Source: Cheilinus undulatus (Eukaryota > Chordata > Actinopteri > Labriformes > Labridae). Taken from it: a stretch of DNA of 64,000 nt. The DNA is taken from the NCBI RefSeq assembly GCF_018320785.1, contig NC_054882.1, positions 26,044,719 to 26,108,718 of the forward strand. Direction: 5' to 3'. Within the stretch, counting starts at the first letter, position 1. Every line of letters begins with the position of its first letter. A program made the translations under genes and the position numbers. Positions 1 to 64,000 of the stretch are shown here, in pieces. The notes under the pieces are model-generated. The model was not told the DNA's origin. It worked only from the letters and a program-made list of their open reading frames with translations, and made no database searches.

Positions 1-361
1 ATATACAAACTGTTCCATTTTTTTTCTGCTTAACAATGCATACAGGTCTATGATCAGTGGGTGGGAGTACTGTTAACCTACTGTATAAGCCACATTAATG
101 CATTATAGATTGTTCTATCTAATTAGCCTTCTGTAAATGCACATTGACTGTTTGCCGCTTGGCTTCAGCTAATACACTGTAGTCCTATCCAATCAAACAA
201 TAAAGGTAACAATGAGTCCTAGCCAATAAGAGACGAAGAAAGGCAGATGATGCCAAAAAATGCTAACCTTGCAATACACCCATTTCCTTGTTTCTCACTG
301 GTGAATCCATCTTGCAAAGCTCCCATCTGAACCGTTCTGGCCTGGTTAGAAAGTGACAGGA

Positions 362-390
362 CCAATCAGCGACGAGGGGCAGTATATTTA
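362..390 (+). promoter_or_regulatory. CCAAT box and TATA-like box inside transposon copy 1
   Basis: CCAAT lies at 362-366 and TATATTTA at 383-390, followed by a GTGACGTTAAC stretch at 408-418 and an ATG at 442. The same boxes and spacing occur on the opposite strand in the second copy, so the block belongs to the element. Promoter activity is inferred from motifs only. Confidence 0.45.
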
Positions 391-441
391 GGCGCAGCAG
401 AGTCGTGACGTTAACAAGCAGCAGCAAGAGCTGGTGCAGTT

Positions 442-534
442 ATGGAGAAAGAGATTAGCGTGGATGCTGTTAAAGCGCCAGTTTTATCAGAACTTGACAA
501 CATTTTTTTGTTAAAAGAAGAACAAAGAACTGCA
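442..534 (+). pseudogene. First coding exon of a helicase-like gene carried in transposon copy 1
   Basis: This is an open 31-codon exon from ATG 442 to a GTGAGT donor at 535. It ends with the residues LKEEQRTA. That ending resembles the segment just before the ATP-binding loop of RecQ/WRN-like helicases that are multicopy in fish genomes, where an LKEEQ-type stretch precedes the Walker motif. No Walker A or later helicase exon is found nearby, so this is an orphan first exon. The second copy keeps the same 31-codon frame despite several substitutions. The helicase label rests on a short match recalled from memory and is tentative. Confidence 0.4.
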
Positions 535-1913
535 GTGAGTTGTTTTGTTTTCAAAACAACGACAAAAGTCGAGTACTTACATATCTATAGTCGCCATGTT
601 TCACATTACTCCTCAGTAGCTGCACACGCGCAGCTCGATAGCAGCTACGTCATGTGTTTTGTTGCTCTGATTGGCCCGTAGAGATGTGAAAGACAAACCG
701 TTCACCCAATCACCCTCCAAGTTTTTTTTTCAAAGCCTCTGCCTTTTCTCAAATGTTTCCTATTAAAGCTTTCCCAGATGGATGTGTGAAACAAATCCAT
801 CTGGTGTGTCAGGTTAAAAAAATGCAACATACTACTGAATTATGTGCATCAGAGGGGATGTAGAAGTGGGTTTATTCTGGAGACTAAGATTAGAAATATA
901 CCTGCTGCATTCACCATTGTTTTGTGTTGCTGGAGGTCACCACTAAAGGGCATATGAGAGAGCTCAGGCTGTATAGTTGAGTGAGGTGTAAACTACAAAC
1001 ATGGAAACACATGTGGAGGTTACTATATTAACTGGCAAATTTCAATCGACTGCATTTGTGGATGTTGTCGTTACAGCAGCTGATGAAAATAGAGTCCCCG
1101 CAAAAGTCTTAAAGTCACCAGTTTACAGTCACTGCTTGAACTGAAACACCAATCTTATTTTTTGTTGTTTTACAGATTAAAGCAGCAAATTATTCAAACA
1201 AATGTATCTTTCACCAGCTGATATGACAGGCATGCTTGTCATCGTGTAGTGATAATAACACAGAGTGCAGATGTGGCTTATTACGGGACTTAGTTTTTAA
1301 GTTGATCAAAATACACAAGACCTCTCCTTTATATTCTTTCATACAAAAAAGGAAACAGCAAAGTTGTGAAAATCATACCAAAACAGCACCTCACTGAGAA
1401 AAAATGTGTCAAGAACAAGGCCACATTAGGTAGCATATTGTCCACCATGTATGCTGCCAGAAGCCCACTGTATTTATCTCAGCTTTTGTGGTTACTTGTT
1501 GCTGATGTTGAGAATCAAGTTTTGGCTGCTTAGTAGGTGGCGGCCTCATGCACTTATCCTTAGCATCTCACCCTGTGCAGATATATGCAAAGGTTTGATG
1601 TGGAGTCCATGGCAGTGGAGAGATGCTTCTGCCGGCACACGGTTTACACTTCACAGCCACATTCTTGTCCTTCTGTGAAACACATCCAAGTAGTGATCAT
1701 ATCTCCAGGCATCTTAAAAAGTCCTGATTTGAGCTGCTTTGCCATTTCCCTCACCTTCCTCCATGGACTTGAGAGGGTGTGTCAGTCATGTGAAATGGTG
1801 AGTGTTGCATGAGTGCGCATTGAAAGGGCTCGCGTTTTAAACTTAGTTGGAGGATTTACAGTAATGGTAGGAATAAGAAAACTATTTTACAGTGAAAGTA
1901 ATGTGGTCACCTG

Positions 1914-2068
1914 GGTGGAAAGTAACTAACTACATTTACTCGAAGTAGTGTAATTGAGTATTTGTTGGGTACTTGTATGAAATCAGTACTTTTACTTCTA
2001 CTTAAGTAAGTTCAACCAGATTAACTGTACTTTTACTTGAGCACAATACTCTTGTACTTTTTTCCACC
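1914..2068. repeat. Short TIR element of the TACTTTTACTT-rich teleost family
   Basis: GGTGGAAAGTAACTAA at the left is mirrored by GTACTTTTTTCCACC at the right, with many TACTT or ACTTGAGTA units between. This layout is typical of abundant short elements in fish genomes. The class is not determined. Confidence 0.5.
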
Positions 2069-2559
2069 TCTGTTTACTAGCACATAGTGAGAGAATGACT
2101 TCACATCACATACCATTTCATTTTTTTCACTCGAGTGTAATTTTATCTCCGTTCTGAATGAAATGCTCTTCAGTGTTGGAGTTACTTGACAGTGTTGATC
2201 CACCAGTATTACTTCAACTCTGTGAAGAGTCAATTGATCTAAGCTCTGCCCAATGCCATTTAAAATCTGGGGGGATCTATGGGCAGAGTTCCAATCATGT
2301 CCTTGTGCAGAGTGTTTAGATGCGTCTTAGTTGTGTTTGTATGTTGCCTGTTACAGTGATCCCTGCTGGGCTTCGTCTGCTTATGTTTCTGGTGGATTGT
2401 TGTGTTATGACTTTTATTAACACGGTCATTTTTGCTGTGTATTTGACTTTATTATAGAGTTGTGACTATTTCTGAGCCACCTGGTTGGAGATCTATTCCC
2501 TTGTTGTTTTTGCCAAAAAGGAATGATCATATTTTACTGTACAATGCCGCAGTAGCTAC

Positions 2560-2700
2560 CCAGTAAAGTAGACTTTAAAGAGAATACTTTTTACTTTTAC
2601 TTGAGTAGATTTATAGACCAATACATTTACTTGTACTTTAGTTAATTTTAACCTAAGTAACTGTACTTCTACTTGAGTACAACAGTTACAGTAACATATT
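2560..2700. repeat. Second patch of the TACTTTTACTT-rich repeat
   Basis: The stretch repeats TACTTTTACTTGAGTA-like units and resembles the copy at 1914-2068, but clear ends are missing. It is probably a decayed copy. Confidence 0.4.
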
Positions 2701-2878
2701 ACTTTGTACCAAACACTAGCAGCCATGATGCTTTTACATGCATGCAACAGCAAGTTTATCTCAGGCCTAAGTGGGCTAGACTCTGTATACCCTGCACTAC
2801 ACCACTGTCTGTGACTGTTGTTTTCTTTTCTGGAGTTGTAACAGTGCACCAATTAAACTACACAATCATGCAGACTGA

Positions 2879-3446
2879 CGGATCTTGTAACCTGACATGC
2901 CAGATGGATTTGTTTCACACATCCATCTGTAAAACCTTCAATACTAACCATTTGGGAAAGGGCAGAAGCTTTGGAAAAAAACTCAGAGTGTGACTGGATG
3001 AACGTTCTGTCTGACATATCTTTACGGGCCAATCAGAGCAACAAAACACGAGACATAGCTGCGACAGAGGTGCGCGTGCACAGCTACGCAAACCATGGCG
3101 ACTATAGACATGTAAGTACAAGGCTTTTGTCGTTTTTGAAAAGAAAACAACTCACTGCTGTTCTTTGTTCTTCTTTTAACGAAGAAATGTTGTCAAGTTC
3201 TGATAAAACTGTCACTTTAGCAGCGTCCATGCTAAGCTCTTCCACCATAATTGCACCGGCCTCTTGTTGCTGCTTGTTAACGTCACGACTCTGCTGCGCC
3301 TAAATATACTGCCCCTCGTCGCTGATTGGTCCTGTCACTTTCTAACCAGGCCAGAACGGTTCAGATGGGAGCTTTGCAAGATGGATTTGCCAGTGAGAAA
3401 CAAGGAAACGGGCGTATCCATCTGCTTTGCAAGGTTACGGATCAGA
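2879..3446 (-). mobile_element. ~550-bp DNA transposon copy 2, inverted relative to copy 1
   Basis: The element runs 2888-3437 and aligns along its whole length with the reverse complement of 264-816. That includes the CCAAT and TATA boxes, the 31-codon exon and the donor. The outer end begins TAACCTTGCAAAGCAGATGG and the inner end is its imperfect mirror. Flanks are CGGATCTTG at 2879-2887 and CGGATCAGA at 3438-3446, matching at six of nine positions. That suggests a worn target duplication and an independent insertion, not the far end of one larger element. Confidence 0.7.
3156..3248 (-). pseudogene. First coding exon of the helicase-like gene in transposon copy 2
   Basis: The ATG is at 3248-3246, followed by 31 open codons, and the exon ends at a GTGAGT donor (complement of 3150-3155). 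The residues SELDN and LKEEQRTA are shared with copy 1, while the start of the peptide differs at several positions. No following helicase exon is seen on this strand. Whether it is transcribed cannot be told from sequence. Confidence 0.4.
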
Positions 3447-3454
3447 ATCCCCCT

Positions 3455-3608
3455 TGTTGGGGGTCAGATGGCCTAGTGCCCCATGTAATTGGGCGGCCCA
3501 GGTTCCTTTCCTGCTCCTCCTCCCCTGCTCTCTCATCCCCAACTCCAACTCTATCCACTGTCCTCCTCTCTAAAATAAAAGCATAAAAAGCCCCAAAAAT
3601 CTATTTTA
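3455..3608 (+). repeat. tRNA-derived SINE, 3' part
   Basis: A degenerate body (ATGGCCTAGTGCCCCATGTA) leads to a CT-rich stretch and the tail ATAAAAAGCCCCAAAAAT. The same tail ends the copy at 16063-16247. The tRNA-like 5' promoter part is worn or missing here. Confidence 0.6.
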
Positions 3609-5825
3609 AAATAATCTCACTTAGGCTTTAAAAAAAAAGCTGAAAAACTGTGCACAGCCTCTTGTCTGATGAACATGCCAGCATATGCCGACTGAAAGTG
3701 AACACAAAATATATTTAAAAATGTTCAGTTGGTTGTGCCTGGCACAGAAAGAAATTAAAACTGCATGACCTAAAAAAGTGACAGGATTTGTAAGATAAAA
3801 CAGATTTGACAATGAAGCTGTATGAATATGTACGGCTTAGCCCAGCAACAGCTGAACGGATTATGAAAACAATATTGTAAAACAGACATGGTTGATTTCC
3901 TGCTCCATAAAAGACTCAGTAGGTTATTAATTTTATTTGCAGTACTTGGTCTCCTCATTTGCAGCTTTTGTTCCCGATATTTCTATGTGTATAATCTATC
4001 AAGCAGTAACAATAACTGACTTCAGCACATGTGGATCCTTTTGTAATGAATTGGCATGGTTAAACAGTTAATTCTCTCCTTCATTATGGATGATTCACCT
4101 CTTGGAGAGGCGAATATTGTTTCTTGACCTTAATTTACTCCAGCGATTGTTCTCATACGTTACAGCATTTATGCTTCTTCAGGAATGTGTGCGAGCATTA
4201 ACTCTATGTGTGGTTAAAGACTGTCTTAAAAACAGAGCAGAGGAGAGAGAGACCAGGCTTCAACTTATCTAAAAATCAGAATAATGCTTGTAATGGACTC
4301 TCCCTGGAGTAGCCACTTGACATCCTGTTGAAGATGTCCAATAATCACATCACCTATTTGGGTCACAGGAGCGCTGGGAGGCCATGAAGATCCAGACTGT
4401 TCTTTCTTCAAGTAGGAAAAACATGTCAAACGTAATTATCCTTCAGCAGAAAAGTATGTCAAACTATTGATGACATATAAAATAAATGCCTCTGAGTATA
4501 ATGCCGAATTAGTGTCAGGAGTTAATATGAAGTGCAGCATTGTATGTATGATGCTGACTGCCAAGTATGCATTGAAATCAAAGTTATTAAAAGAAGGACA
4601 AGCTTATCCGTGCATGATATGACAACTCCTGAGAAGCTGTCCTCACTTTAACCTGCTTGTTTCTGTATAATGTGAAAACTATTCATCCATCCAGGGAGTA
4701 AAACCATTAATAGTAGCTTGTTTATATGACTCTCCCTTGAACTAGACATCCATTTAGTGGCTATTGATTATCAGCTCAATGATTTCACATAAAAGTAATG
4801 CACTCCATCCTGAGGTTGTCATGGTGTTTAGTGAGAAACATCTGCAATGTTTCCGCCAGAACATCCAAAGCGATGAAATAGAAGAACAGCAGGGATTGAT
4901 ATATGTTTGTGATTAAAAACAAATTAGGACATTTCCACCCTTCTGAGCATGCTATATCCCAAAGTTCATCTTTAGAGCAACAAGTGAGCACATGCCAGTC
5001 ATATAAGTGTTGTTAAATGGATGGAGGGAGCCATTGTAATGTTCGCCTGGAGCTTCTTCTTCTGGATTACATGTGTGTATGGATTTGCCAGATATAACAG
5101 CTGGATCCTTTCATGCACGAGTTCATAAAAAAAACAACTCCTAACAGCAACAAAATAAACCGCACTACTAGGTCATCTTTAGGTCTAAGTCTTCTGTGTT
5201 CTACTTCTTTAGATCAGTAAAAGGTTACAGATAGTTGTGTCCCAATTCAGGGGTTGCATCCTCCAGAGTCTACAAAAGATATGGCCTCCATATTCGGTTC
5301 ACCTGCGGTATATCTGTCAGAAAAACATGATTCTAGATTCTAAGTTCTTTGAAATTTATAAGATCTAAAATGCACTTCACCTGCATAAATGCAGACCTTT
5401 AATTAATCTCACCGCAAATGGTTGTTGAAAAAGAATATCGTTATTGTGTTTTCCTCCCTTCCTTTTACCTGTAATTTATGCTGCCCGTGTCTGTATCATT
5501 ATATTTTTGCCTTATTAATTAGTGTCTCGTCTACATTCACTCAGTCTCACATTGGGTCTCTCTCATACGGTTTTGTACTTAGTCCTCCTGGGACGTGAGC
5601 TTTCCCTTGTCATGCATTTTGATACCTCCTACTTTTTGGGATTAGAGACAGGGGTCTGGCTGCAGACTCTTCATCTCTCAGCATCTATTTTTGAACTGAA
5701 ATACAAGCTAAAACTTTTTAAAATAAAATAGGATTAAACTTCCATTTGGGGTTAGGGTACAGTTAGGATACCGAAAGTTAAAAGCTAAAAACCTGACCTG
5801 CAAAACCTGATAACGAAATGTTTAA
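3609..5825. other. Gene-free stretch, nothing recognised
   Basis: This is AT-rich sequence with only short open frames that lack family resemblance, and no clear repeat ends. It may be intron or flank of FSIP1, whose last exons were not found. Confidence 0.4.
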
Positions 5826-6130
5826 CTAGAATGGCCGTCTGAGGCAGCAGATCCACGCTGTCCCACCTAGGAACTCATGCTCCCATTGATTACTATGTTG
5901 TTCAAAATTTCGAAGTCCGAGAAAAACCGAACGGGTGCGCTGATCTTCACCAAAATCTAATAGATTCTTGCCTGTCACTATCCCAATATTCCCTGAAAGT
6001 TTGGTGAGGATATGACTTTCCGTTCTCGAGTTATCTTGTACATATACAAACAAGCAAACAAACAAGCAAACAAACAAAGATACGGAACCCTTTATATTAC
6101 CCCCTGCCAATTTCATCGGCGTGGGTAATA
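5826..6130 (+). repeat. RTE-type LINE 3' end fragment
   Basis: It contains the phrases CACCAAAATCTAATAGATTC and GAGTTATCTTGTACATATAC, then an (AAAC)/(AAGC)n run at 6046-6079, and ends near GGCGTGGGTAATAA. This order is the 3' untranslated end of RTE LINEs in fish. A related fragment lies at 54790-54998. No reverse transcriptase is left. Confidence 0.55.
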
Positions 6131-6179
6131 AAGCTGATTCAACAGTCTGCTTACAGGAAAAAAGCTTGTCAGAACATTC

Positions 6180-6400
6180 TAACGTAGCAAGAGTAGCACA
6201 TTTAGCACTATTAGCTGCATAACTTACATAGACAGCATAGCCTATGTAGCTAACCTAGCAAAAGCTAAGCTTACAAAGCAGCTACGTAAGCTACATAGGT
6301 ATGTTCCATTGTCTACATAGTTACATTAGCTTAAGCTACATTTGCTTAAGCTCATATTGCTAAAGCTAACTTAGCTACATACAGCAAACATAACAGTAAC
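6180..6400. repeat. Degenerate GCTA/AGCTAA-rich tandem stretch
   Basis: About 200 bp is built of irregularly spaced AGCTA, GCTAA and TTAGCT units, many mutually palindromic. It reads as a decayed minisatellite. No coding frame crosses it. Confidence 0.5.
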
Positions 6401-9400
6401 AGCACTTCTGGTCTGAAAAAGACAGCATTGATTAACTGTATGTGACCATCAGAGATTTTCGTCTCCTATTTCGCATTTCAAATTGTTCTTGTGTCATTTG
6501 GATTTTTTCTGCCGTCTTAAATTAAGAGTTACTGACTTCCTGTGTTGATACAGACCTGTTATTATTGGCAGCTTTAAGATTATGACATGAACTTATCCGT
6601 GGAAAAAAAAACTGATATGGACTGAAAAGGAAATAAGGGGACAGTGAAAAGTGAAATGTTTGGTAAGGAAAATTATATATATATATATAAAACAATCAGT
6701 TATAACCATATTTTAATCAAACATTTTAAGTATGATTTTTTGGAGGTGTTTCTCTATTTGTTATATTTTTTGTTGTAAAGGGCAAACATTTATTTGCTCT
6801 GATCTCAAAGTTAAGAATTCATTAGTTTTAATCCACATCTAGCTGAACCACACCCAACATCATGATCAGTGGTTCCACATTTTATCATTTTTCAAAAATA
6901 ATTCCATGTTTCGGTTTTGCAGTGTTAGAGTAAAAAAAATTAAATAAATAAATTTTAAAAAATCTATAAAATAAATGTATTTTACTTAATTCTTTATTTA
7001 AATATATCCAGGTGTTTTTGAAGAGGTGTGCTTAAGATGATCTAAAATATGTTTTTGTATTTTACGAGATAATAGCAAAATATTGCTAAATATGCTAGAT
7101 TAAACAAATTGTACACTTTTTATTGTTTCTGGACACAGGTTGCCCCATCTTGCTTTGATGCCCCACATACAAATTTATTAAAATACCTAAACAAGTCTGT
7201 GGCACAAAATAAAAAAAGAACCCAACATGAAGTTTCTCCTGAATGTGAGATCCTACAGTTTTCTACTTCTCTTATTTTTCTGCTCTTGGTAGAGAAATCT
7301 GTCCTGAAAATGCATCCCAGACAAATAAAAATCAGTGTAGACTAACTTTTATCACATGCAATTTATACTCACTTTTACTTGTAAACTGTTGGTTTCTTAC
7401 AAAAATCTGTCCAAGCTAGTCCCGATGTCGTCATACAAGCACTTGCTGTTCAGTGATATTGAAGATTGCAGCTGATAAAACTTGTTAAAGTTGCAGCCGA
7501 ATCAAACTACAACTACAACTACCTTAAACAGTTTTGTGTTGAGACAGGCTGTAGAGCATTTTGGTGAGAATGGCTGCCATCTTTAATGGGCACTAAAAAT
7601 TTTAATGTGCTTTCGGGACCACAAGATGGCACACAAAGTGTCCAAGAATGAGGCTTTTAGGTCGAAGTTCAGCAAAATTAAGAGTAATGATGCAGGGGAC
7701 CAAAAATGTCCTCATATGAGGACAGTGGGACGTAGGAGGTTACAATCTTGTTATCAAATAGAGCATTCAAAATGTTGTACAATGAACTTTCGCATACTGA
7801 GACACAAAGGAGGCACCAGCCGCTTCCTTCATGGCCTGAGAAAAGTAGGACACATTTGTTGGCTGCATTTGAAGGAGCTTTCAAGCTGGGTGAGTCGCTG
7901 TGATGCAAGTCTTAAAAAAACATCTTTCAGAAAAAGCAGCCCTGAATTGAGACACAGCTAACATGTGTGTCAGCAGTTGAATCAAAAAGACTCCTGCAAA
8001 CTAATTAACACCTTTTATGACCTTTTTAACTATAGAAGAAAGCATCTAAAATTTAAAAAACAACTGGAGAGGTGGAAAGAAAAAAGAGACTTCTGGGCAT
8101 TTTTTGCATCATGATACAAAGATGTAGGAAAAAGCCCTTAATGGGTTTTCCCTTAAAAAACACTTACTATGTGATGTGAATGCTGGCCAACATTACAAAC
8201 AGCAGCTTGTTTAAGCATGAAGTAGCCACAGAACAGTTCATTGGCCTTGATTCTGAGGGCCTTTGTAATATCAAAAATGTATGTAGGCCAGATTGAGTCA
8301 CTCTGTTGTTAAAAAACAGGCTACAAACATAATGAAAACTGCATGTTTCTGTTCCGTTACCAGTTTATTGGGTAATTTAATGCCATACTATAGCCCAGCA
8401 GTAATTCCCATATTTTTGTCTATTATTAGAGTGTTAATATAAACCATCCACATATTTCATTACATTAATTGTTTGTGGTGAAGTAGGGCTTAACACTTTG
8501 AGAATTTATACTATTAAGATCAGAGAAGAGACTGCAAACCTGCACCTGATTATTAGTACTTATTTGCAGTTCCTTGTAATTCACTGTGACAGTCCACTTT
8601 TTTAGCCATTGATTTTAATTAGCTTGAAAATATACTCCCTGTGTTTGCAGACAATGCCTTTTGTAAACGACCTTCAGCTACACATTCCGGAGGGACAGCG
8701 CTGTTTGATAAAAAGGAGCCTAGCATGCTGACTCACCCACAGAGAGGTAGCTGATGTTGTTCAGAACAGCACTCTCAGAAGTTACTTTCTGTTTCTCTCC
8801 CTCACTCTCTCTGCGAATCTGAACTATAGTACGAGCTCTGGCTGTGCCACGTGGACCCAGGCTACCTGCCAAGACCCATCCACATGCCTTGCCACGAGCA
8901 CTCCCTGTGAGAGCTCAGGAGCAAAATGTTCAGAGGCAATGGCCATTTCTTTCTCTGTCTCTCAAACTGATATTTCATGACCTGTGGTCAGGATGTGTCA
9001 CGTTATTAGGCAGAAGGTGCTCTAATGCAGATGCATGTTAAAATCTGCCTGAAACTTAACTAGGTAATGCAAACAAACATTCTCATCATGCACCTCCCTC
9101 CACACTCAAAGGCATAATCTAGTTCATGACACCAGTTTTCCTTTGCCCTCAATCTCTGTGAAAATAGAACGCAAATCAATCTAGTACGACACCATGGGAG
9201 GGTTTGTCAGCATCTGTGTATCACTGCCTTCAAATGTCCCAGATATGAGTTTTTTTTTTTAATTCAAGTTTGAATCTGGGGTAACGACTAGATGACTGCT
9301 GTACATTCCTGAACTATTAGGAGATTTACTTTGAGGTCATCTGGACTTTATACATGTTTTTTTTTCCCTTCAGAATTGAGGGTGGTCTACAGCAATCACT

Positions 9401-10689
9401 ATTGCGCAGATCAAAACCTCCTGCTGCCTCTGACAATCAAAGAAGCATGTTGAACGGGATACCGGGTTGAGATATTCACGCCACCTGTGTGTTCTCCATA
9501 GCATAATCCAGCAAGCAATCAGAGGTTGAGGAATATTTCATCTGAAGGTTTTACTCTTCTTGTTTTGGAAGATGATCTTGCCTCGTGATACCTCCAGACC
9601 ATAGTAAATACCACACTGTCTATGGCTTTTACTGTGGTTAAGAGAGATCCTCCAACATGCATCAAGTTGCTAATATAAGGTAATTTTAGTGTTTGCCAAA
9701 TAATGACACGCGCTGAATGAATTCAAACAACAACTTAAAGTAGACCATTTAGATATTTATCTAAAACATCTGGAGGGAAAATACATCCAAGCATCTTTTT
9801 GCACTTCTTGTCCCCCCGACATGTGCTGCTGTGTATTGTCAGGCTCAGCATCTGACCTAGATTTCAGCTGCTAAAAGGTTTACGTTGAGGTTTTATGTTT
9901 TTCAACACCAGAGATAAAACAGGCAGTGCACTCTGTTTATCAGTATTTCTAAGGAGTGTTCACCAGCGAAAGGCTAGCTTTGACCAGCCATGACCTGTTG
10001 TTGTAACCATTTCAGAGGATTTGTTCAAATTGAAGAAAATAGAAAACAGAAAGTATTTTTGAACTGAAGGTGTAGAAGATTTCACCTTTTTTTAAGCTCA
10101 AATTGAACCTGAATTAGCTATCTACATGGTTTGCTAGCTTTACACTGTTATTAAAGATGCTAGCTAGCAAATTTGTCTCAAATATCTTTTCAGTGACTTT
10201 CTGCTTCAGTCATAAAAGCCCGACATTAATTTGACCAAAAATGGGAAGTTTATTTTGCTTTAAATTTGGACAGAGCAAGACTAACAGTTGCAAAGCTAGC
10301 ATGGTAGCTTTATGCTAACCTCCCACATATGACAATGGCTTCCATTTCTCAGTCTATGTTTCTGAAACGCAATAAAAGATGAGTTTCGCTTTTTATTTAG
10401 GCAACTGAGATGAGTATAGAAATATTTTAAAGCAATTTTTATTGCTATGAGTTAAAAGGTTTATGTACTGTGTCAGTACACAGCTAGTAGTGGCAGTTTG
10501 GACACTAGTGTTTGCAAGCTAACAGCTTGTAGCAGATTAAAATAATCATTTAAATTTTTTTAGACACTAAACTTAGGTCAGCGTGGTTTTAGAGACTATA
10601 TAATTCAATGATTAAAAATGTTTTTAACTACACAGTTAGCTTGACACTAGTAACAGACTATACCTGCACATTTTTTTCTTAATTTGAAC
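6401..10689. other. Gene-free stretch with minor low-complexity DNA
   Basis: No exon is recognised. A short (TA)n run lies at 6673-6689. The 118-codon plus frame at 7605-7961 is lysine/arginine-rich, with no family resemblance, and is probably repeat-derived or chance. Confidence 0.4.
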
Positions 10690-11215
10690 TATATGGACAG
10701 CAGCCCTGAGACTCCCACAGTAATGTGGGGAGCACTGCTGTAATATGGAGTCCCAGGGCTGCTGCTGCAGTGAGCTATCAGGTCCCTCACTAACCAGAGT
10801 GACAGCAGTGTTGGCATACAAGGCACAAAATTCAACACGTTCCCAGTGCGTGTTGGCCTCAGCCAGGGCTGCCCCTTTTCAAAGATTCTGTTTGTGATTT
10901 TCAAGGACCTCAAGGGGCAGCCAGGGGGAGGAAGTTTTTCGGTTGGGTGACCTTAGATTGTCTTTTCAGCTAAGGACCTACAGCAGGCACTGGGACAGAT
11001 TGTGGCTGAGTGCAAAGCAGTTGGGATGAGGGTCAGCACCTCTAAGTGTGGCGCCATGGCTCTCTGCCGGAAAATGGTGGATTGCTCCCTCCAGGTGGGG
11101 AGAGTGTCTTTTGCCCAAGTGAAGGAATTCAAGTATCTCAGGGTCTTGTTAGTGAGTGAGTGAATGGACCACGAGATCAACAGCTCCCTCTGCAAGCTGC
11201 ATTTTAAAACCCTCC
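10690..11215 (+). mobile_element. Non-LTR retrotransposon (LINE) reverse transcriptase remnant
   Basis: Translation with frameshifts gives QGCPL, then DLQQALGQIVAECKAVGM, VSTSK and VKEFKYL in order. These are the fingers-palm blocks after the catalytic region of LINE reverse transcriptases found in many fish. The FADD-type catalytic box and the ends are missing and there is an internal stop, so it is dead. Confidence 0.7.
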
Positions 11216-14200
11216 TCCACCCCAGCTCCTCCTCTATACTTAATCTGACCTAATCAGTGTAATTCTGTTGTTACTGATGCCTGCTCTGCTCAGGGTTTAT
11301 TGCTGCTTCACTCCCTGCCTCAGGCTTTTCTTCTAGGTACAGGAAGAGAGGGAACGCGTGCTGTTCCTGCTTTATGCGTTCAACATAGGCTTGTGGAAGG
11401 GCAAGGGGGTCCCAGAACAGCCAAACTTCCAAATACAATTTATAGCAATGAGAGAAAATTAATAACTGCTAATAAAGACAAAATCTGTAAGCTGAAAATC
11501 ATGTGTTTCTTGACAAAGTGGTTGAACTGAACTAAAAATAACTGAATCCTTCAAGGGGGTACTTCAATTTGCCACTCGCTAGCTTGCTAGCTATTTTAAT
11601 ATCTGGCAGTGAGCTATGTAGTAAATTTTTCTTTAATTTTGCATTAATCTTCTGTGCTACAGTGCTAATATAACTAAATGCCTCATACTTAATCTTTACA
11701 TTCAGTAGGGGTTTTTTTTCTGCAGATTCTGTAACATTGGAATGGAGCAAAACCGGCTGATGTTTCCTTTTCTATTCAGCGTGCTGCTAAGCTAAATTTC
11801 TCAAACTCTTCAAACTGAGAGTGGTGCTGATCTTTGCATCAAATTTTCATAATTAAATTAGCCTAAAAGATGGGTTTTTCATATCATGTACAATGCTGTA
11901 ATTATACTTATTTTGGATCTTAAAGACCAGAGTGAAAGAATACTTGAACATTTTTATTGCTAGCAGATGATTAATCCTCTGAGAGGTGTCATAATGGGTG
12001 GAAAAAATCAAAAGTTAGATCTCAACCAAGGCAGGGAAAAACCTCTCTAAACCACTTAACACAACTGCTACTGCTGTGGATAACACCAGAGGGAGAGGCG
12101 TTTATAAGAAGACAATAAACTGGGTCCCACAGCAATTACAGGGTGGGGACGGGTGTGGAGGCTATTCTTCTTCGCCAAGTTAACCATGTGAGAAACACCA
12201 AACATGCCACATGTCAGACCTGACATCTAAGTTCTTACATGCAGCTGTAAAGACAGTCTCAGTGAGGAACTGAAACCTTTTCTTATCAATACACCACTGG
12301 GAGCACATTTGTTTACTGCAAGAATGAGGGCAGAGTGCTGGGTTCAGTCAAATGGCTGACACTGGTGCGAGACAAAAACTTAGTCACATCCTTTTCTGCT
12401 CTGAATTAGCATGCTTTTAATATTTCAGAAGGAACATAAATGCCGTACCCTGGAGACCAGATGAAACTGAGAGTTCATGTTACGTTGGCTTTAGATGTGT
12501 CTGGTCCCTTTCCCAACCTATGAGATTTCCATCTGGTCTGATCCAGGTCAGGACAATCACAATCGTGCATCTAATAAAGGGCAGGTTTAAGGGTCATTGA
12601 GGCATTAAAGCCAAGATGGCTGTCACTGATGTGGAACACTTTGAGTCTGCTATTGTGTAAGTATTAAACAAACCAGAAAATTATGCACAAAGGCTAAGAG
12701 TAGGTTACTAAATCAGGTCATGCCGAATGCTGGTATAGTATGCTTTACTTGAAGGTATAGAAAATTGGGTTTTGAACTGACCTCCTTCCTTAGTCTATGG
12801 CACACATTGTCTTTGGTAAATCAGTCTTTGGATAATCAGCTGTGTAAAACACCTTTTGGGGGGGGGGGATCCTACCATATTTTAACAGTAACAACAGTAG
12901 TATGTGTTTTTTTCTATCAGCAGGACAACACAGTTTATCATTTTGGATACCCAGGGCTAGGGATGCACGTGGTTAGTCGGCTAAACAGTTGAATGTATTC
13001 ATCAAATTAGTCAGTGCAAGATTTACAAGTCAGTTAAACTAGTTACCTATCATTTCTTATAGAGGCAGTCCTCAAAACATGACTAAATGCTCTTTTTAAA
13101 ACTGTAAATGAAGCCTCTTAGCTGCTTGAGCGTATTGTAGTAAGAAAACAGTATGACCATTTTTTTAACTAGAAAAGGGAAAATTAGCGGTACACAGACT
13201 GTCGTTGGTTATACTCAAGTATAACTTGTCAACCAAAGTGAAAAAAGGCCACATATCTAAGCACAATATTGATCCACAAAGAGGAACAAAGGTTGGCAGA
13301 GCTAAATGCTAATGTTAGCTACGCTCTACACAGTACATCAGGCTCGTATCGTACCTGCTGACACAAAGACCCAGTGATGAATTTGACTGTTTTCTAAGCA
13401 TTTTATCCTCTTCAGACTAGACGGTTGATTACAATTTAAATGGGTATTTAACATATCTTTATGGTCAAATCTTTTCTAGGGGTAACATCATTTTTGGCAA
13501 GGCCAGTTTCATTAGTTTGTTTTTTATATGATTCTGTTGAACTGCAATTCAAAAGCAATGTCTGATTTTCATTAGTGAATTTTCAGTAAATATTTATTTA
13601 TTATTACTTTTGTCAGTTTCAAGTTATTTCAGTGACAACTGAAGGTTATTCTTTTTTCTCAGAAGGGTACCAACCATTTTGTCCACATGTGGATAGGTCA
13701 TTCATGTTTTGTGCTGCTTATTTTTGATGTACTACATTTATTCTCTGCCATCAGCTGCACATTTTATCGTCTAAACGGCCCCTATAAACCCGTCCTATCC
13801 CCAGCAGAAGATATTTAAAGATACTTTAGAGATATTTTTCAGAAACACTAACAATATTTTAGCAAGATACATCTCTTATTGCCCTGCTGTATTTTGATGT
13901 TTTAACTGACACACTAGTACAGCACACTGCCCTATAGAGCAAAAGTAATTAGCCATGGACATGGTAGACCAATGCATTGATATTTTAATACAGTATGGGG
14001 CAGATCCTCTAAGATTTGTTGCAACAAATCCGATAAACTATTTGCACTGATGAGATGCAGATGCAAAACTGCCCTCAAATATGGCTGGTCCAGCGCACTT
14101 AGTGCACGTTTTACCACAGGCCAAGTGGCACATTAGTGGCTGTGCACTTAGCTAACCAACCAATTAGACATATGTGATTCGGAGACTGGAAAAAAACAGG

Positions 14201-16062
14201 AAAAATACAATACACACACACATCTGTAGCTCTGCTTTTGTTACTAAATCACAAAAACACATTACTATCAGACAAATTAATAGGTTTGTAAATCACTCAT
14301 TGGTCAGTTAGAGCTTGGACAAGTCATTCTGTGTGGCGTTAAATTTCCTGCTGCGTACATCCTTTCAGGGATTTTAATGTGAGATTTAACAGCTGACAAC
14401 ACCGAAAAAGTCTACAACCTACACTCCATACATTGGCACTGAATTTTGAATAATACCCCTCCTCCTCGTTGTTTATTTCTTGGATCTGCCCCTATGATGT
14501 TGATTGTGTTGCAAGGCATCATTACATCCCTAGAAAAATGTGCATATGATTTTACTGCAAAGACAAAAGACTCATCAGGAAAGTGTACAATTTATCTGCC
14601 ACAGGAAGAGATTCTGATTTGTGTCAATCATCATGACTAGCGGAGATGTAACTCTTCTGTAATATATCAGTATTAGTGCCGAGGCCTTCTTATTTCCTTT
14701 CTGAATGTTAACTATTGTGTTCGTTCCTCTCCCCTCAAGCTCAACCAGATATTTTTTTTCTGCTCCTAATGATGCAGAGAAGGCATAAGGTGTTGTGTAA
14801 CCATTTACCAGAATTGAGGAAATTTTCATTCCTAATAATTGGCCACTTGGTGAGTCACAGGGAAAGTATTGATTAGAAGAGCCTTGTTCTTTTTACCTCT
14901 GGCTCCCTTATGATGTCTCCTCACGCTGGGAAACAGGTCAGGGGGCTTTAAGCTTTCCTTTAATGATCTCGATTCAAAGGAATCAAAACATCACTTTGAA
15001 CAGAGTTTTCCTTGGATGTTGTTAGTATTGTTCTAATGACAGCATCTCTTCTTTTGTATTTTTCTCCTCTTTTCTCAAGTTTCAGCTGAAAAAGGCTTGG
15101 TGTCATTACAAACATATGTTGGTATACAGGACTGATGTACAGTATAACCCTCCTGCTGCACTGTGGTAATGCTGCACCACCCACAGATGGAAGCCAAAGG
15201 GTGGGGGGTGGGGGGGGGCTGTTTAACGACAATTAGCTGCTGTTGGTGTGTTTGGTGATATGTGTGTGTAAGTGTTTGTGTGTGATCAGAATTACATGTG
15301 TGGCTTTTTGGAGTGTGGTAATGATAAAATATTAATGAGTGTTATCATAGTTGCTGTCCCAGTGTTGGATTGCATCAGATCCCCTCTGTCATCACCAGGG
15401 CTTCCAATCCTGCTTTGTTTGCATAGTAACTCCAGCTGTGTTTTTGTTTATATCGGTTGGCTGCGTTTTGATCTTGGACTATGAGGTCATTTAGTCACAT
15501 TTGTGGTTGCTGATGAGCACCCATGATTTTAACTAGCAAGGGCTAAGTGAGAGAGCAGAGTTTTTTGGCGGAAAACGCCCTTTTGACCAACACAGGGTGG
15601 TCAGCAGCTAGTTTACGGATTAATCTCATTTGGTCCTGTCATATAATTTACCAGCTGTGGAAGGGCTTTGGTCATGTTGTAATGATCTAAAATATAGGTT
15701 AGCTCCTACTTAAACCATCAGTATATTCTACTTATATTTTAAAAGGTCTGCATTATGTTGCACTTTTTCCAGTATCCAAACCGCTCAACGTCACATTAAC
15801 CATCAGTGGAGGCTGCTGCAGTCTTCCCATTAGGAACCTAGAAACAGAATCCAAACATGTTCCCACCGGAGCATTCTGGGATTCAGTGACTGAGATACCT
15901 CAACATGACTGCTGGAGCTGAGGATCAAACCACCAACCTTCAATTAAGCCACCTGTTTTAGTTAAGCTGAGAAAAGTAATTCAAATGGCATGAATTTAAT
16001 CTGCACATCAAAACTGAACCAGAAATAAAAAGTACTTAAAAATCAGTGCAATCAGACCCTTG
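11216..16062. other. Gene-free stretch, no exon recognised
   Basis: Scattered G runs (12859-12869, 15200-15218) and a CA-rich run near 14205-14222 are visible. Short frames have no family resemblance. A possible inverted CTAGGGATG pair at 12957 and 14525 is discussed among the rejected items. Confidence 0.35.
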
Positions 16063-16247
16063 TTATGCTCAGTTGGTAGAGCAGGCACTCATATACAGAG
16101 CTACCAGACCTCGATGCACTGATCCCTGATCCTGGAGATTTCTGGTACATGTATACCCCTGCTCTCTACCCCGATACTTCCTGTTTCTTTTCAGCTGTCC
16201 CATTGAATAAAGGGAAAAAGCCCCAAAATAATAATAAAAAAAAATCA
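16063..16247 (+). repeat. tRNA-derived SINE
   Basis: A polymerase III box-A-like TGCTCAGTTGGTAGAGCAGG lies near the 5' end. A tRNA-unrelated body and CT-rich stretch follow, then the tail GAATAAAGGGAAAAAGCCCC with an A-rich end. The tail is shared with 3455-3608, so both belong to one family. Confidence 0.7.
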
Positions 16248-16839
16248 AAATCAATACATTATAAGTAGCATATCTATGTTTTCTCTTTCAATGCACACTG
16301 TGTTAAATTTGCTGCCACGGGGCTCTCAATCAAAACCGTGACAAAAGATGACAAGTAGAGACACACCACTCAGGTCTGCCCATCTCTAACACTTATTATT
16401 GTTAATTGGAGGACTCTATTCAAAGACTTTAAACATTAAACCCGGTCTTCTTTCATGGATGAGTGTGACAAAATAGGGAGTTGATACAGCCTTCCTGGTT
16501 TGCACTGTGAACAACCCTACAGAGCTTTGTCAGTAGCTGGCAGTGCAAAAATGGAGGACAATTTTAACAGCTTTTCTCCCTCAATATGTAAAATTTATCC
16601 ATGAAATACAGTGGTTAACTGTTTAGTTTATACACCTTATGGAGTGCAGTTTTTTTGCCTGTGATACAATAAAGTGCAAGTTTGGAGATAATGTTGGCGA
16701 TGGGATGTTGCTAGAGGGAAAATGTGGTTGTGCAGAAGTATGATGAAGATATGATACCTAATTTTTCATAAAATGGGTTTTTAAGGAAAAAATAGCACAA
16801 CCACAATGATGCACTGCAAAGCTCAAGACCCCATGCCAG

Positions 16840-17333
16840 AGTGACCAACACAACCACACCGGCTGCCATGGGACAAATGTTGGTTGAAGAATGTGATACC
16901 ATCCCACAGCAGTGTGAGATCAGGCTGGTGACCAGTAGGAGGAGGAGGTGGCCAGGCTGTTGTGGCTGTGTATGGTTCTACCACACACTACTGAGGCTCC
17001 TGTATGTGAAATGAATGAACTGTTAAACTGCCAATTTGTCTTGTTACTCCAGACTTTAATAAGACAATCCACTAAATAAGAGTCAATGGTATAGTAAGCT
17101 TTTAGCATTGGCAGAGAAGATTTGGCAAATTTTTCATGGGTGCAACCCACATACTCAGCTCTGCTGCTCATCCCACAAATGTGTGTTCCTTACAAATTTG
17201 GCACCATTTACAGGGGAAGTACCCAGACTTTCCAGTGGTATAAGATTTATTGCCAAGAAGCATTCTTACTAGAAGAAATAATCTACCAAAACACAGGTTT
17301 CCTTACTCTCTGTGCTAAGTTTATTTGTAAATG
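16840..17333 (+). mobile_element. Tc1/mariner remnant, relative of the element at 36730
   Basis: It aligns with the element at 36730-37278 from the ATCCCACAGCAGTGTG block to the right inverted end near 17333 (GTGCTAAGTTTA). The aligned part includes the encoded PQQC-type transposase C-terminus. The left inverted end is missing or worn beyond recognition. Internal differences show it is an older or separate copy. Confidence 0.65.
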
Positions 17334-17335
17334 AA

Positions 17336-18995
17336 CATATTGATAAAACTCATAAGACAACCTTTATCCAAGAAACTTTCAACTGTTCAAAAATGCACCA
17401 AGCACCTGTACAAAGAACTTATTTTATAGACACATATCTCAGAAAGAAAATGGCTGCTATAGATGGGCTATTGGTCTTTCTATCCAGTGCACATTGGTCA
17501 TAACTGTAGAAGTAACGAGGCCTTTTGCATGTGTTAATATTTCCAAATGACAGGGAGCGCCTTGTTTCTTTTCTGGAGTTGGCACTCCTCTACTTCCACC
17601 AGCTCTGTAATTATGCCCTGATAGGGGGTGACTCTCCTCTGTGGCAGTCCAGGCCTCACAGACTGCATCTGCCATCATCAGCTCAGAAAGAAGAACTCTG
17701 TTCAGCTAGAGAGGCTACTCCTCAGGTGTCTGAACAGGAATGCAAAGATCTGCTTCTCCTTGAAAATATCAATCATGACTTATTAGGAGGGGGTGCTGCC
17801 AAGCTCTGAGGTCACAGATTCAAGTCCTGACTGATCCCGTATGAGCGAGTGCTCAATGAGGAGAGGTGAATAACCCACTCCTTGGTGTAAAACCTGACAG
17901 ATGATCAATCTGACATCAAGAGAAAACAAGAGGCAAAAGCAAACGTTGAATTGTAGGCTGTGATTAGGTATCAAGGGGATAAACACAGTTTGAAGAGGTG
18001 TTGAAACAAAGATCTCGTTTGTGTATTTAGAGTGTTCACTGGAATGAGCGGGAAAACAAGCAGGTTCCTGCTGTCCAAATGGTTTCAGTTAGTGATGACT
18101 GGTGCAAGCTACCGCCAAGAAGAAAGCTAACCACAAAACAAAAGCATATTTACTTTTATGACCAACTTTAAGATTTACGGGCCCTTATGTGGAATGAATG
18201 GCTCTGAAAGAGATTTATTGTCCGGGCAGTCTACCTTTAATGTATGCCACAACAGACAGACAGGATAAAGGAAGAGAGAGGAAAATGCTGCATTTAACCA
18301 CAATCATGTTGCATTCATCTTATTTTACTCTTTATTCCATGAACTACGTGAAAACACTTAAACGCAGAAACTTCAGTAAATCATCTGCTAAAACTTAAGA
18401 CTGACAAAAGGTCCAGTATCAGTGTTTAATTCATATTTTCCATCATTTGAAGAGAAAAGCCTGCATTAGCCGTTTCAGCACTAATGGAGAGCAGATGATG
18501 GACGATGGGGAGTTTTACTCTCCCTGAAACTCTTCTAACCAGTCAAGATGATTAAAGGGTGGGAAGGAAAGAAGAAACAGGCTACATAAAGTAACACGTT
18601 CAGCTGCCCAGTTATGTCACAGTTTTGTGTGATTAGCCAGAAGTCCACTCAGGAGGACAATAAGGGAGGATTGCCTTGTTAAAAGAGTCTTACGTAAGGC
18701 AACAGTCACGTTTAGTGAAGAGTGATAGTAATCACTGATTTTATCAAACACTGACAGTATGAGATGATGAATTTTTGGAGCTTCAAGAATTGTAAGTCAT
18801 TTTTATAGCTCAGAAGCAGAAAACTGGACTTGTGTGTAATATGCAGTTTAACCTTATGAACAGTATGCTTTGTGTGTCTCTGTTTAAGTGTGTGTGATCT
18901 GCTGCATTTTTATTTGTTGACTACATTATGGAGGCATTGATAAGTGTGCAGCACTGAGTTCTAAGGCTGACCACACACTCGCTAAACAATGTTTA
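17336..18995. other. Gene-free stretch, nothing recognised
   Basis: The overlapping short frames at 17457-17809 on both strands look coding by length only and resemble no family. No splice-framed exon is supported. Confidence 0.35.
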
Positions 18996-18999
18996 AAAA

Positions 19000-19650
19000 C
19001 GAGGAAGACCAAAGATCCAAGGACGGTTCAAATGACCATTCATCGTATGATCCTCTGAGGGCACATGAGATGATTCGACCAGAATGTGAGATGTCCCCCC
19101 ATCCGCCCCAAAGTCAGGCTTAAAATCATGTAATATTTGGCCAGTCAAAGACATAGGCAAAGGCAATCAAACTGAATGGACATGATTTGGAAAGATACAC
19201 ACCTCTCTATAGAAGACCTCACAGCTGACAATGCACATCAGAGCAAAACCCAAGCCTTGAGGTCAAAGGAACTTCCTGCGGAGCTCAGGGACAGGACTGT
19301 TGCAAGGTAAAGATCTGTGGAAGGCTACAGAAAAGTTCTGCTGCACTGAAGGTCCCCAAGAGTATAGTGGCCTCCACAAATCTGAAATGGAAAAAGTTTG
19401 GCACAACCAGGACTCTTCAAAGAGCTGGCCACCCAGCTAAACTGAGTAATTGAGGGAGAAGGGCTTCAGTAAGAGAGGTGACTAAGAACACGATGACCAC
19501 TCTGACTGAGCTCCAGAGATCCTCTGTGGAGATGGGACAGGGTCCAAGAAGGACAACCATCGCTGCAGCCCTCCTCTGATCTGGGCTTCATGGCAGAGTG
19601 GCTAGGCAGAAGTCACTCCTCAGTGCAAAGCACAATCTCCAAACGGGATT
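19000..19650 (+). mobile_element. Tc1-like transposase remnant
   Basis: Broken frames read as Tc1 transposase, for example GRVARQKSLLSAKH near 19590-19630. The block TGACTGAGCTCCAGAGATCC recurs in the copy at 55050-55560, so these are one family. It carries stops and frameshifts and no ends are resolved. Confidence 0.65.
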
Positions 19651-19849
19651 TCATATCTAATCCTGCATTTTTTTTAATTGAACATTGTGCAAATAAAATG
19701 TAATTTAGAGAGATGGAGCCACCAAATCTCTCTCAATATTTATGCATGGAGTTGAAAGGTTGTCTTCAAACCAATTTATAATTGGACGAATTGTGAGAGC
19801 TTGGAAGTATAACTTAAAGTTATGTAAAGAAAGTCTGGAAGTTCCAAAA

Positions 19850-20255
19850 CTTGACATCTTTATATCTGTCTGAGTTGTTGCACCAGCACGCTCCAGTCAG
19901 AGCACTGTAGTCAATACACCAGATAATTATTCATGTTCAACCAGAAGTGACAGGGCATTTGCTGTGATTGCTTTTAGACTGTGGAACAGTTTACCTGCAG
20001 AGCTGCTAAGTCTCTAGACAGCTTGAAATCCTTGCTGAAGACTCATCTGTTTGCACTGGCTTATAATACAAGTTTGAAACACATTCTTTTTGACTCTTCT
20101 ATTTCATTATGTTTCGTAAGAGTCATTTATTGCTCTTTTATTGTTGATTTTTATTATATATCTTAACATATCGTTTTAAGCCTATAAGGCACTTTGGTCA
20201 TCTGAGGTTGTTTTTTAAATGTGCTTTATAAATTAACATTGACTTGACTTGACTA
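19850..20255 (+). mobile_element. LINE 3' end fragment with GACTT tail
   Basis: The frame encodes RLWNSLPAELLSL-like residues, a common C-terminal motif of fish LINE proteins. It is followed by AAGGCACTTTGGTCATCTGA, TGTGCTTTATAAATTAACAT and a (TTGAC)n tail. The order fits the 3' end of a 5'-truncated LINE insertion. Confidence 0.6.
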
Positions 20256-21857
20256 GACCTGACTTGACAGAAATACCCCCTAACTCCTTTTTCTTTGTAA
20301 ATTAGCAAGTTTTATTTTAAGTTGTCTGCCTTTCCATAAATATTTCACTATTTTTTTTATCCCAGTGCCTTGAGGAGAATATAAAGGAATCATATAACTA
20401 CAAAAATTTATCAAGAAAAGGATTTAAGGATAACTAAATCTTAGTCAACAGTGCACTAATTAGGACTTCAGATAAATGACTTTGTCCACCTAGACAAACC
20501 TAAAGATCCTGACACATTTGCTATAAATAAATTATTTTAGGTTTGATATGTTTGATATTTTGTGCGCATGACCCAGACTCAATCCATTCCTCTTTCAGAA
20601 TCAGGATAATCCAGAATTTTTGGATCAAAGTTGGATCAAGCTTTTTCCACACAAACAGATTTAGTGAATATAAAAATCACAATAGGATTATCTGATCTTG
20701 CACAATGTCCTTATCCCTTTTTCTACTGAACATCCTGATTTCAAGATGTGATCTATCCCATTACTGTCAATCTGATCGGATTTCTTTTCAACAACTGGAC
20801 CCAGCAGTTGAAACTTAAATGACCTCCATACTTTTATTTCCACTGTCTAGCTTTGTCTTCTGTCCTGTCCTTGTAACATTGAAAGGTTGACTGAGTACAT
20901 TTACAATAGGAAATTATTCATCCAGCAGGATAAATCCTCAGTCCAACCATTATGACATCAGGCATGTTGTTTTCCAGCTCTGGGATCAGGTGGTGCCGTT
21001 TTTCTTGTAGAGATAGTAGAAAATGGCACCATATCCTCGCAAAACTGTGTTGTAAAGTTTTTATGATTTTAAAAAACATCATTTTCCAAAGACAGGTTAT
21101 GCAAATGATGAGCATGCCATATGGCTTTTAAAATGCGGTGAGATAAGCTCCTGAGATACCTCTGAGCTCACGTCTAGGAGAGAACCCAAAGTCAGAGATC
21201 TGGAAATCTTCTTTACATCAGTGAATGTTTGTTAAGCTAAGTCTTTCAAGTCTGATGTGATAATGGTGAACAGATGATTCTATAAACTTTGACATCTACA
21301 CTTTTTAAAAGAATCTGGTTTAAAAAAATACTCAAGCAGTGGGTAAACTCACAAAATAAAAATAAAAATGATATAAAAAGCTTACTGCATTGTTAAGGGA
21401 AATTTTACATATGTCATGGTATCTTACATGCCTACATGTTTCATATTTACCATTGCTTGCATGGAAATCCAAAAGTCCTTTTAATTAGGAAACAATAGTC
21501 TAAGCTAATTTCTTCCATAAAGTTTACAAGCTGCAAATCAGGCACATGAGGCTTTAGATTATGGCCTTCATATGGAAACGTGGAAGAAAAGGATGGAAAC
21601 TGAGGCAACCCTAAGTTCCAAATTACTGCAGCTTACATAATAGTATTTTCCTCTGCTTACGAGCAAGAGTGTGTCTCCCTGATGGTCAATAACAAAAGAT
21701 TTTACAAGATTTTACCATCTTTGCCCTACTGTGCAGATCTAGTATTATGACGTAACACAGAGCAGTAGATCTGGATGCAGCCCTAAACAATGTTCAAGTC
21801 ACTTCTTAAGAACCCTTTCTTGGAAAAATGGGGAAAGTAATGCTGTTGGATACATAC
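20256..21857. other. Gene-free stretch downstream of the last FSIP1 exon found
   Basis: The remaining FSIP1 exons would be expected on the minus strand here or further left. The minus frame at 20918-21115 has an acceptor-like start, but its peptide resembles no known FSIP1 segment, so it was not accepted. Confidence 0.35.
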
Positions 21858-24800
21858 CTGGGACATCCTTCCAAGGCTTGTGTATGAGCTTTGCACTGAA
21901 AGAAGTTCTTCCACAGGGAGGTAAAGGTGAATTTTGGAGTCAATGTTGTTCAGGTGCTCCAGCTCAGAGGGCTCTGGGGTGTAACCCTGGCCAGTGGGGA
22001 TTGAAATGGCCCACGTGAGATCCTGGAAGAGAATCATCAATGAGATAAAAAAGTCATAGCCAGTAGGGTTTATTTCAACAGCATAAACAGGAAGCTGATA
22101 ATCACTATCAATCTGTATTTATAAAGTCTTTGTAGTCTACTCTTTCTGTTGCTAGTTGATGGGTGGTGAGGTCACATTTTGCATTCAGGGCCAATGATAA
22201 ATAACTGCATCCATGGGACATGGCATGGAGCTATTGAGTCTGTGGCACTGCCGGGGTGTTACCAACCCCAGTGTGTTCTGATAGCAGCCTCCAGCTTGTC
22301 TGTATTGTTTCTTATCTTCCTCTTGACAACACCAGAGATATTCTCTATGGGGTTCGGATCAGGCCAGTCTTGAAAGATCAAATCAGTCTTGAAATATTTC
22401 AGTTTGCAAGAGATGAATCTAGAATGTATGGGAACGTAACTTTAACAAGTAAGTCACAGAAAAAATGAGCGTTTAGCCTAATTGGTATTCTAACTTTTGA
22501 GATACACCTGTAAATGTCTCTGCATGCTAAATTTTAGCTTTTACTTAAGGAAGATTTACCAAAAAGGGAACATGTCCTAGCATTTACAGAAAAAGAGTAA
22601 AACAACAGAAAAGAGGTCTACTAACTAAGTGGAGAACCACACAAAGCCAAAAATCATGCCGCTATTCTGGTAAGCTTAACTAGAATTAAGCCATACAGTG
22701 TGTCCCAAATCACATACTTCTGTAAGAAATACTAAACGTTTTGAGTGCGACCAATGCATTTACACTAACCTACTCGCACTTAAAGTCCTCCAAGAGTTGA
22801 GTGTGGAACAATGGACGCTATACAACCTTATTTAACCCTGTGATTGGTGATGACATAGCAGCTATTGAACTGTTAGCATGCTAGTGCGGTAGCTAATGTT
22901 AGCATCTGCTAGCTAGCTAAATTGTTAATAGCAAAGGCAGCAGATTTCTAACAAGCAAAGGGCATTTTGGGCCAAATAAGCTCATTTTCTTAAGTGAGTT
23001 GAATAAATCTAACACTTAGTGAAAATATTTATTTGATTTGAACTGCATTTAAGTGTACTGTACTGCAGTATACGAACAGAAGTATGTGATTGGACACATT
23101 GAAAAAAACAGCTACCATGGCACTGAAGGTCAAACAATGTCTTATTTTCCACTTCTTCTTTTGTATGAGCTTAATAAACCAAACAAAACATGGAAAAGTG
23201 GAGTTTTTTAGCTGCAATTCTTTTATAATCAGCCACTATAAGCTAACTCTCTCCTGTTTCTAGCTTAGAAGTTAGCATAAATGGTTTTAGTCTTTATGGT
23301 AAGCTTATTTTACAAGCTGTTGTCTGTTGCTTAACTGTAAGAGCAATTTCATAAATCTTACAAATACCTTAAAAGCAAGCAAATACATATATTAATAAAT
23401 TATCACAGGCAAAGACATTATAAGGCAAAGTAGGTACCTGCTCCCTACCTAAACTGGCTTTTAAAAGCATCATGATCCAGATACTCCTTCCCTAATGTTA
23501 ACTAGTGTTATTCAGGGAACATGGTAGATATCTTAGGCCAAAGCCAGCATGTAATGTCCGTTAAAATTGATAATTGACAGCAGCTGCCTCAGGTTAGCAG
23601 AACTAAAAAAGAGCAGGGGCAAGGGATTGTAAATAGTAATGTTAATGCACTGTTATGTTTGTAGTAACAATCTAGCCAACGGCTGATACCAATGCCATTT
23701 TTTCATTACTTCTTTATATAACGTTCACACAATGCCAACATTTTCTCTGATATTTGACCACAAAAACAGATCAGTTTGTCCAACAGGTCATGTCCTCATC
23801 CTAATCGTTATTCTCTTCTCTAAATCAGCTTTTAAATTGATATGGCACAACAGAAAAAACCTGTGTTTGTGTCTTGGGGGATTCTGCTAAGACCTGGGTG
23901 AAGTCTTCCCAACTGAAAACTCCACACTGCCAAAGCTCTGGTGACATACATATCATACTCGCTACATTATGACCATTGGTAATAGCATGCTTCACAATAA
24001 CAGGAAATCTTCCTCCAGCCATTAAAAAACCCAAGAGGATCTGCTCTCCCCTAAGTTCAGTATCTGCCACCACAATTACTGCGGTATTGTACAAAAAGTC
24101 AAGGCAAACATCATAAATAGAGCAGCAACATGTTAAAAAAAAATCCTGGTGGCGTGGCCCACGGATGTAGAGCTGTCCGGGTCAGGCTAAACTGAACCGC
24201 ATGCGAGAGGTAAGTATGCTCCTTCTCGCTGACAAACATCCCATCTGACTTCAGGCCGGCTTCACATCTGCCAAAATGGCTATTAAAGCAAATCAAAAGC
24301 AACTATAACAACATTTAAAGTGAGGATGGTGTTGGTAAGTTGACAGCAGAACACTGCATCTCAAATGCATCACCTGAAAAAACTTAAATAAACAAAACGC
24401 GTCAACATTGTGTCTTTAGGATCTATCATCAAACCCTTACTGTGAGTGCTCCAGAGCTAACAGCACACCTCTATGAGAGATCCAAGAATTTCTGCATTTC
24501 ACAGAACACCACAGAGGGAATCGTTATGAAAATGTGCTAATAAAATGAATCCATAACATGGGCCGTTCCATGTGAGCTGCATATGGCACTTAACATCTGG
24601 TTCATAATCTCAGCTGCTTTGAGGAGACAGAATCTTCTGCCCAGAGGCAGATTCAGCTGCCAAACGGTCCCCAAAACATGGATCTGTGACCAGTGTTACT
24701 CCACAGGCTGTCCTGAATTTATTCAATATGCATGATGATGTCATATAAAAGACCAAATATTAGATTTTACATAGGTTAGAAGGAATAAAACTACAAAAGA

Positions 24801-27735
24801 TACATTTAGTGATTGTAAACTGTGTTCAAAGGCAGTCTGGAAGCAATATTTGCTCCCTATAAATACTTGACATTCTTTAGAATAAATGCAGTTCATATAA
24901 GGTGACACTGTCAGTAAAAGAAGCCCTGAAAGGATCATCTGCTATAATGCTGCTTTCCACAAAACTTCTGGATGTAAGAGAAAGTATTTAGGGGCTTTCA
25001 AAAGAGAAACTCATCTCAAGCATATGTTGTCTGTTAGGGTTTCATGTCGGCCTACCTCGCTGTCTCCCCCCTTGGCGTTCTCTTCTTCCTCTTCGTCTAC
25101 TCCTTGCAGGAGCTCATTCAGACGCTCCCTCTCTGTCTGGGTCAAAAACACCTGGCACCCCTCGCCACTTACTAGCTGATGCATATGGACAAAAAGAAAA
25201 AAAAGACTGACAGTCATTATTTACATTTGTACTCATCTTCATTGGTGGCCTAGTTGGCCTAAAATGTGTTTTTTTCTTGAGCTGAAGACAAATATTCCCT
25301 CACTGGAAAAACAAACAGTCTAGAGACTTGCTCCCAGTCATGCGATATACCCCAAGCACTGCATTTGGCCCGACATGAACTTTGACATACCTCAATGTTT
25401 CTCTTGACAAAGTCCTTCTGTTTTGTCTTGCCTTTGGAAGCTCCACTGTGGCTGCCTTCAAACTGCTCTTCAACAGTCTCCTTGTGGCCTACTTCAAATG
25501 ATTCTGTCCAGCTGTCTGGCATCTTTACACCTGTCAGGTAAGACACACTTAAGATTCTAGGAGGTAAATATCTAAAAGTGAGCCAAAGCCTTGATAATAG
25601 CCCAAAGCCAAGTCTGCTGAGAAGTTACAGCACTTCTGAGTGCTCTTATTCTGTCACCTAATCATTATTTCTGCCCTACGGGCATTGACTTCATTTTTAA
25701 AGAAGCCACAAGCTCAGGAAATTGTTTATGAGTTGCATAGTGGGTGAACTGTTAGGCATTCACTTCTGGAAAACTGCTTAATATCTGGGGAAGTGCCATG
25801 AATTCTGCACCTCTCTGTCATGAGGGGAAGAATGCAGCAACTGTAACTTCAACAAGCTTATGGCGCCATCAAGTGCACAATCCAGGGAATACAAGATGAA
25901 ATTAAATACAATGCCTACAAAAAGTATTCGCCCTCTTGGATGTTTTACCCTTTTATTGATTCTATAACTCAATCATGGTCCATATAGTTGGACTTTTTTG
26001 ACAAAAAAGACACAAAACCCTCTTAAATATCAAAGTGTAAACAGATTTTTACAAAGTAATGTCAACTGAATAAAAAATGTTGTGTAAATTAAGTGACTGC
26101 ATAAAAATTCACCCCATTCAAGTTAGTATTAGTAGATAAATCTTTGGCTGTATTCACAGCACTGAGCCGGTATTGATAGGTCTCAATCAGGTTTGCACAT
26201 CTGGACACTGCAATTTTACTCCATTATTCTTTGCAAAACTGTTAAAGCTCTGTCAGGTTGCACGAGCCTCCGGTGTGAACAGCCCTTTCAAGTCCAGCCA
26301 CAAATCCTCTATTGGATTGAGGTCTGGGCTTTGACTCAGCCACTCCAGAACATTCACCTTGTTGTCTTTTAACAATTTCTGTGCAGCTTTTGCTGTATGC
26401 TTGGGGTCAATGTCCTGCTTGAAAATAAATGTTCTCCCAAGTTGTAGTTCTTTTGCCAACTAAACAAGATTGTCCTCCAGGATTTTGCTGTAAGTTGGCA
26501 CATTCATTTTACCTTCTACCATCACATTGTCTTGAGGAAACCAGTGCCAAGGGCCTGCCTGTTCCTGGGGGCTGAAGTCTTGGTTTATGGACAATTATTC
26601 CTTCTATGTCTTGCTCTATTCTGTCTTCATTCTGTTCATATTTCTTCAAACAATTACAAAGATGGAGAAGGAACAATAAGCAGTGTTTTTGCCAAGCCAA
26701 TGGCATTTTTCAATCGGATCCACTCTCCCAGAGTGACTGGTTTGAGTTTGAGTTTTGTGTATGTTTAAATGACAAAAAAAAACACCCAATCATGCTGCTT
26801 TTCTTTTATTCTCACTTACTTTGTTCAGAGTGTTTTCTGTCTCTGGTGTGGTCACATTCAGGAACCTCAGTTTCAAACACATGCACAAAGGCCTCCTCCT
26901 CTGTCCCTTTAAGAGAAGATATTTAATCAGAATATAATGTACTACATTAACCACACTGTTCTTTGCCATGGTTCCTAATGTTGACCCTTACCTGTGGGTG
27001 ATTCAAGAGCCAAAAACAACCTTGTGTTCAAAGCTTCGTGGGCACATTCAGCATGACCTTCAGGCATACTCTGCTGCAAAATAATATAGATTTTACATCA
27101 CTTAGAACATTTTTTGTAAGATTTACACTTGAAGTGACCTGAAAATGAGACTGGGTCTACCTGGAGCTCTTGCCAGAGTCTTGCTTGAAGTTCTTTCCTT
27201 TGACGTCTGACTTCTGTTTCTCTGCAGATCTTTTCGGACAATATTTCATCAAGTCGCCTCATTTCCTCAATGGCTCTCTGTAGTCTTGAATCTTCTCTCT
27301 CTTCATCAGTAACTTTTTCGTGACCTAGAAGATGCACATAGCTATATTGCAGAAAGTGTCTGCTTGATACTTTAAATTGAACCATCCAAATAGTGTAAGT
27401 ACATTCCCTCTGTGGGTTGAGGAAAGCTGACCTTTATCATGACCTGTGGCAGATAAGTCCATGACAGTCTCTTTAGAGCAACTCTGGATCTACATGGGAT
27501 ATATTTCTTCAGTCACCAAAGTTTGTCAGGAAGTCATTATGATGTTAAAATGTCAGTGTTCTGACTCATTTACCTGAATACCAGTATCGTCGTTGCTCAA
27601 AACAACAAGTGAAAATGGAGTCGTTGGATAAACTCTGTCATTATGCGGCAATGACACGCTCGACACTCGGATACCTGTTTGTTCACTCGATGCAGGTCGT
27701 GAAATATCCTCTAAACTTCCTCTTATTATTTCCAT
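21858..27735 (-). CDS. fsip1: Fibrous sheath-interacting protein 1, eight coding exons, 3' end not found
   Basis: FSIP1 is a coiled-coil protein of the sperm-tail fibrous sheath and of cilia. Exons on the complement: 27574-27735, 27432-27489, 27161-27324, 26992-27073, 26820-26906, 25391-25530, 25056-25175 and 21858-22022. They total 978 bp (326 codons) and all join in phase with GT/AG sites. The start MEIIRGSLEDISRPAS matches the recalled human start MDIIKGNLDGISKPAS. Residues 75-128 form a charged coiled coil (LQRAIEEMRRLDEILSEK). The segment QKDFVKRNIE followed by ERERLNELL matches the family core. The last exon (GYTPEPSELEHLNNIDSKI) matches the human GYELAVTQHQQLAEIDIKL region. The donor after it (GTATGT) shows more exons follow, but none was found to its left. 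The start was chosen because upstream in-frame sequence is an intron acceptor (AG at 27758-27759). Confidence 0.85.
22170..22400 (-). mobile_element. Tc1-like transposase C-terminal remnant in FSIP1 intron 7
   Basis: On the minus strand it encodes WPDPNPIEN, the degenerate form of the Tc1 PDLNPIE block that precedes the last catalytic acidic residue region. A relative lies at 58870-59310. Stops follow at once, so it is dead. Confidence 0.65.
22401..25055. other. FSIP1 intron 7, nothing further recognised
   Basis: This is the rest of the ~3-kb intron between exons 25056-25175 and 21858-22022. The 89-codon minus frame at 23825-24094 has no family match. AGCTAGC-rich words occur near 22880-22920. 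Confidence 0.4.
25905..26545 (-). mobile_element. Tc1-like transposon fragment in FSIP1 intron 5
   Basis: The minus strand encodes a transposase piece (QDIDPKHTAKA, then SPDLNPIEDLW), covering the second and third catalytic blocks, with one internal stop. The left edge carries the inverted end GCCTACAAAAAGTATTCGCC and GGATGTTTTACCCTTTTATT. The same end closes the plus-strand copy at 48025-48886. The 5' half is missing. Confidence 0.8.
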
Positions 27736-27759
27736 CGTGTGATTTCTCGACCCTCGGCT

Positions 27760-28678
27760 AAAGAAAAAGGTGAGACAAGACAATATATGAAAGACTGTTT
27801 GGCTAAAATACTTGTCAATAAAAACTTGCTAGTGTTTTTCCGCCTCTTTTGGTAACTATGGACGTAAACTCTCCCGGATGTTGTAACTATGGAAATATGC
27901 ATTTGTTGCTACGGCTACTGGACGGAAACGAGGCGGCGTAGTCGCTTGACGGGAATTCAGGCTTTGTTTAGTGATCCGAGTCATTTGGCTTAACTCTGCA
28001 AGAAGAGCCAGCTCTTTAAACTCCGAAACGACTCTTCATTTGGCTGCCAGTTTGCTTCATTTGACATGCTAAATTAAGCAATGTCATGACATATGTTTGA
28101 TATTTTTGCTAGTCTCTTACTCCAATCATGTTTTTAAGCTAATAACATTATAATTTGTATATATTTTTGGAAATACACTGTTTCCTTAAAACACCTTATG
28201 CATCAGATAAAACCTGCTTACTGTCTGGGCTGTATGGCACACCTGATAACATTAATACATCAAGCCCGATTCATTAGGGTTACCACAGCAAAGTTTCAGG
28301 AGCAGGACCATTCTTCTCTCTTTCATTTTACACAACCCTACATCCCACTCCCTTCCTTGTCAAATGAGAATGAAATTAAACTGCTCTCTAACGGGATCTG
28401 GTTCTTACTTTCTCATAGAAAAAGAGTTGGCTCTCTGGACCGATTCGTTCTGGAACGACACATCACTCGTAGTCGCAATCAACGCAGCTAGCTAGCGCAA
28501 CGGGTAGTAAGCTAGTTTGTTGGGAGCTAGCTAGCGGTTAGCTGTAGCAGTACCGCTCGACTCCTCCCATCCGTTTATTTTAGTTAAATTTCATTACCTC
28601 GGTGAAGCTGAGATATTGGAGATAAATGTATTCTGTTTGACAAAGCAAGGGTGGAGGGTTAGAGGCCGTGCTTTTGCG
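27760..28678. promoter_or_regulatory. Shared upstream region of divergent FSIP1 and SUSD6
   Basis: FSIP1 reads left from here and SUSD6 reads right. A likely SUSD6 untranslated exon ends at 28678 before the donor GTAAGTAAGT. The FSIP1 coding exon is preceded by an acceptor, so its first untranslated exon also lies here. CpG-containing words are denser than in the surroundings (for example 27925-27955 and 28480-28560). Bidirectional promoter function is inferred. Confidence 0.5.
27905..27918 (-). promoter_or_regulatory. RFX X-box upstream of FSIP1
   Basis: The minus strand reads GTAGCCGTAGCAAC. It fits the X-box consensus GTNRCC, a 0-3 bp spacer, RGYAAC at every defined position, with a 2-bp spacer. 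It lies 170 bp upstream of the FSIP1 ATG. RFX factors drive ciliary and flagellar genes, which suits FSIP1. Confidence 0.6.
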
Positions 28679-29305
28679 GTAAGTAAGTAACATTTACCGA
28701 ATGGCCATTTAATGTCTAGCTAGCGTAACGGTGAGTTTCCTAACGGGCTAATATCGATCGCATGGTATAATTTAACGAACTAACAATGAAGTACGATGTT
28801 CTCTGATGAATATCGGTTTTCTATAACGTAACGTAGTTGCACTGGTGCTGTCTGGTTGTCGTCAACACCATCTAACCGCTATATGAATGTTGTGTCTTTT
28901 GTTTTGGCCTCGTTCGCTTGAACGTTTCGGAACAGCTAATAAGAAAGCTCGCTATTGTTAGCCACTGGGATGAAACATTTTTACTCAGTTTCACTTCTTT
29001 AAATGTAGTATATGACGCTGAATTTAGTCGTTGAAAAGATTACAGAGGAACTGAAAAGGTGGAGTTGCTGTATGCTTAGTAACTGTTTGCTTTGTATATG
29101 TTTATCCCCATCTCGGTGTGTTGTCATTGTACCATGTCCCACAATCACGCCCATTTCTCTGGCAGCCGTCCAGGCTCTGCAGAGTACCTGCACCAGGCAG
29201 GTGTCAGAGGATTGCCAAGGGAATGGCCTTCTAAGCATGATACACTTATGAAAATGCATGGTCATTTTCTTCTCATATCAGGTTGAGTTGTCTCTACAGG
29301 GGAAG

Positions 29306-32300
29306 ATGTGCAATGGAATGATAGAGTCAACATCAAAAGCCTGTTTGGCCCGCACCTCAGCCACTAAGCGATCCCTCGTACTGCTGGTGGTATTTTCTGC
29401 AGTGTCCACCGGACAAGGGACAGGTAAGAGAGGCAAAATCTGTGGTTCATACCCAAATTGCAAATGTGTAAATTCATTTTTAAGGGTGCTGTTTGTTGTG
29501 CCATAAAAACAAATTGATTCGAAGATATTTTCATTGCAATATTGGTTGAGATATCATCGTCCACTTAACTAAACAAATAATCTGTCATATAGTCATTGCT
29601 AAACTTGACTATGGAGTAGTTTTAGCTCATTAAAAATCCAATATTTCAAGATAAAAGTTGAACCATCTTAAGATGTAACATCAAGTTTTTGCCTATAGTT
29701 TTCAGTAGGACAGGAAACACTAGAAATTCACCAGTAATGATACCAGGCTAAAAGGTGCAACTGTTACATATCCAATTTGAAATAAATACTGTTTGTTAGT
29801 TTGTGTTAATACCTGTTAATGTTGTATGACAGTGTCCAGAAATAATTCTGTAAGCAAAATGAGTTATTTTGACTGATAAAATTCACTTGCATTCTATTGT
29901 AGATATGAAACAAGATATTAACTGTATCTTCTTAATTGTCTATTTGTACTTAAGATTGCAAAGCATACAAGAATAGTTTTATTAATATGTACTTTCCTTG
30001 TTTAACTACTTAGCAAAGAGAGAGCAGAGTCTCAAGTTTTCCCAGTAGCTCTCAAATAAAGCATAACATTGTGAAGTGTTTATTGGTTATCCTTTGATCA
30101 GAAAGTACAATGTGTACTTGTTATGTTCACCACCTGTATGTGTTGCCATCACAAAACCTTTCTGGTACAGAAGGTTACCTTAGGTCATTCTGTATCCCTT
30201 CTGCTCATTGCTTAAATATATATATAAAACCAGGCTCAAAATATTTGTCTTTTCGGTTTAACTATTTCGAATCATTTCATCATCGTCTTCTTCTGTCTTC
30301 TCTTTCTAGGATGTGTGAGGCCTTACATGGTCCAGAACAGCTGGGTAAACCTCACCGAAACCAACAGGGGCTCGTTCCCTGTGGGCACAGTACTGAAGTA
30401 CAGCTGTGACCCTGGTTACCTACCCGATGGACCCAGCATTCTCACCTGCACCACACAGGGACGCTGGACCTCTGACCCTCCTCGCTGTATACGCAGCGGT
30501 GGTAAGTTATTCTTTTCTTGACTGGCTGCATTTAGCTTATAAGACAGCAGCTGTGCCACCTGGGGAGCAGTGGCAAGTGCCAGAACTATAGTGGTACGTC
30601 AGTATTCCTATATTGTGTCCCATTGATTCAGTGACATGTTCCATTTATTCAGTGGTAATTGCCTTGGCTGATGGCATGACACTTGGGGAGCCAGGGGTAT
30701 GTACTACTTGACTGTCACTAGTACCATCTTCCACCACTGTGATGAATATTACTGAAATGTAATTTTTTATTTATTAACTAGGTAATTGCAACATGGTGAT
30801 GTTATCATGGGAAGAAGAAGTGATTTCATTCACATATCCTTGTCCTTGGTACCACTAAGCTTGAAGTAAAATGTATCTGAGCTAACAAAGTTAGCCTAGC
30901 CACAGTCAGAATAGCCAATAGCAGAAAGAGTACAATCCTACTTTGAATCATTCCCAACCTGAGGAAATACTTTGACTGGCTAACCTGTTTCTGTCAACAT
31001 TATATATTATTGAATGGCAAAGACGTTAGGCTGCATGTATTGATTACACCTGGTATGGTTTCATTGCAATATCAAGTGTATAATACTGTGTTCATTTCTG
31101 TGTTGTGGGTCTTATTTACAAAAGACTAAAACTTCTGTACTTTCACTTGTTTTCAGATTTGTGCTGCATTTTGTCTTTCCCATGATTTTTGCCAGTTTTG
31201 CTTACCTTTAAATCTGAATGTTTATTTTCTTCTTTAGCTTGTCTACCCCTCTCCAAACCTGAGAATGGGGGCTACACCTGTCACCCAACCCCTTGTCGAA
31301 TGTTTTCTCATGGCACTGTCATCGAGTTCTTCTGTGATGAGGGCTTCATTCTCACCGGGGACTATTATTACCTGACCTGTCAGGATGGACAGTGGGACGG
31401 CCCCATGCAGATCAGCTGTGTGAGCCAAGGTTTGTTCAGCCCTCAATCTCTGATCTATCTCCAGTCTATCAACAGTTAACATTGATGTATTTAATGGCTG
31501 ATTTTGAGCTTATTGAAGGCCATTTTTATTTGCTTTTGTAGATAAATTAGTCTGTTAAAGACATGGATACGATATCTCTTTTCTATCTCTTTTAATTCAG
31601 TTCTAAGTATCATAAAATGTATTTCTTCACTTTTTTTTGTTATTCTCTGTTCTTCTTTTAACTGTAAAGAACTACTAAACATGTCAGAATATGTGACTTA
31701 ATATTGACATTGGGAGATACTGACTTTATTCTTGAATGTGTTCTCCTTTTAAGGTTGTATAAGGCCATCTACAGTGCAGCATGGAACAACTAACCTAACA
31801 GACACCAACAGGAACCTGTTTCCAGTGAGCACAGTACTGCAGTACAGCTGTGACCCTGGTTACCTGCCAGATGGACCAAGCATCCTCACCTGCACTTCAC
31901 TGGGACAGTGGTCTTCTGAGCCTCCTCACTGCGTACACAGTGACGGTAAATACACTCTTCCCCACAATCCTATGACCCGTGCGTTGATGATTTTAGCCTT
32001 TCTCTACATGCTGAGCTTAAAGGGGACATATTGGACAAAAATCCCCTTTTCAGGCTTTTCTAACTAAACTATGTGTCCCTGGTCTGTCCACAATCCCCTC
32101 AAGTACCAGAAAAATCCCTCCCCTCCCTCCCTCTCTTTATCCACATTTCAGCAAATTTGTGCTGAAACAAGCCATTCTCAGATTTTCCCCTCATGATGTC
32201 ATGTGGGGAGTAAGCACTGCCCCCAGGTCCGGTTGGCCCTCCCCCGCTTGGAAGAAAGTTCTGCCCCCCTCTCCTGATCTTCCTCTGATCTGCCAGCTGA

Positions 32301-35127
32301 GAGGAGGATCAGGAGAGCCACATCCATTAAGCCACATCCATTTCCTGAGAGGGCTGGAGTCAGAGGCAGAGTCAATCAGCTCATTAACATTTAAAGCCAC
32401 AGACACAGAAACAGCACGCTCTGAGCAGGGCTGAAACAGAGGGGTTTTTAGACATACAAAAATCCTATACTAGAGTGTTTATTCAGCAAGAGACTTCACA
32501 GGCATGTTTTGGGAACCTCTGAGATCAATATAAACTTGTCTTAAAACAGTAAAATATATCCCTTTTAACTGTCACTTACAGTTTAACTTTTTAAGCTAAT
32601 ATCTGCTGAAACCAATATTAAGCCAATAATGTCATACATCCCTAATCTTTAACACTATCTTAAGGCAGCATAAACTGCCAATAAACTCCAGGCCTGTAGT
32701 AAGAAGCAAAATCAGCATATTGATAATACATTTTTAAGACCACACCTTGTTCATAACAAGGCTAAGGCTAAAATGAAACACAGCTTCACATTCTGTGAGA
32801 ATGCATAGAACAGTTTTCCTCTAGTATTACGATACCAGTATATCTAACTGAACATGTCTGTTTTTCATGTTACATAAAGGTGTTCAGATGTTTTATTATG
32901 GTGTGTATGCCAGTTTTAGCCTTATTTTTCCAGCTAACAATATTCACACCGAACAAATGATACACATTAAAATGTAATTTAAGACATTAATCAAAAGCCA
33001 GAGTGTTTTGCCTCTCATATTAGCATGTACTGCAACCTGAATAGATGATACTTGCTTTAGAATACCATTGTCAAGATTATTCACTTATTTAACTCAAATG
33101 TAAGTTTTATTATTAATGTCATTTTTTATGTTTTCTTTTAATTTGACGTGAGTTTTCAACATCTGGTCTATCTTACTTGGTTCGATTTCAGTTCAATCAA
33201 TCGGTGAGTCTTTTTTGTAGAGCACTACGCCATAGCTAATATTATGTCAAGACTCTTTACAAAGAGGGTAGGTCCAGACTTTGCTCTTTGATGTTGTATT
33301 ACTTATGAAGATCAAACATTTATCCACCATCAGCTCAACACTAAACTTACTATTGAAGAGAATTCTAAAGTTTTCTTTGTTAAATGTAATATAGACAACA
33401 CCTGTGATCGTTTATTTTTAATGGAAAATTTAAATGCGTTTTTTACTGTTCTGTTCTATTTTCCAGGCTGTATACGACCCTCTACTGTGCAGCACGGCTC
33501 GACTAACCTGACAGAAACCAACAGAAGCTCATTCTCAGTGGGAACAGTTCTGGAGTACCACTGTGATCCGGGTTACCTGGCAGATGGACCCAGTGTCCTC
33601 ACCTGCACCACCTCAGGACACTGGACCTCTCAACCTCCTCGTTGTGTACGCAGCGACGGTAACAACACATCTCCTTAAACCTCTCATGAAACATCTTTAC
33701 AGTTGGAATCAGCATATTTATTTTAAAAAAAGCATTACATGTTAGGTGTGTTAAAATTTGGGATTTGTTATTTTTTAATTTGATAGTTCTTTGGATTCTG
33801 TGTACTAGTGAACCAAACCTCAGTGCTAGAGCTAATGTATTCACCGTGTTCTTTTTATCATGAACAGTGTGCCAGTCTCCATATCAACCAGAGAATGGGG
33901 GCTACACCTGCCACCCCTCCTCGTGTGGGAGACTTTCTCACGGTACCGTGGTTGAATATTTCTGTGATGAAGGCTATATTCTGAAAGGGGACTACAAATA
34001 CCTGACCTGTCAGTACGGGGAATGGGACAGTCAAATGAAGATAAGCTGCATCATGGAACAAGGTAAAAATAGACACACTGGTAAGACAAGTGTAGCATGA
34101 GAAGAATAATCAGCATAACCACTGTATTCATAATTATTTATATTTTTAGACCGGGATACAACCCTACCACTGGGGATGCCTGCCTTGTCCATAGTGGCAT
34201 CCACAGCCAGCTCGGTGGCTCTGATCCTGCTTCTGGTGGTTCTGTTTGTACTTCTGCAGCCAAAACTTAAGTCCCTTCACCGGTGAGTCTGTCTTCATAT
34301 CATTCTGAGGAGCTGAAGGCGTTTGTCCACATAGTTTTTCTGGCAGGGACTGAACATTGTGTGATAACTGTAGCTGACAATAAAAAGGGAAATAAACAGG
34401 CTTTCCAGCAGTGTAAGATTTATTGCCAAGAAGCAATGTTAAAACAAAGAAATAACCTACCAAACAAATTTCCCTACATTTTTGTGCTACGTATATGCAT
34501 CTCGTACACAAATTTCCATAGTAATCCAAAGGTGTGCTATACTTCTATACATGGTGTTCATTGATTGTGAAAGCACAAGCATGGGGAATATTAATCTTAT
34601 TCTGGTTTTCCTCCCCAGGCGTGACCAGGGTGTGACAGGCCAGCCTGTGTCCATCATGGTGGAGGGAGTCCAGGTGACTCTGCCCTCCTATGAAGAAGCT
34701 GTGAGTGGTAGCAGAGCCTCGTCATCAGCTCTCAGCTCAGAGTCTCGGGTTCAGATAGTGCTGTCCGAGGGTCAGCACGTCACAGCACCTGAGGCAGGCC
34801 CCTCTCGACCTTCGTCCCTCAAACAGCAACAGTCAGAGATGGCTGTGGTCCACCCTGTACCACCATCCTCATCATCCTCTCCATCACCCTCTCCCTCATC
34901 CTCCACCTGGGTACTGGAGCAAGTAGGCGCTGCCGCTCCTTCGTCCTCACAAAGACGGCGGTCAGCTGGTAGTGAGCAACACAGCCTGTCTCTGGACTCT
35001 GAGTTTGACTACTCTGATGGTAAAAAACCCTCTTCATATTCACTTTTAACTCATTTCATCCACACTTAGCACTCATGCAAATACTCCTCTGTTGTTTTCA
35101 GATATGCCCTTACTGAAGGAGGCCTGA
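29306..35127 (+). CDS. susd6: Sushi domain-containing protein 6 with five sushi domains
   Basis: This is a single-pass membrane protein. Human SUSD6 is a p53 target and, with TMEM127 and the ubiquitin ligase WWP2, promotes MHC class I turnover. Exons: 29306-29423, 30310-30501, 31238-31429, 31754-31945, 33467-33658, 33868-34062, 34150-34282, 34619-35019, 35102-35127. They total 1641 bp (546 residues), all in phase. Residues 20-35 form the signal peptide core. Sushi exons cover residues 40-360 in the order A-B-A-A-B. Type A has four cysteines; type B has six and matches the single human domain (PENGGYTCHP, GDYKYLTC). The membrane segment (about 373-397, SIVASTASSVALILLLVV) and tail (RRDQGV, VQVTLPSYEEAV, ending MPLLKEA) match human closely. 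LPSY is a possible WW-domain ligand. Start MCNGMIES fits human MCHGRIAP. Human SUSD6 is about 303 residues. Confidence 0.9.
32017..32568. mobile_element. MITE in the SUSD6 intron between sushi exons 3 and 4
   Basis: TTAAAGGGGACATATT at the left is mirrored by AAAATATATCCCTTTTAA at the right, about 550 bp apart, with no coding frame of note. This end sequence is frequent in fish genomes. The superfamily is not determined. Confidence 0.55.
34370..34500 (+). mobile_element. End fragment of the 36730-type Tc1/mariner MITE in a SUSD6 intron
   Basis: AGATTTATTGCCAAGAAGCA and following bases match the right inverted end of the element at 36730-37278. Only one end is present, so it is a solo fragment. 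It lies between the membrane exon and the tail exon. Confidence 0.6.
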
Positions 35128-36329
35128 GAACTGCTCCAGCCTTTGGACTTTACAGAGACAACCAGCATTGCTTTTAACTTGTACTGTGAGGGGGACGCCT
35201 CCTGAGAGTTTGTCAACACAGCTGTCTACACAGACGAGTCCGACAAGAGAGGCTCTGAGTGAAGATGTGAGTCACAGGGAAAAGATCCTGTGTCCATCCC
35301 AAAGGAGAAGAAAGAAGAGATTCATGTGTACATACATGCTTACTTTTTTATTGGAACTCCCACACTATGTATGTATGTCTAATGTCTGGAGCTGGGTTTG
35401 AAAATGTAGAAGAAAAACAAAAGAATGGGCGTTGAAAGAGTTTGTCTTAAAATCCTGAATGAGCAAAGCTGCAAACTCATTTTGGGAGCGAATAATTTCA
35501 CCAGTGTCTTGATAACTGTACTTTTCATAAAATACATATCACACCATTTGAGACACAAAGATGTATAAATCATGCACACTCACAAAGATTTGTTTTGTAA
35601 AAATGCATTAGTATTTATGATTTTTTAATCACTACTCACATCATTCCACATCCCACTGTACAGTTAAAGGCTGTTTTACACCCCAGTATTAACTTTTTCA
35701 TGTCTTTTGCATCTGACTGTGGGCAAACTTTTTTAAGACTTGTTTCACGCCTGCATTCAACACATTTTGTCCTTACTAAGAGTCCAAATGTATTAGCTTC
35801 ACACACACACCCCCCTGCTCCCAATGGCCTTAGCTTTCCACTTCTATGCACAAGTACCTAAATATGTTAAATAAGGAGTTGAATGTCAGTAAAATGCCTC
35901 CACTGCTTAGTGATTTTACTTGTGGCTTTGTCAGACACTTGTACAACAGGAAATATTATTCTGTTAATTTATGCAGGCTGCTTGGATATTCCTGTTTGAA
36001 GTCTTAACAGGGAAATGTGTTTAATTTATTTGTGTACACAACGCTGTTGATCAGCCATGACTTATTTTGATGCTTTCACAGCTCTTTTTCACTTTGTCGC
36101 TTTAGTTTTCTGCTGGTACGTTTATATGTGGCTCTGTGGACAAAGAGCCAACACAAAAACGAAGTGTAGATATTCAGTGTAAAGTCAGTGTTCACTTTTT
36201 TCAACTGTCCATTAAATTTACTTTCGGACTGAGGAAGGGAATTTTATTACTTTTAGTGAGGAAGTTGCTTTAATGTTTGTAAAAAGTTCTAATTTAAGTT
36301 TACGCTGTATATACCATATGGTCATTTTG

Positions 36330-36335
36330 ATTAAA
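36330..36335 (+). other. Candidate SUSD6 polyadenylation signal (ATTAAA)
   Basis: ATTAAA lies about 1.2 kb after the SUSD6 stop, within sequence free of transposons, and GT-rich bases follow. It would give a 3' untranslated region of about 1.2 kb. Other AT-rich words are possible alternatives. Confidence 0.35.
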
Positions 36336-36729
36336 TATTAAATGATGTGTTCATCTTGCCTATACTCTTCTTTTTATAAGGCATATGATTTATCTATTTC
36401 AGCTGCAAATCAGGTCCTTTACACATCAAAATATAAGAAAATAATAAATCAACATATTTAAGGGGAAAAGAGGACATTCTACAGCTATTAAGACAGCCAG
36501 TAAATCCAAAAGGTACATGACGAAGAATTGTATGAACAAATAAACAAGCAGAGGAGCATATGGAAAAATATAGATTATATTTTCTTATTAAATAGCCTGG
36601 GTGGTTTAAGTAGAAAAGTTGTTTTTTTTTCACATACAATTATGGATAAACCTTTCCACCAAACAATACATCCAGAAGTCCAGGCTTATTCATTCATACT
36701 AATTTAGTTTTCAGTAATTTTATCAAAAT

Positions 36730-37278
36730 TAAACTTAGCACAAAAAGTAAGGAAATTTGTGTATGGCAGATCATTTCTTTGTTGTAACAATGCTTCTTGG
36801 CAATAAATCTTGTTGCCAGGCTGACTTGCGACAAATGCTGTTTGAAGAATGGGATGCCATCCCACAGCAGTGTGTGACCAGGCTGATCACCAGCATGAGT
36901 AGGGAGTGCCAGGCTGTTGTGGCTGTGTATGTTTCTTCCACGCTACTGAGGCTCCTGTTTTTCAGATGAATAAATTGTTAAATTGGCAATATGTCTTGTT
37001 TCTTCAAACTTCAATCATCCAAACACCAAACAAGAGTCAATGTTAGAATCAGCTGTTTGGCATTGGCAAGGAAGATTTGGCAAATTTTTCATTGGCGCAA
37101 CCCACATACTCGGCTCTGCTGCTCATCCCACAAATGCATGTTCCTTACAAATGTGGCACCATTTAAAAGGGTGATAAACAGACTTTCCAATGGTTTAAGA
37201 TTTATTGCCAAGAAGCAATGTTACAACAAAGAAATAATGTACCAAACACAAATTTCCTTACTTTTTGTGCTAAGTTTA
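36730..37278. mobile_element. 549-bp Tc1/mariner deletion derivative with long inverted ends
   Basis: The left end (TAAACTTAGCACAAAAAGTA onward) and right end (CTTTTTGTGCTAAGTTTA) are inverted repeats of roughly 75 bp, nearly identical. They run inward to the GCTTCTTGGCAATAAATCTT block. Between them sits a remnant encoding EEWDAIPQQCVTRLI, the C-terminus of a Tc1 transposase. The rest of the transposase is deleted, so it is a recent-looking non-autonomous copy. A decayed relative is at 16840-17333. Confidence 0.85.
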
Positions 37279-39007
37279 TGTATAATACATTGTGTAGAGC
37301 TCTGGGCTCTGTTATTATACTGTAAAACACAATTAATGACTATGTAGTTTTTTATTTTGATGAGGAGGCTTTTATTTTAAAATGGTCACCTTTCCCATTG
37401 GGTAACATGATTTTCTTTTCCTTAATTCTGTTGTTAAGACAAGAAACAAAAGAAAAGCAAACTGAAGAAAAAAAAACAAATTGGACCTTTTTTTGTTTGT
37501 TGGTTTGTTCTTTATCTTTCTGGGTTTTTTTTTGTTTTTTGTTTTTTTGTGGTTGAAATAGGTTTTTCTGTTTTTGCCAAAAAAAAAAAAAAAAAAAAAT
37601 AGCAAAAGTCTTCAGATTTCTGAGGCTCAGGAACTAACCAGGAAATGGGACTGCCTCAAAGTACACTGATCCTAAAAGCCATGAATTGTTTAAAAGTACT
37701 CTGTTCAACCCCACTTCCAAAATACAGGGTCTAAAATTTAAGGTCATTTTATTTAAGAAAAAGGAGCTGCCATAACAACCTTTTTTAAATGTTCCATACA
37801 GTAGATGCATTGTGGGTTGTATGTTTGAATTTCAAAACAGAGACTGATGGAAATTTGTCAGAAAACAATTTTTGTACGGGAAATCTCAGCAACAGGATTG
37901 AACTTCCACTTTGTCCTCAGGGGGCAACAAAAGCAACATAAACCAAAAATTCTTCACTAGAGCTTTAACCCTCTGAGACGCAGTTGTTTACAACAAGAGG
38001 AGACAGATTATACAAAGCCGAATGACTTTTGAACCGTAAATTGTAGCCACTTTTTTTCCTCGGGAAGCTATCCGTTTTGCTGTTCTCGCCTTCGTAGAAT
38101 TCGTAGATTTTCTAGAAAAGCTGGAACTTTGGTGACTTTCTGGGGTCTTTAAAGATAAAACCCACAACAGAAATTCTGAAACTGAATGTCTTTTTATCTT
38201 TTTTAAATCTATTTTTGATCATTTCCTCTGTTAGCTTAGCATTAGCCACTATTTTGTGTTCCCAAAACAGATGTCACATGGGCTGTGACAACCAATGGCA
38301 GGCTGTCAGGACTTTTGTTTTGTAATAATGTGAACATTTTAAAGACTTTTCATCACAGAATGATTATCTTTTTCTATTTTGATCCCCAAGAGATGAAAGA
38401 AAAAGTTTGTGCCAAAATAAAGCCATTGTCATTGTTGTTTACTATGTGTCACACATAAATATCTGTGTTTTCATTTCCGTGTCGTTTTTTTTTTTTGTTG
38501 TTTTTTTTTGTTTAGTTTAGTTTTGTCTTTATAGTTTTAGTTTGAACTTTTTAGGATAATAAGCCCAGGCGAGACAAAATGGTTAAATAATATCTCAGAG
38601 TTTTAATGATCTGCAGCACATTTCTACATTTTTTTTAACATTAAAAAGTGCTTGGCATGTCAGTTATTTTAGTCTTTTATTAAATCATTAGTTTATACAT
38701 AAAACTGAGCCTCGTTCTGATATCATATATACGAATACAAAAATATAAATATAAAACATCGTTAATCAAGTCCGTCACATCCTACTTTAACATGCACTGG
38801 CCTTACTTTACATTATAACAGCTTGATTAAGTAAACTATTAGTATTACTGTTTGCAGCTGCTCTAATAATCTTTCCTGGATCTCAGGCCTGAGTGATGAA
38901 AGTGCAGATGAGATGAACTGTGGCATTATAACACAGTCAGATTCAGCTCTTCATGGTGTCTCTCTCCAGCAGTCAAAATGCTGTCATGGTAGATTTTCGC
39001 TCTGTCT
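37279..39007. other. Intergenic DNA between SUSD6 and SLC10A1
   Basis: The two genes are convergent here. T-rich and A-rich low-complexity runs lie at 37480-37600 and 38485-38515. The frame at 37372-37605 is a product of those runs. No exon is recognised. Confidence 0.45.
38676..38681 (-). other. Candidate SLC10A1 polyadenylation signal
   Basis: The minus strand reads AATAAA about 330 bp after the SLC10A1 stop codon. It is the nearest exact match that was seen. Use is inferred. Confidence 0.35.
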
Positions 39008-42000
39008 TTAAATGACAGTGTCCTTGTTTAAACTTATCTCTGCGTAAGAAGAAGAAAACAGACATTAGACTTTAGTTCAGACTTTAGTTTAGAATTTTAA
39101 AGAACGACAGCTACAAAATATAGTGAGAGTCTGCATGTTTGTTTCAGCCCTCTCTCAGCCTCTCTACACAAACACACATGCAGCTGTGACATTTACCCTT
39201 GGCTGGAGGTTTAAGTCTTTGGTAACATCTGAAGCACAGCGACAGCAGAAGGCCCTCAGCGACCTGGAATGTGTGATATACCAGAGGAAAGAGCATCAAA
39301 GCTCCAATGTCCTGCGGTGAGAAGGACACCTTAAGGATGGTAAAGCACAGCTGGATGTTTTGACACCCTGTTTCCATGGCGATGGTCCTGCATAATCTAA
39401 AAGAGAGGGGAATCATTGTCAGACACCAGATACATCAAACAGGAAGATATGACTTCTTTTGCAGCTATAACAGCCTCTATTATTCTTGGAAGGCTTTCCA
39501 CAAGATTTTTAGTGCTTCTGTGGGAATTTGTGCCCATTTATTCTGTAGAGCATTTATAAGGTCAGGTACTGATGTTGGACGAGAAGGCCTGGCTCACAAT
39601 CTCCATACCAGTTCATCCCAAATGTGCCCAATGGTTACACCTCTCAAATTACATAGTCTTTCAATAAAATCTATACTCAAGATGGTTTATTACTTAATAA
39701 TATTAGGTAAACATTAAATCACTTCTTTCTTTAAATGTTTTTACATAATGAGGGAGAAAAGATTTTTAAAAGCTACACCTTTGTGGCCATTGTGCACAGG
39801 TGGAGGAAAAAGAAGCAAATACTTCAACTGATCATCTGTTCTGATGAAACTCAGTTTAGCTGTGAATTGAGAGAGCAGTGCAGACTGAGTGTACAGTGGT
39901 GTCTGTGCGTCTACTCCTCATCTTCACTACTCTGTTTATCATGAGCTATAAATAGGCCAGGTCTGAAATACATGCTTTTATGTTGGACTCATTGAGATAT
40001 CATCTTGACTAGAGGACTAATAATTTCATCCTCATCTGTAAATTGGGCCACTTTATGAGCTTTATAAGGAATGAATGAGACACAGCAGGGAATTAACTTT
40101 TTTTTTCACCAGTAAGGATAGGTGTACAGTATGTAGTGTATGCTGACTTACTTTGGACTTTGTTTACATAAGCCAGACAGGATGTATCCCATGGTGAAGC
40201 CAATCAGGGGCATCAGCACAACCGCGGTTATGATGTCAAATGTGACTATCATCCACAAAATGTCTCTGATGACATAAAGAGAGAGGGATAACAATGTGAT
40301 GCCACAGACCACCAGCAAGATCAGACCACCCTGTCAAGAGAAGAAACCATTTACATGTTACACTCTAAAAGTGAGCATACATCAGCATTAAGATGACACT
40401 TTTCTTTGCATCTACCTGTCCAAGTGTAGAGAACATCCTTTAGTTGCATCATAGAACATTCTCTAAAAAGAATCAGTTCTGGCTCCTGGGGTTCAAACTC
40501 TCCACTCTCTTAAAGTAAAATCCTGATATCAATGTTTTTCATATTGTAGTTCCTTTATGGGCCATTTGCATACATGTGACTACTATGATGTCACTAGTGC
40601 CAGTGTTGTCATTAGACTATAATGCATTTCAGTTAATATTTATGTTTGAGGTGTATCTCAGAGCCTTTAAATTACCCCCCCCCCCCCAAAAAAAAAAAAA
40701 AAGGGAGTTGGCTGCATTGTTGCCATTGTAACAGTTAGCTCATTTTGGGGCTGAAAAGTTTGTCAAAATTTAATTGAGTTCTGATGGTGCTTATTCGTGC
40801 CACTCTTAAACCCCTTTTCGTTACTGTTTCTGCCCATTTTTTCAACTGTTTTTCCACTTTTATCCCTTGTAGCCACTTTTTATTTACTTTACATCATTTA
40901 CCCTCATATGTTTAACCCCTTTTTGCCTTACTTGACCCATTTTTGCCCCTTTTATCCAATTTCAGCCACTTTTAAGCCACCATTCACAATTTTCCGACTC
41001 ATTTTTGAACTAAGTTGCTTGAATTACGCTCACAGAGAAAGAACACAAATACAGAGGTAATTCTCTGTACACAAGCAGTGATCTGAAAGCACACAAAAGC
41101 CTTGATGCCTACAAAGATGCCCACAAAAATACTTCATTGTTCATGATTTTGTCAAAATAAGTGCATCAGACTAAACATTCGTGAGTATTTTGTCTGTTTT
41201 CAACATCTAATTCACTTGAAAAGTCCCCAGTAAACACAGGCGTTGCTAGTGTTAGCATTAGCATCAGGCCATTCAGTGCTCCAGTTACAAATGAGACAGT
41301 GCTATGATTAATGCTGCTTTACACTTACTACAATTCTTTGCTGGTATCTAATACTGACATTTTACATTTTCTACACTTTCCATGTCCAAAATGTGCACTA
41401 CAAAGATTACTGTGGTGAATTTGTGGACAATATTCTTTATTAGAGTATTAATTTAGCTTTAGCATCCAGCTAATAACATGCCTATTTTGCTGTTCAGGCA
41501 GAGGCAGGATCGAAAGGGACAGACTGTGGCCTCATTTCCACATGATTATGGTGAAGAGCTGAGCCCAAAGTCCATTAATTCCCATGGGAATCCCATTGAT
41601 ATCCAGTGTGCCTGCAAAACTCCCCTGCATAATAATTTCCAAAAAAGGGCCGTGAGTACATTGAGAAAAATTGAACTTTTGCAATAGATTTCAGAGAGAC
41701 CACATTGCATTGTGCTAGCTGACCAGGCTGCTAACTAGCTAACAGGCTGTGTTAAGTCATATCTATCAGCTGGGTGCTGTCATATTGTTTTAGCAGTGTC
41801 AGACATATTCAAACATTTAAGTAAACAGTTAGAGGGTATGATTAGATGTAAAAAAAAAAAAAACAAATATGTGCACAACTAGACAAGTTAGCTTAGCTTA
41901 GCTTTTTTGACTGTTCATATGTCCTTATATTAAATGTATGGTTTGATGGTATTTTGTGCCTTAAACGTCACCTGGAAGACACATCCCTCCCTCCAACCAC

Positions 42001-44843
42001 CTTCCAGTCAGGTGAAGTAATGAGCTACCCCTCGTCCATTCAACTGTCACCATCCAGACACCTACCAAATAAATAAGTTTCTCTTAATTTACCAAAGAGT
42101 TTCGACTGGGTTGAATTTGTTTGCTTGTTTGTTTTAATCTATGACATTATTAAAATTAGACTTGTGGTAGCTAATACTAACAAACCTAATGCCTAATACA
42201 GAAGCTAGCAAGTAAGCTAGCATAGTTGTCTGGGGAAGTAGCAAGCTCACTCGCTCAATACGATGGCGACTGGATGAGAGGTTAAGCTCATTGCTTAGTT
42301 TGATTGGAAGGCGGTTGGAGAGCGGGGCGTCCAGGCAGCTGCCGCCTTCCAGGTGAAGCTGAGTGCACAAAACACCACCAGGGATGGGAATTGGTAAGAT
42401 TTTATCGATATTGATGCTGTTATCGTTTTTGGATCACTAAAAATGTTAAACATCCTGTGTTTGGGAGGAAAACATCCTAAAATATACAAAAAAAAAATCA
42501 TTTTTTTGTTGGATATGTCTCAGTTAAAACAAACTTCTCTCTGAATCTTTAATCCGTGAACTTGAAATTAGAATACAGTACTACTGCTCATTTTCTTTAA
42601 AGATAAAAACCTTAAAATAAATATAAAACTAATCTCTGCATCCTAGATCCTTGGAGGTATCAAAATAAATTGAACTCCTGTGCAAAATTAACAGTTCTTG
42701 TGCAAAACAATGCATGTCATGCATTAGACATCACTGTTTGCCAGATGTTTCACAATGCCTTGTGTGTCATTTTCGAAGAAATGAAGCAACACTTTTTACT
42801 GCTTTAGTCTGTGTTTGTGACAGTTCACTAGAAATGGGTGGTAATACGGTAATACAATATCCTTGGGTACTAAAATAGCCATGGTGTTGCTTTGATTACC
42901 ATCATGAAGATGGTGCTGTGTGATGAGCACACATTAGTAATCAATTTCTAGAGAATATGTGTATTTTTCCGCCCACAGTACCACCGCCTGTGTATTAAAC
43001 TTTAAAAGTGATTACTGAACTCCTGTTAATGATGAACAGTCAAACTGTTAGACAAGCTCTAATGTGATCCAAGACAACGTGAGTTTAAAAACACTCTAAC
43101 TCTTCTTTCTGGGTATACATCAGTGATGAGAAATTATTATGCATACCCACAGGTGCTGCGTCTTGCTGCAGCCATGCAAGGTACAGTCAAAACCACTGAG
43201 GGTTTTTAAAAACATTTAAACTTATCTTTACCAGTTTAATGTGAAATGTAGATGAAATTATTCAATGCTTGTTGGTCATTTTATGTGCTTGAGTATTCTG
43301 TAACTTTTTATAAGATCATCATAAAGTAAACACTCAGCAGGATGGAGCTCGCCATTGAAGCACAACAGAGATATAAAATGATAATAAAGTCCAATCCTTA
43401 TCTGTTTAAAAGCACACTGAACATTACATCACATTCCCAGATTCTATGATATTAGATTAGGATAATCACTTCAAAGAGTCAAAAGAGAAACTTAATTTGA
43501 TCCCCTGCCCTGATTTAACCTGTTTTACCTAAATAATTCACTTCTCCTGCTCCTGTAAACTTCTTATAAACCTGTTTAATTTTAGACTCAAAGCATTTTG
43601 ATAACGGGTTAGATGAAGTGCGTTGTGCGTATGCATGCACACCAACAAGAGCTTGTTTAATGTGTTTTTTACACACCTTGCAGAGATACTGTATAGTCCT
43701 GTAAATTATTGTCTATGTCCTAAACCTCTCTGTTCCTATTTGCTGACTGCCAGATGCGAGGCCTGTATTTTATGGCATGCAGGAGTGAGGCATCGATAAG
43801 GGAATCGTTAAGATAAAATGTAAATGATGTCAATGGATCCAGCCAATTGGTTCTCAACGTGGTGTTACACCACTGAGTAAATATATGCTGCCTTCCAGGT
43901 AGGCCAGCTTCTTCACTTATTTCTTGATATGCAGTTTAAGTCCTGTTTTATCTCAGTAATACAAGAATATGAATATTGAAAAGATGATCTTATCCCTAAT
44001 GGCTACAGGTAGTTTATTAGCTTTATACAGTATCCATGCATAAAAAAGGGCACTTTCTCTTATTGGACACCAGATGAAACTAATTAACAAAATCCACTAT
44101 TGCATTTCCTCCAAATAAAATAAATCTAGATTATTGTTAAGATCCTCACTTTTTTGATGAATGGGGAGTACTTTGGTTTGTAGTGATTGATGGCGATGCC
44201 AGTGGCACAGGGCACCACTGTCAACAGGAGGGCAGTGATGATGCCGAGGTAGGGTACATTGTCTTTCAGACTGGGGAAGCCTTGGCAGTAAATAAAGAGC
44301 AGCAGAGGCATCATACCCAGGGCGGCAATACTGGAGAAAGTAGTCATCACGATGCTGAAAGGAATAAGAGAGGCGTGTGAAGTTATAAATCTGATGCCTG
44401 AAATGCAACAAGACAAAGCTGAATGTATGAATGAAGGTTTACCTGAGGTTCATGTCGCCCTGTACAGCAAGACTGAATATGTTTGATAATGACCCCCCCG
44501 GACAGCAGCCGCATATGAGCACGGTCACGGCCTTGTAAGGACTCATCTTAAGCACTTTAGCTAAACAGAAAGCAGTCAGAGGCATGATGCCGAACTGGGC
44601 CAGCAGAGCAATGCCAACTCCCTTTGGTTTTAGGCAATGGGCTTTTATTTTGGAAACCTCCATCGTACAGCCAAGCGATACCATGGTGATGAAGAGGAAG
44701 ACGACGGATAAGGTGTTGATGATGGCATTTAGAAAGGGAGGGATGTTCAGGAGAGCCAGGCCTCCATTGTCAGTGAGATTTCCATCATTAGAAAAATGAG
44801 TTGTTCCATTGTAGACGTCTGTGATGTTCATGATAGTAGTCAT
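39008..44843 (-). CDS. slc10a1: Sodium/bile acid cotransporter (NTCP family), complete
   Basis: NTCP imports conjugated bile acids with sodium across the hepatocyte basolateral membrane. Exons on the complement: 44443-44843, 44150-44354, 40152-40330, 39197-39396, 39008-39039. They total 1017 bp (338 residues; human 349) in continuous phase. Start MTTIMN was chosen over an upstream ATG because that sequence is a pyrimidine-rich acceptor ending at 44858. The N-terminus has NXT sites (NIT, NGT, NLT) and no signal peptide, as in the family. Conserved blocks: [24 protein letters not shown], the [12 protein letters not shown] crossover loop, GDMNL and [11 protein letters not shown] with the sodium-site Glu and Gln (residues 270 and 274). 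Residue 280 is Phe where human has Ser267. The tail is short ([10 protein letters not shown]). It is closer to SLC10A1 than SLC10A2 in the METGCQN region, and the SUSD6 neighbour agrees. Confidence 0.9.
39410..39660 (-). mobile_element. Tc1/mariner-like transposase C-terminal remnant in an SLC10A1 intron
   Basis: Minus-strand translation gives [12 protein letters not shown] then, after a break, [10 protein letters not shown]-like or [11 protein letters not shown]-like residues in shifted frames. The latter resembles the WxxIPxE block near the C-terminus of Tc1/mariner transposases. Frames are broken. The call rests on a short match. Confidence 0.45.
40675..40702. repeat. Poly-C/poly-A low-complexity tract
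   Basis: A run of thirteen C is followed at once by a run of A. It lies in the largest SLC10A1 intron. Confidence 0.8.
40800..41010. repeat. Degenerate tandem repeat of CCCCTTTTTGCC/CCACTTTTA units
   Basis: About 210 bp consists of loosely repeated units such as CCCATTTTTGCC, CCACTTTTA and ACCCCTTTTTGCC, strongly pyrimidine-biased on the plus strand. It lies in an SLC10A1 intron. The open frame across it comes from the bias. Confidence 0.55.
42380..43830. repeat. Decayed hAT-like repeat region in an SLC10A1 intron
   Basis: GGGATGGGAATTGGTAAGAT followed by ATCGATATTG near 42380-42430 resembles the ends of a fish hAT-like family. The partly inverted GCATCGATAAGGGAATCGTT lies at 43790-43810. 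The interior has no transposase frame. Limits and class are uncertain. Confidence 0.3.
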
Positions 44844-44857
44844 CTCAGCACTGTCAC

Positions 44858-45790
44858 CTGACACACAAAGCACATGAAGGACAATCAGAGCAGAGAAAGT
44901 GTTGGGAGGTAAGAATGAAAAAATCATTTTACTGCATCTTTTGGCTTATTCTGCTCTTTTATTTTTATCATTTTGAACGTAAAGCACCCATTATAAATCT
45001 TACCTGTTGTGCTGGTTTATAATTGTCAGCTGACAGATTAGTTCAGCTCAGGATAAAATTAAATCAAAATATTGCCTGTAAAAATGTAAACCACTGTGTA
45101 ATGTTTCTTTCATTGCTTCTTCTAATTTGTTACTGAATGATTTGTTGTAATGATTTCCTCAGCCAGGTTGTTTGAGGAGAATTTCATCACATGCAAGCTC
45201 TACTTCAAACTCCAGTTTCAAAGATTACTTTATGCGGAGGTTTTCCTCTGATACTGACTTCTAACAAAGTTCCAACAAGTGATGCAGTATCCTTGATCAG
45301 TATTGATTGGTAAGTATTGCACTGACCTGTCACAATGCTATCAGTTTTCAGACATCAGCACAGTCTGGCCTTTATCACTGATCAAGTAAAGTGACAGAAG
45401 GTGCAGTTTAGACCTACAGAAGTTGAAAACAGGCACTTATTAATGTCTTCCATCATTCAGTTATGTATTTGAATAATTATTACATCATTTTAATGCAACT
45501 GAATGCATTTCAACTAAAGTCTCTGCTTTTTTTTCACTGTTTTGAAAATGTAAGTGCATATTTACAGTTTACGTCTTACAATTCTCCTTGCAGAGAGGAG
45601 AACAAACTGTTGGCTATGATGGACGCTGTCACCTCATGGAGAGCATGTCCAGCTGCAGGCTGCTCTTACTGAGCTGCTCCACAAACAAACTAAGGAGACC
45701 CTCCCTCTTAGGGGCCACCAGACTGCATAACACCATGCTGGGGAGGAGCTGGGGGGGCACCAGCAATAAAGTCACTTAAGTGCTATGCCA
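44858..45790. other. Upstream of SLC10A1, no exon assigned
   Basis: The untranslated first exon and promoter of SLC10A1 should lie here or further right, but no donor could be assigned with confidence. Open frames at 45463-45779 follow an acceptor-like TCTCCTTGCAG but resemble no gene; they may be from a retroelement. Confidence 0.35.
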
Positions 45791-46400
45791 GAGGTGTCCA
45801 AACTATAGCCCAGGGGCCAAATGCGGCAATTTTTAACTGGCCCACAGCATATTCTAAAACATAAGTGAAAATGGCCCACATTAGAACATGAAGCCAGTGC
45901 GTGACTGTATATTGTATGTTTTTTTTTTTTTTTTTTTTTTTTTGAGGATAGTTTTGCGTTACCTTGGGGGCTTTTCTGGAAAAGTAACCCAAAACTCTAC
46001 TCGTCTGTCAATAAGAAAACACACAAAAAAATGATAGCTTGTGAAGACGGTATGCATTTATTTGGATTAGTGTTTATTTCAGTTCTAGCACTAGGCAGTG
46101 CTTCCATGCTAATTATGTAAACAAACATTTTGACAGGATAATTTATTGAAGGGCTTTTTTCATGAGACAACACTGTAAATTCTCTGGTTCATGGAGCGTC
46201 ATTGATAGTGGCAGCCAGGCCCAACCAGGGCTACCCTGAAATCTGACTGGCCTCCCTAACATCTTTGAAATGACTGGCTTTTTGCCTTGTCAGCTATTAA
46301 CTAGCCATTTAAGCATATTCAATCACTGAAGACATTTTTACCTACAGTAGACTGGATTTACTAACTTCAGTACTCAATCAGAACTATTTACTATCTTAAT
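45791..46400. mobile_element. hAT-like MITE, relative of 56701-57284, right end worn
   Basis: It starts CAGAGGTGTCCAAACTATAG and shares long stretches with the element at 56701-57284, such as CCTGAAATCTGACTGGCCTC. A T run at 45919-45943 interrupts it. No right inverted end could be found. Confidence 0.6.
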
Positions 46401-47659
46401 CTATTTCATTGTCTTTTTGATGTTTCTGCTCATGACCGTTTTTGCTTTTTCACACAAGTTTCTTCCACCAGTTTCACTCTAGTATCCCTCACATTGCCCT
46501 TTGCTCTTCAATGCATTACTTGACTTCTTGTTAAAACCTTTATACATAACTTTTAGTAAGTTTCTGAACATTTATGCTTACAATATTGTCTTACCTAAAG
46601 CATATTTTTACAGCAACACTTTATTTGAAAGGGTATGCATGACACTGAACTAACACTGTCAAAATCATGACATGACAGCGGTCAATCACTTAAAGGAAGT
46701 TTCTTGAATGTTGACATTAAGTGTCATTGGGTCAATTATGTCACCTTTGCTGCAGTAAATTAAGAGCATACCCACTTCTACACAAACCAGGATACCAGTG
46801 GACATCCCAAATCAAGAGTGGAAGTTTTTGGTTTAATTAAAACTAAATTCCTGCAAATGTAACAAATTGCTGATGACAGTAGAAGAATAAAAACACGATG
46901 AATTAAACACTTACCTTATTTTGAGACCGACTTGTGCTCCTATGTTCTCACTAACACTCTTGGTTTATCCTCCTCACATTCCTACGTCTGACTCCTTTTC
47001 TCTGTTTTGCCCCCTGTACCCTCCCCTCTTTGTCACATGGGCCCATGACAACACTGAAAGTGTAAACAAGGCAGCCAAACCCCAAAAAATATGTTCTGTT
47101 GAACTTCTTGCACAACTTTCCCCCCTCCATATGTAAGCCAGACTTCTCCAGCAGCTTTTAAAGACATTTACAGGAAGTCATCCTCGCTCTGTGGTGATAT
47201 GCCAGCATGGTTTTTGTTTTTCAGGGCACCGTGGGAACATTTGGTATCATTGGGCTGGATAATGTGGAAAGAATGTAACTGCCTGTGCACCCCTAAAGGG
47301 CCACTTTATTCATTAGGCCTCACTTGCATGTGTAAACAGACTTTCAATTAAAATTATGCAACCAGGCAGAGGGCGCAGTTTGCCTGGCAGAGTTATCAGT
47401 CTATTCGGAGAGGGGCCTTTTGATTCTGTGAAGGGGCTTTGTGCACCAAGAACTTTCATTTCCAACTCACACAATAGATCAGGTATGTTAGACAAGGCTT
47501 GAAAGTTGCTGCCCTAATCTTCAGAGCATGGTTAGGATTAGATTTTCAAATCTCCATGAAACTCACGTGTTGACATTCAGAGGAATCTCTTAGTGGAACA
47601 ACAGCCTGAGTTTACAGTAACCTACTGCTTCTGCAGAAACTTGAGTTTAACAGAACACA
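46401..47659. other. Intergenic DNA, nothing recognised
   Basis: Only short frames without family resemblance are present, and no splice-framed exon is seen. Confidence 0.4.
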
Positions 47660-48022
47660 TCATACAGCAGCATGGTTGTGCAGTTAAAGAGAGGATTTTA
47701 TTCCAGTGATTGGTGTACATCTAAAATTACTCAACAGTGTGATGCACCATACATTTTAAATGGAGACAGGTCAAGACAGCATGCAGGTCAATCTAGTACC
47801 TGCACATTTTTATCGTGAAGCCATGCGGTTATAACTCATTCAAAGTGTGGCTTCGCTGAAATAAGCAGAGACTTCCCTGAAAAGACATCTAGGTTGATGC
47901 ATTTGTTGCTTCAAACCCTGTATGTACCTGTCAGTACTACTAGCGCCTTCACAGATGTGCACGTTACCCATGATTTGGCCAGTAATACACCCCCACACCA
48001 TCACAGATGCCCGTGTTTGAGC
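47660..48022 (-). mobile_element. Tc1/mariner-like transposase fragment, minus strand
   Basis: Minus-strand frames give VWGCIT-like residues and a following block of the catalytic core with stops. It abuts an oppositely oriented Tc1 fragment at 48025, so two insertions meet here. The exact junction is not resolved. Confidence 0.5.
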
Positions 48023-48024
48023 TT

Positions 48025-48886
48025 TGCCACCAAGACACCTATGACTACTCTGATGGAGTTACATGCTTCAGCAGCTGAGATAGGAGAGATTCTGCATACA
48101 ACAACTGTTGCCCAGGTTCTCTACAGTCAAAGCTAGACTTCACCAAAAGACGTGGAAATCCCCATGGTCAAGCTGAAGAAAGTTCTTTGGTTTGATGGAG
48201 CTTTTTGGCCATCAGACAAGACACTATGTTTGGCAGACACAAAACACTGCACATCTCTACAAACACACCATCTCCATTGTGAAGCACAATGGTGGCAGCA
48301 TCATGCTGTGGGGATGCTTCTCAGCAGCCTGGAAAAAAAGACTTGTAAAGGTAGAGGGTAAAATGAATGCGGAAAATACAGGAAAATCCTGGAGGACAGT
48401 CTTATTCCGTCTGCAAGAGAACTATGATAGTGACCCAAAGCATACAGCGAAAGCAAAAGCAAAAGCAGAAATGGTTTAAAGATAACAGGGTAAATGTTGC
48501 GGAGTGGCCAAGTCAATGCCCAGACCTCAGTCTGATAAAGAATTTGTGGCTGGACTTGAAAAGGGCCATGACAGAGCTTGAGCAGTTTTGCAAAGAAGAA
48601 TGGAGGAAAATTGTAGTATCCAGAAGTGCAAGCCAGATTGCAGCCAACGGTGCATCTACTAAATACTGACTTGAAGGAGGTGTTATTTATGTAGTCACGT
48701 ATTTTTCATTACATAGTTTTAGTCAAATAACATTACTTTAGAAATCTGTTTGCACTTTGATATTAAAGAGGGTTTTTTGGTCAGAAAAGCGCAAATTTTA
48801 TTGACCATTATTGATTTATAAAATCAATGAAAGGGTAAAACATCCAATGGGGTGAATACTTTCCATAGACACTGTATAGGCCTACT
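48025..48886 (+). mobile_element. Tc1-like transposon fragment, plus strand
   Basis: Transposase pieces in shifting frames read in order: HASAAEIGEILHTTTVAQVL (helix-turn-helix side), KHNGGSIMLWGCFSA and DPKHTAKA (catalytic core), then QCPDLSLIKNLWLDLK. The right end AAACATCCAATGGGGTGAAT at 48839-48858 matches the inverted end of the copy at 25905. Several frameshifts and an inserted AAGCAA-type repeat make it dead. Confidence 0.8.
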
Positions 48887-49460
48887 CCCACAAAAAGGTC
48901 CAGGCCTTTTATTCTAGTTGTAACCATGACTGCGTAATACACAACCTGAGGGGACTTTTTTATGTGACTATAGATAATGCACACATGAAGCTTATTCAGT
49001 ATTTGATATAATGTGACTGAAAGTTAAATAGCCCTTCTGTTGCTTTGTCTTATGCATGCAAACCTAATGCCTGATCATGAGGTGTATCTGCATATTTATA
49101 GTAGGTTTATATTCATTGATAGCTTGGTGCAGAAGCCTATGGGTGCAAGTGTGCAGCCATGGATAGTGAGTGGGGGAGGGCAGATAGAGAGCTAGGCCAC
49201 CATCTGGCCTCATAATAATATGCTGAGAGAGGAGCCTGGTTATTGAAGCTTACTACAATGGTTGCAATGACCACTTAAACAAAAGGCTTCAGCACAATGC
49301 ATTAAATATGTTTATACAAGAGAGTGCTATTTGCACTGAATGTTTATCTGTAGAGAATATGACATCTAATATGATTGTGGATGTCACAGGGTTTCTTGAT
49401 TCATTTATGCAGAATGAATTGTTGTTTGTAATAACTGTATGGAACTATACAATTAAAAAT
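48887..49460. other. Intergenic DNA upstream of MAX, nothing recognised
   Basis: No coding frame or repeat end is seen. Confidence 0.35.
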
Positions 49461-49632
49461 CTTTCAGTATGACTCAGTTGAGACACTTAAAGGTCCAGAG
49501 GAGGCTGTGTTTGCAACTTGGAGGAGATAACGGCATATTTTGGTGGGCGCGTCCAAGCTAGTTTTGTTGTGGGAAACGTAGTTCATAGTAGAGACACATA
49601 AACGACAAAAGCTGGCTGAATGTTGGCTTATG

Positions 49633-49651
49633 ACTACAATACCCATAATGC
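49633..49651 (+). promoter_or_regulatory. ZNF143/THAP11-like site upstream of MAX
   Basis: ACTACAATACCCATAATGC differs at a few positions from the ZNF143 consensus ACTACAAYTCCCAGAATGC. A partial inverted match (GGGAAACGTAGTTC) lies at 49571-49584. It is about 190 bp before the MAX start codon, where such sites occur in housekeeping promoters. Confidence 0.45.
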
Positions 49652-49705
49652 CTCATTCTGATACGCCTGCGCTGTGAATGTTTTCCCGTCCATGTGTAGG
49701 CGAAT

Positions 49706-49711
49706 CACGTG
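49706..49711. promoter_or_regulatory. CACGTG E-box upstream of MAX
   Basis: The canonical palindromic E-box lies 132 bp before the MAX ATG. CACGTG is the site bound by MAX dimers themselves, which allows for autoregulation. Occupancy is inference. Confidence 0.5.
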
Positions 49712-49842
49712 TAGAGGAGCCGTTGGTCGTCATGTATCTTCTCTAGCAAAGCGCCGTGCTACATTTTTATTTGCCCCCAGTTGTCGCTGCACTTTGTTTT
49801 GACAGCTGCTTGTTTTCTTTTCTCAGACCCTTTTACCGAAGA

Positions 49843-51450
49843 ATGAGCGAAAACGATGACATCGAAGTCGACAGCGATGTATGTGGTTTAGTTTCATCCA
49901 GCATTAGCTAGAAAAAAAATTATAATCCGACGGAAACTTTAACATTACAGCCAACCTACGCTATCTGACTGAGCTAGCTAGTTAGCTAGCAGGGTCCTTT
50001 GGCTAACATGACAGACAAACGGGAAGTGAACCGTCAGATGTGTTTTTTGAATAGTTAACAGGCTGGCCTGTCAATTGAAGCTGTGCACATAAGTCTGGTG
50101 AATAAGTCGAGTTTTACTACAGTTAACGTTGGCTGTGGTTTGCAAAACTGTTGACTAAGGAATCGTTTAGATTGTGTTGCGCTGCTATTCTTGCAATTAC
50201 GTTACGGGATCTGACAGTGGACAAAAATGTTGATTTAAGGATCGCTGAAGATTAAAAGGCATTCACTTATGATGAGAATTGTAATTTATAAATTAAATTT
50301 TTCTTTCAAATGTCCTAAGTGTGATGTGTCCATACTGATAAAAATTCAGTCACAGTTATTATGAAGGAGTGCTTCAGTTACTATTTAACCATGAGAAAAC
50401 TGTTTGCTTAATGTGATTATTTAGAAATTTACGGTATTTCAGCTGTTTACCCTGGAGAAAAATGATACACAGCTAACAAAAATAAATCTATTCTTTGGTT
50501 ATCATGCAAGTTTCAATAATAAGATAATTTTAAAAATAAGGGAAAGTGACCAAAAGTCAAAAGGTAGGTATACTGAATATATAACTTCAAAACTTTATGT
50601 ACTGCTATACCTTTTGGTGCTATAATATTGTATGTAAATTCGTTTATTTTCAAAGGAAGTTAACAGTCGAATAACTTTACAATCTGATTTGGATCTATTT
50701 TCAAGTAGGGACTTTTTCGACCCTCGAAGGCTTCCTTTTCATGTACATAATTTCACGCTTCCGTGCGTTTGTTCTCTCCAACCATTTATTAACACGTATT
50801 TACCAGTCATGATATTTCTCCTGGTGTGTGGAGAAAACTTTGCACAAATAAAAGCTACAGCGCTTACTTATCCATTTTGGCCACTTAGTACTAGTGCCGT
50901 AGTTGCACGAGTAAAGGCGCAAGCAAACCATAGACTAGTAGGTAGTCACTACTCACTTGACCGTAGTGCAATTAGGACGCTTGAGATGTCTGTGCGAGTG
51001 TTTTGACGCTATTTGGATCAGCGGTATTACATTTTTTTTCTTACCATGCGTTTGCATTCTTCATGGTATTAAAAAAAAATGTTATCCTACCATGACTTCA
51101 CATTACATTAGATACATATTTTCAAGTACAACCTTGAAAATGTCCGTATATATGATTTAATGCCCCCATGCTGCATTAGCTAGATTCTTTTAATTGACCA
51201 AAAATGCGAGTCCTGTCAGAAAACTCTGCATCAAAAATAATGTCAGATCCTTAAGCTGGTCCCATATTTGTCAGAGCTATGGACTCCCCTCCCCCATTTG
51301 ATTGAGCTCGGATCTCCAGCTTTGGAGCTTTGGAAACATACTGTGTATTGTTAGGCCTGTGTGTAGTTTGTTTCTGATGTTACAGTATGGTTAAAACCTT
51401 CGCAATAGAAACATAAGTCTATGTCCTACAAATGCTGCTATTACTATTAC

Positions 51451-51481
<31 letters not shown>

Positions 51482-54400
51482 TTAAGAAATACTTACAGCT
51501 GACCTCAGGGAAAGATCTTAATCTGTAGAGCCATTTTATTCTTGCAACAAGAGCAGAACATTTTAAGTATATTCTGCTTATCTTAGCAACAGAGGGTTGA
51601 GATGACATAATTTTTTGTAAAATTTAACACAAACTGTACAAGCAATGACTACTTAATTGTTATTATGGGGAGCGTTTGCAGCTTCTGTTCATGTTGTGAT
51701 CAACATGACAGACCAGTGTGTTCTGTGGATCCAGTTTGATATTTAACAATGCATTATGGAAAATTTTGAACATTAATAGGGTTAGAAGTTTAATTAGTGC
51801 AAATATGCACAGGAAGAGAGGCATTTTACCACAGAGCATTTAACAGCACCACATGTAAGTACAGGTGGTTTCTACAATAGTTGCAGCATGTCATAAGTTT
51901 GGTCCTATGCTTTGGGGACTGAAAGCAAACAGCATTGTGGATGGATCATAACATAATACATGTTTTTAATGCATACAGGTCTCTGACAGGAAATTGAGAT
52001 GCAATGTGCAAACACATGGAAGAGAAGACCATTAAATTGCTGCATTGCAGCTTAAAATTGCTGTCCACCCCTGATTATTATCATATTTAGAAAATGTAAT
52101 AAGGCTTTATCAATACTGTATGTTATACTAAGGGCTGCCTAATTACGGCAGAAATCGTAATAGCATTGTTCCAGGGCTGACTCCTCCATGTTCAAGATGA
52201 CTGAGGTCATAATGCCTTCTTCATATCTTGTTTAGCTTTCTCAGTAATATGGCTTTTGGCACCATAATAATTAAATCTTAATTATCTTTTTTTCATGATT
52301 CAGTAAGCTAATATTATAATTTAAGTTGAAACTCTGTGTGTTGCTCAGCACTTATTACACTTATCACTGTCTTCTGTCCCTTTGCAGGCAGACAAGCGAG
52401 CACATCACAACGCGCTGGAGCGCAAACGCAGGGACCACATTAAAGACAGCTTTCACGGTTTACGAGATTCTGTGCCTGCATTACAAGGGGAGAAGGTGAG
52501 AGTAAATACAGAATGTTCATTTTCTACATACAAGAAAGTACAAAAATATCCACACCCCTCTCAGTTTTAATGAGTTTTATTTTTCTAAGTTATACTGTAG
52601 CTCTTTGCCCCAAAAACAACACTGAAGGAAAATGTTGGAAAACCTTCGGCCATACACAAAATTTATTTTGGAATTACAACAGAAACATTTTAAGCAACCC
52701 AAAAACAATAAAGCATTGTGTTCAGATATATTCCTACCCTGTTGCAGTATTCAGTTTTAAAGCTACTGTTTTTTATAACAGCCTCTTAATTATGCAGGTA
52801 ATTGCTCATAAGTTTATTACAAAGGTCCTTAGGGAGTTTCAACCACTCTTCCTTGAAGCAAAAGCTTCAAGATTCTCAAGGTTGACAGGTTCCTTGCTGC
52901 TAACCTTTTCTCAGTGGGGCTGAGATCAGGACTTTAACTAGGCCATTCCAAAACTTTCACATCATTGTCTTGAAACCATTTCTTCACCACTTTGGCTGTA
53001 TTTTTTGGGTCGTTGTCCTGTTGATACATCCAACACTCTTCCAGGTCCAGATTCTCTGTCTGCTTGATTTTTTCTTTGAGAATCTTGATATACTGCTTTT
53101 TTTCATGATTCCTTCCATATTAACCAAGTTGCCAGTACCACTAGCTGCAACGCACCTTCAGAGTATTATGCTGCTGCCACCATGCTTTACAGTAAGGATG
53201 ATGCTCTGTGGTTTGTAAGCCTTACTTTTCTTTAGCCACACAAAAGCCACATCTCCTTTCCCATATAGCTCAATCTTTGTTTCATCTGACCAAAGAACAG
53301 ATGACCAGAAGCATTCGTCTTTATCTATGTGAGCTTTAGCATAGGCTAGGCATGCTTTCACATGCTTTGATTGAAGTAGAGGTGTCTTTCTTGGTTGACA
53401 TCCATGGAGGCCACCTAGATGTAATGTCCGCTGGAGTGACTGCCTTGCTTGTTATTAACATCAGTTGAGCTAATTTCTGCCAGAAGAGCTTTTGTAGTCA
53501 TTCTTGGATTGATCTGGACCTTTCTGGCAGAGTTGACACTGTTGCCTTCTGACTCTGTCCTTGGAGAATTTTCACACTGTTCAACAAATCTTATTTCTTG
53601 ACAATTTTTAGTAAAGAAATTTGAAGTGCCAGAAATGTAAAGTTCCAGTTTCTTGATTGAAACTGGCACTTTAAATTGCTTGGCAGTTGTTTTGTATCCT
53701 TTTCCTTCCTTTCAGGCATCAGTAATCCTTGTTTGTAAGTCCTCCCTGTGCTCTTTTCTTAGGCATGACAGCTGCTGTGTTGATTTGAAAAATGGCCGAC
53801 TAGAATGAGCTACTCAACTTATATAGGAAACATTTAAAGTGCTATATAATACTTTCCTACATCAAAAACAAAGTTTGTTCTATCATTTCAGGGTTGGTTG
53901 TCATGATTACATGAAAGTATGAATACATTTTTACTAAGTGATTTTTTGTTATCAAACTCTAAAAGGGTTTGTTTGTGTAGTAATTCAAAATGAAATGGTG
54001 TGTGTCTGTAAACCTTCTTATATTATCTACCTGTCCCATTTGTTTGGAGGAGAACTACTGTATAAAGTAAAAAAAATTGGACTTAACTGTATCTCTAACA
54101 GTCTTTTATAAGTGCAGACAAATGTAGGGGTTTAACAACATTTTCACATGAAGTTCTAGTGTATTATTTGCCTACTTGAATAGATCAGAATATTCCAAAT
54201 CAAACAGCATAACGTTCTTTTTACAATCTAAGATTGACGATTCCTCTATAATATCAGGGAGGAGTTAATGCACATGCTCTGTGACCATTTACAAATCAAA
54301 GCAAATGGAAATAGCACTATGACTGTATAGCAGCTAGCAACTTCACTACTGATTGAAGAGCAAAATGTTGGCAAGTTGTTACCTCCGCTTCTGCCTGTCT

Positions 54401-57400
54401 TCACCAGGGCACTCTTGCAGAAGAGATTTTTAATCTCAGTGACGTTTTCCTTGTTGTATAAAATACACTTAAGATAAAAAGTGTTTAATTTTAAACTGGG
54501 ATCCCCATGCACAGCCCAGGTTGTCCGTTGCAGGTCAGTTGCAGGAGCAAAGTAAACAAAGAAAAATAACCCGCCACACACTGAAAATGACTTTACTTAG
54601 ACTTTATTATTTCTATATGTTTCATTTTATCAGACAGTAAATCTGAATTGTATTTTGGCTTTGTTCTTTTTGCATGATGGGATTAGAGTGGTTTTAATGC
54701 TTAACGCAGCACTGGGATGCTTGTAAAGTCTGATACCGTAATTAACTAGAAAAGCACTCGGAGAGCGCACACCTCCGCTATAAGCCCTATGTCCCAATAG
54801 TACAGAAGCCTTTAAAAAATTCCTGCATCCAGACGCTGATCCCGATCACTCCCAAAATCTAATCAGTTCGTCCTTATGCCATTTCTGACATTTCCTAATA
54901 ATTTCATCAAAATCCGTCCATAACTTTTTGAGTTATGTTGCTAACAAACTAAAAAACTAACTAACAAACCCTGCTGATCACATAACCTCCTTGGTGGAGG
55001 TAATAAGATCTTCAAAATATCAACTAGTTCCAGTCAACTAATGTATGACAATTAAAATGAACAGGAGGAGAAGGGCCTGATTGTAGGACATCCTAAGAGA
55101 TGTGACCAAGAATCCAATGGTCTGACTGAGCTCCAGAGATCCTGTGTGGAGATGGGACAAGGTTCCAGAAGGACAACCATCACTGCAGCCCTCCACTGAT
55201 CTAGGCTTTATGGCAGAGTGGCTAGACAGAAACCTCTCCTCAGTACAAAACACATGGAAGCCTGCTTGGAATTTACAAAAAAGAGCCTGAAGGGACTCCC
55301 AGACTGTTAGGAATAAGATTCTCTGGTCTGATAAAACCAAGTTTGAACTGTTTGGCATCACCTCTAAACGTTATGTCTAGAAGACACCAGACACTGCTCA
55401 TCACCTGCCCAGTCTCTGCCCAACAGTCAGGCATGGTGGTGGCAGCATCCTGCTGTGGGGGTGTTTTTCAACAGTAAGGACTGGGAGACTGGTCAGGTTG
55501 AGGGACAGCTGAATGGAGCAAAGTACAGAGATATCCTCAATCCTGTATGTATATAACACATATTCTTGAATGACAACCATCACTTGTGGTACTCAACCAA
55601 TCTGAGCTTTATGGCAAAGTGGCCACTTGTCTTTCATGTGGAGACTTTTTCAAACTCCAAGCAGGCTTTCATGTGTTTTTCTTCCATCTAGCTGCCCTGT
55701 CGTCAATCTCAGATCAGTGAAGGGCTGCAGTGACGGTGTCCTTCTGGAACTTTGACCCATCTATTGCTCAGACATGCATTGTCAGCTGTGAGGCCATCTA
55801 CAGAGAGGCTTATGCCTTTCCAAATCACATCCAATCAATTACATTTTCCACATTGTGCCTTCCAATCAAGGTGTAGAAACATCTCAGCAATGATCCAGGA
55901 AATAACCTGAGCTAAATTTCAAGTGTTTCAGCAAAGGGTGAATACTTATGTCAGTGTGATATTTCAGTTTTTTGCTTTTCATAAAGTTGCAAACATTTCT
56001 AAAGTTCTATTTCTGCTTTGTCATGAAGTGGTACTGGGTGTAAATTAATGAGAATAAAAATGTTTTTTCTTTTACTGTAGCATCAGGCTGCAACATAACA
56101 AAATTGAAAAAAGTGAGGGGGGTCTAAATACTTTCTGAATGCACTGTAGATTCTATTACAACAGATGTATTCACAACTTTTATACAAACAACTGCCAATG
56201 GATTATTTTCAACCTAGTTAAATCATTAGATAAATGAATAACAAGCCTAGTTTGTTTACAAGCCAAATATTCACCTAGTGCTACCATATAAATTGAAAAA
56301 AAAAAAACCTTTCTTCTTCTATTTACCTGGCAAAAATGTCTTTTTTGTGTCATTTTTGTAAAATACCCTTGATTTAAAACAAATCCAAAGCATGCAGAGT
56401 ACCTAAGGGAAGCCTAAGAGCCTTGAGTTAATTATTATTACCCTGTAACAGTAAGCATCAATTAAAAGTGCCCTGTAATTGAGGTCCTGAGGTCTGCCAG
56501 TATTTAAAAGAAGCTGTTAGTGGAGACGGGCTGTTTTAGGCTGAGACTTTTTCTGCTTTTTATCAGTTTATCAAGTTTATATGTTAAAAATTGCTAATGC
56601 TAGAATAATTATTTTTGTTCAGAGTTTGTTATTCTTACTAAAACTTTATTGGAAGGTATACTTTTTAACACTGGGGTCTCTTAATACCTTGTTCTGTGTG
56701 AGGTGTGTCCAAACCATTACTCAGGTGCCAAATGAGGCACATTTTTGATTGGCCCGCATCAAATTCTAAAAAATACAATCAGATATGGCCCAAATTAGAA
56801 TATAAAGCTTGTGCCTGATTGTGTTGTTCTTTGTAGTTTCAGCACAACATGGTGCTACTCTGCTAATCCTGTAAACAAACATTTTGACAAGAAGAATTTA
56901 TTGATGTTTTTTTCTTCTGACTAAATTGAGAAGAGACAGTAAATGGTAAACAAATTGCAACCAAAAAACTAATGGTATCTTAAATTGTAACACCCTGATT
57001 GCTTATAGCAGCAAATAGCTGTACCAATGGTGTTTGAGGGATGGAACCGATGGCAGCCACAGCTTATCCTGAAATCTGATTGGCCTCCCCAAAATCCTTA
57101 AAATGATTGGCTATTTGCCTCTCAACTAGTCATTTAAGCTTACCCAATCACTAAGCATATCTTAATCTACATTAGATTGATTTTGCTAACTTTAATATTG
57201 TCAAGGTGAGATACATGGAAGTGGCCCCAGCATCCTTATATTTTTCTGTATGTGGCCCTCAGTGGTACAAGTTTGGACACACCTGTTCTATGTGGACTAA
57301 TAGACACTGCATATTGTCTACATGGCTCTGTGAAATTGTCACTGACAGACTTCTGTCAAACAGGCTTCACGAGCACAGATTCTAGACAAAGCCACCGAGT

Positions 57401-57779
57401 ACATCCAGTACATGAGGAGGAAAAACCACACCCACCAGCAAGACATCGATGACCTAAAGAAGCAGAATGCACTGTTGGAGCAGCAGGGTAAGAGGCAGAA
57501 CTTTAAAAGACAAACTGGTGTCTTTAAGGAAAAAAATCTGATCTAAATGGTGTTTTCTGCTCTGTTTATTGTCTTTCTTTATTTGTGGATATAGTCCGTG
57601 CACTGGAGAAGGCCAAGGGGAACACTCAGCTCCAGACAAACTACTCTTCTGACAGCAGCTTGTACACAAACCGCAAAGGGAGCGCCGTGTCCGCCTTCGA
57701 CGGCGGCTCAGACTCCAGCTCCGAATCAGAACCGGATAAGCCGCCGAACAGAAAGAAGTTGCGCGTGGAATCCAGCTAG
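49843..57779 (+). CDS. max: MAX, bHLH-leucine zipper partner of MYC (short isoform)
   Basis: MAX dimerises with MYC, MXD and MNT proteins and binds CACGTG in the nucleus. Exons: 49843-49878, 52388-52495, 57364-57487, 57595-57779. They total 453 bp (150 residues; human short isoform 151), with all junctions in phase and GT/AG sites. Residues 1-12 ([12 protein letters not shown]) match the human start. The basic region [19 protein letters not shown] carries His19, Glu23 and Arg27, the E-box contacts. The loop and helix 2 follow ([20 protein letters not shown]). The zipper covers about 65-95, and the tail has a Ser-rich acidic stretch ([12 protein letters not shown]) and the nuclear signal RKKLRVE. 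The 27-nt exon that encodes nine extra residues in the long human isoform was not found in intron 1. Intron 2 (52496-57363) is filled with transposons. Confidence 0.95.
50160..52387. other. MAX intron 1, nothing recognised apart from a microsatellite
   Basis: The intron between the first two coding exons has only weak short frames (for example 50689-51006). No alternative exon was identified. Confidence 0.4.
51438..51482. repeat. (ATT)n microsatellite
   Basis: About fifteen TAT/ATT trinucleotides run almost perfectly within MAX intron 1. Confidence 0.9.
52525..54010 (-). mobile_element. Tc1-like transposon remnant in MAX intron 2
   Basis: The minus strand encodes transposase pieces including [18 protein letters not shown] and VKHGGSSI, which form the catalytic core with the first DDE-type Asp. 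N-terminal pieces lie to the right (53415-53770). The left edge AAAAATATCCACACCCCTCT resembles the inverted end of this family. Several stops break it. Confidence 0.8.
54790..54998 (+). repeat. RTE-type LINE 3' end fragment in MAX intron 2
   Basis: The blocks CCCAAAATCTAATCAGTTCG, TCATCAAAATCCGTCCATAA and TTTTTGAGTTATGTTGCTAA, with the end TTGGTGGAGGTAATAAG, follow the RTE 3' order seen at 5826-6130. Confidence 0.6.
55050..55560 (+). mobile_element. Tc1-like transposase remnant in MAX intron 2, plus strand
   Basis: Broken frames read [14 protein letters not shown] and later WWWQHPAVG, with the catalytic GGG-rich block seen in a shifted frame as HGGGSI-like. The block TGACTGAGCTCCAGAGATCC is shared with 19000-19650. 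Confidence 0.7.
55600..56150 (-). mobile_element. Tc1-like remnant in MAX intron 2, minus strand, with terminal end
   Basis: The right edge reads (minus strand) TACAGTGCATTCAGAAAGTA then TTTAGACCCCCCTCACTTTT, the 5' inverted end of a widespread Tc1 family. The inner part repeats, inverted, the sequence of the neighbour at 55050-55560. The two halves may be one element rearranged by inversion, or two insertions. Confidence 0.7.
56701..57284. mobile_element. hAT-like MITE with inverted ends in MAX intron 2
   Basis: AGGTGTGTCCAAAC at 56701-56714 is an exact inverted match of GTTTGGACACACCT at 57271-57284. The flanks GTTCTGTGTG and GTTCTATGTG are nearly identical. The interior is shared with 45791-46400. 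It ends only 80 bp before exon 3 of the MAX coding sequence. Confidence 0.75.
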
Positions 57780-58814
57780 ACATGGACTGCGCCCAGCAAT
57801 CCAAAAAGACTCTTTATAGCCCCACAAGCCCCACTGATTCCTCCTACCTGTCCGCACTCAGTTCCGCCTTCTTACGTCAGTCCAGGAGGCGAGGTGGAGA
57901 CTGTGTGAGAAAGGTGCTCTTATGTATAAAAACGCTTCTACCTTCCTTATTTCCCTCCTGGCAAGCATCCCGTCACTCCCAGCGAAGACTTTAAAGACCC
58001 CACAGTGAGGCAGCTCTGCAGTTTTGAAGGACTTCAAGCTTTTCAAACCTCATGATAACCTTTCATAATCAGAAGTGGAGGTGACGTGTGATGAGGCTTT
58101 AGTAAAGCTACATAAATACAAACTTTTTCCTTTGTTGGAGTTGTGAGACTTTTACCACCTTTGACAAATTAGGGATAGTTTACCTTTATAATATTCGTAC
58201 TTTTCCAGAAAAGAATGTGAAGTTGCTTTTGAAAAAAATGTCTGTAATGCAACATGAAACCCTCCTTATTCAGTGTAGGTGGCTCAAGTTGTTTGTGTAA
58301 TCAAATGAATCCTGTTAATAGTGATGCACCAGAATTGGTTTCTATCCTTTATGTCTGATCTCTTCTCCATTTTGCCTGAGATTTTCCTGAGAACACAGGA
58401 GGACAAAGAAGTCAACCTGCTGTTTTCACACTCAGCTGTTTATTTTTCTCTATTTTTATCATCACCACATAAAATGGTGTTAAAAAAAAACCCTATTGGA
58501 TGCTGAATGTTACACGATGCAGTTAAAGGGCAGCGACCTTTTGTTTTTTTGTTAATTGAAGTCCTTTCAGTGTGTAGTGTATAACACTGTATACTCTTAA
58601 ATGGTGTCAGCTCTGCAAAGAAAAGCCTTCCCTTGAAATATTTGCCTGTGCTGGGAATGTTTATCTTTCTTTTGTTTTTCCTTTTTGCAGAGGTAAAGTT
58701 AGTGTGTACGTAATCAACATTTGTTTGTTCCATTCCGTGGAAATTACAGGTATGTTGTACATACTGCCAATGGTTGTCTTGCAAGTTGAGGCATACCTTT
58801 ATTATGAAACTATA

Positions 58815-58820
58815 AATAAA
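58815..58820 (+). other. Candidate MAX polyadenylation signal (AATAAA)
   Basis: An exact AATAAA lies about 1.04 kb after the MAX stop, just before a Tc1 remnant. The stretch from 57780 is thus taken as 3' untranslated region; frames within it are chance. Confidence 0.5.
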
Positions 58821-58869
58821 ACTATTTTATCCTTTTGGGATATATTTGTGACTACATGTTTTTGTTAAT

Positions 58870-59310
58870 ATCAGATGATGGCTCTTGTCCATTATGAATA
58901 TCTATGCAACAAGGCATGGAGCCAATCAGTCCATGGCACTGCTGGGTTGTTATGAAGCCCAGGTTGCTCTGATAGCAGCCTTCAGCTCATCTGTATTGTT
59001 GAGTCTGATGTCTCCCATTTTCCACTTGAGGTTACTCCAGAGATTCTCTACGGGGTTCAGGTCAGACCAGTTAGCTGGACAATCAAGCATAGTAACACCA
59101 TGGTCAGCAAACTAGTTTCTGGTAGTTTTGCTGGAAAATGGAAATCAGTATCTCCATGAAGCTTCTCAGAAGATGGAAGCATGAAGGTTTCTAAAATCTC
59201 CTAGTAGATGGATGGCAGCATGGACCCCAGACTCAAAAAGCATAGTGGACCAACAGCAGCAGATGACATGGCACCTCAAACCATCACTGAAAACACTGGA
59301 CTTTAAGCAC
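58870..59310 (-). mobile_element. Tc1-like transposase C-terminal remnant
   Basis: The minus strand encodes DLNPVENLWSNLKWK, the third catalytic block, with further core sequence to the right. It is the same family as 22170-22400 and is broken by stops. Confidence 0.7.
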
Positions 59311-59356
59311 CTTGGATTCTGTGCCTCTCATAGGCCTTTTAGACCGGCAGGGCTAT

Positions 59357-59872
59357 GTGCTGGTTCTGGCTCCCGAGCCTAATTTAAACCAGCCAGCACA
59401 TTCAAACCCAAAAAATTTGGTTCAGAACCTGAAAAGTTGGTTCTCAGGTGGATCAAAAAAAAATAAAAAAGGTTCTTCCTCACAAACTGTGACATCATTA
59501 GTAGGCGTGCTATATTCTAGGTAATGGAGATGAGTAGAAAATGGGGAAAAAATGGTCTGCGATGTGTTCATCAACAGAATTCTAGATGAAGCTGGAGAGT
59601 ACTACAAGGAAGAGCAGGTTATATGCTTATGTAAGAGATGGCGAAGGCTGGGTTCACCTGAATGTCAGACCAAATAATTAATAAACTCAAGAAACTGCAG
59701 AAGGAATACCGGGACAGCAAGAAAGACATGGGCGAAAGTGAAGCTGGATGTGGTGATACACGTCCATCACATCCTCCTACTTTGATTCCACTCAAACTGG
59801 TGTGAACGCAGGCTGGTTTGCCAGAAAGCACCAAGGTTCTTAGGCTCCAGAATAGAGCCAGAACCAGAACCG
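59357..59872. mobile_element. PIF/Harbinger-like deletion derivative
   Basis: GTGCTGGTTCTGGCTC at the left is mirrored by GAGCCAGAACCAGAAC at the right. Between them, shifted plus frames read FINRILDEAGEYYKEEQ and NKLKKLQKEYRDSKKDMGES. This resembles the Myb/SANT-like DNA-binding protein encoded by PIF/Harbinger elements. The transposase gene is absent. Confidence 0.55.
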
Positions 59873-60319
59873 TGTCTGTCTGAAAGCTTATCTGATCCTC
59901 CTCCAGACTTTGGCACCTTGATTTCCAAATGAAGTCCAAAATTTAATTTAATCCAAAACAGGACTTAGGACAACTGAGACCACAATGGTCCAGTTCTTTT
60001 TCTCCTTAGCTCAGGTGAGATGTTTACAATGTTGTTTGTGGTTCATCCTTGTTAAAACAGATCTTGTACAGCAGGTTGGGTTATATCCAGGTAATTCAGT
60101 CTACTTACCTCAATTTGTATTATCTTGTTACTGTTCTGCCTCTGATTGTGCAAATATTGAATTAAGGAATGACTTATTAAAGTCTCCAAGCTGTCACTCC
60201 CCCTACAACTAGCTGCCTCTTTAAGGCAATAGTACCTTTCTGCAGACCAACATGGAGATGCTGACAGATGTGAGTTGTGTGAGAAGATTTCTGGGAATGT
60301 AAGTCAGCTAGGGAAATAC

Positions 60320-60545
60320 AGTGGCAAAAAATGTGAACCCTTTGAATGATCTAGTTTTCTGTAATAACTGGTCATCAGATGTGATCTGAAATGTATCTAA
60401 CCCCCAAGTATAAACAAACACAATGCCCTTAGCCAAATATCACACAAATAACCATAATATGTCATGTCTTTATTGAACAAAGCCATTAAAAATTCACAGT
60501 GCTGCTGTAAAAAGTAAGTGAACCCTTAAGAAAATATCTCTAAAA
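60320..60545. mobile_element. Short TIR element
   Basis: GTGGCAAAAAATGTGAACCC at the left edge and AAAAAGTAAGTGAACCCTTA near 60510-60530 are typical end words of short non-autonomous elements in fish. The limits are uncertain. Confidence 0.4.
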
Positions 60546-60559
60546 AGAGCAAACTGGAA

Positions 60560-61290
60560 TCAGGAGATAGCACACCTGAAGTCTGTTAAACAAGGGGAAA
60601 TGTGAGGATTGTGTGAAAGAATGGAAAAAGCAGGGAGAAATTCTTCCCCCAGTCAAATTTCCAGCAAGACCGCGGGAGACGGTGGGTGCAGATTTGTTTG
60701 AATGGAGCAGTAGTGAGTACTTGATTTTTACAGATTTCCTCTCAAGATACATTAAGATAGCTAGCTCCACCACTGCAGCTTCTGTGATTGAACATCTTAA
60801 ACCAAATTTTCCCTCCATGGTGTTCCAGCTGAAGTAAGGACTGATAGTTGACCTCAATTCTGCTACATTTTGCATCTGAGTGGGGATTTGTTCTCACAAC
60901 TTCCAGCCCAAGGTATCCTCAGACTAATGGAGAGACAGAAAGAGCAGTGAGGACTGTGAAGAGCCTAAAGACCCATATCTAGCACTAAATGGCTTATTAT
61001 GCAACACCCTTTGCAGAAGGAGACAGCCCTGCAGAGCTACTGATGGGAAGGAAAATCCATATGGACTCATACTTCAGAAGAGTCAACTGGTGATCTAGCT
61101 CAACAAGTTTCTTCACCTCAGACAAGCCAGATACATGAGAGAATTAACCTACAAGAGAAAGAAACCCTCTGATGCACCTCAAAGACTTTGAAGCAGATAG
61201 ACATTCCTCTCACGTGTATGAGTGACCCGCACAGGGCGAAATAATCCCCTCACTCAGCTGGAGGAATGGGTAGTCTGTCTCACCTCCACT
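60560..61290 (+). mobile_element. Ty3/Gypsy retrotransposon integrase remnant
   Basis: Plus frames give CVKEWKKQGEILPP (end of the zinc domain), ETVGADLFEW with SEYLIFTDFLSRY (start of the integrase core with its first two Asp), then after breaks PQTNGETERAVRTVKSLK. The order matches Gypsy-type integrase. Stops and the missing long repeats show a dead fragment. Confidence 0.75.
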
Positions 61291-61829
61291 GTTGGGTTAA
61301 GAAATAATGTTAACAGTTTTGATATACTGTGTTAAGCAGTACTGATCAAATAATTTGGAGAAAATGTTCAGATTAAAAGTTAAGGCTACAGTTTAGAATG
61401 ACTAACACCCAGCTGAAGTTTATCAAAGAGTGAAGCAAAGTAAAAGTAAACAAATAGAATTAAACCATAGAGTACAAATAAACAGAAGTCATGTTCTCAG
61501 AAAGGGAATATGAGTGTTTGTAAATGACCAGAGTTAATACACTGCCACCTGCTGGATGAATGCTGATACTTCTTGAGTCAGAATAAATGCACCAGTGTGC
61601 AATGTTAGGTCTGTCTCCATCTTTAATGCATTTAATATAACTGCAGTGCATAGTCATAACACAACAACGATCACATTCAATTTATTTCAATGAATTTTTT
61701 TTATACTCAATGATCCAAATTCATTCAAGAACTGATCACGAAAACCACTCAGACAAAAAATGAGTGAGGTTTTACAGTGAAACACAGGGAGAAAATACTC
61801 TCTTGTATTTTACATGGATTTTAAATTGT

Positions 61830-62230
61830 GGTTCAACAGAATCATTAAAAAAAACTAATGCAACTGGCCTGGACAAAATTGATGGTAGCTGTAGAAAAGC
61901 TGTAATATAATGTGACCATTGGGACAATTTAAACTAAGGTGTGTCCTGTACTTAGCATGACTGGTGTATTCAAACTTGTAATCAACCAGTCTGCCTATTT
62001 AAAGGGTAAAAAGTAGTCACTGTGCTGTTTGGTATCATGGTGTGTACTACACTGAACATGGACCACAGAAAGCTAAGGAGACAGTCGTCCCAGGATACTA
62101 GAATAAAAATTATAACCAAGCATGTTCAAGGTTATGGCTATAAGACTATCTTTAAGTGGCTTTATGTTCCTGTGACTACAGTTGCACATATTATTCAGAA
62201 GTTTAAGGTCCACTGGTCAATTTAGTCCAC
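61830..62230 (+). mobile_element. Tc1-like transposase N-terminal remnant
   Basis: The 67-codon frame at 62022-62225 reads as the helix-turn-helix of a Tc1 transposase (IKIITKHVQGYGYKTIFKWL, then VPVTTVAHIIQKFK). The upstream CCTGGACAAAATTGATGGTA block looks like the 5' untranslated part. The catalytic part is missing. Confidence 0.7.
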
Positions 62231-63078
62231 GTGTGTAGCATAATTAAACAGTACCCATTGGAACGTAAGCTAACGTTAGCTGTTTAGTCACCAAGCATAT
62301 GTACGTGCTTAAGTGTTAGTGTAATGATAACATTAGCTCATGTGCAGGTAATTCACATATTCTAACAGTACAACTACTATTAAATGAACAAAATGATTGA
62401 AGTCACACTTACTTACGTTATTTATCTTACTGGAGTCAAAGAAGGTCGCAGCATGTTTTAAGCATTAGCTTTAGAACCAGGGGAAGGGCAGACGAACACA
62501 CGAAGAAGACTGACTTCTGCTTTGTAGGTGAGGTAACTTCCAGTGTTGAGGTGAGGTATGGCTGCCCCTGTTGTCTGCAGCCAGGTCCTTCTCCTTTAAG
62601 GACGCAGGTTGGATGCTGCCTTCGAAAACCGTAGGAAATCCTTCCACTCATGAACACAATACGGCTTTAGATTAAGATAACGAGCTGTAGGCATATTCGA
62701 ACCAGTGTCTGAATTGTTTAGAAGAAAGCACGTCGGCAGTAAGAAAACGAAAGACCATGGGGTTCATTACATCTCTTTTTACTCAATACAAGTAAGTTAA
62801 TAAACGAATTCATGACTTTTCAGCCCTTTAATTCACTAATCTAAGCCAGAAACCGTATAATACCGTATGTACTCATAAAACATTCGTTGTATTGGCATAA
62901 TTTTGCAAAATTATCAAAGCGTTTTCGAGTTTTATCTGTACTGAATAGTTTTCATTTTTCAGATCCCGAGTTTCCGGGGGACGCTGAACGCAGCACACGG
63001 CAACGGTGCGCGTGAGAACATCACCGAGTTGAGCTAGATGGGAGAGTCATGCTTTTCTCAATATTTTAGCTTTTTGTC
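62231..63078. promoter_or_regulatory. Upstream region of RAB15
   Basis: About 850 bp between a Tc1 remnant and the RAB15 start. CG-containing words cluster at 62960-63025, just before the ATG, which suggests the promoter or untranslated exon. No specific site is claimed. Confidence 0.35.
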
Positions 63079-63202
63079 ATGGCTAAACAGTACGACGTGT
63101 TGGTCAGGCTGCTCATGCTCGGAGACTCGGGGGTCGGGAAGACTTGCATGCTGCGCAGGTTCACGGAAAGTGAATTTAACCCTACACATATCTCCACTAT
63201 CG
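63079..63202 (+). CDS. rab15: RAB15 small GTPase, first coding exon only
   Basis: RAB15 is a Rab GTPase of early and recycling endosomes. This exon encodes 41 residues plus one base, ending at the donor GTAAGC. The start [18 protein letters not shown] matches recalled human RAB15 ([18 protein letters not shown]). The P-loop GDSGVGKT is at residues 15-22 and switch I threonine (HISTIG) at 40. RAB8, RAB10 and RAB13 begin MAKxYD too, but the QYDVL and HISTIG words favour RAB15, as does the MAX neighbour, which is also close in human. The remaining exons lie beyond the window; none is seen in 63203-64000. Confidence 0.85.
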
Positions 63203-64000
63203 GTAAGCCATCCAACAAGTTTTCAATGACGTTTGAAAGAGTCATTACAGGTCTGTGTTAGCCTCCTGTTGAATGATAGACGCGCTTCATCAGCATATGA
63301 GACTTTTTCTGAATAAATGTCAAGGCAGCAGCTTTTCCTCCTGCATCTGGCCTATTTATAATCTTTTTTCCTTTTGTTGAAAGTTTTGAAGCAGGCCTAT
63401 TTAGCTGGTAGGATTAGTGCAAAGTGCCTCAGGCCATAACAGCTCTGAAACCAACAGAAAAAACTGTAAGTAGTGAGTGAGCTATACAAATACAGGCCAT
63501 GCTAACATTATGACAACTCTAACTGAGATGTCTCTAAAATGTTTAATATGTTAGAGGTTTAAGAGAGGTCTGTGAAATGTGTAACAAAAACAATCAAGCT
63601 ATTTCCTTTTCACATCATCTCTTCCCATCAAGTTTTTTGTTACCAAATCCTTTTGTTTATCTTAAATGTGGAAGTTGTGGATTGGTTGGCTCATTGGTGA
63701 CACATTAATGACATGTAGGGAGGCTGAAGAATAACATAACAGAAAAGAGTAACCCCATACCTTTATGTTAGACATTGATATTTGTAGTGTCTGTAAAAGA
63801 AAGAAGTGGAGTTTAAAGGGGAGCTTAATTTCAGGTTAGAAGGTTACCGAGGGGAGGCTGTGTTGTGGGAAAGCTTTTTGGGATTAATCAAAGTTATTTG
63901 ACTAAGTTCACAGTGCATAAATCTCATTGCTACTTGATCCATATTATTATTGTGAGAATGTTAAGCCAGCTCTAGACAGGCATCATTTTCTCACTAAACA
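63203..64000. other. RAB15 intron 1, nothing recognised
   Basis: No second Rab exon is visible before the window ends. Confidence 0.4.

Follow-up and report, generated by a model that had tools for sequence, protein, structure and literature searches.

Miniature transposons in Cheilinus undulatus and their probable origin from a helicase transposon

At the left end of the 64,000-nucleotide stretch of Cheilinus undulatus DNA that we analysed (the window), two sequences of about 550 bp lie in opposite orientation, each with promoter-like boxes, an ATG, a short open frame and a GTGAGT resembling a splice donor. Are these copies mobile promoters that provide a first exon to downstream sequences, as the initial annotation proposed, or did their gene-like features arise in another way? 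We consider it very likely that the copies are high-copy non-autonomous MITEs, derived from a ~9-kb helicase transposon by one internal deletion, and that their gene starts are leftovers.

Two inverted copies and their relatives in the genome

The copies and their flanks are arranged in the window as follows.

264..816, + strand: miniature element copy 1, 553 bp, with ends TAACCTTGC...GTCAGGTTA
2888..3437, - strand: miniature element copy 2, 550 bp, in the opposite orientation to copy 1 and 9.1% from the family majority
255..263, no strand: left target-site duplication of copy 1, AAAAAATGC, an exact match to 817-825
817..825, no strand: right target-site duplication of copy 1, AAAAAATGC, an exact match to 255-263
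2879..2887, no strand: decayed target-site duplication of copy 2, CGGATCTTG, 6/9 matching the other side
3438..3446, no strand: decayed target-site duplication of copy 2, CGGATCAGA; flanks read on the + strand

The inverted, end-to-end correspondence claimed for the two copies was borne out by a global alignment, which spanned the whole length of both, and by a local alignment of copy 1 positions 11-553 with copy 2 (544 columns, 86.4% identity, E 0). The 9-bp flanks were also as described, with AAAAAATGC exact on both sides of copy 1 and a six-of-nine match around copy 2. The opposite orientation of the copies and their spacing of 2.07 kb might suggest the two ends of a single composite element, 264-3437, but each copy has its own 9-bp duplication (exact for copy 1, decayed for copy 2), there is no match between AAAAAATGC and CGGATCAGA at the outer borders, and separately duplicated copies occur elsewhere in the genome. 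These flanking sequences rule out the composite element, to which we give next to no chance.

We searched the genome for relatives of the element. An internal 18-mer of the miniature had 5,771 exact matches, whereas its reversed control had 0. A similarity search with copy 1, in which 40 of 6,655 first-look candidates were scored, listed 41 places, namely 39 long copies at 90-92% besides copy 1, plus a single 50-bp piece. Copy 2 was outside this best-match list, and the 39 compared copies are biased towards copy 1 because they are its best matches. In the 38 close copies whose two ends could be read, a set that includes the window pair, the flanking 9-bp duplication was exact in 23/38 and had at most one mismatch in 32/38, 3/41 having been left out for lack of a recognisable end; since four copies on C10 share one duplication, which represents one event copied, the exact duplications number about 20 independent ones and not 23. 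We also examined 40 copies not picked by score, the first 40 listed 18-mer places on contig C1, in which the reading frame around the 18-mer is favoured because the copies were chosen by that word. Both ends were readable in 29 of them, with the duplication exact in 4, matching at 8/9 or better in 13, at 7/9 or better in 16, and at 6/9 or fewer in 13. Exact DNA patterns of the element had no match in viral_contigs or in genome_contigs. With thousands of relatives in the genome and 9-bp flanks around most close copies, the earlier proposal of independent insertion is upheld, and the element is a real short transposon.

A larger element and the deletion junction

The search for a larger relative, which the initial annotation had suggested, led to an element of 8,995 bp at C14:1079324-1088318, with a helicase and a DUF6589-matching piece. 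It has the same two ends as the miniature and an 8/9 target duplication (AAAACCAGC/AAAACCAGA), and is the sole near-complete large copy found. The family majority aligns to the left end of this element over positions 1-295 (84%) and to its right end over positions 290-356 and 392-559 (84% and 93%), which places the deletion junction in the window copies, by hand, as follows.

543..548, + strand: deletion junction of copy 1, family majority 290-295, where the left-end and right-end homologies overlap
3142..3147, - strand: deletion junction of copy 2

Five bases are common to both ends of the large element at this joint. The alignments indicate that the miniature is a C14-type large element minus one internal deletion.

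The left frame of the C14 element passes through GTGAGT, read as Val-Ser (...EQRTA-VS-SFL...LLPTGF...), into a RecQ-like helicase, and a DEAD profile match at residues 47-111 of this frame covers the putative donor. The helicase domain matches were made on broken pieces of the element: DEAD (E 7.8e-05, 22.9 bits) fell under Pfam's 26-bit cut-off, Helicase_C (E 1.2e-12, 48.5 bits) lay above its cut-off, and of three RecQ-family matches at the same place none was above that family's cut-off. Since this sole large copy is itself broken, frame continuity at the "donor" rests on one copy and a sub-cut-off DEAD match; judged by the usual motif pattern, a few residues also appear to be missing from it ahead of helicase motif I. 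The opposing strand reads GTCAGT, not GTAAGT, within an open frame of 25 codons that matched no family. Of seven opposing-strand pieces, one matched DUF6589 above cut-off (E 8.5e-15), one did so weakly (E 0.0046) and five matched nothing. We take the DUF6589-matching piece, which lies further along this strand than the gene start, to be the putative transposase; the name DUF6589 was absent from the papers searched.

In contrast to the 5,771 matches of the miniature 18-mer, the helicase C-terminal region was found at only three places in the genome, including the query. Among five RecQ/DEAD places examined, C14 alone had a miniature match, and those on C7, C1, C21 and C24 had none within 9.9 kb; the frames on C7 and C1 resemble host DEAD-box genes. 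Two helicase fossils, on C9 and C12, are short remnants, neither with both ends, the C12 stretch having one 41-base match to the helicase start.

We propose that the source was a ~9-kb transposon with two convergent genes, a RecQ-like helicase gene on the + strand at the left and an opposing gene on the - strand at the right, and that one internal deletion fused the former near codon 35 to the latter near codon 17. The miniatures would have retained the terminal and subterminal repeats, an autonomous relative would have mobilised them in trans, duplicating 9 bp of the target at insertion, and amplification to thousands of copies would have been followed by the present decay. The gene starts, CCAAT boxes and "donors" would then be remnants rather than a working exon trap, and a 120-bp tract would later have been exchanged between the window copies by gene conversion.

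Gene starts, putative donors and a shared tract

The remnants and the tract occupy the following positions.

442..534, + strand: start of the RecQ-like helicase gene in copy 1, truncated, 31 codons, not a complete exon; aligned to the C14 element
3156..3248, - strand: start of the RecQ-like helicase gene in copy 2, counterpart of 442..534
535..540, + strand: GTGAGT of copy 1, the claimed splice donor, Val-Ser codons in the C14 element
3150..3155, - strand: GTGAGT of copy 2, counterpart of 535..540
573..597, - strand: start of the second, convergent gene in copy 1, truncated, with its ATG at 597; its GTAAGT aligns with the large-element open frame
3095..3119, + strand: start of the second, convergent gene in copy 2, counterpart of 573..597
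304..423, + strand: 120-bp tract of copy 1 identical to copy 2, with near-private variants and the TATATTTA box at 383; position by hand
3268..3387, - strand: 120-bp identical tract of copy 2, counterpart of 304..423; position by hand

The CCAAT, TATATTTA box, ATG, 31 open codons and GTGAGT were all found in both window copies. The TATA-like TATATTTA box, which sits inside the 120-bp tract, holds for this pair but not as a family feature, being absent from the other compared copies (0/39). A second ATG stub, missing from the initial annotation, lies in the right half on the opposite strand.

The initial annotation had also treated the peptide frame kept in both copies as meaningful. This does not stand, because 11 random substitutions leave the frame open in 54-66% of simulations. 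Between copies 1 and 2, dN was 0.133 and dS 0.112. The nonsynonymous/synonymous ratio was 0.90 by sites and 1.27 transition-weighted, and the codon changes look near-neutral. Selection for the peptide was rejected on the basis of dN and dS, the substitution simulations and these ratios. The 32-residue peptide matched no Pfam family and, in a search of phages, no phage; its sole match in PDB was a designed repeat protein (E 1.3), and alone it is too short for classification. By chance, CCAAT-ATG-open-GTRAGT on both strands arose in 1/3,000 shuffles and 0/238 window segments, under criteria chosen after the copies had been seen; this two-strand architecture is explained by retention of the gene starts, though it is also compatible with transcription.

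Does the element nevertheless supply exons further downstream with a transcription start, a start codon and a splice donor? GTGAGT belongs to the coding sequence of the sole large element found, with the DEAD match across it; the left site would thus not be the functional 5' splice site of an exon trap, although it may be used as a cryptic one. The opposing strand of that element has GTCAGT inside its 25-codon frame. Such a module is present on both strands, and the ATG, 31 open codons and GTRAGT are retained in 32/41 close copies and the left CCAAT in 37/41, but among the 40 copies picked by the internal 18-mer the combination of ATG, open frame and GTRAGT, with the donor read at a fixed distance, survives in 19, a minimum figure because small indels shift the donor from that distance. 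Likewise, the eight bases from GTGAGT onward change less than the exon (0.016 versus 0.037 changes per site), but when the element is cut into six-base windows, 101/554 equal GTGAGT in conservation and 345/554 equal the other "donor", GTAAGT. Given also the neutral-looking codons and a TATA-like box confined to the window pair, a mobile promoter plus 5' exon is not supported, and we judge it highly improbable.

As for the 120-bp tract, it is probably common to the window copies through gene conversion. Ordered by distance from copy 1, copy 2 comes first of 40 within the tract (distance 0) but last of 40 beyond its limits (0.139); ordered from copy 2, copy 1 is 34th of 40 in the sequence beyond the tract. 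Because the 39 copies were picked by their similarity to copy 1, the comparison may have overlooked a shared subfamily, and this choice also biases the distances measured beyond the tract; yet the tract variants at sites 84, 85 and 132 have no other carrier (0/39) and those at 133 and 136 have one each (1/39). In the other copies, variation in the tract is about equal to that elsewhere. We therefore regard a subfamily or constraint as unlikely, though not negligible.

Classification and meaning of the family

The elements are short (553/550 bp) and without a complete protein gene, make constant-length duplications (9 bp), share their ends with one larger coding element, C14:1079324-1088318, and are present in high copy number (5,771 exact 18-mer matches). 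In these respects, and in having the duplication length of the larger element, they resemble MITEs formed by internal deletion; they differ in keeping recognisable 5' ends of both genes, with at least 31 helicase codons. Kojima 2020 is reportedly the source for the AcademH lineage. AcademH, a lineage within the DNA transposon superfamily Academ (PMC10045372, PMC10799480), has target duplications of 9 or 10 bp and an encoded helicase (PMC10045372), and DEAD and Helicase_C are among the domains listed jointly for AcademH, KolobokH or Helitron (PMC10799480). Our family is alike in its 9-bp duplications, its Superfamily 2 helicase gene, seen on broken C14 pieces with DEAD and Helicase_C matches, and its animal host. 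An Academ-type DDE transposase would be a candidate identity for its second gene, of which one piece matches DUF6589.

Kolobok duplicates TTAA. KolobokH, according to PMC9587614 a DNA transposon with a RecQ helicase reported from fungi only, is similar in that helicase, but our family has a 9-bp duplication without fixed sequence and a vertebrate host. Another superfamily with 8-10 bp duplications might also be considered, such as MULEs, which, according to PMC5225508, occur in animals including fish and have terminal repeats under 60 bp in 2/14 mosquito families. The duplication length would fit, but in place of terminal inverted repeats of >100 bp we found only imperfect ends of ~22 bp (17/22 alike, by eye, in the family majority) and inverted AGATGGAT motifs, and a RecQ-like helicase gene is carried; membership there is improbable. 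We thus regard the family as an ordinary, largely explained MITE family of what would be an AcademH-like helicase transposon.

What reads in raw sequence as a plausible "mobile exon" is in this way traced stepwise to the two joined ends of a helicase transposon. A nearly lost coding relative is tied to a MITE family that numbers several thousand copies or more, with the deletion junction located, and the window offers a local example of probable gene conversion between inverted repeats. There is a slender chance that the genome holds several thousand dispersed two-way promoter stubs with CCAAT, short frames and cryptic GTRAGT, some of which host genes may now use as first exons or alternative promoters; if so, promoter variants, among them the new TATATTTA box, would pass between neighbouring copies by gene conversion of the kind proposed for this window. 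For annotation, these stubs are a warning, as gene prediction can call them as first exons.

An inverted pair within an abundant miniature family

The initial annotation described two inverted copies of a short transposon near the start of the window, aligning end to end and each carrying a promoter and an open first exon. The pair and its surroundings comprise the following features (window positions):

264-816 (+), copy 1 of the miniature element
1913-2068, short element-like stretch between both copies, with inverted ends GGTGGAAAGTAACTAAC...GTACTTTTTTCCACC, which we take to resemble another fish MITE; a related piece lies near 2580-2700
2888-3437 (-), copy 2, the inverted relative
27098-27433 (-), host gene exon, FSIP1 match
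31753-33678 (+), host gene exons, two Sushi repeats
44439-44945 (-), host gene exon, sodium/bile-acid symporter match
48177-48669 (+), presumably Tc1/mariner-like transposase remains, with a DDE_3 match in 48367-48669 below the Pfam cut-off

Full-length alignment of copy 1 (264-816) with copy 2 (3437-2888), in opposite orientations, gave 86.4% identity over 544 columns, and all of the motifs named in the annotation were present. The flanks were also as described: AAAAAATGC stands on both sides of copy 1, and those of copy 2, CGGATCTTG and CGGATCAGA, agree at six of nine positions.

The window is C18:26044719-26108718 of a 1.17-Gb genome, and its Sushi, bile-acid-symporter and FSIP1 matches indicate a vertebrate, presumably a fish. 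We searched this genome with copy 1. The search yielded 6,655 first-look candidates, of which 40 were scored, and the resulting list of 41 places held copy 1 itself, a 50-bp piece and 39 other long copies at 90-92% identity; copy 2 was absent from this list. An internal 18-mer matched exactly at 2,836 forward and 2,935 reverse places, and its reversed control at none on either strand. When the 39 copies and the window pair were tabulated together, an end could not be recognised for 3 of the 41. Of the remaining 38 close copies, 23 had an exact 9-bp duplication and 32 had one with no more than a single mismatch; none was exact at lengths of 7, 8, 10 or 11. A second sample comprised the first 40 listed 18-mer places, of which 18 spanned the family majority sequence from position 20 or before to 540 or beyond. 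Both ends were readable in 29, with 4 exact duplications, 13 alike at 8/9 or better, 16 at 7/9 or better and 13 at 6/9 or fewer. Independent insertion with 9-bp duplications, as the annotation proposed, holds, and many copies have decayed. Four copies (C10:21830231-21857716; L009, L028, L029 and L031), separated by multiples of roughly 5.3-5.6 kb, share one target duplication and so represent a single event that was copied, probably along with a duplicated segment.

The window copies are identical over 120 bp (304-423 = 3387-3268), whereas the stretch beyond differs at 55 of 379 positions; in 20,000 column shuffles the longest identical run was 103 at most. Within this tract the pair have variants in common that none of the 39 other copies carries (three sites) or that 1 of 39 carries (two sites). 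The box TATATTTA (family majority, GTACTTTCAGG) lies in the tract and is confined to the pair among 41 copies. Inside the tract each window copy has the other as its closest among 40. Over the rest of the element, copy 2 is the most distant of the 40 from copy 1, and in distance from copy 2, copy 1 comes 34th of 40. Gene conversion between these inverted neighbours is the simplest reading of the tract; less probably, an unsampled subfamily accounts for the identity.

A larger, helicase-carrying relative

A RecQ-family model had 28 matches in the genome, three of them on C14 at 1,086,116-1,088,087, and these adjoin the left end of the miniature; four other places fetched from this search had no match to that end. 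The larger relative that the annotation had suggested seeking was thereby found, sharing its ends with the miniature:

C14:1079324-1088318 (in the fetched places L076 and L081), 8,995 bp, near-complete but broken, flanked by AAAACCAGC and AAAACCAGA

A further miniature copy lies about 8 kb away. The left end of the C14 element aligns with majority positions 1-295 at 84%; its right end aligns with 290-356 (84%) and 392-559 (93%). The alignments overlap at majority 290-295, where the five bases TTTCT fit both sides; such a short shared word is what a single internal deletion is expected to leave, with its joint at helicase codons 34-36 and codons 16-18 of the opposing gene.

The supposed first exon

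The helicase frame of the C14 element runs through MAEDISVDAAIASVLSELDDISSLKQEQRTA, continues with VS, which GTGAGT encodes, and passes into SFL...LLPTGF and beyond. A Pfam DEAD match (E 7.8e-05) covers residues 47-111 of the frame, beginning inside the 31 codons kept by the miniature and crossing the supposed donor; on this broken piece it scores 22.9 bits, below the cut-off of 26. Helicase_C matches a downstream piece (E 1.2e-12). GTGAGT is coding sequence in this copy, contrary to its annotation as an exon-ending donor. On the opposing strand, ATGGCGACTATAGAC-AT-GTAAGT of the miniature aligns to ATGGCGACTGTTGACAAGTCAGTT of the C14 element, whose frame there reads MATVDKSVHDFCRFCKENLRVKGTL and then a stop, with GTCAGT in place of GTAAGT. 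The piece reading MATVDKSVHDFCRFCKENLRVKGTL had no family match. Among seven opposing-strand pieces, DUF6589 was matched in one (E 8.5e-15) and weakly in another (E 0.0046), and five had no match; we take the opposing-strand gene to be the putative transposase gene.

The annotated peptide frame is indeed open in both window copies, but its retention does not point to selection: dN is 0.133 and dS 0.112 between them, and in 20,000 trials of 11 random changes each, the frame survived 54% of the time under uniform change and 66% of the time under transition-rich change. Across 39 copies, the 31 codons differ from the majority by 103 nonsynonymous and 30 synonymous changes and 2 stops, a per-site ratio of 0.90 (1.27 transition-weighted). 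The stub shows no sign of selection.

The proposal that the element is a mobile promoter and 5′ exon donor draws on the arrangement of its motifs. ATG, open frame and GTRAGT are kept in 32 of 41 copies and, at fixed distance, in at least 19 of 40 second-sample copies; ATG and GTRAGT are kept on the opposing strand in 28 of 41. By criteria fixed after the fact, the two-strand CCAAT-ATG-GTRAGT architecture arose in 1 of 3,000 shuffles and 0 of 238 window segments, and the eight bases from GTGAGT on changed at 0.016 per site versus 0.037 in the stub. Against exon donation, besides the coding role of GTGAGT in the C14 element, 101 of 554 six-base windows in the element (20 of 88 in the stub) are as conserved as GTGAGT, which places it on the conserved side without being exceptional; for the opposing-strand "donor" the figure is 345 of 554. 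We read the rare two-strand architecture as leftover gene starts.

Affinity and state of the family

We consider the family probably AcademH-like. Its 9-bp duplications resemble those of AcademH, given as 9 or 10 bp (3 or 4 for AcademX) in PMC10045372, which also describes AcademH as encoding a helicase, as the C14 element does. In PMC10799480, DEAD and Helicase_C figure in a list of domains that covers AcademH, KolobokH or Helitron jointly. No tie of the second gene to Academ was established; DUF6589 is unmentioned in the literature searched.

At the sensitivity used, three places in the genome matched the helicase C-terminal region. One is the query; the other two are short fossils, neither of which shows both ends:

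C9:4467661-4467821 (L086), 88% identity; it also carries a run of tandem amino-acid repeats
C12:2269420-2269923 (L087), 70% identity

The miniatures are abundant and in decay, with almost nothing left of their coding source, a situation common among MITEs.
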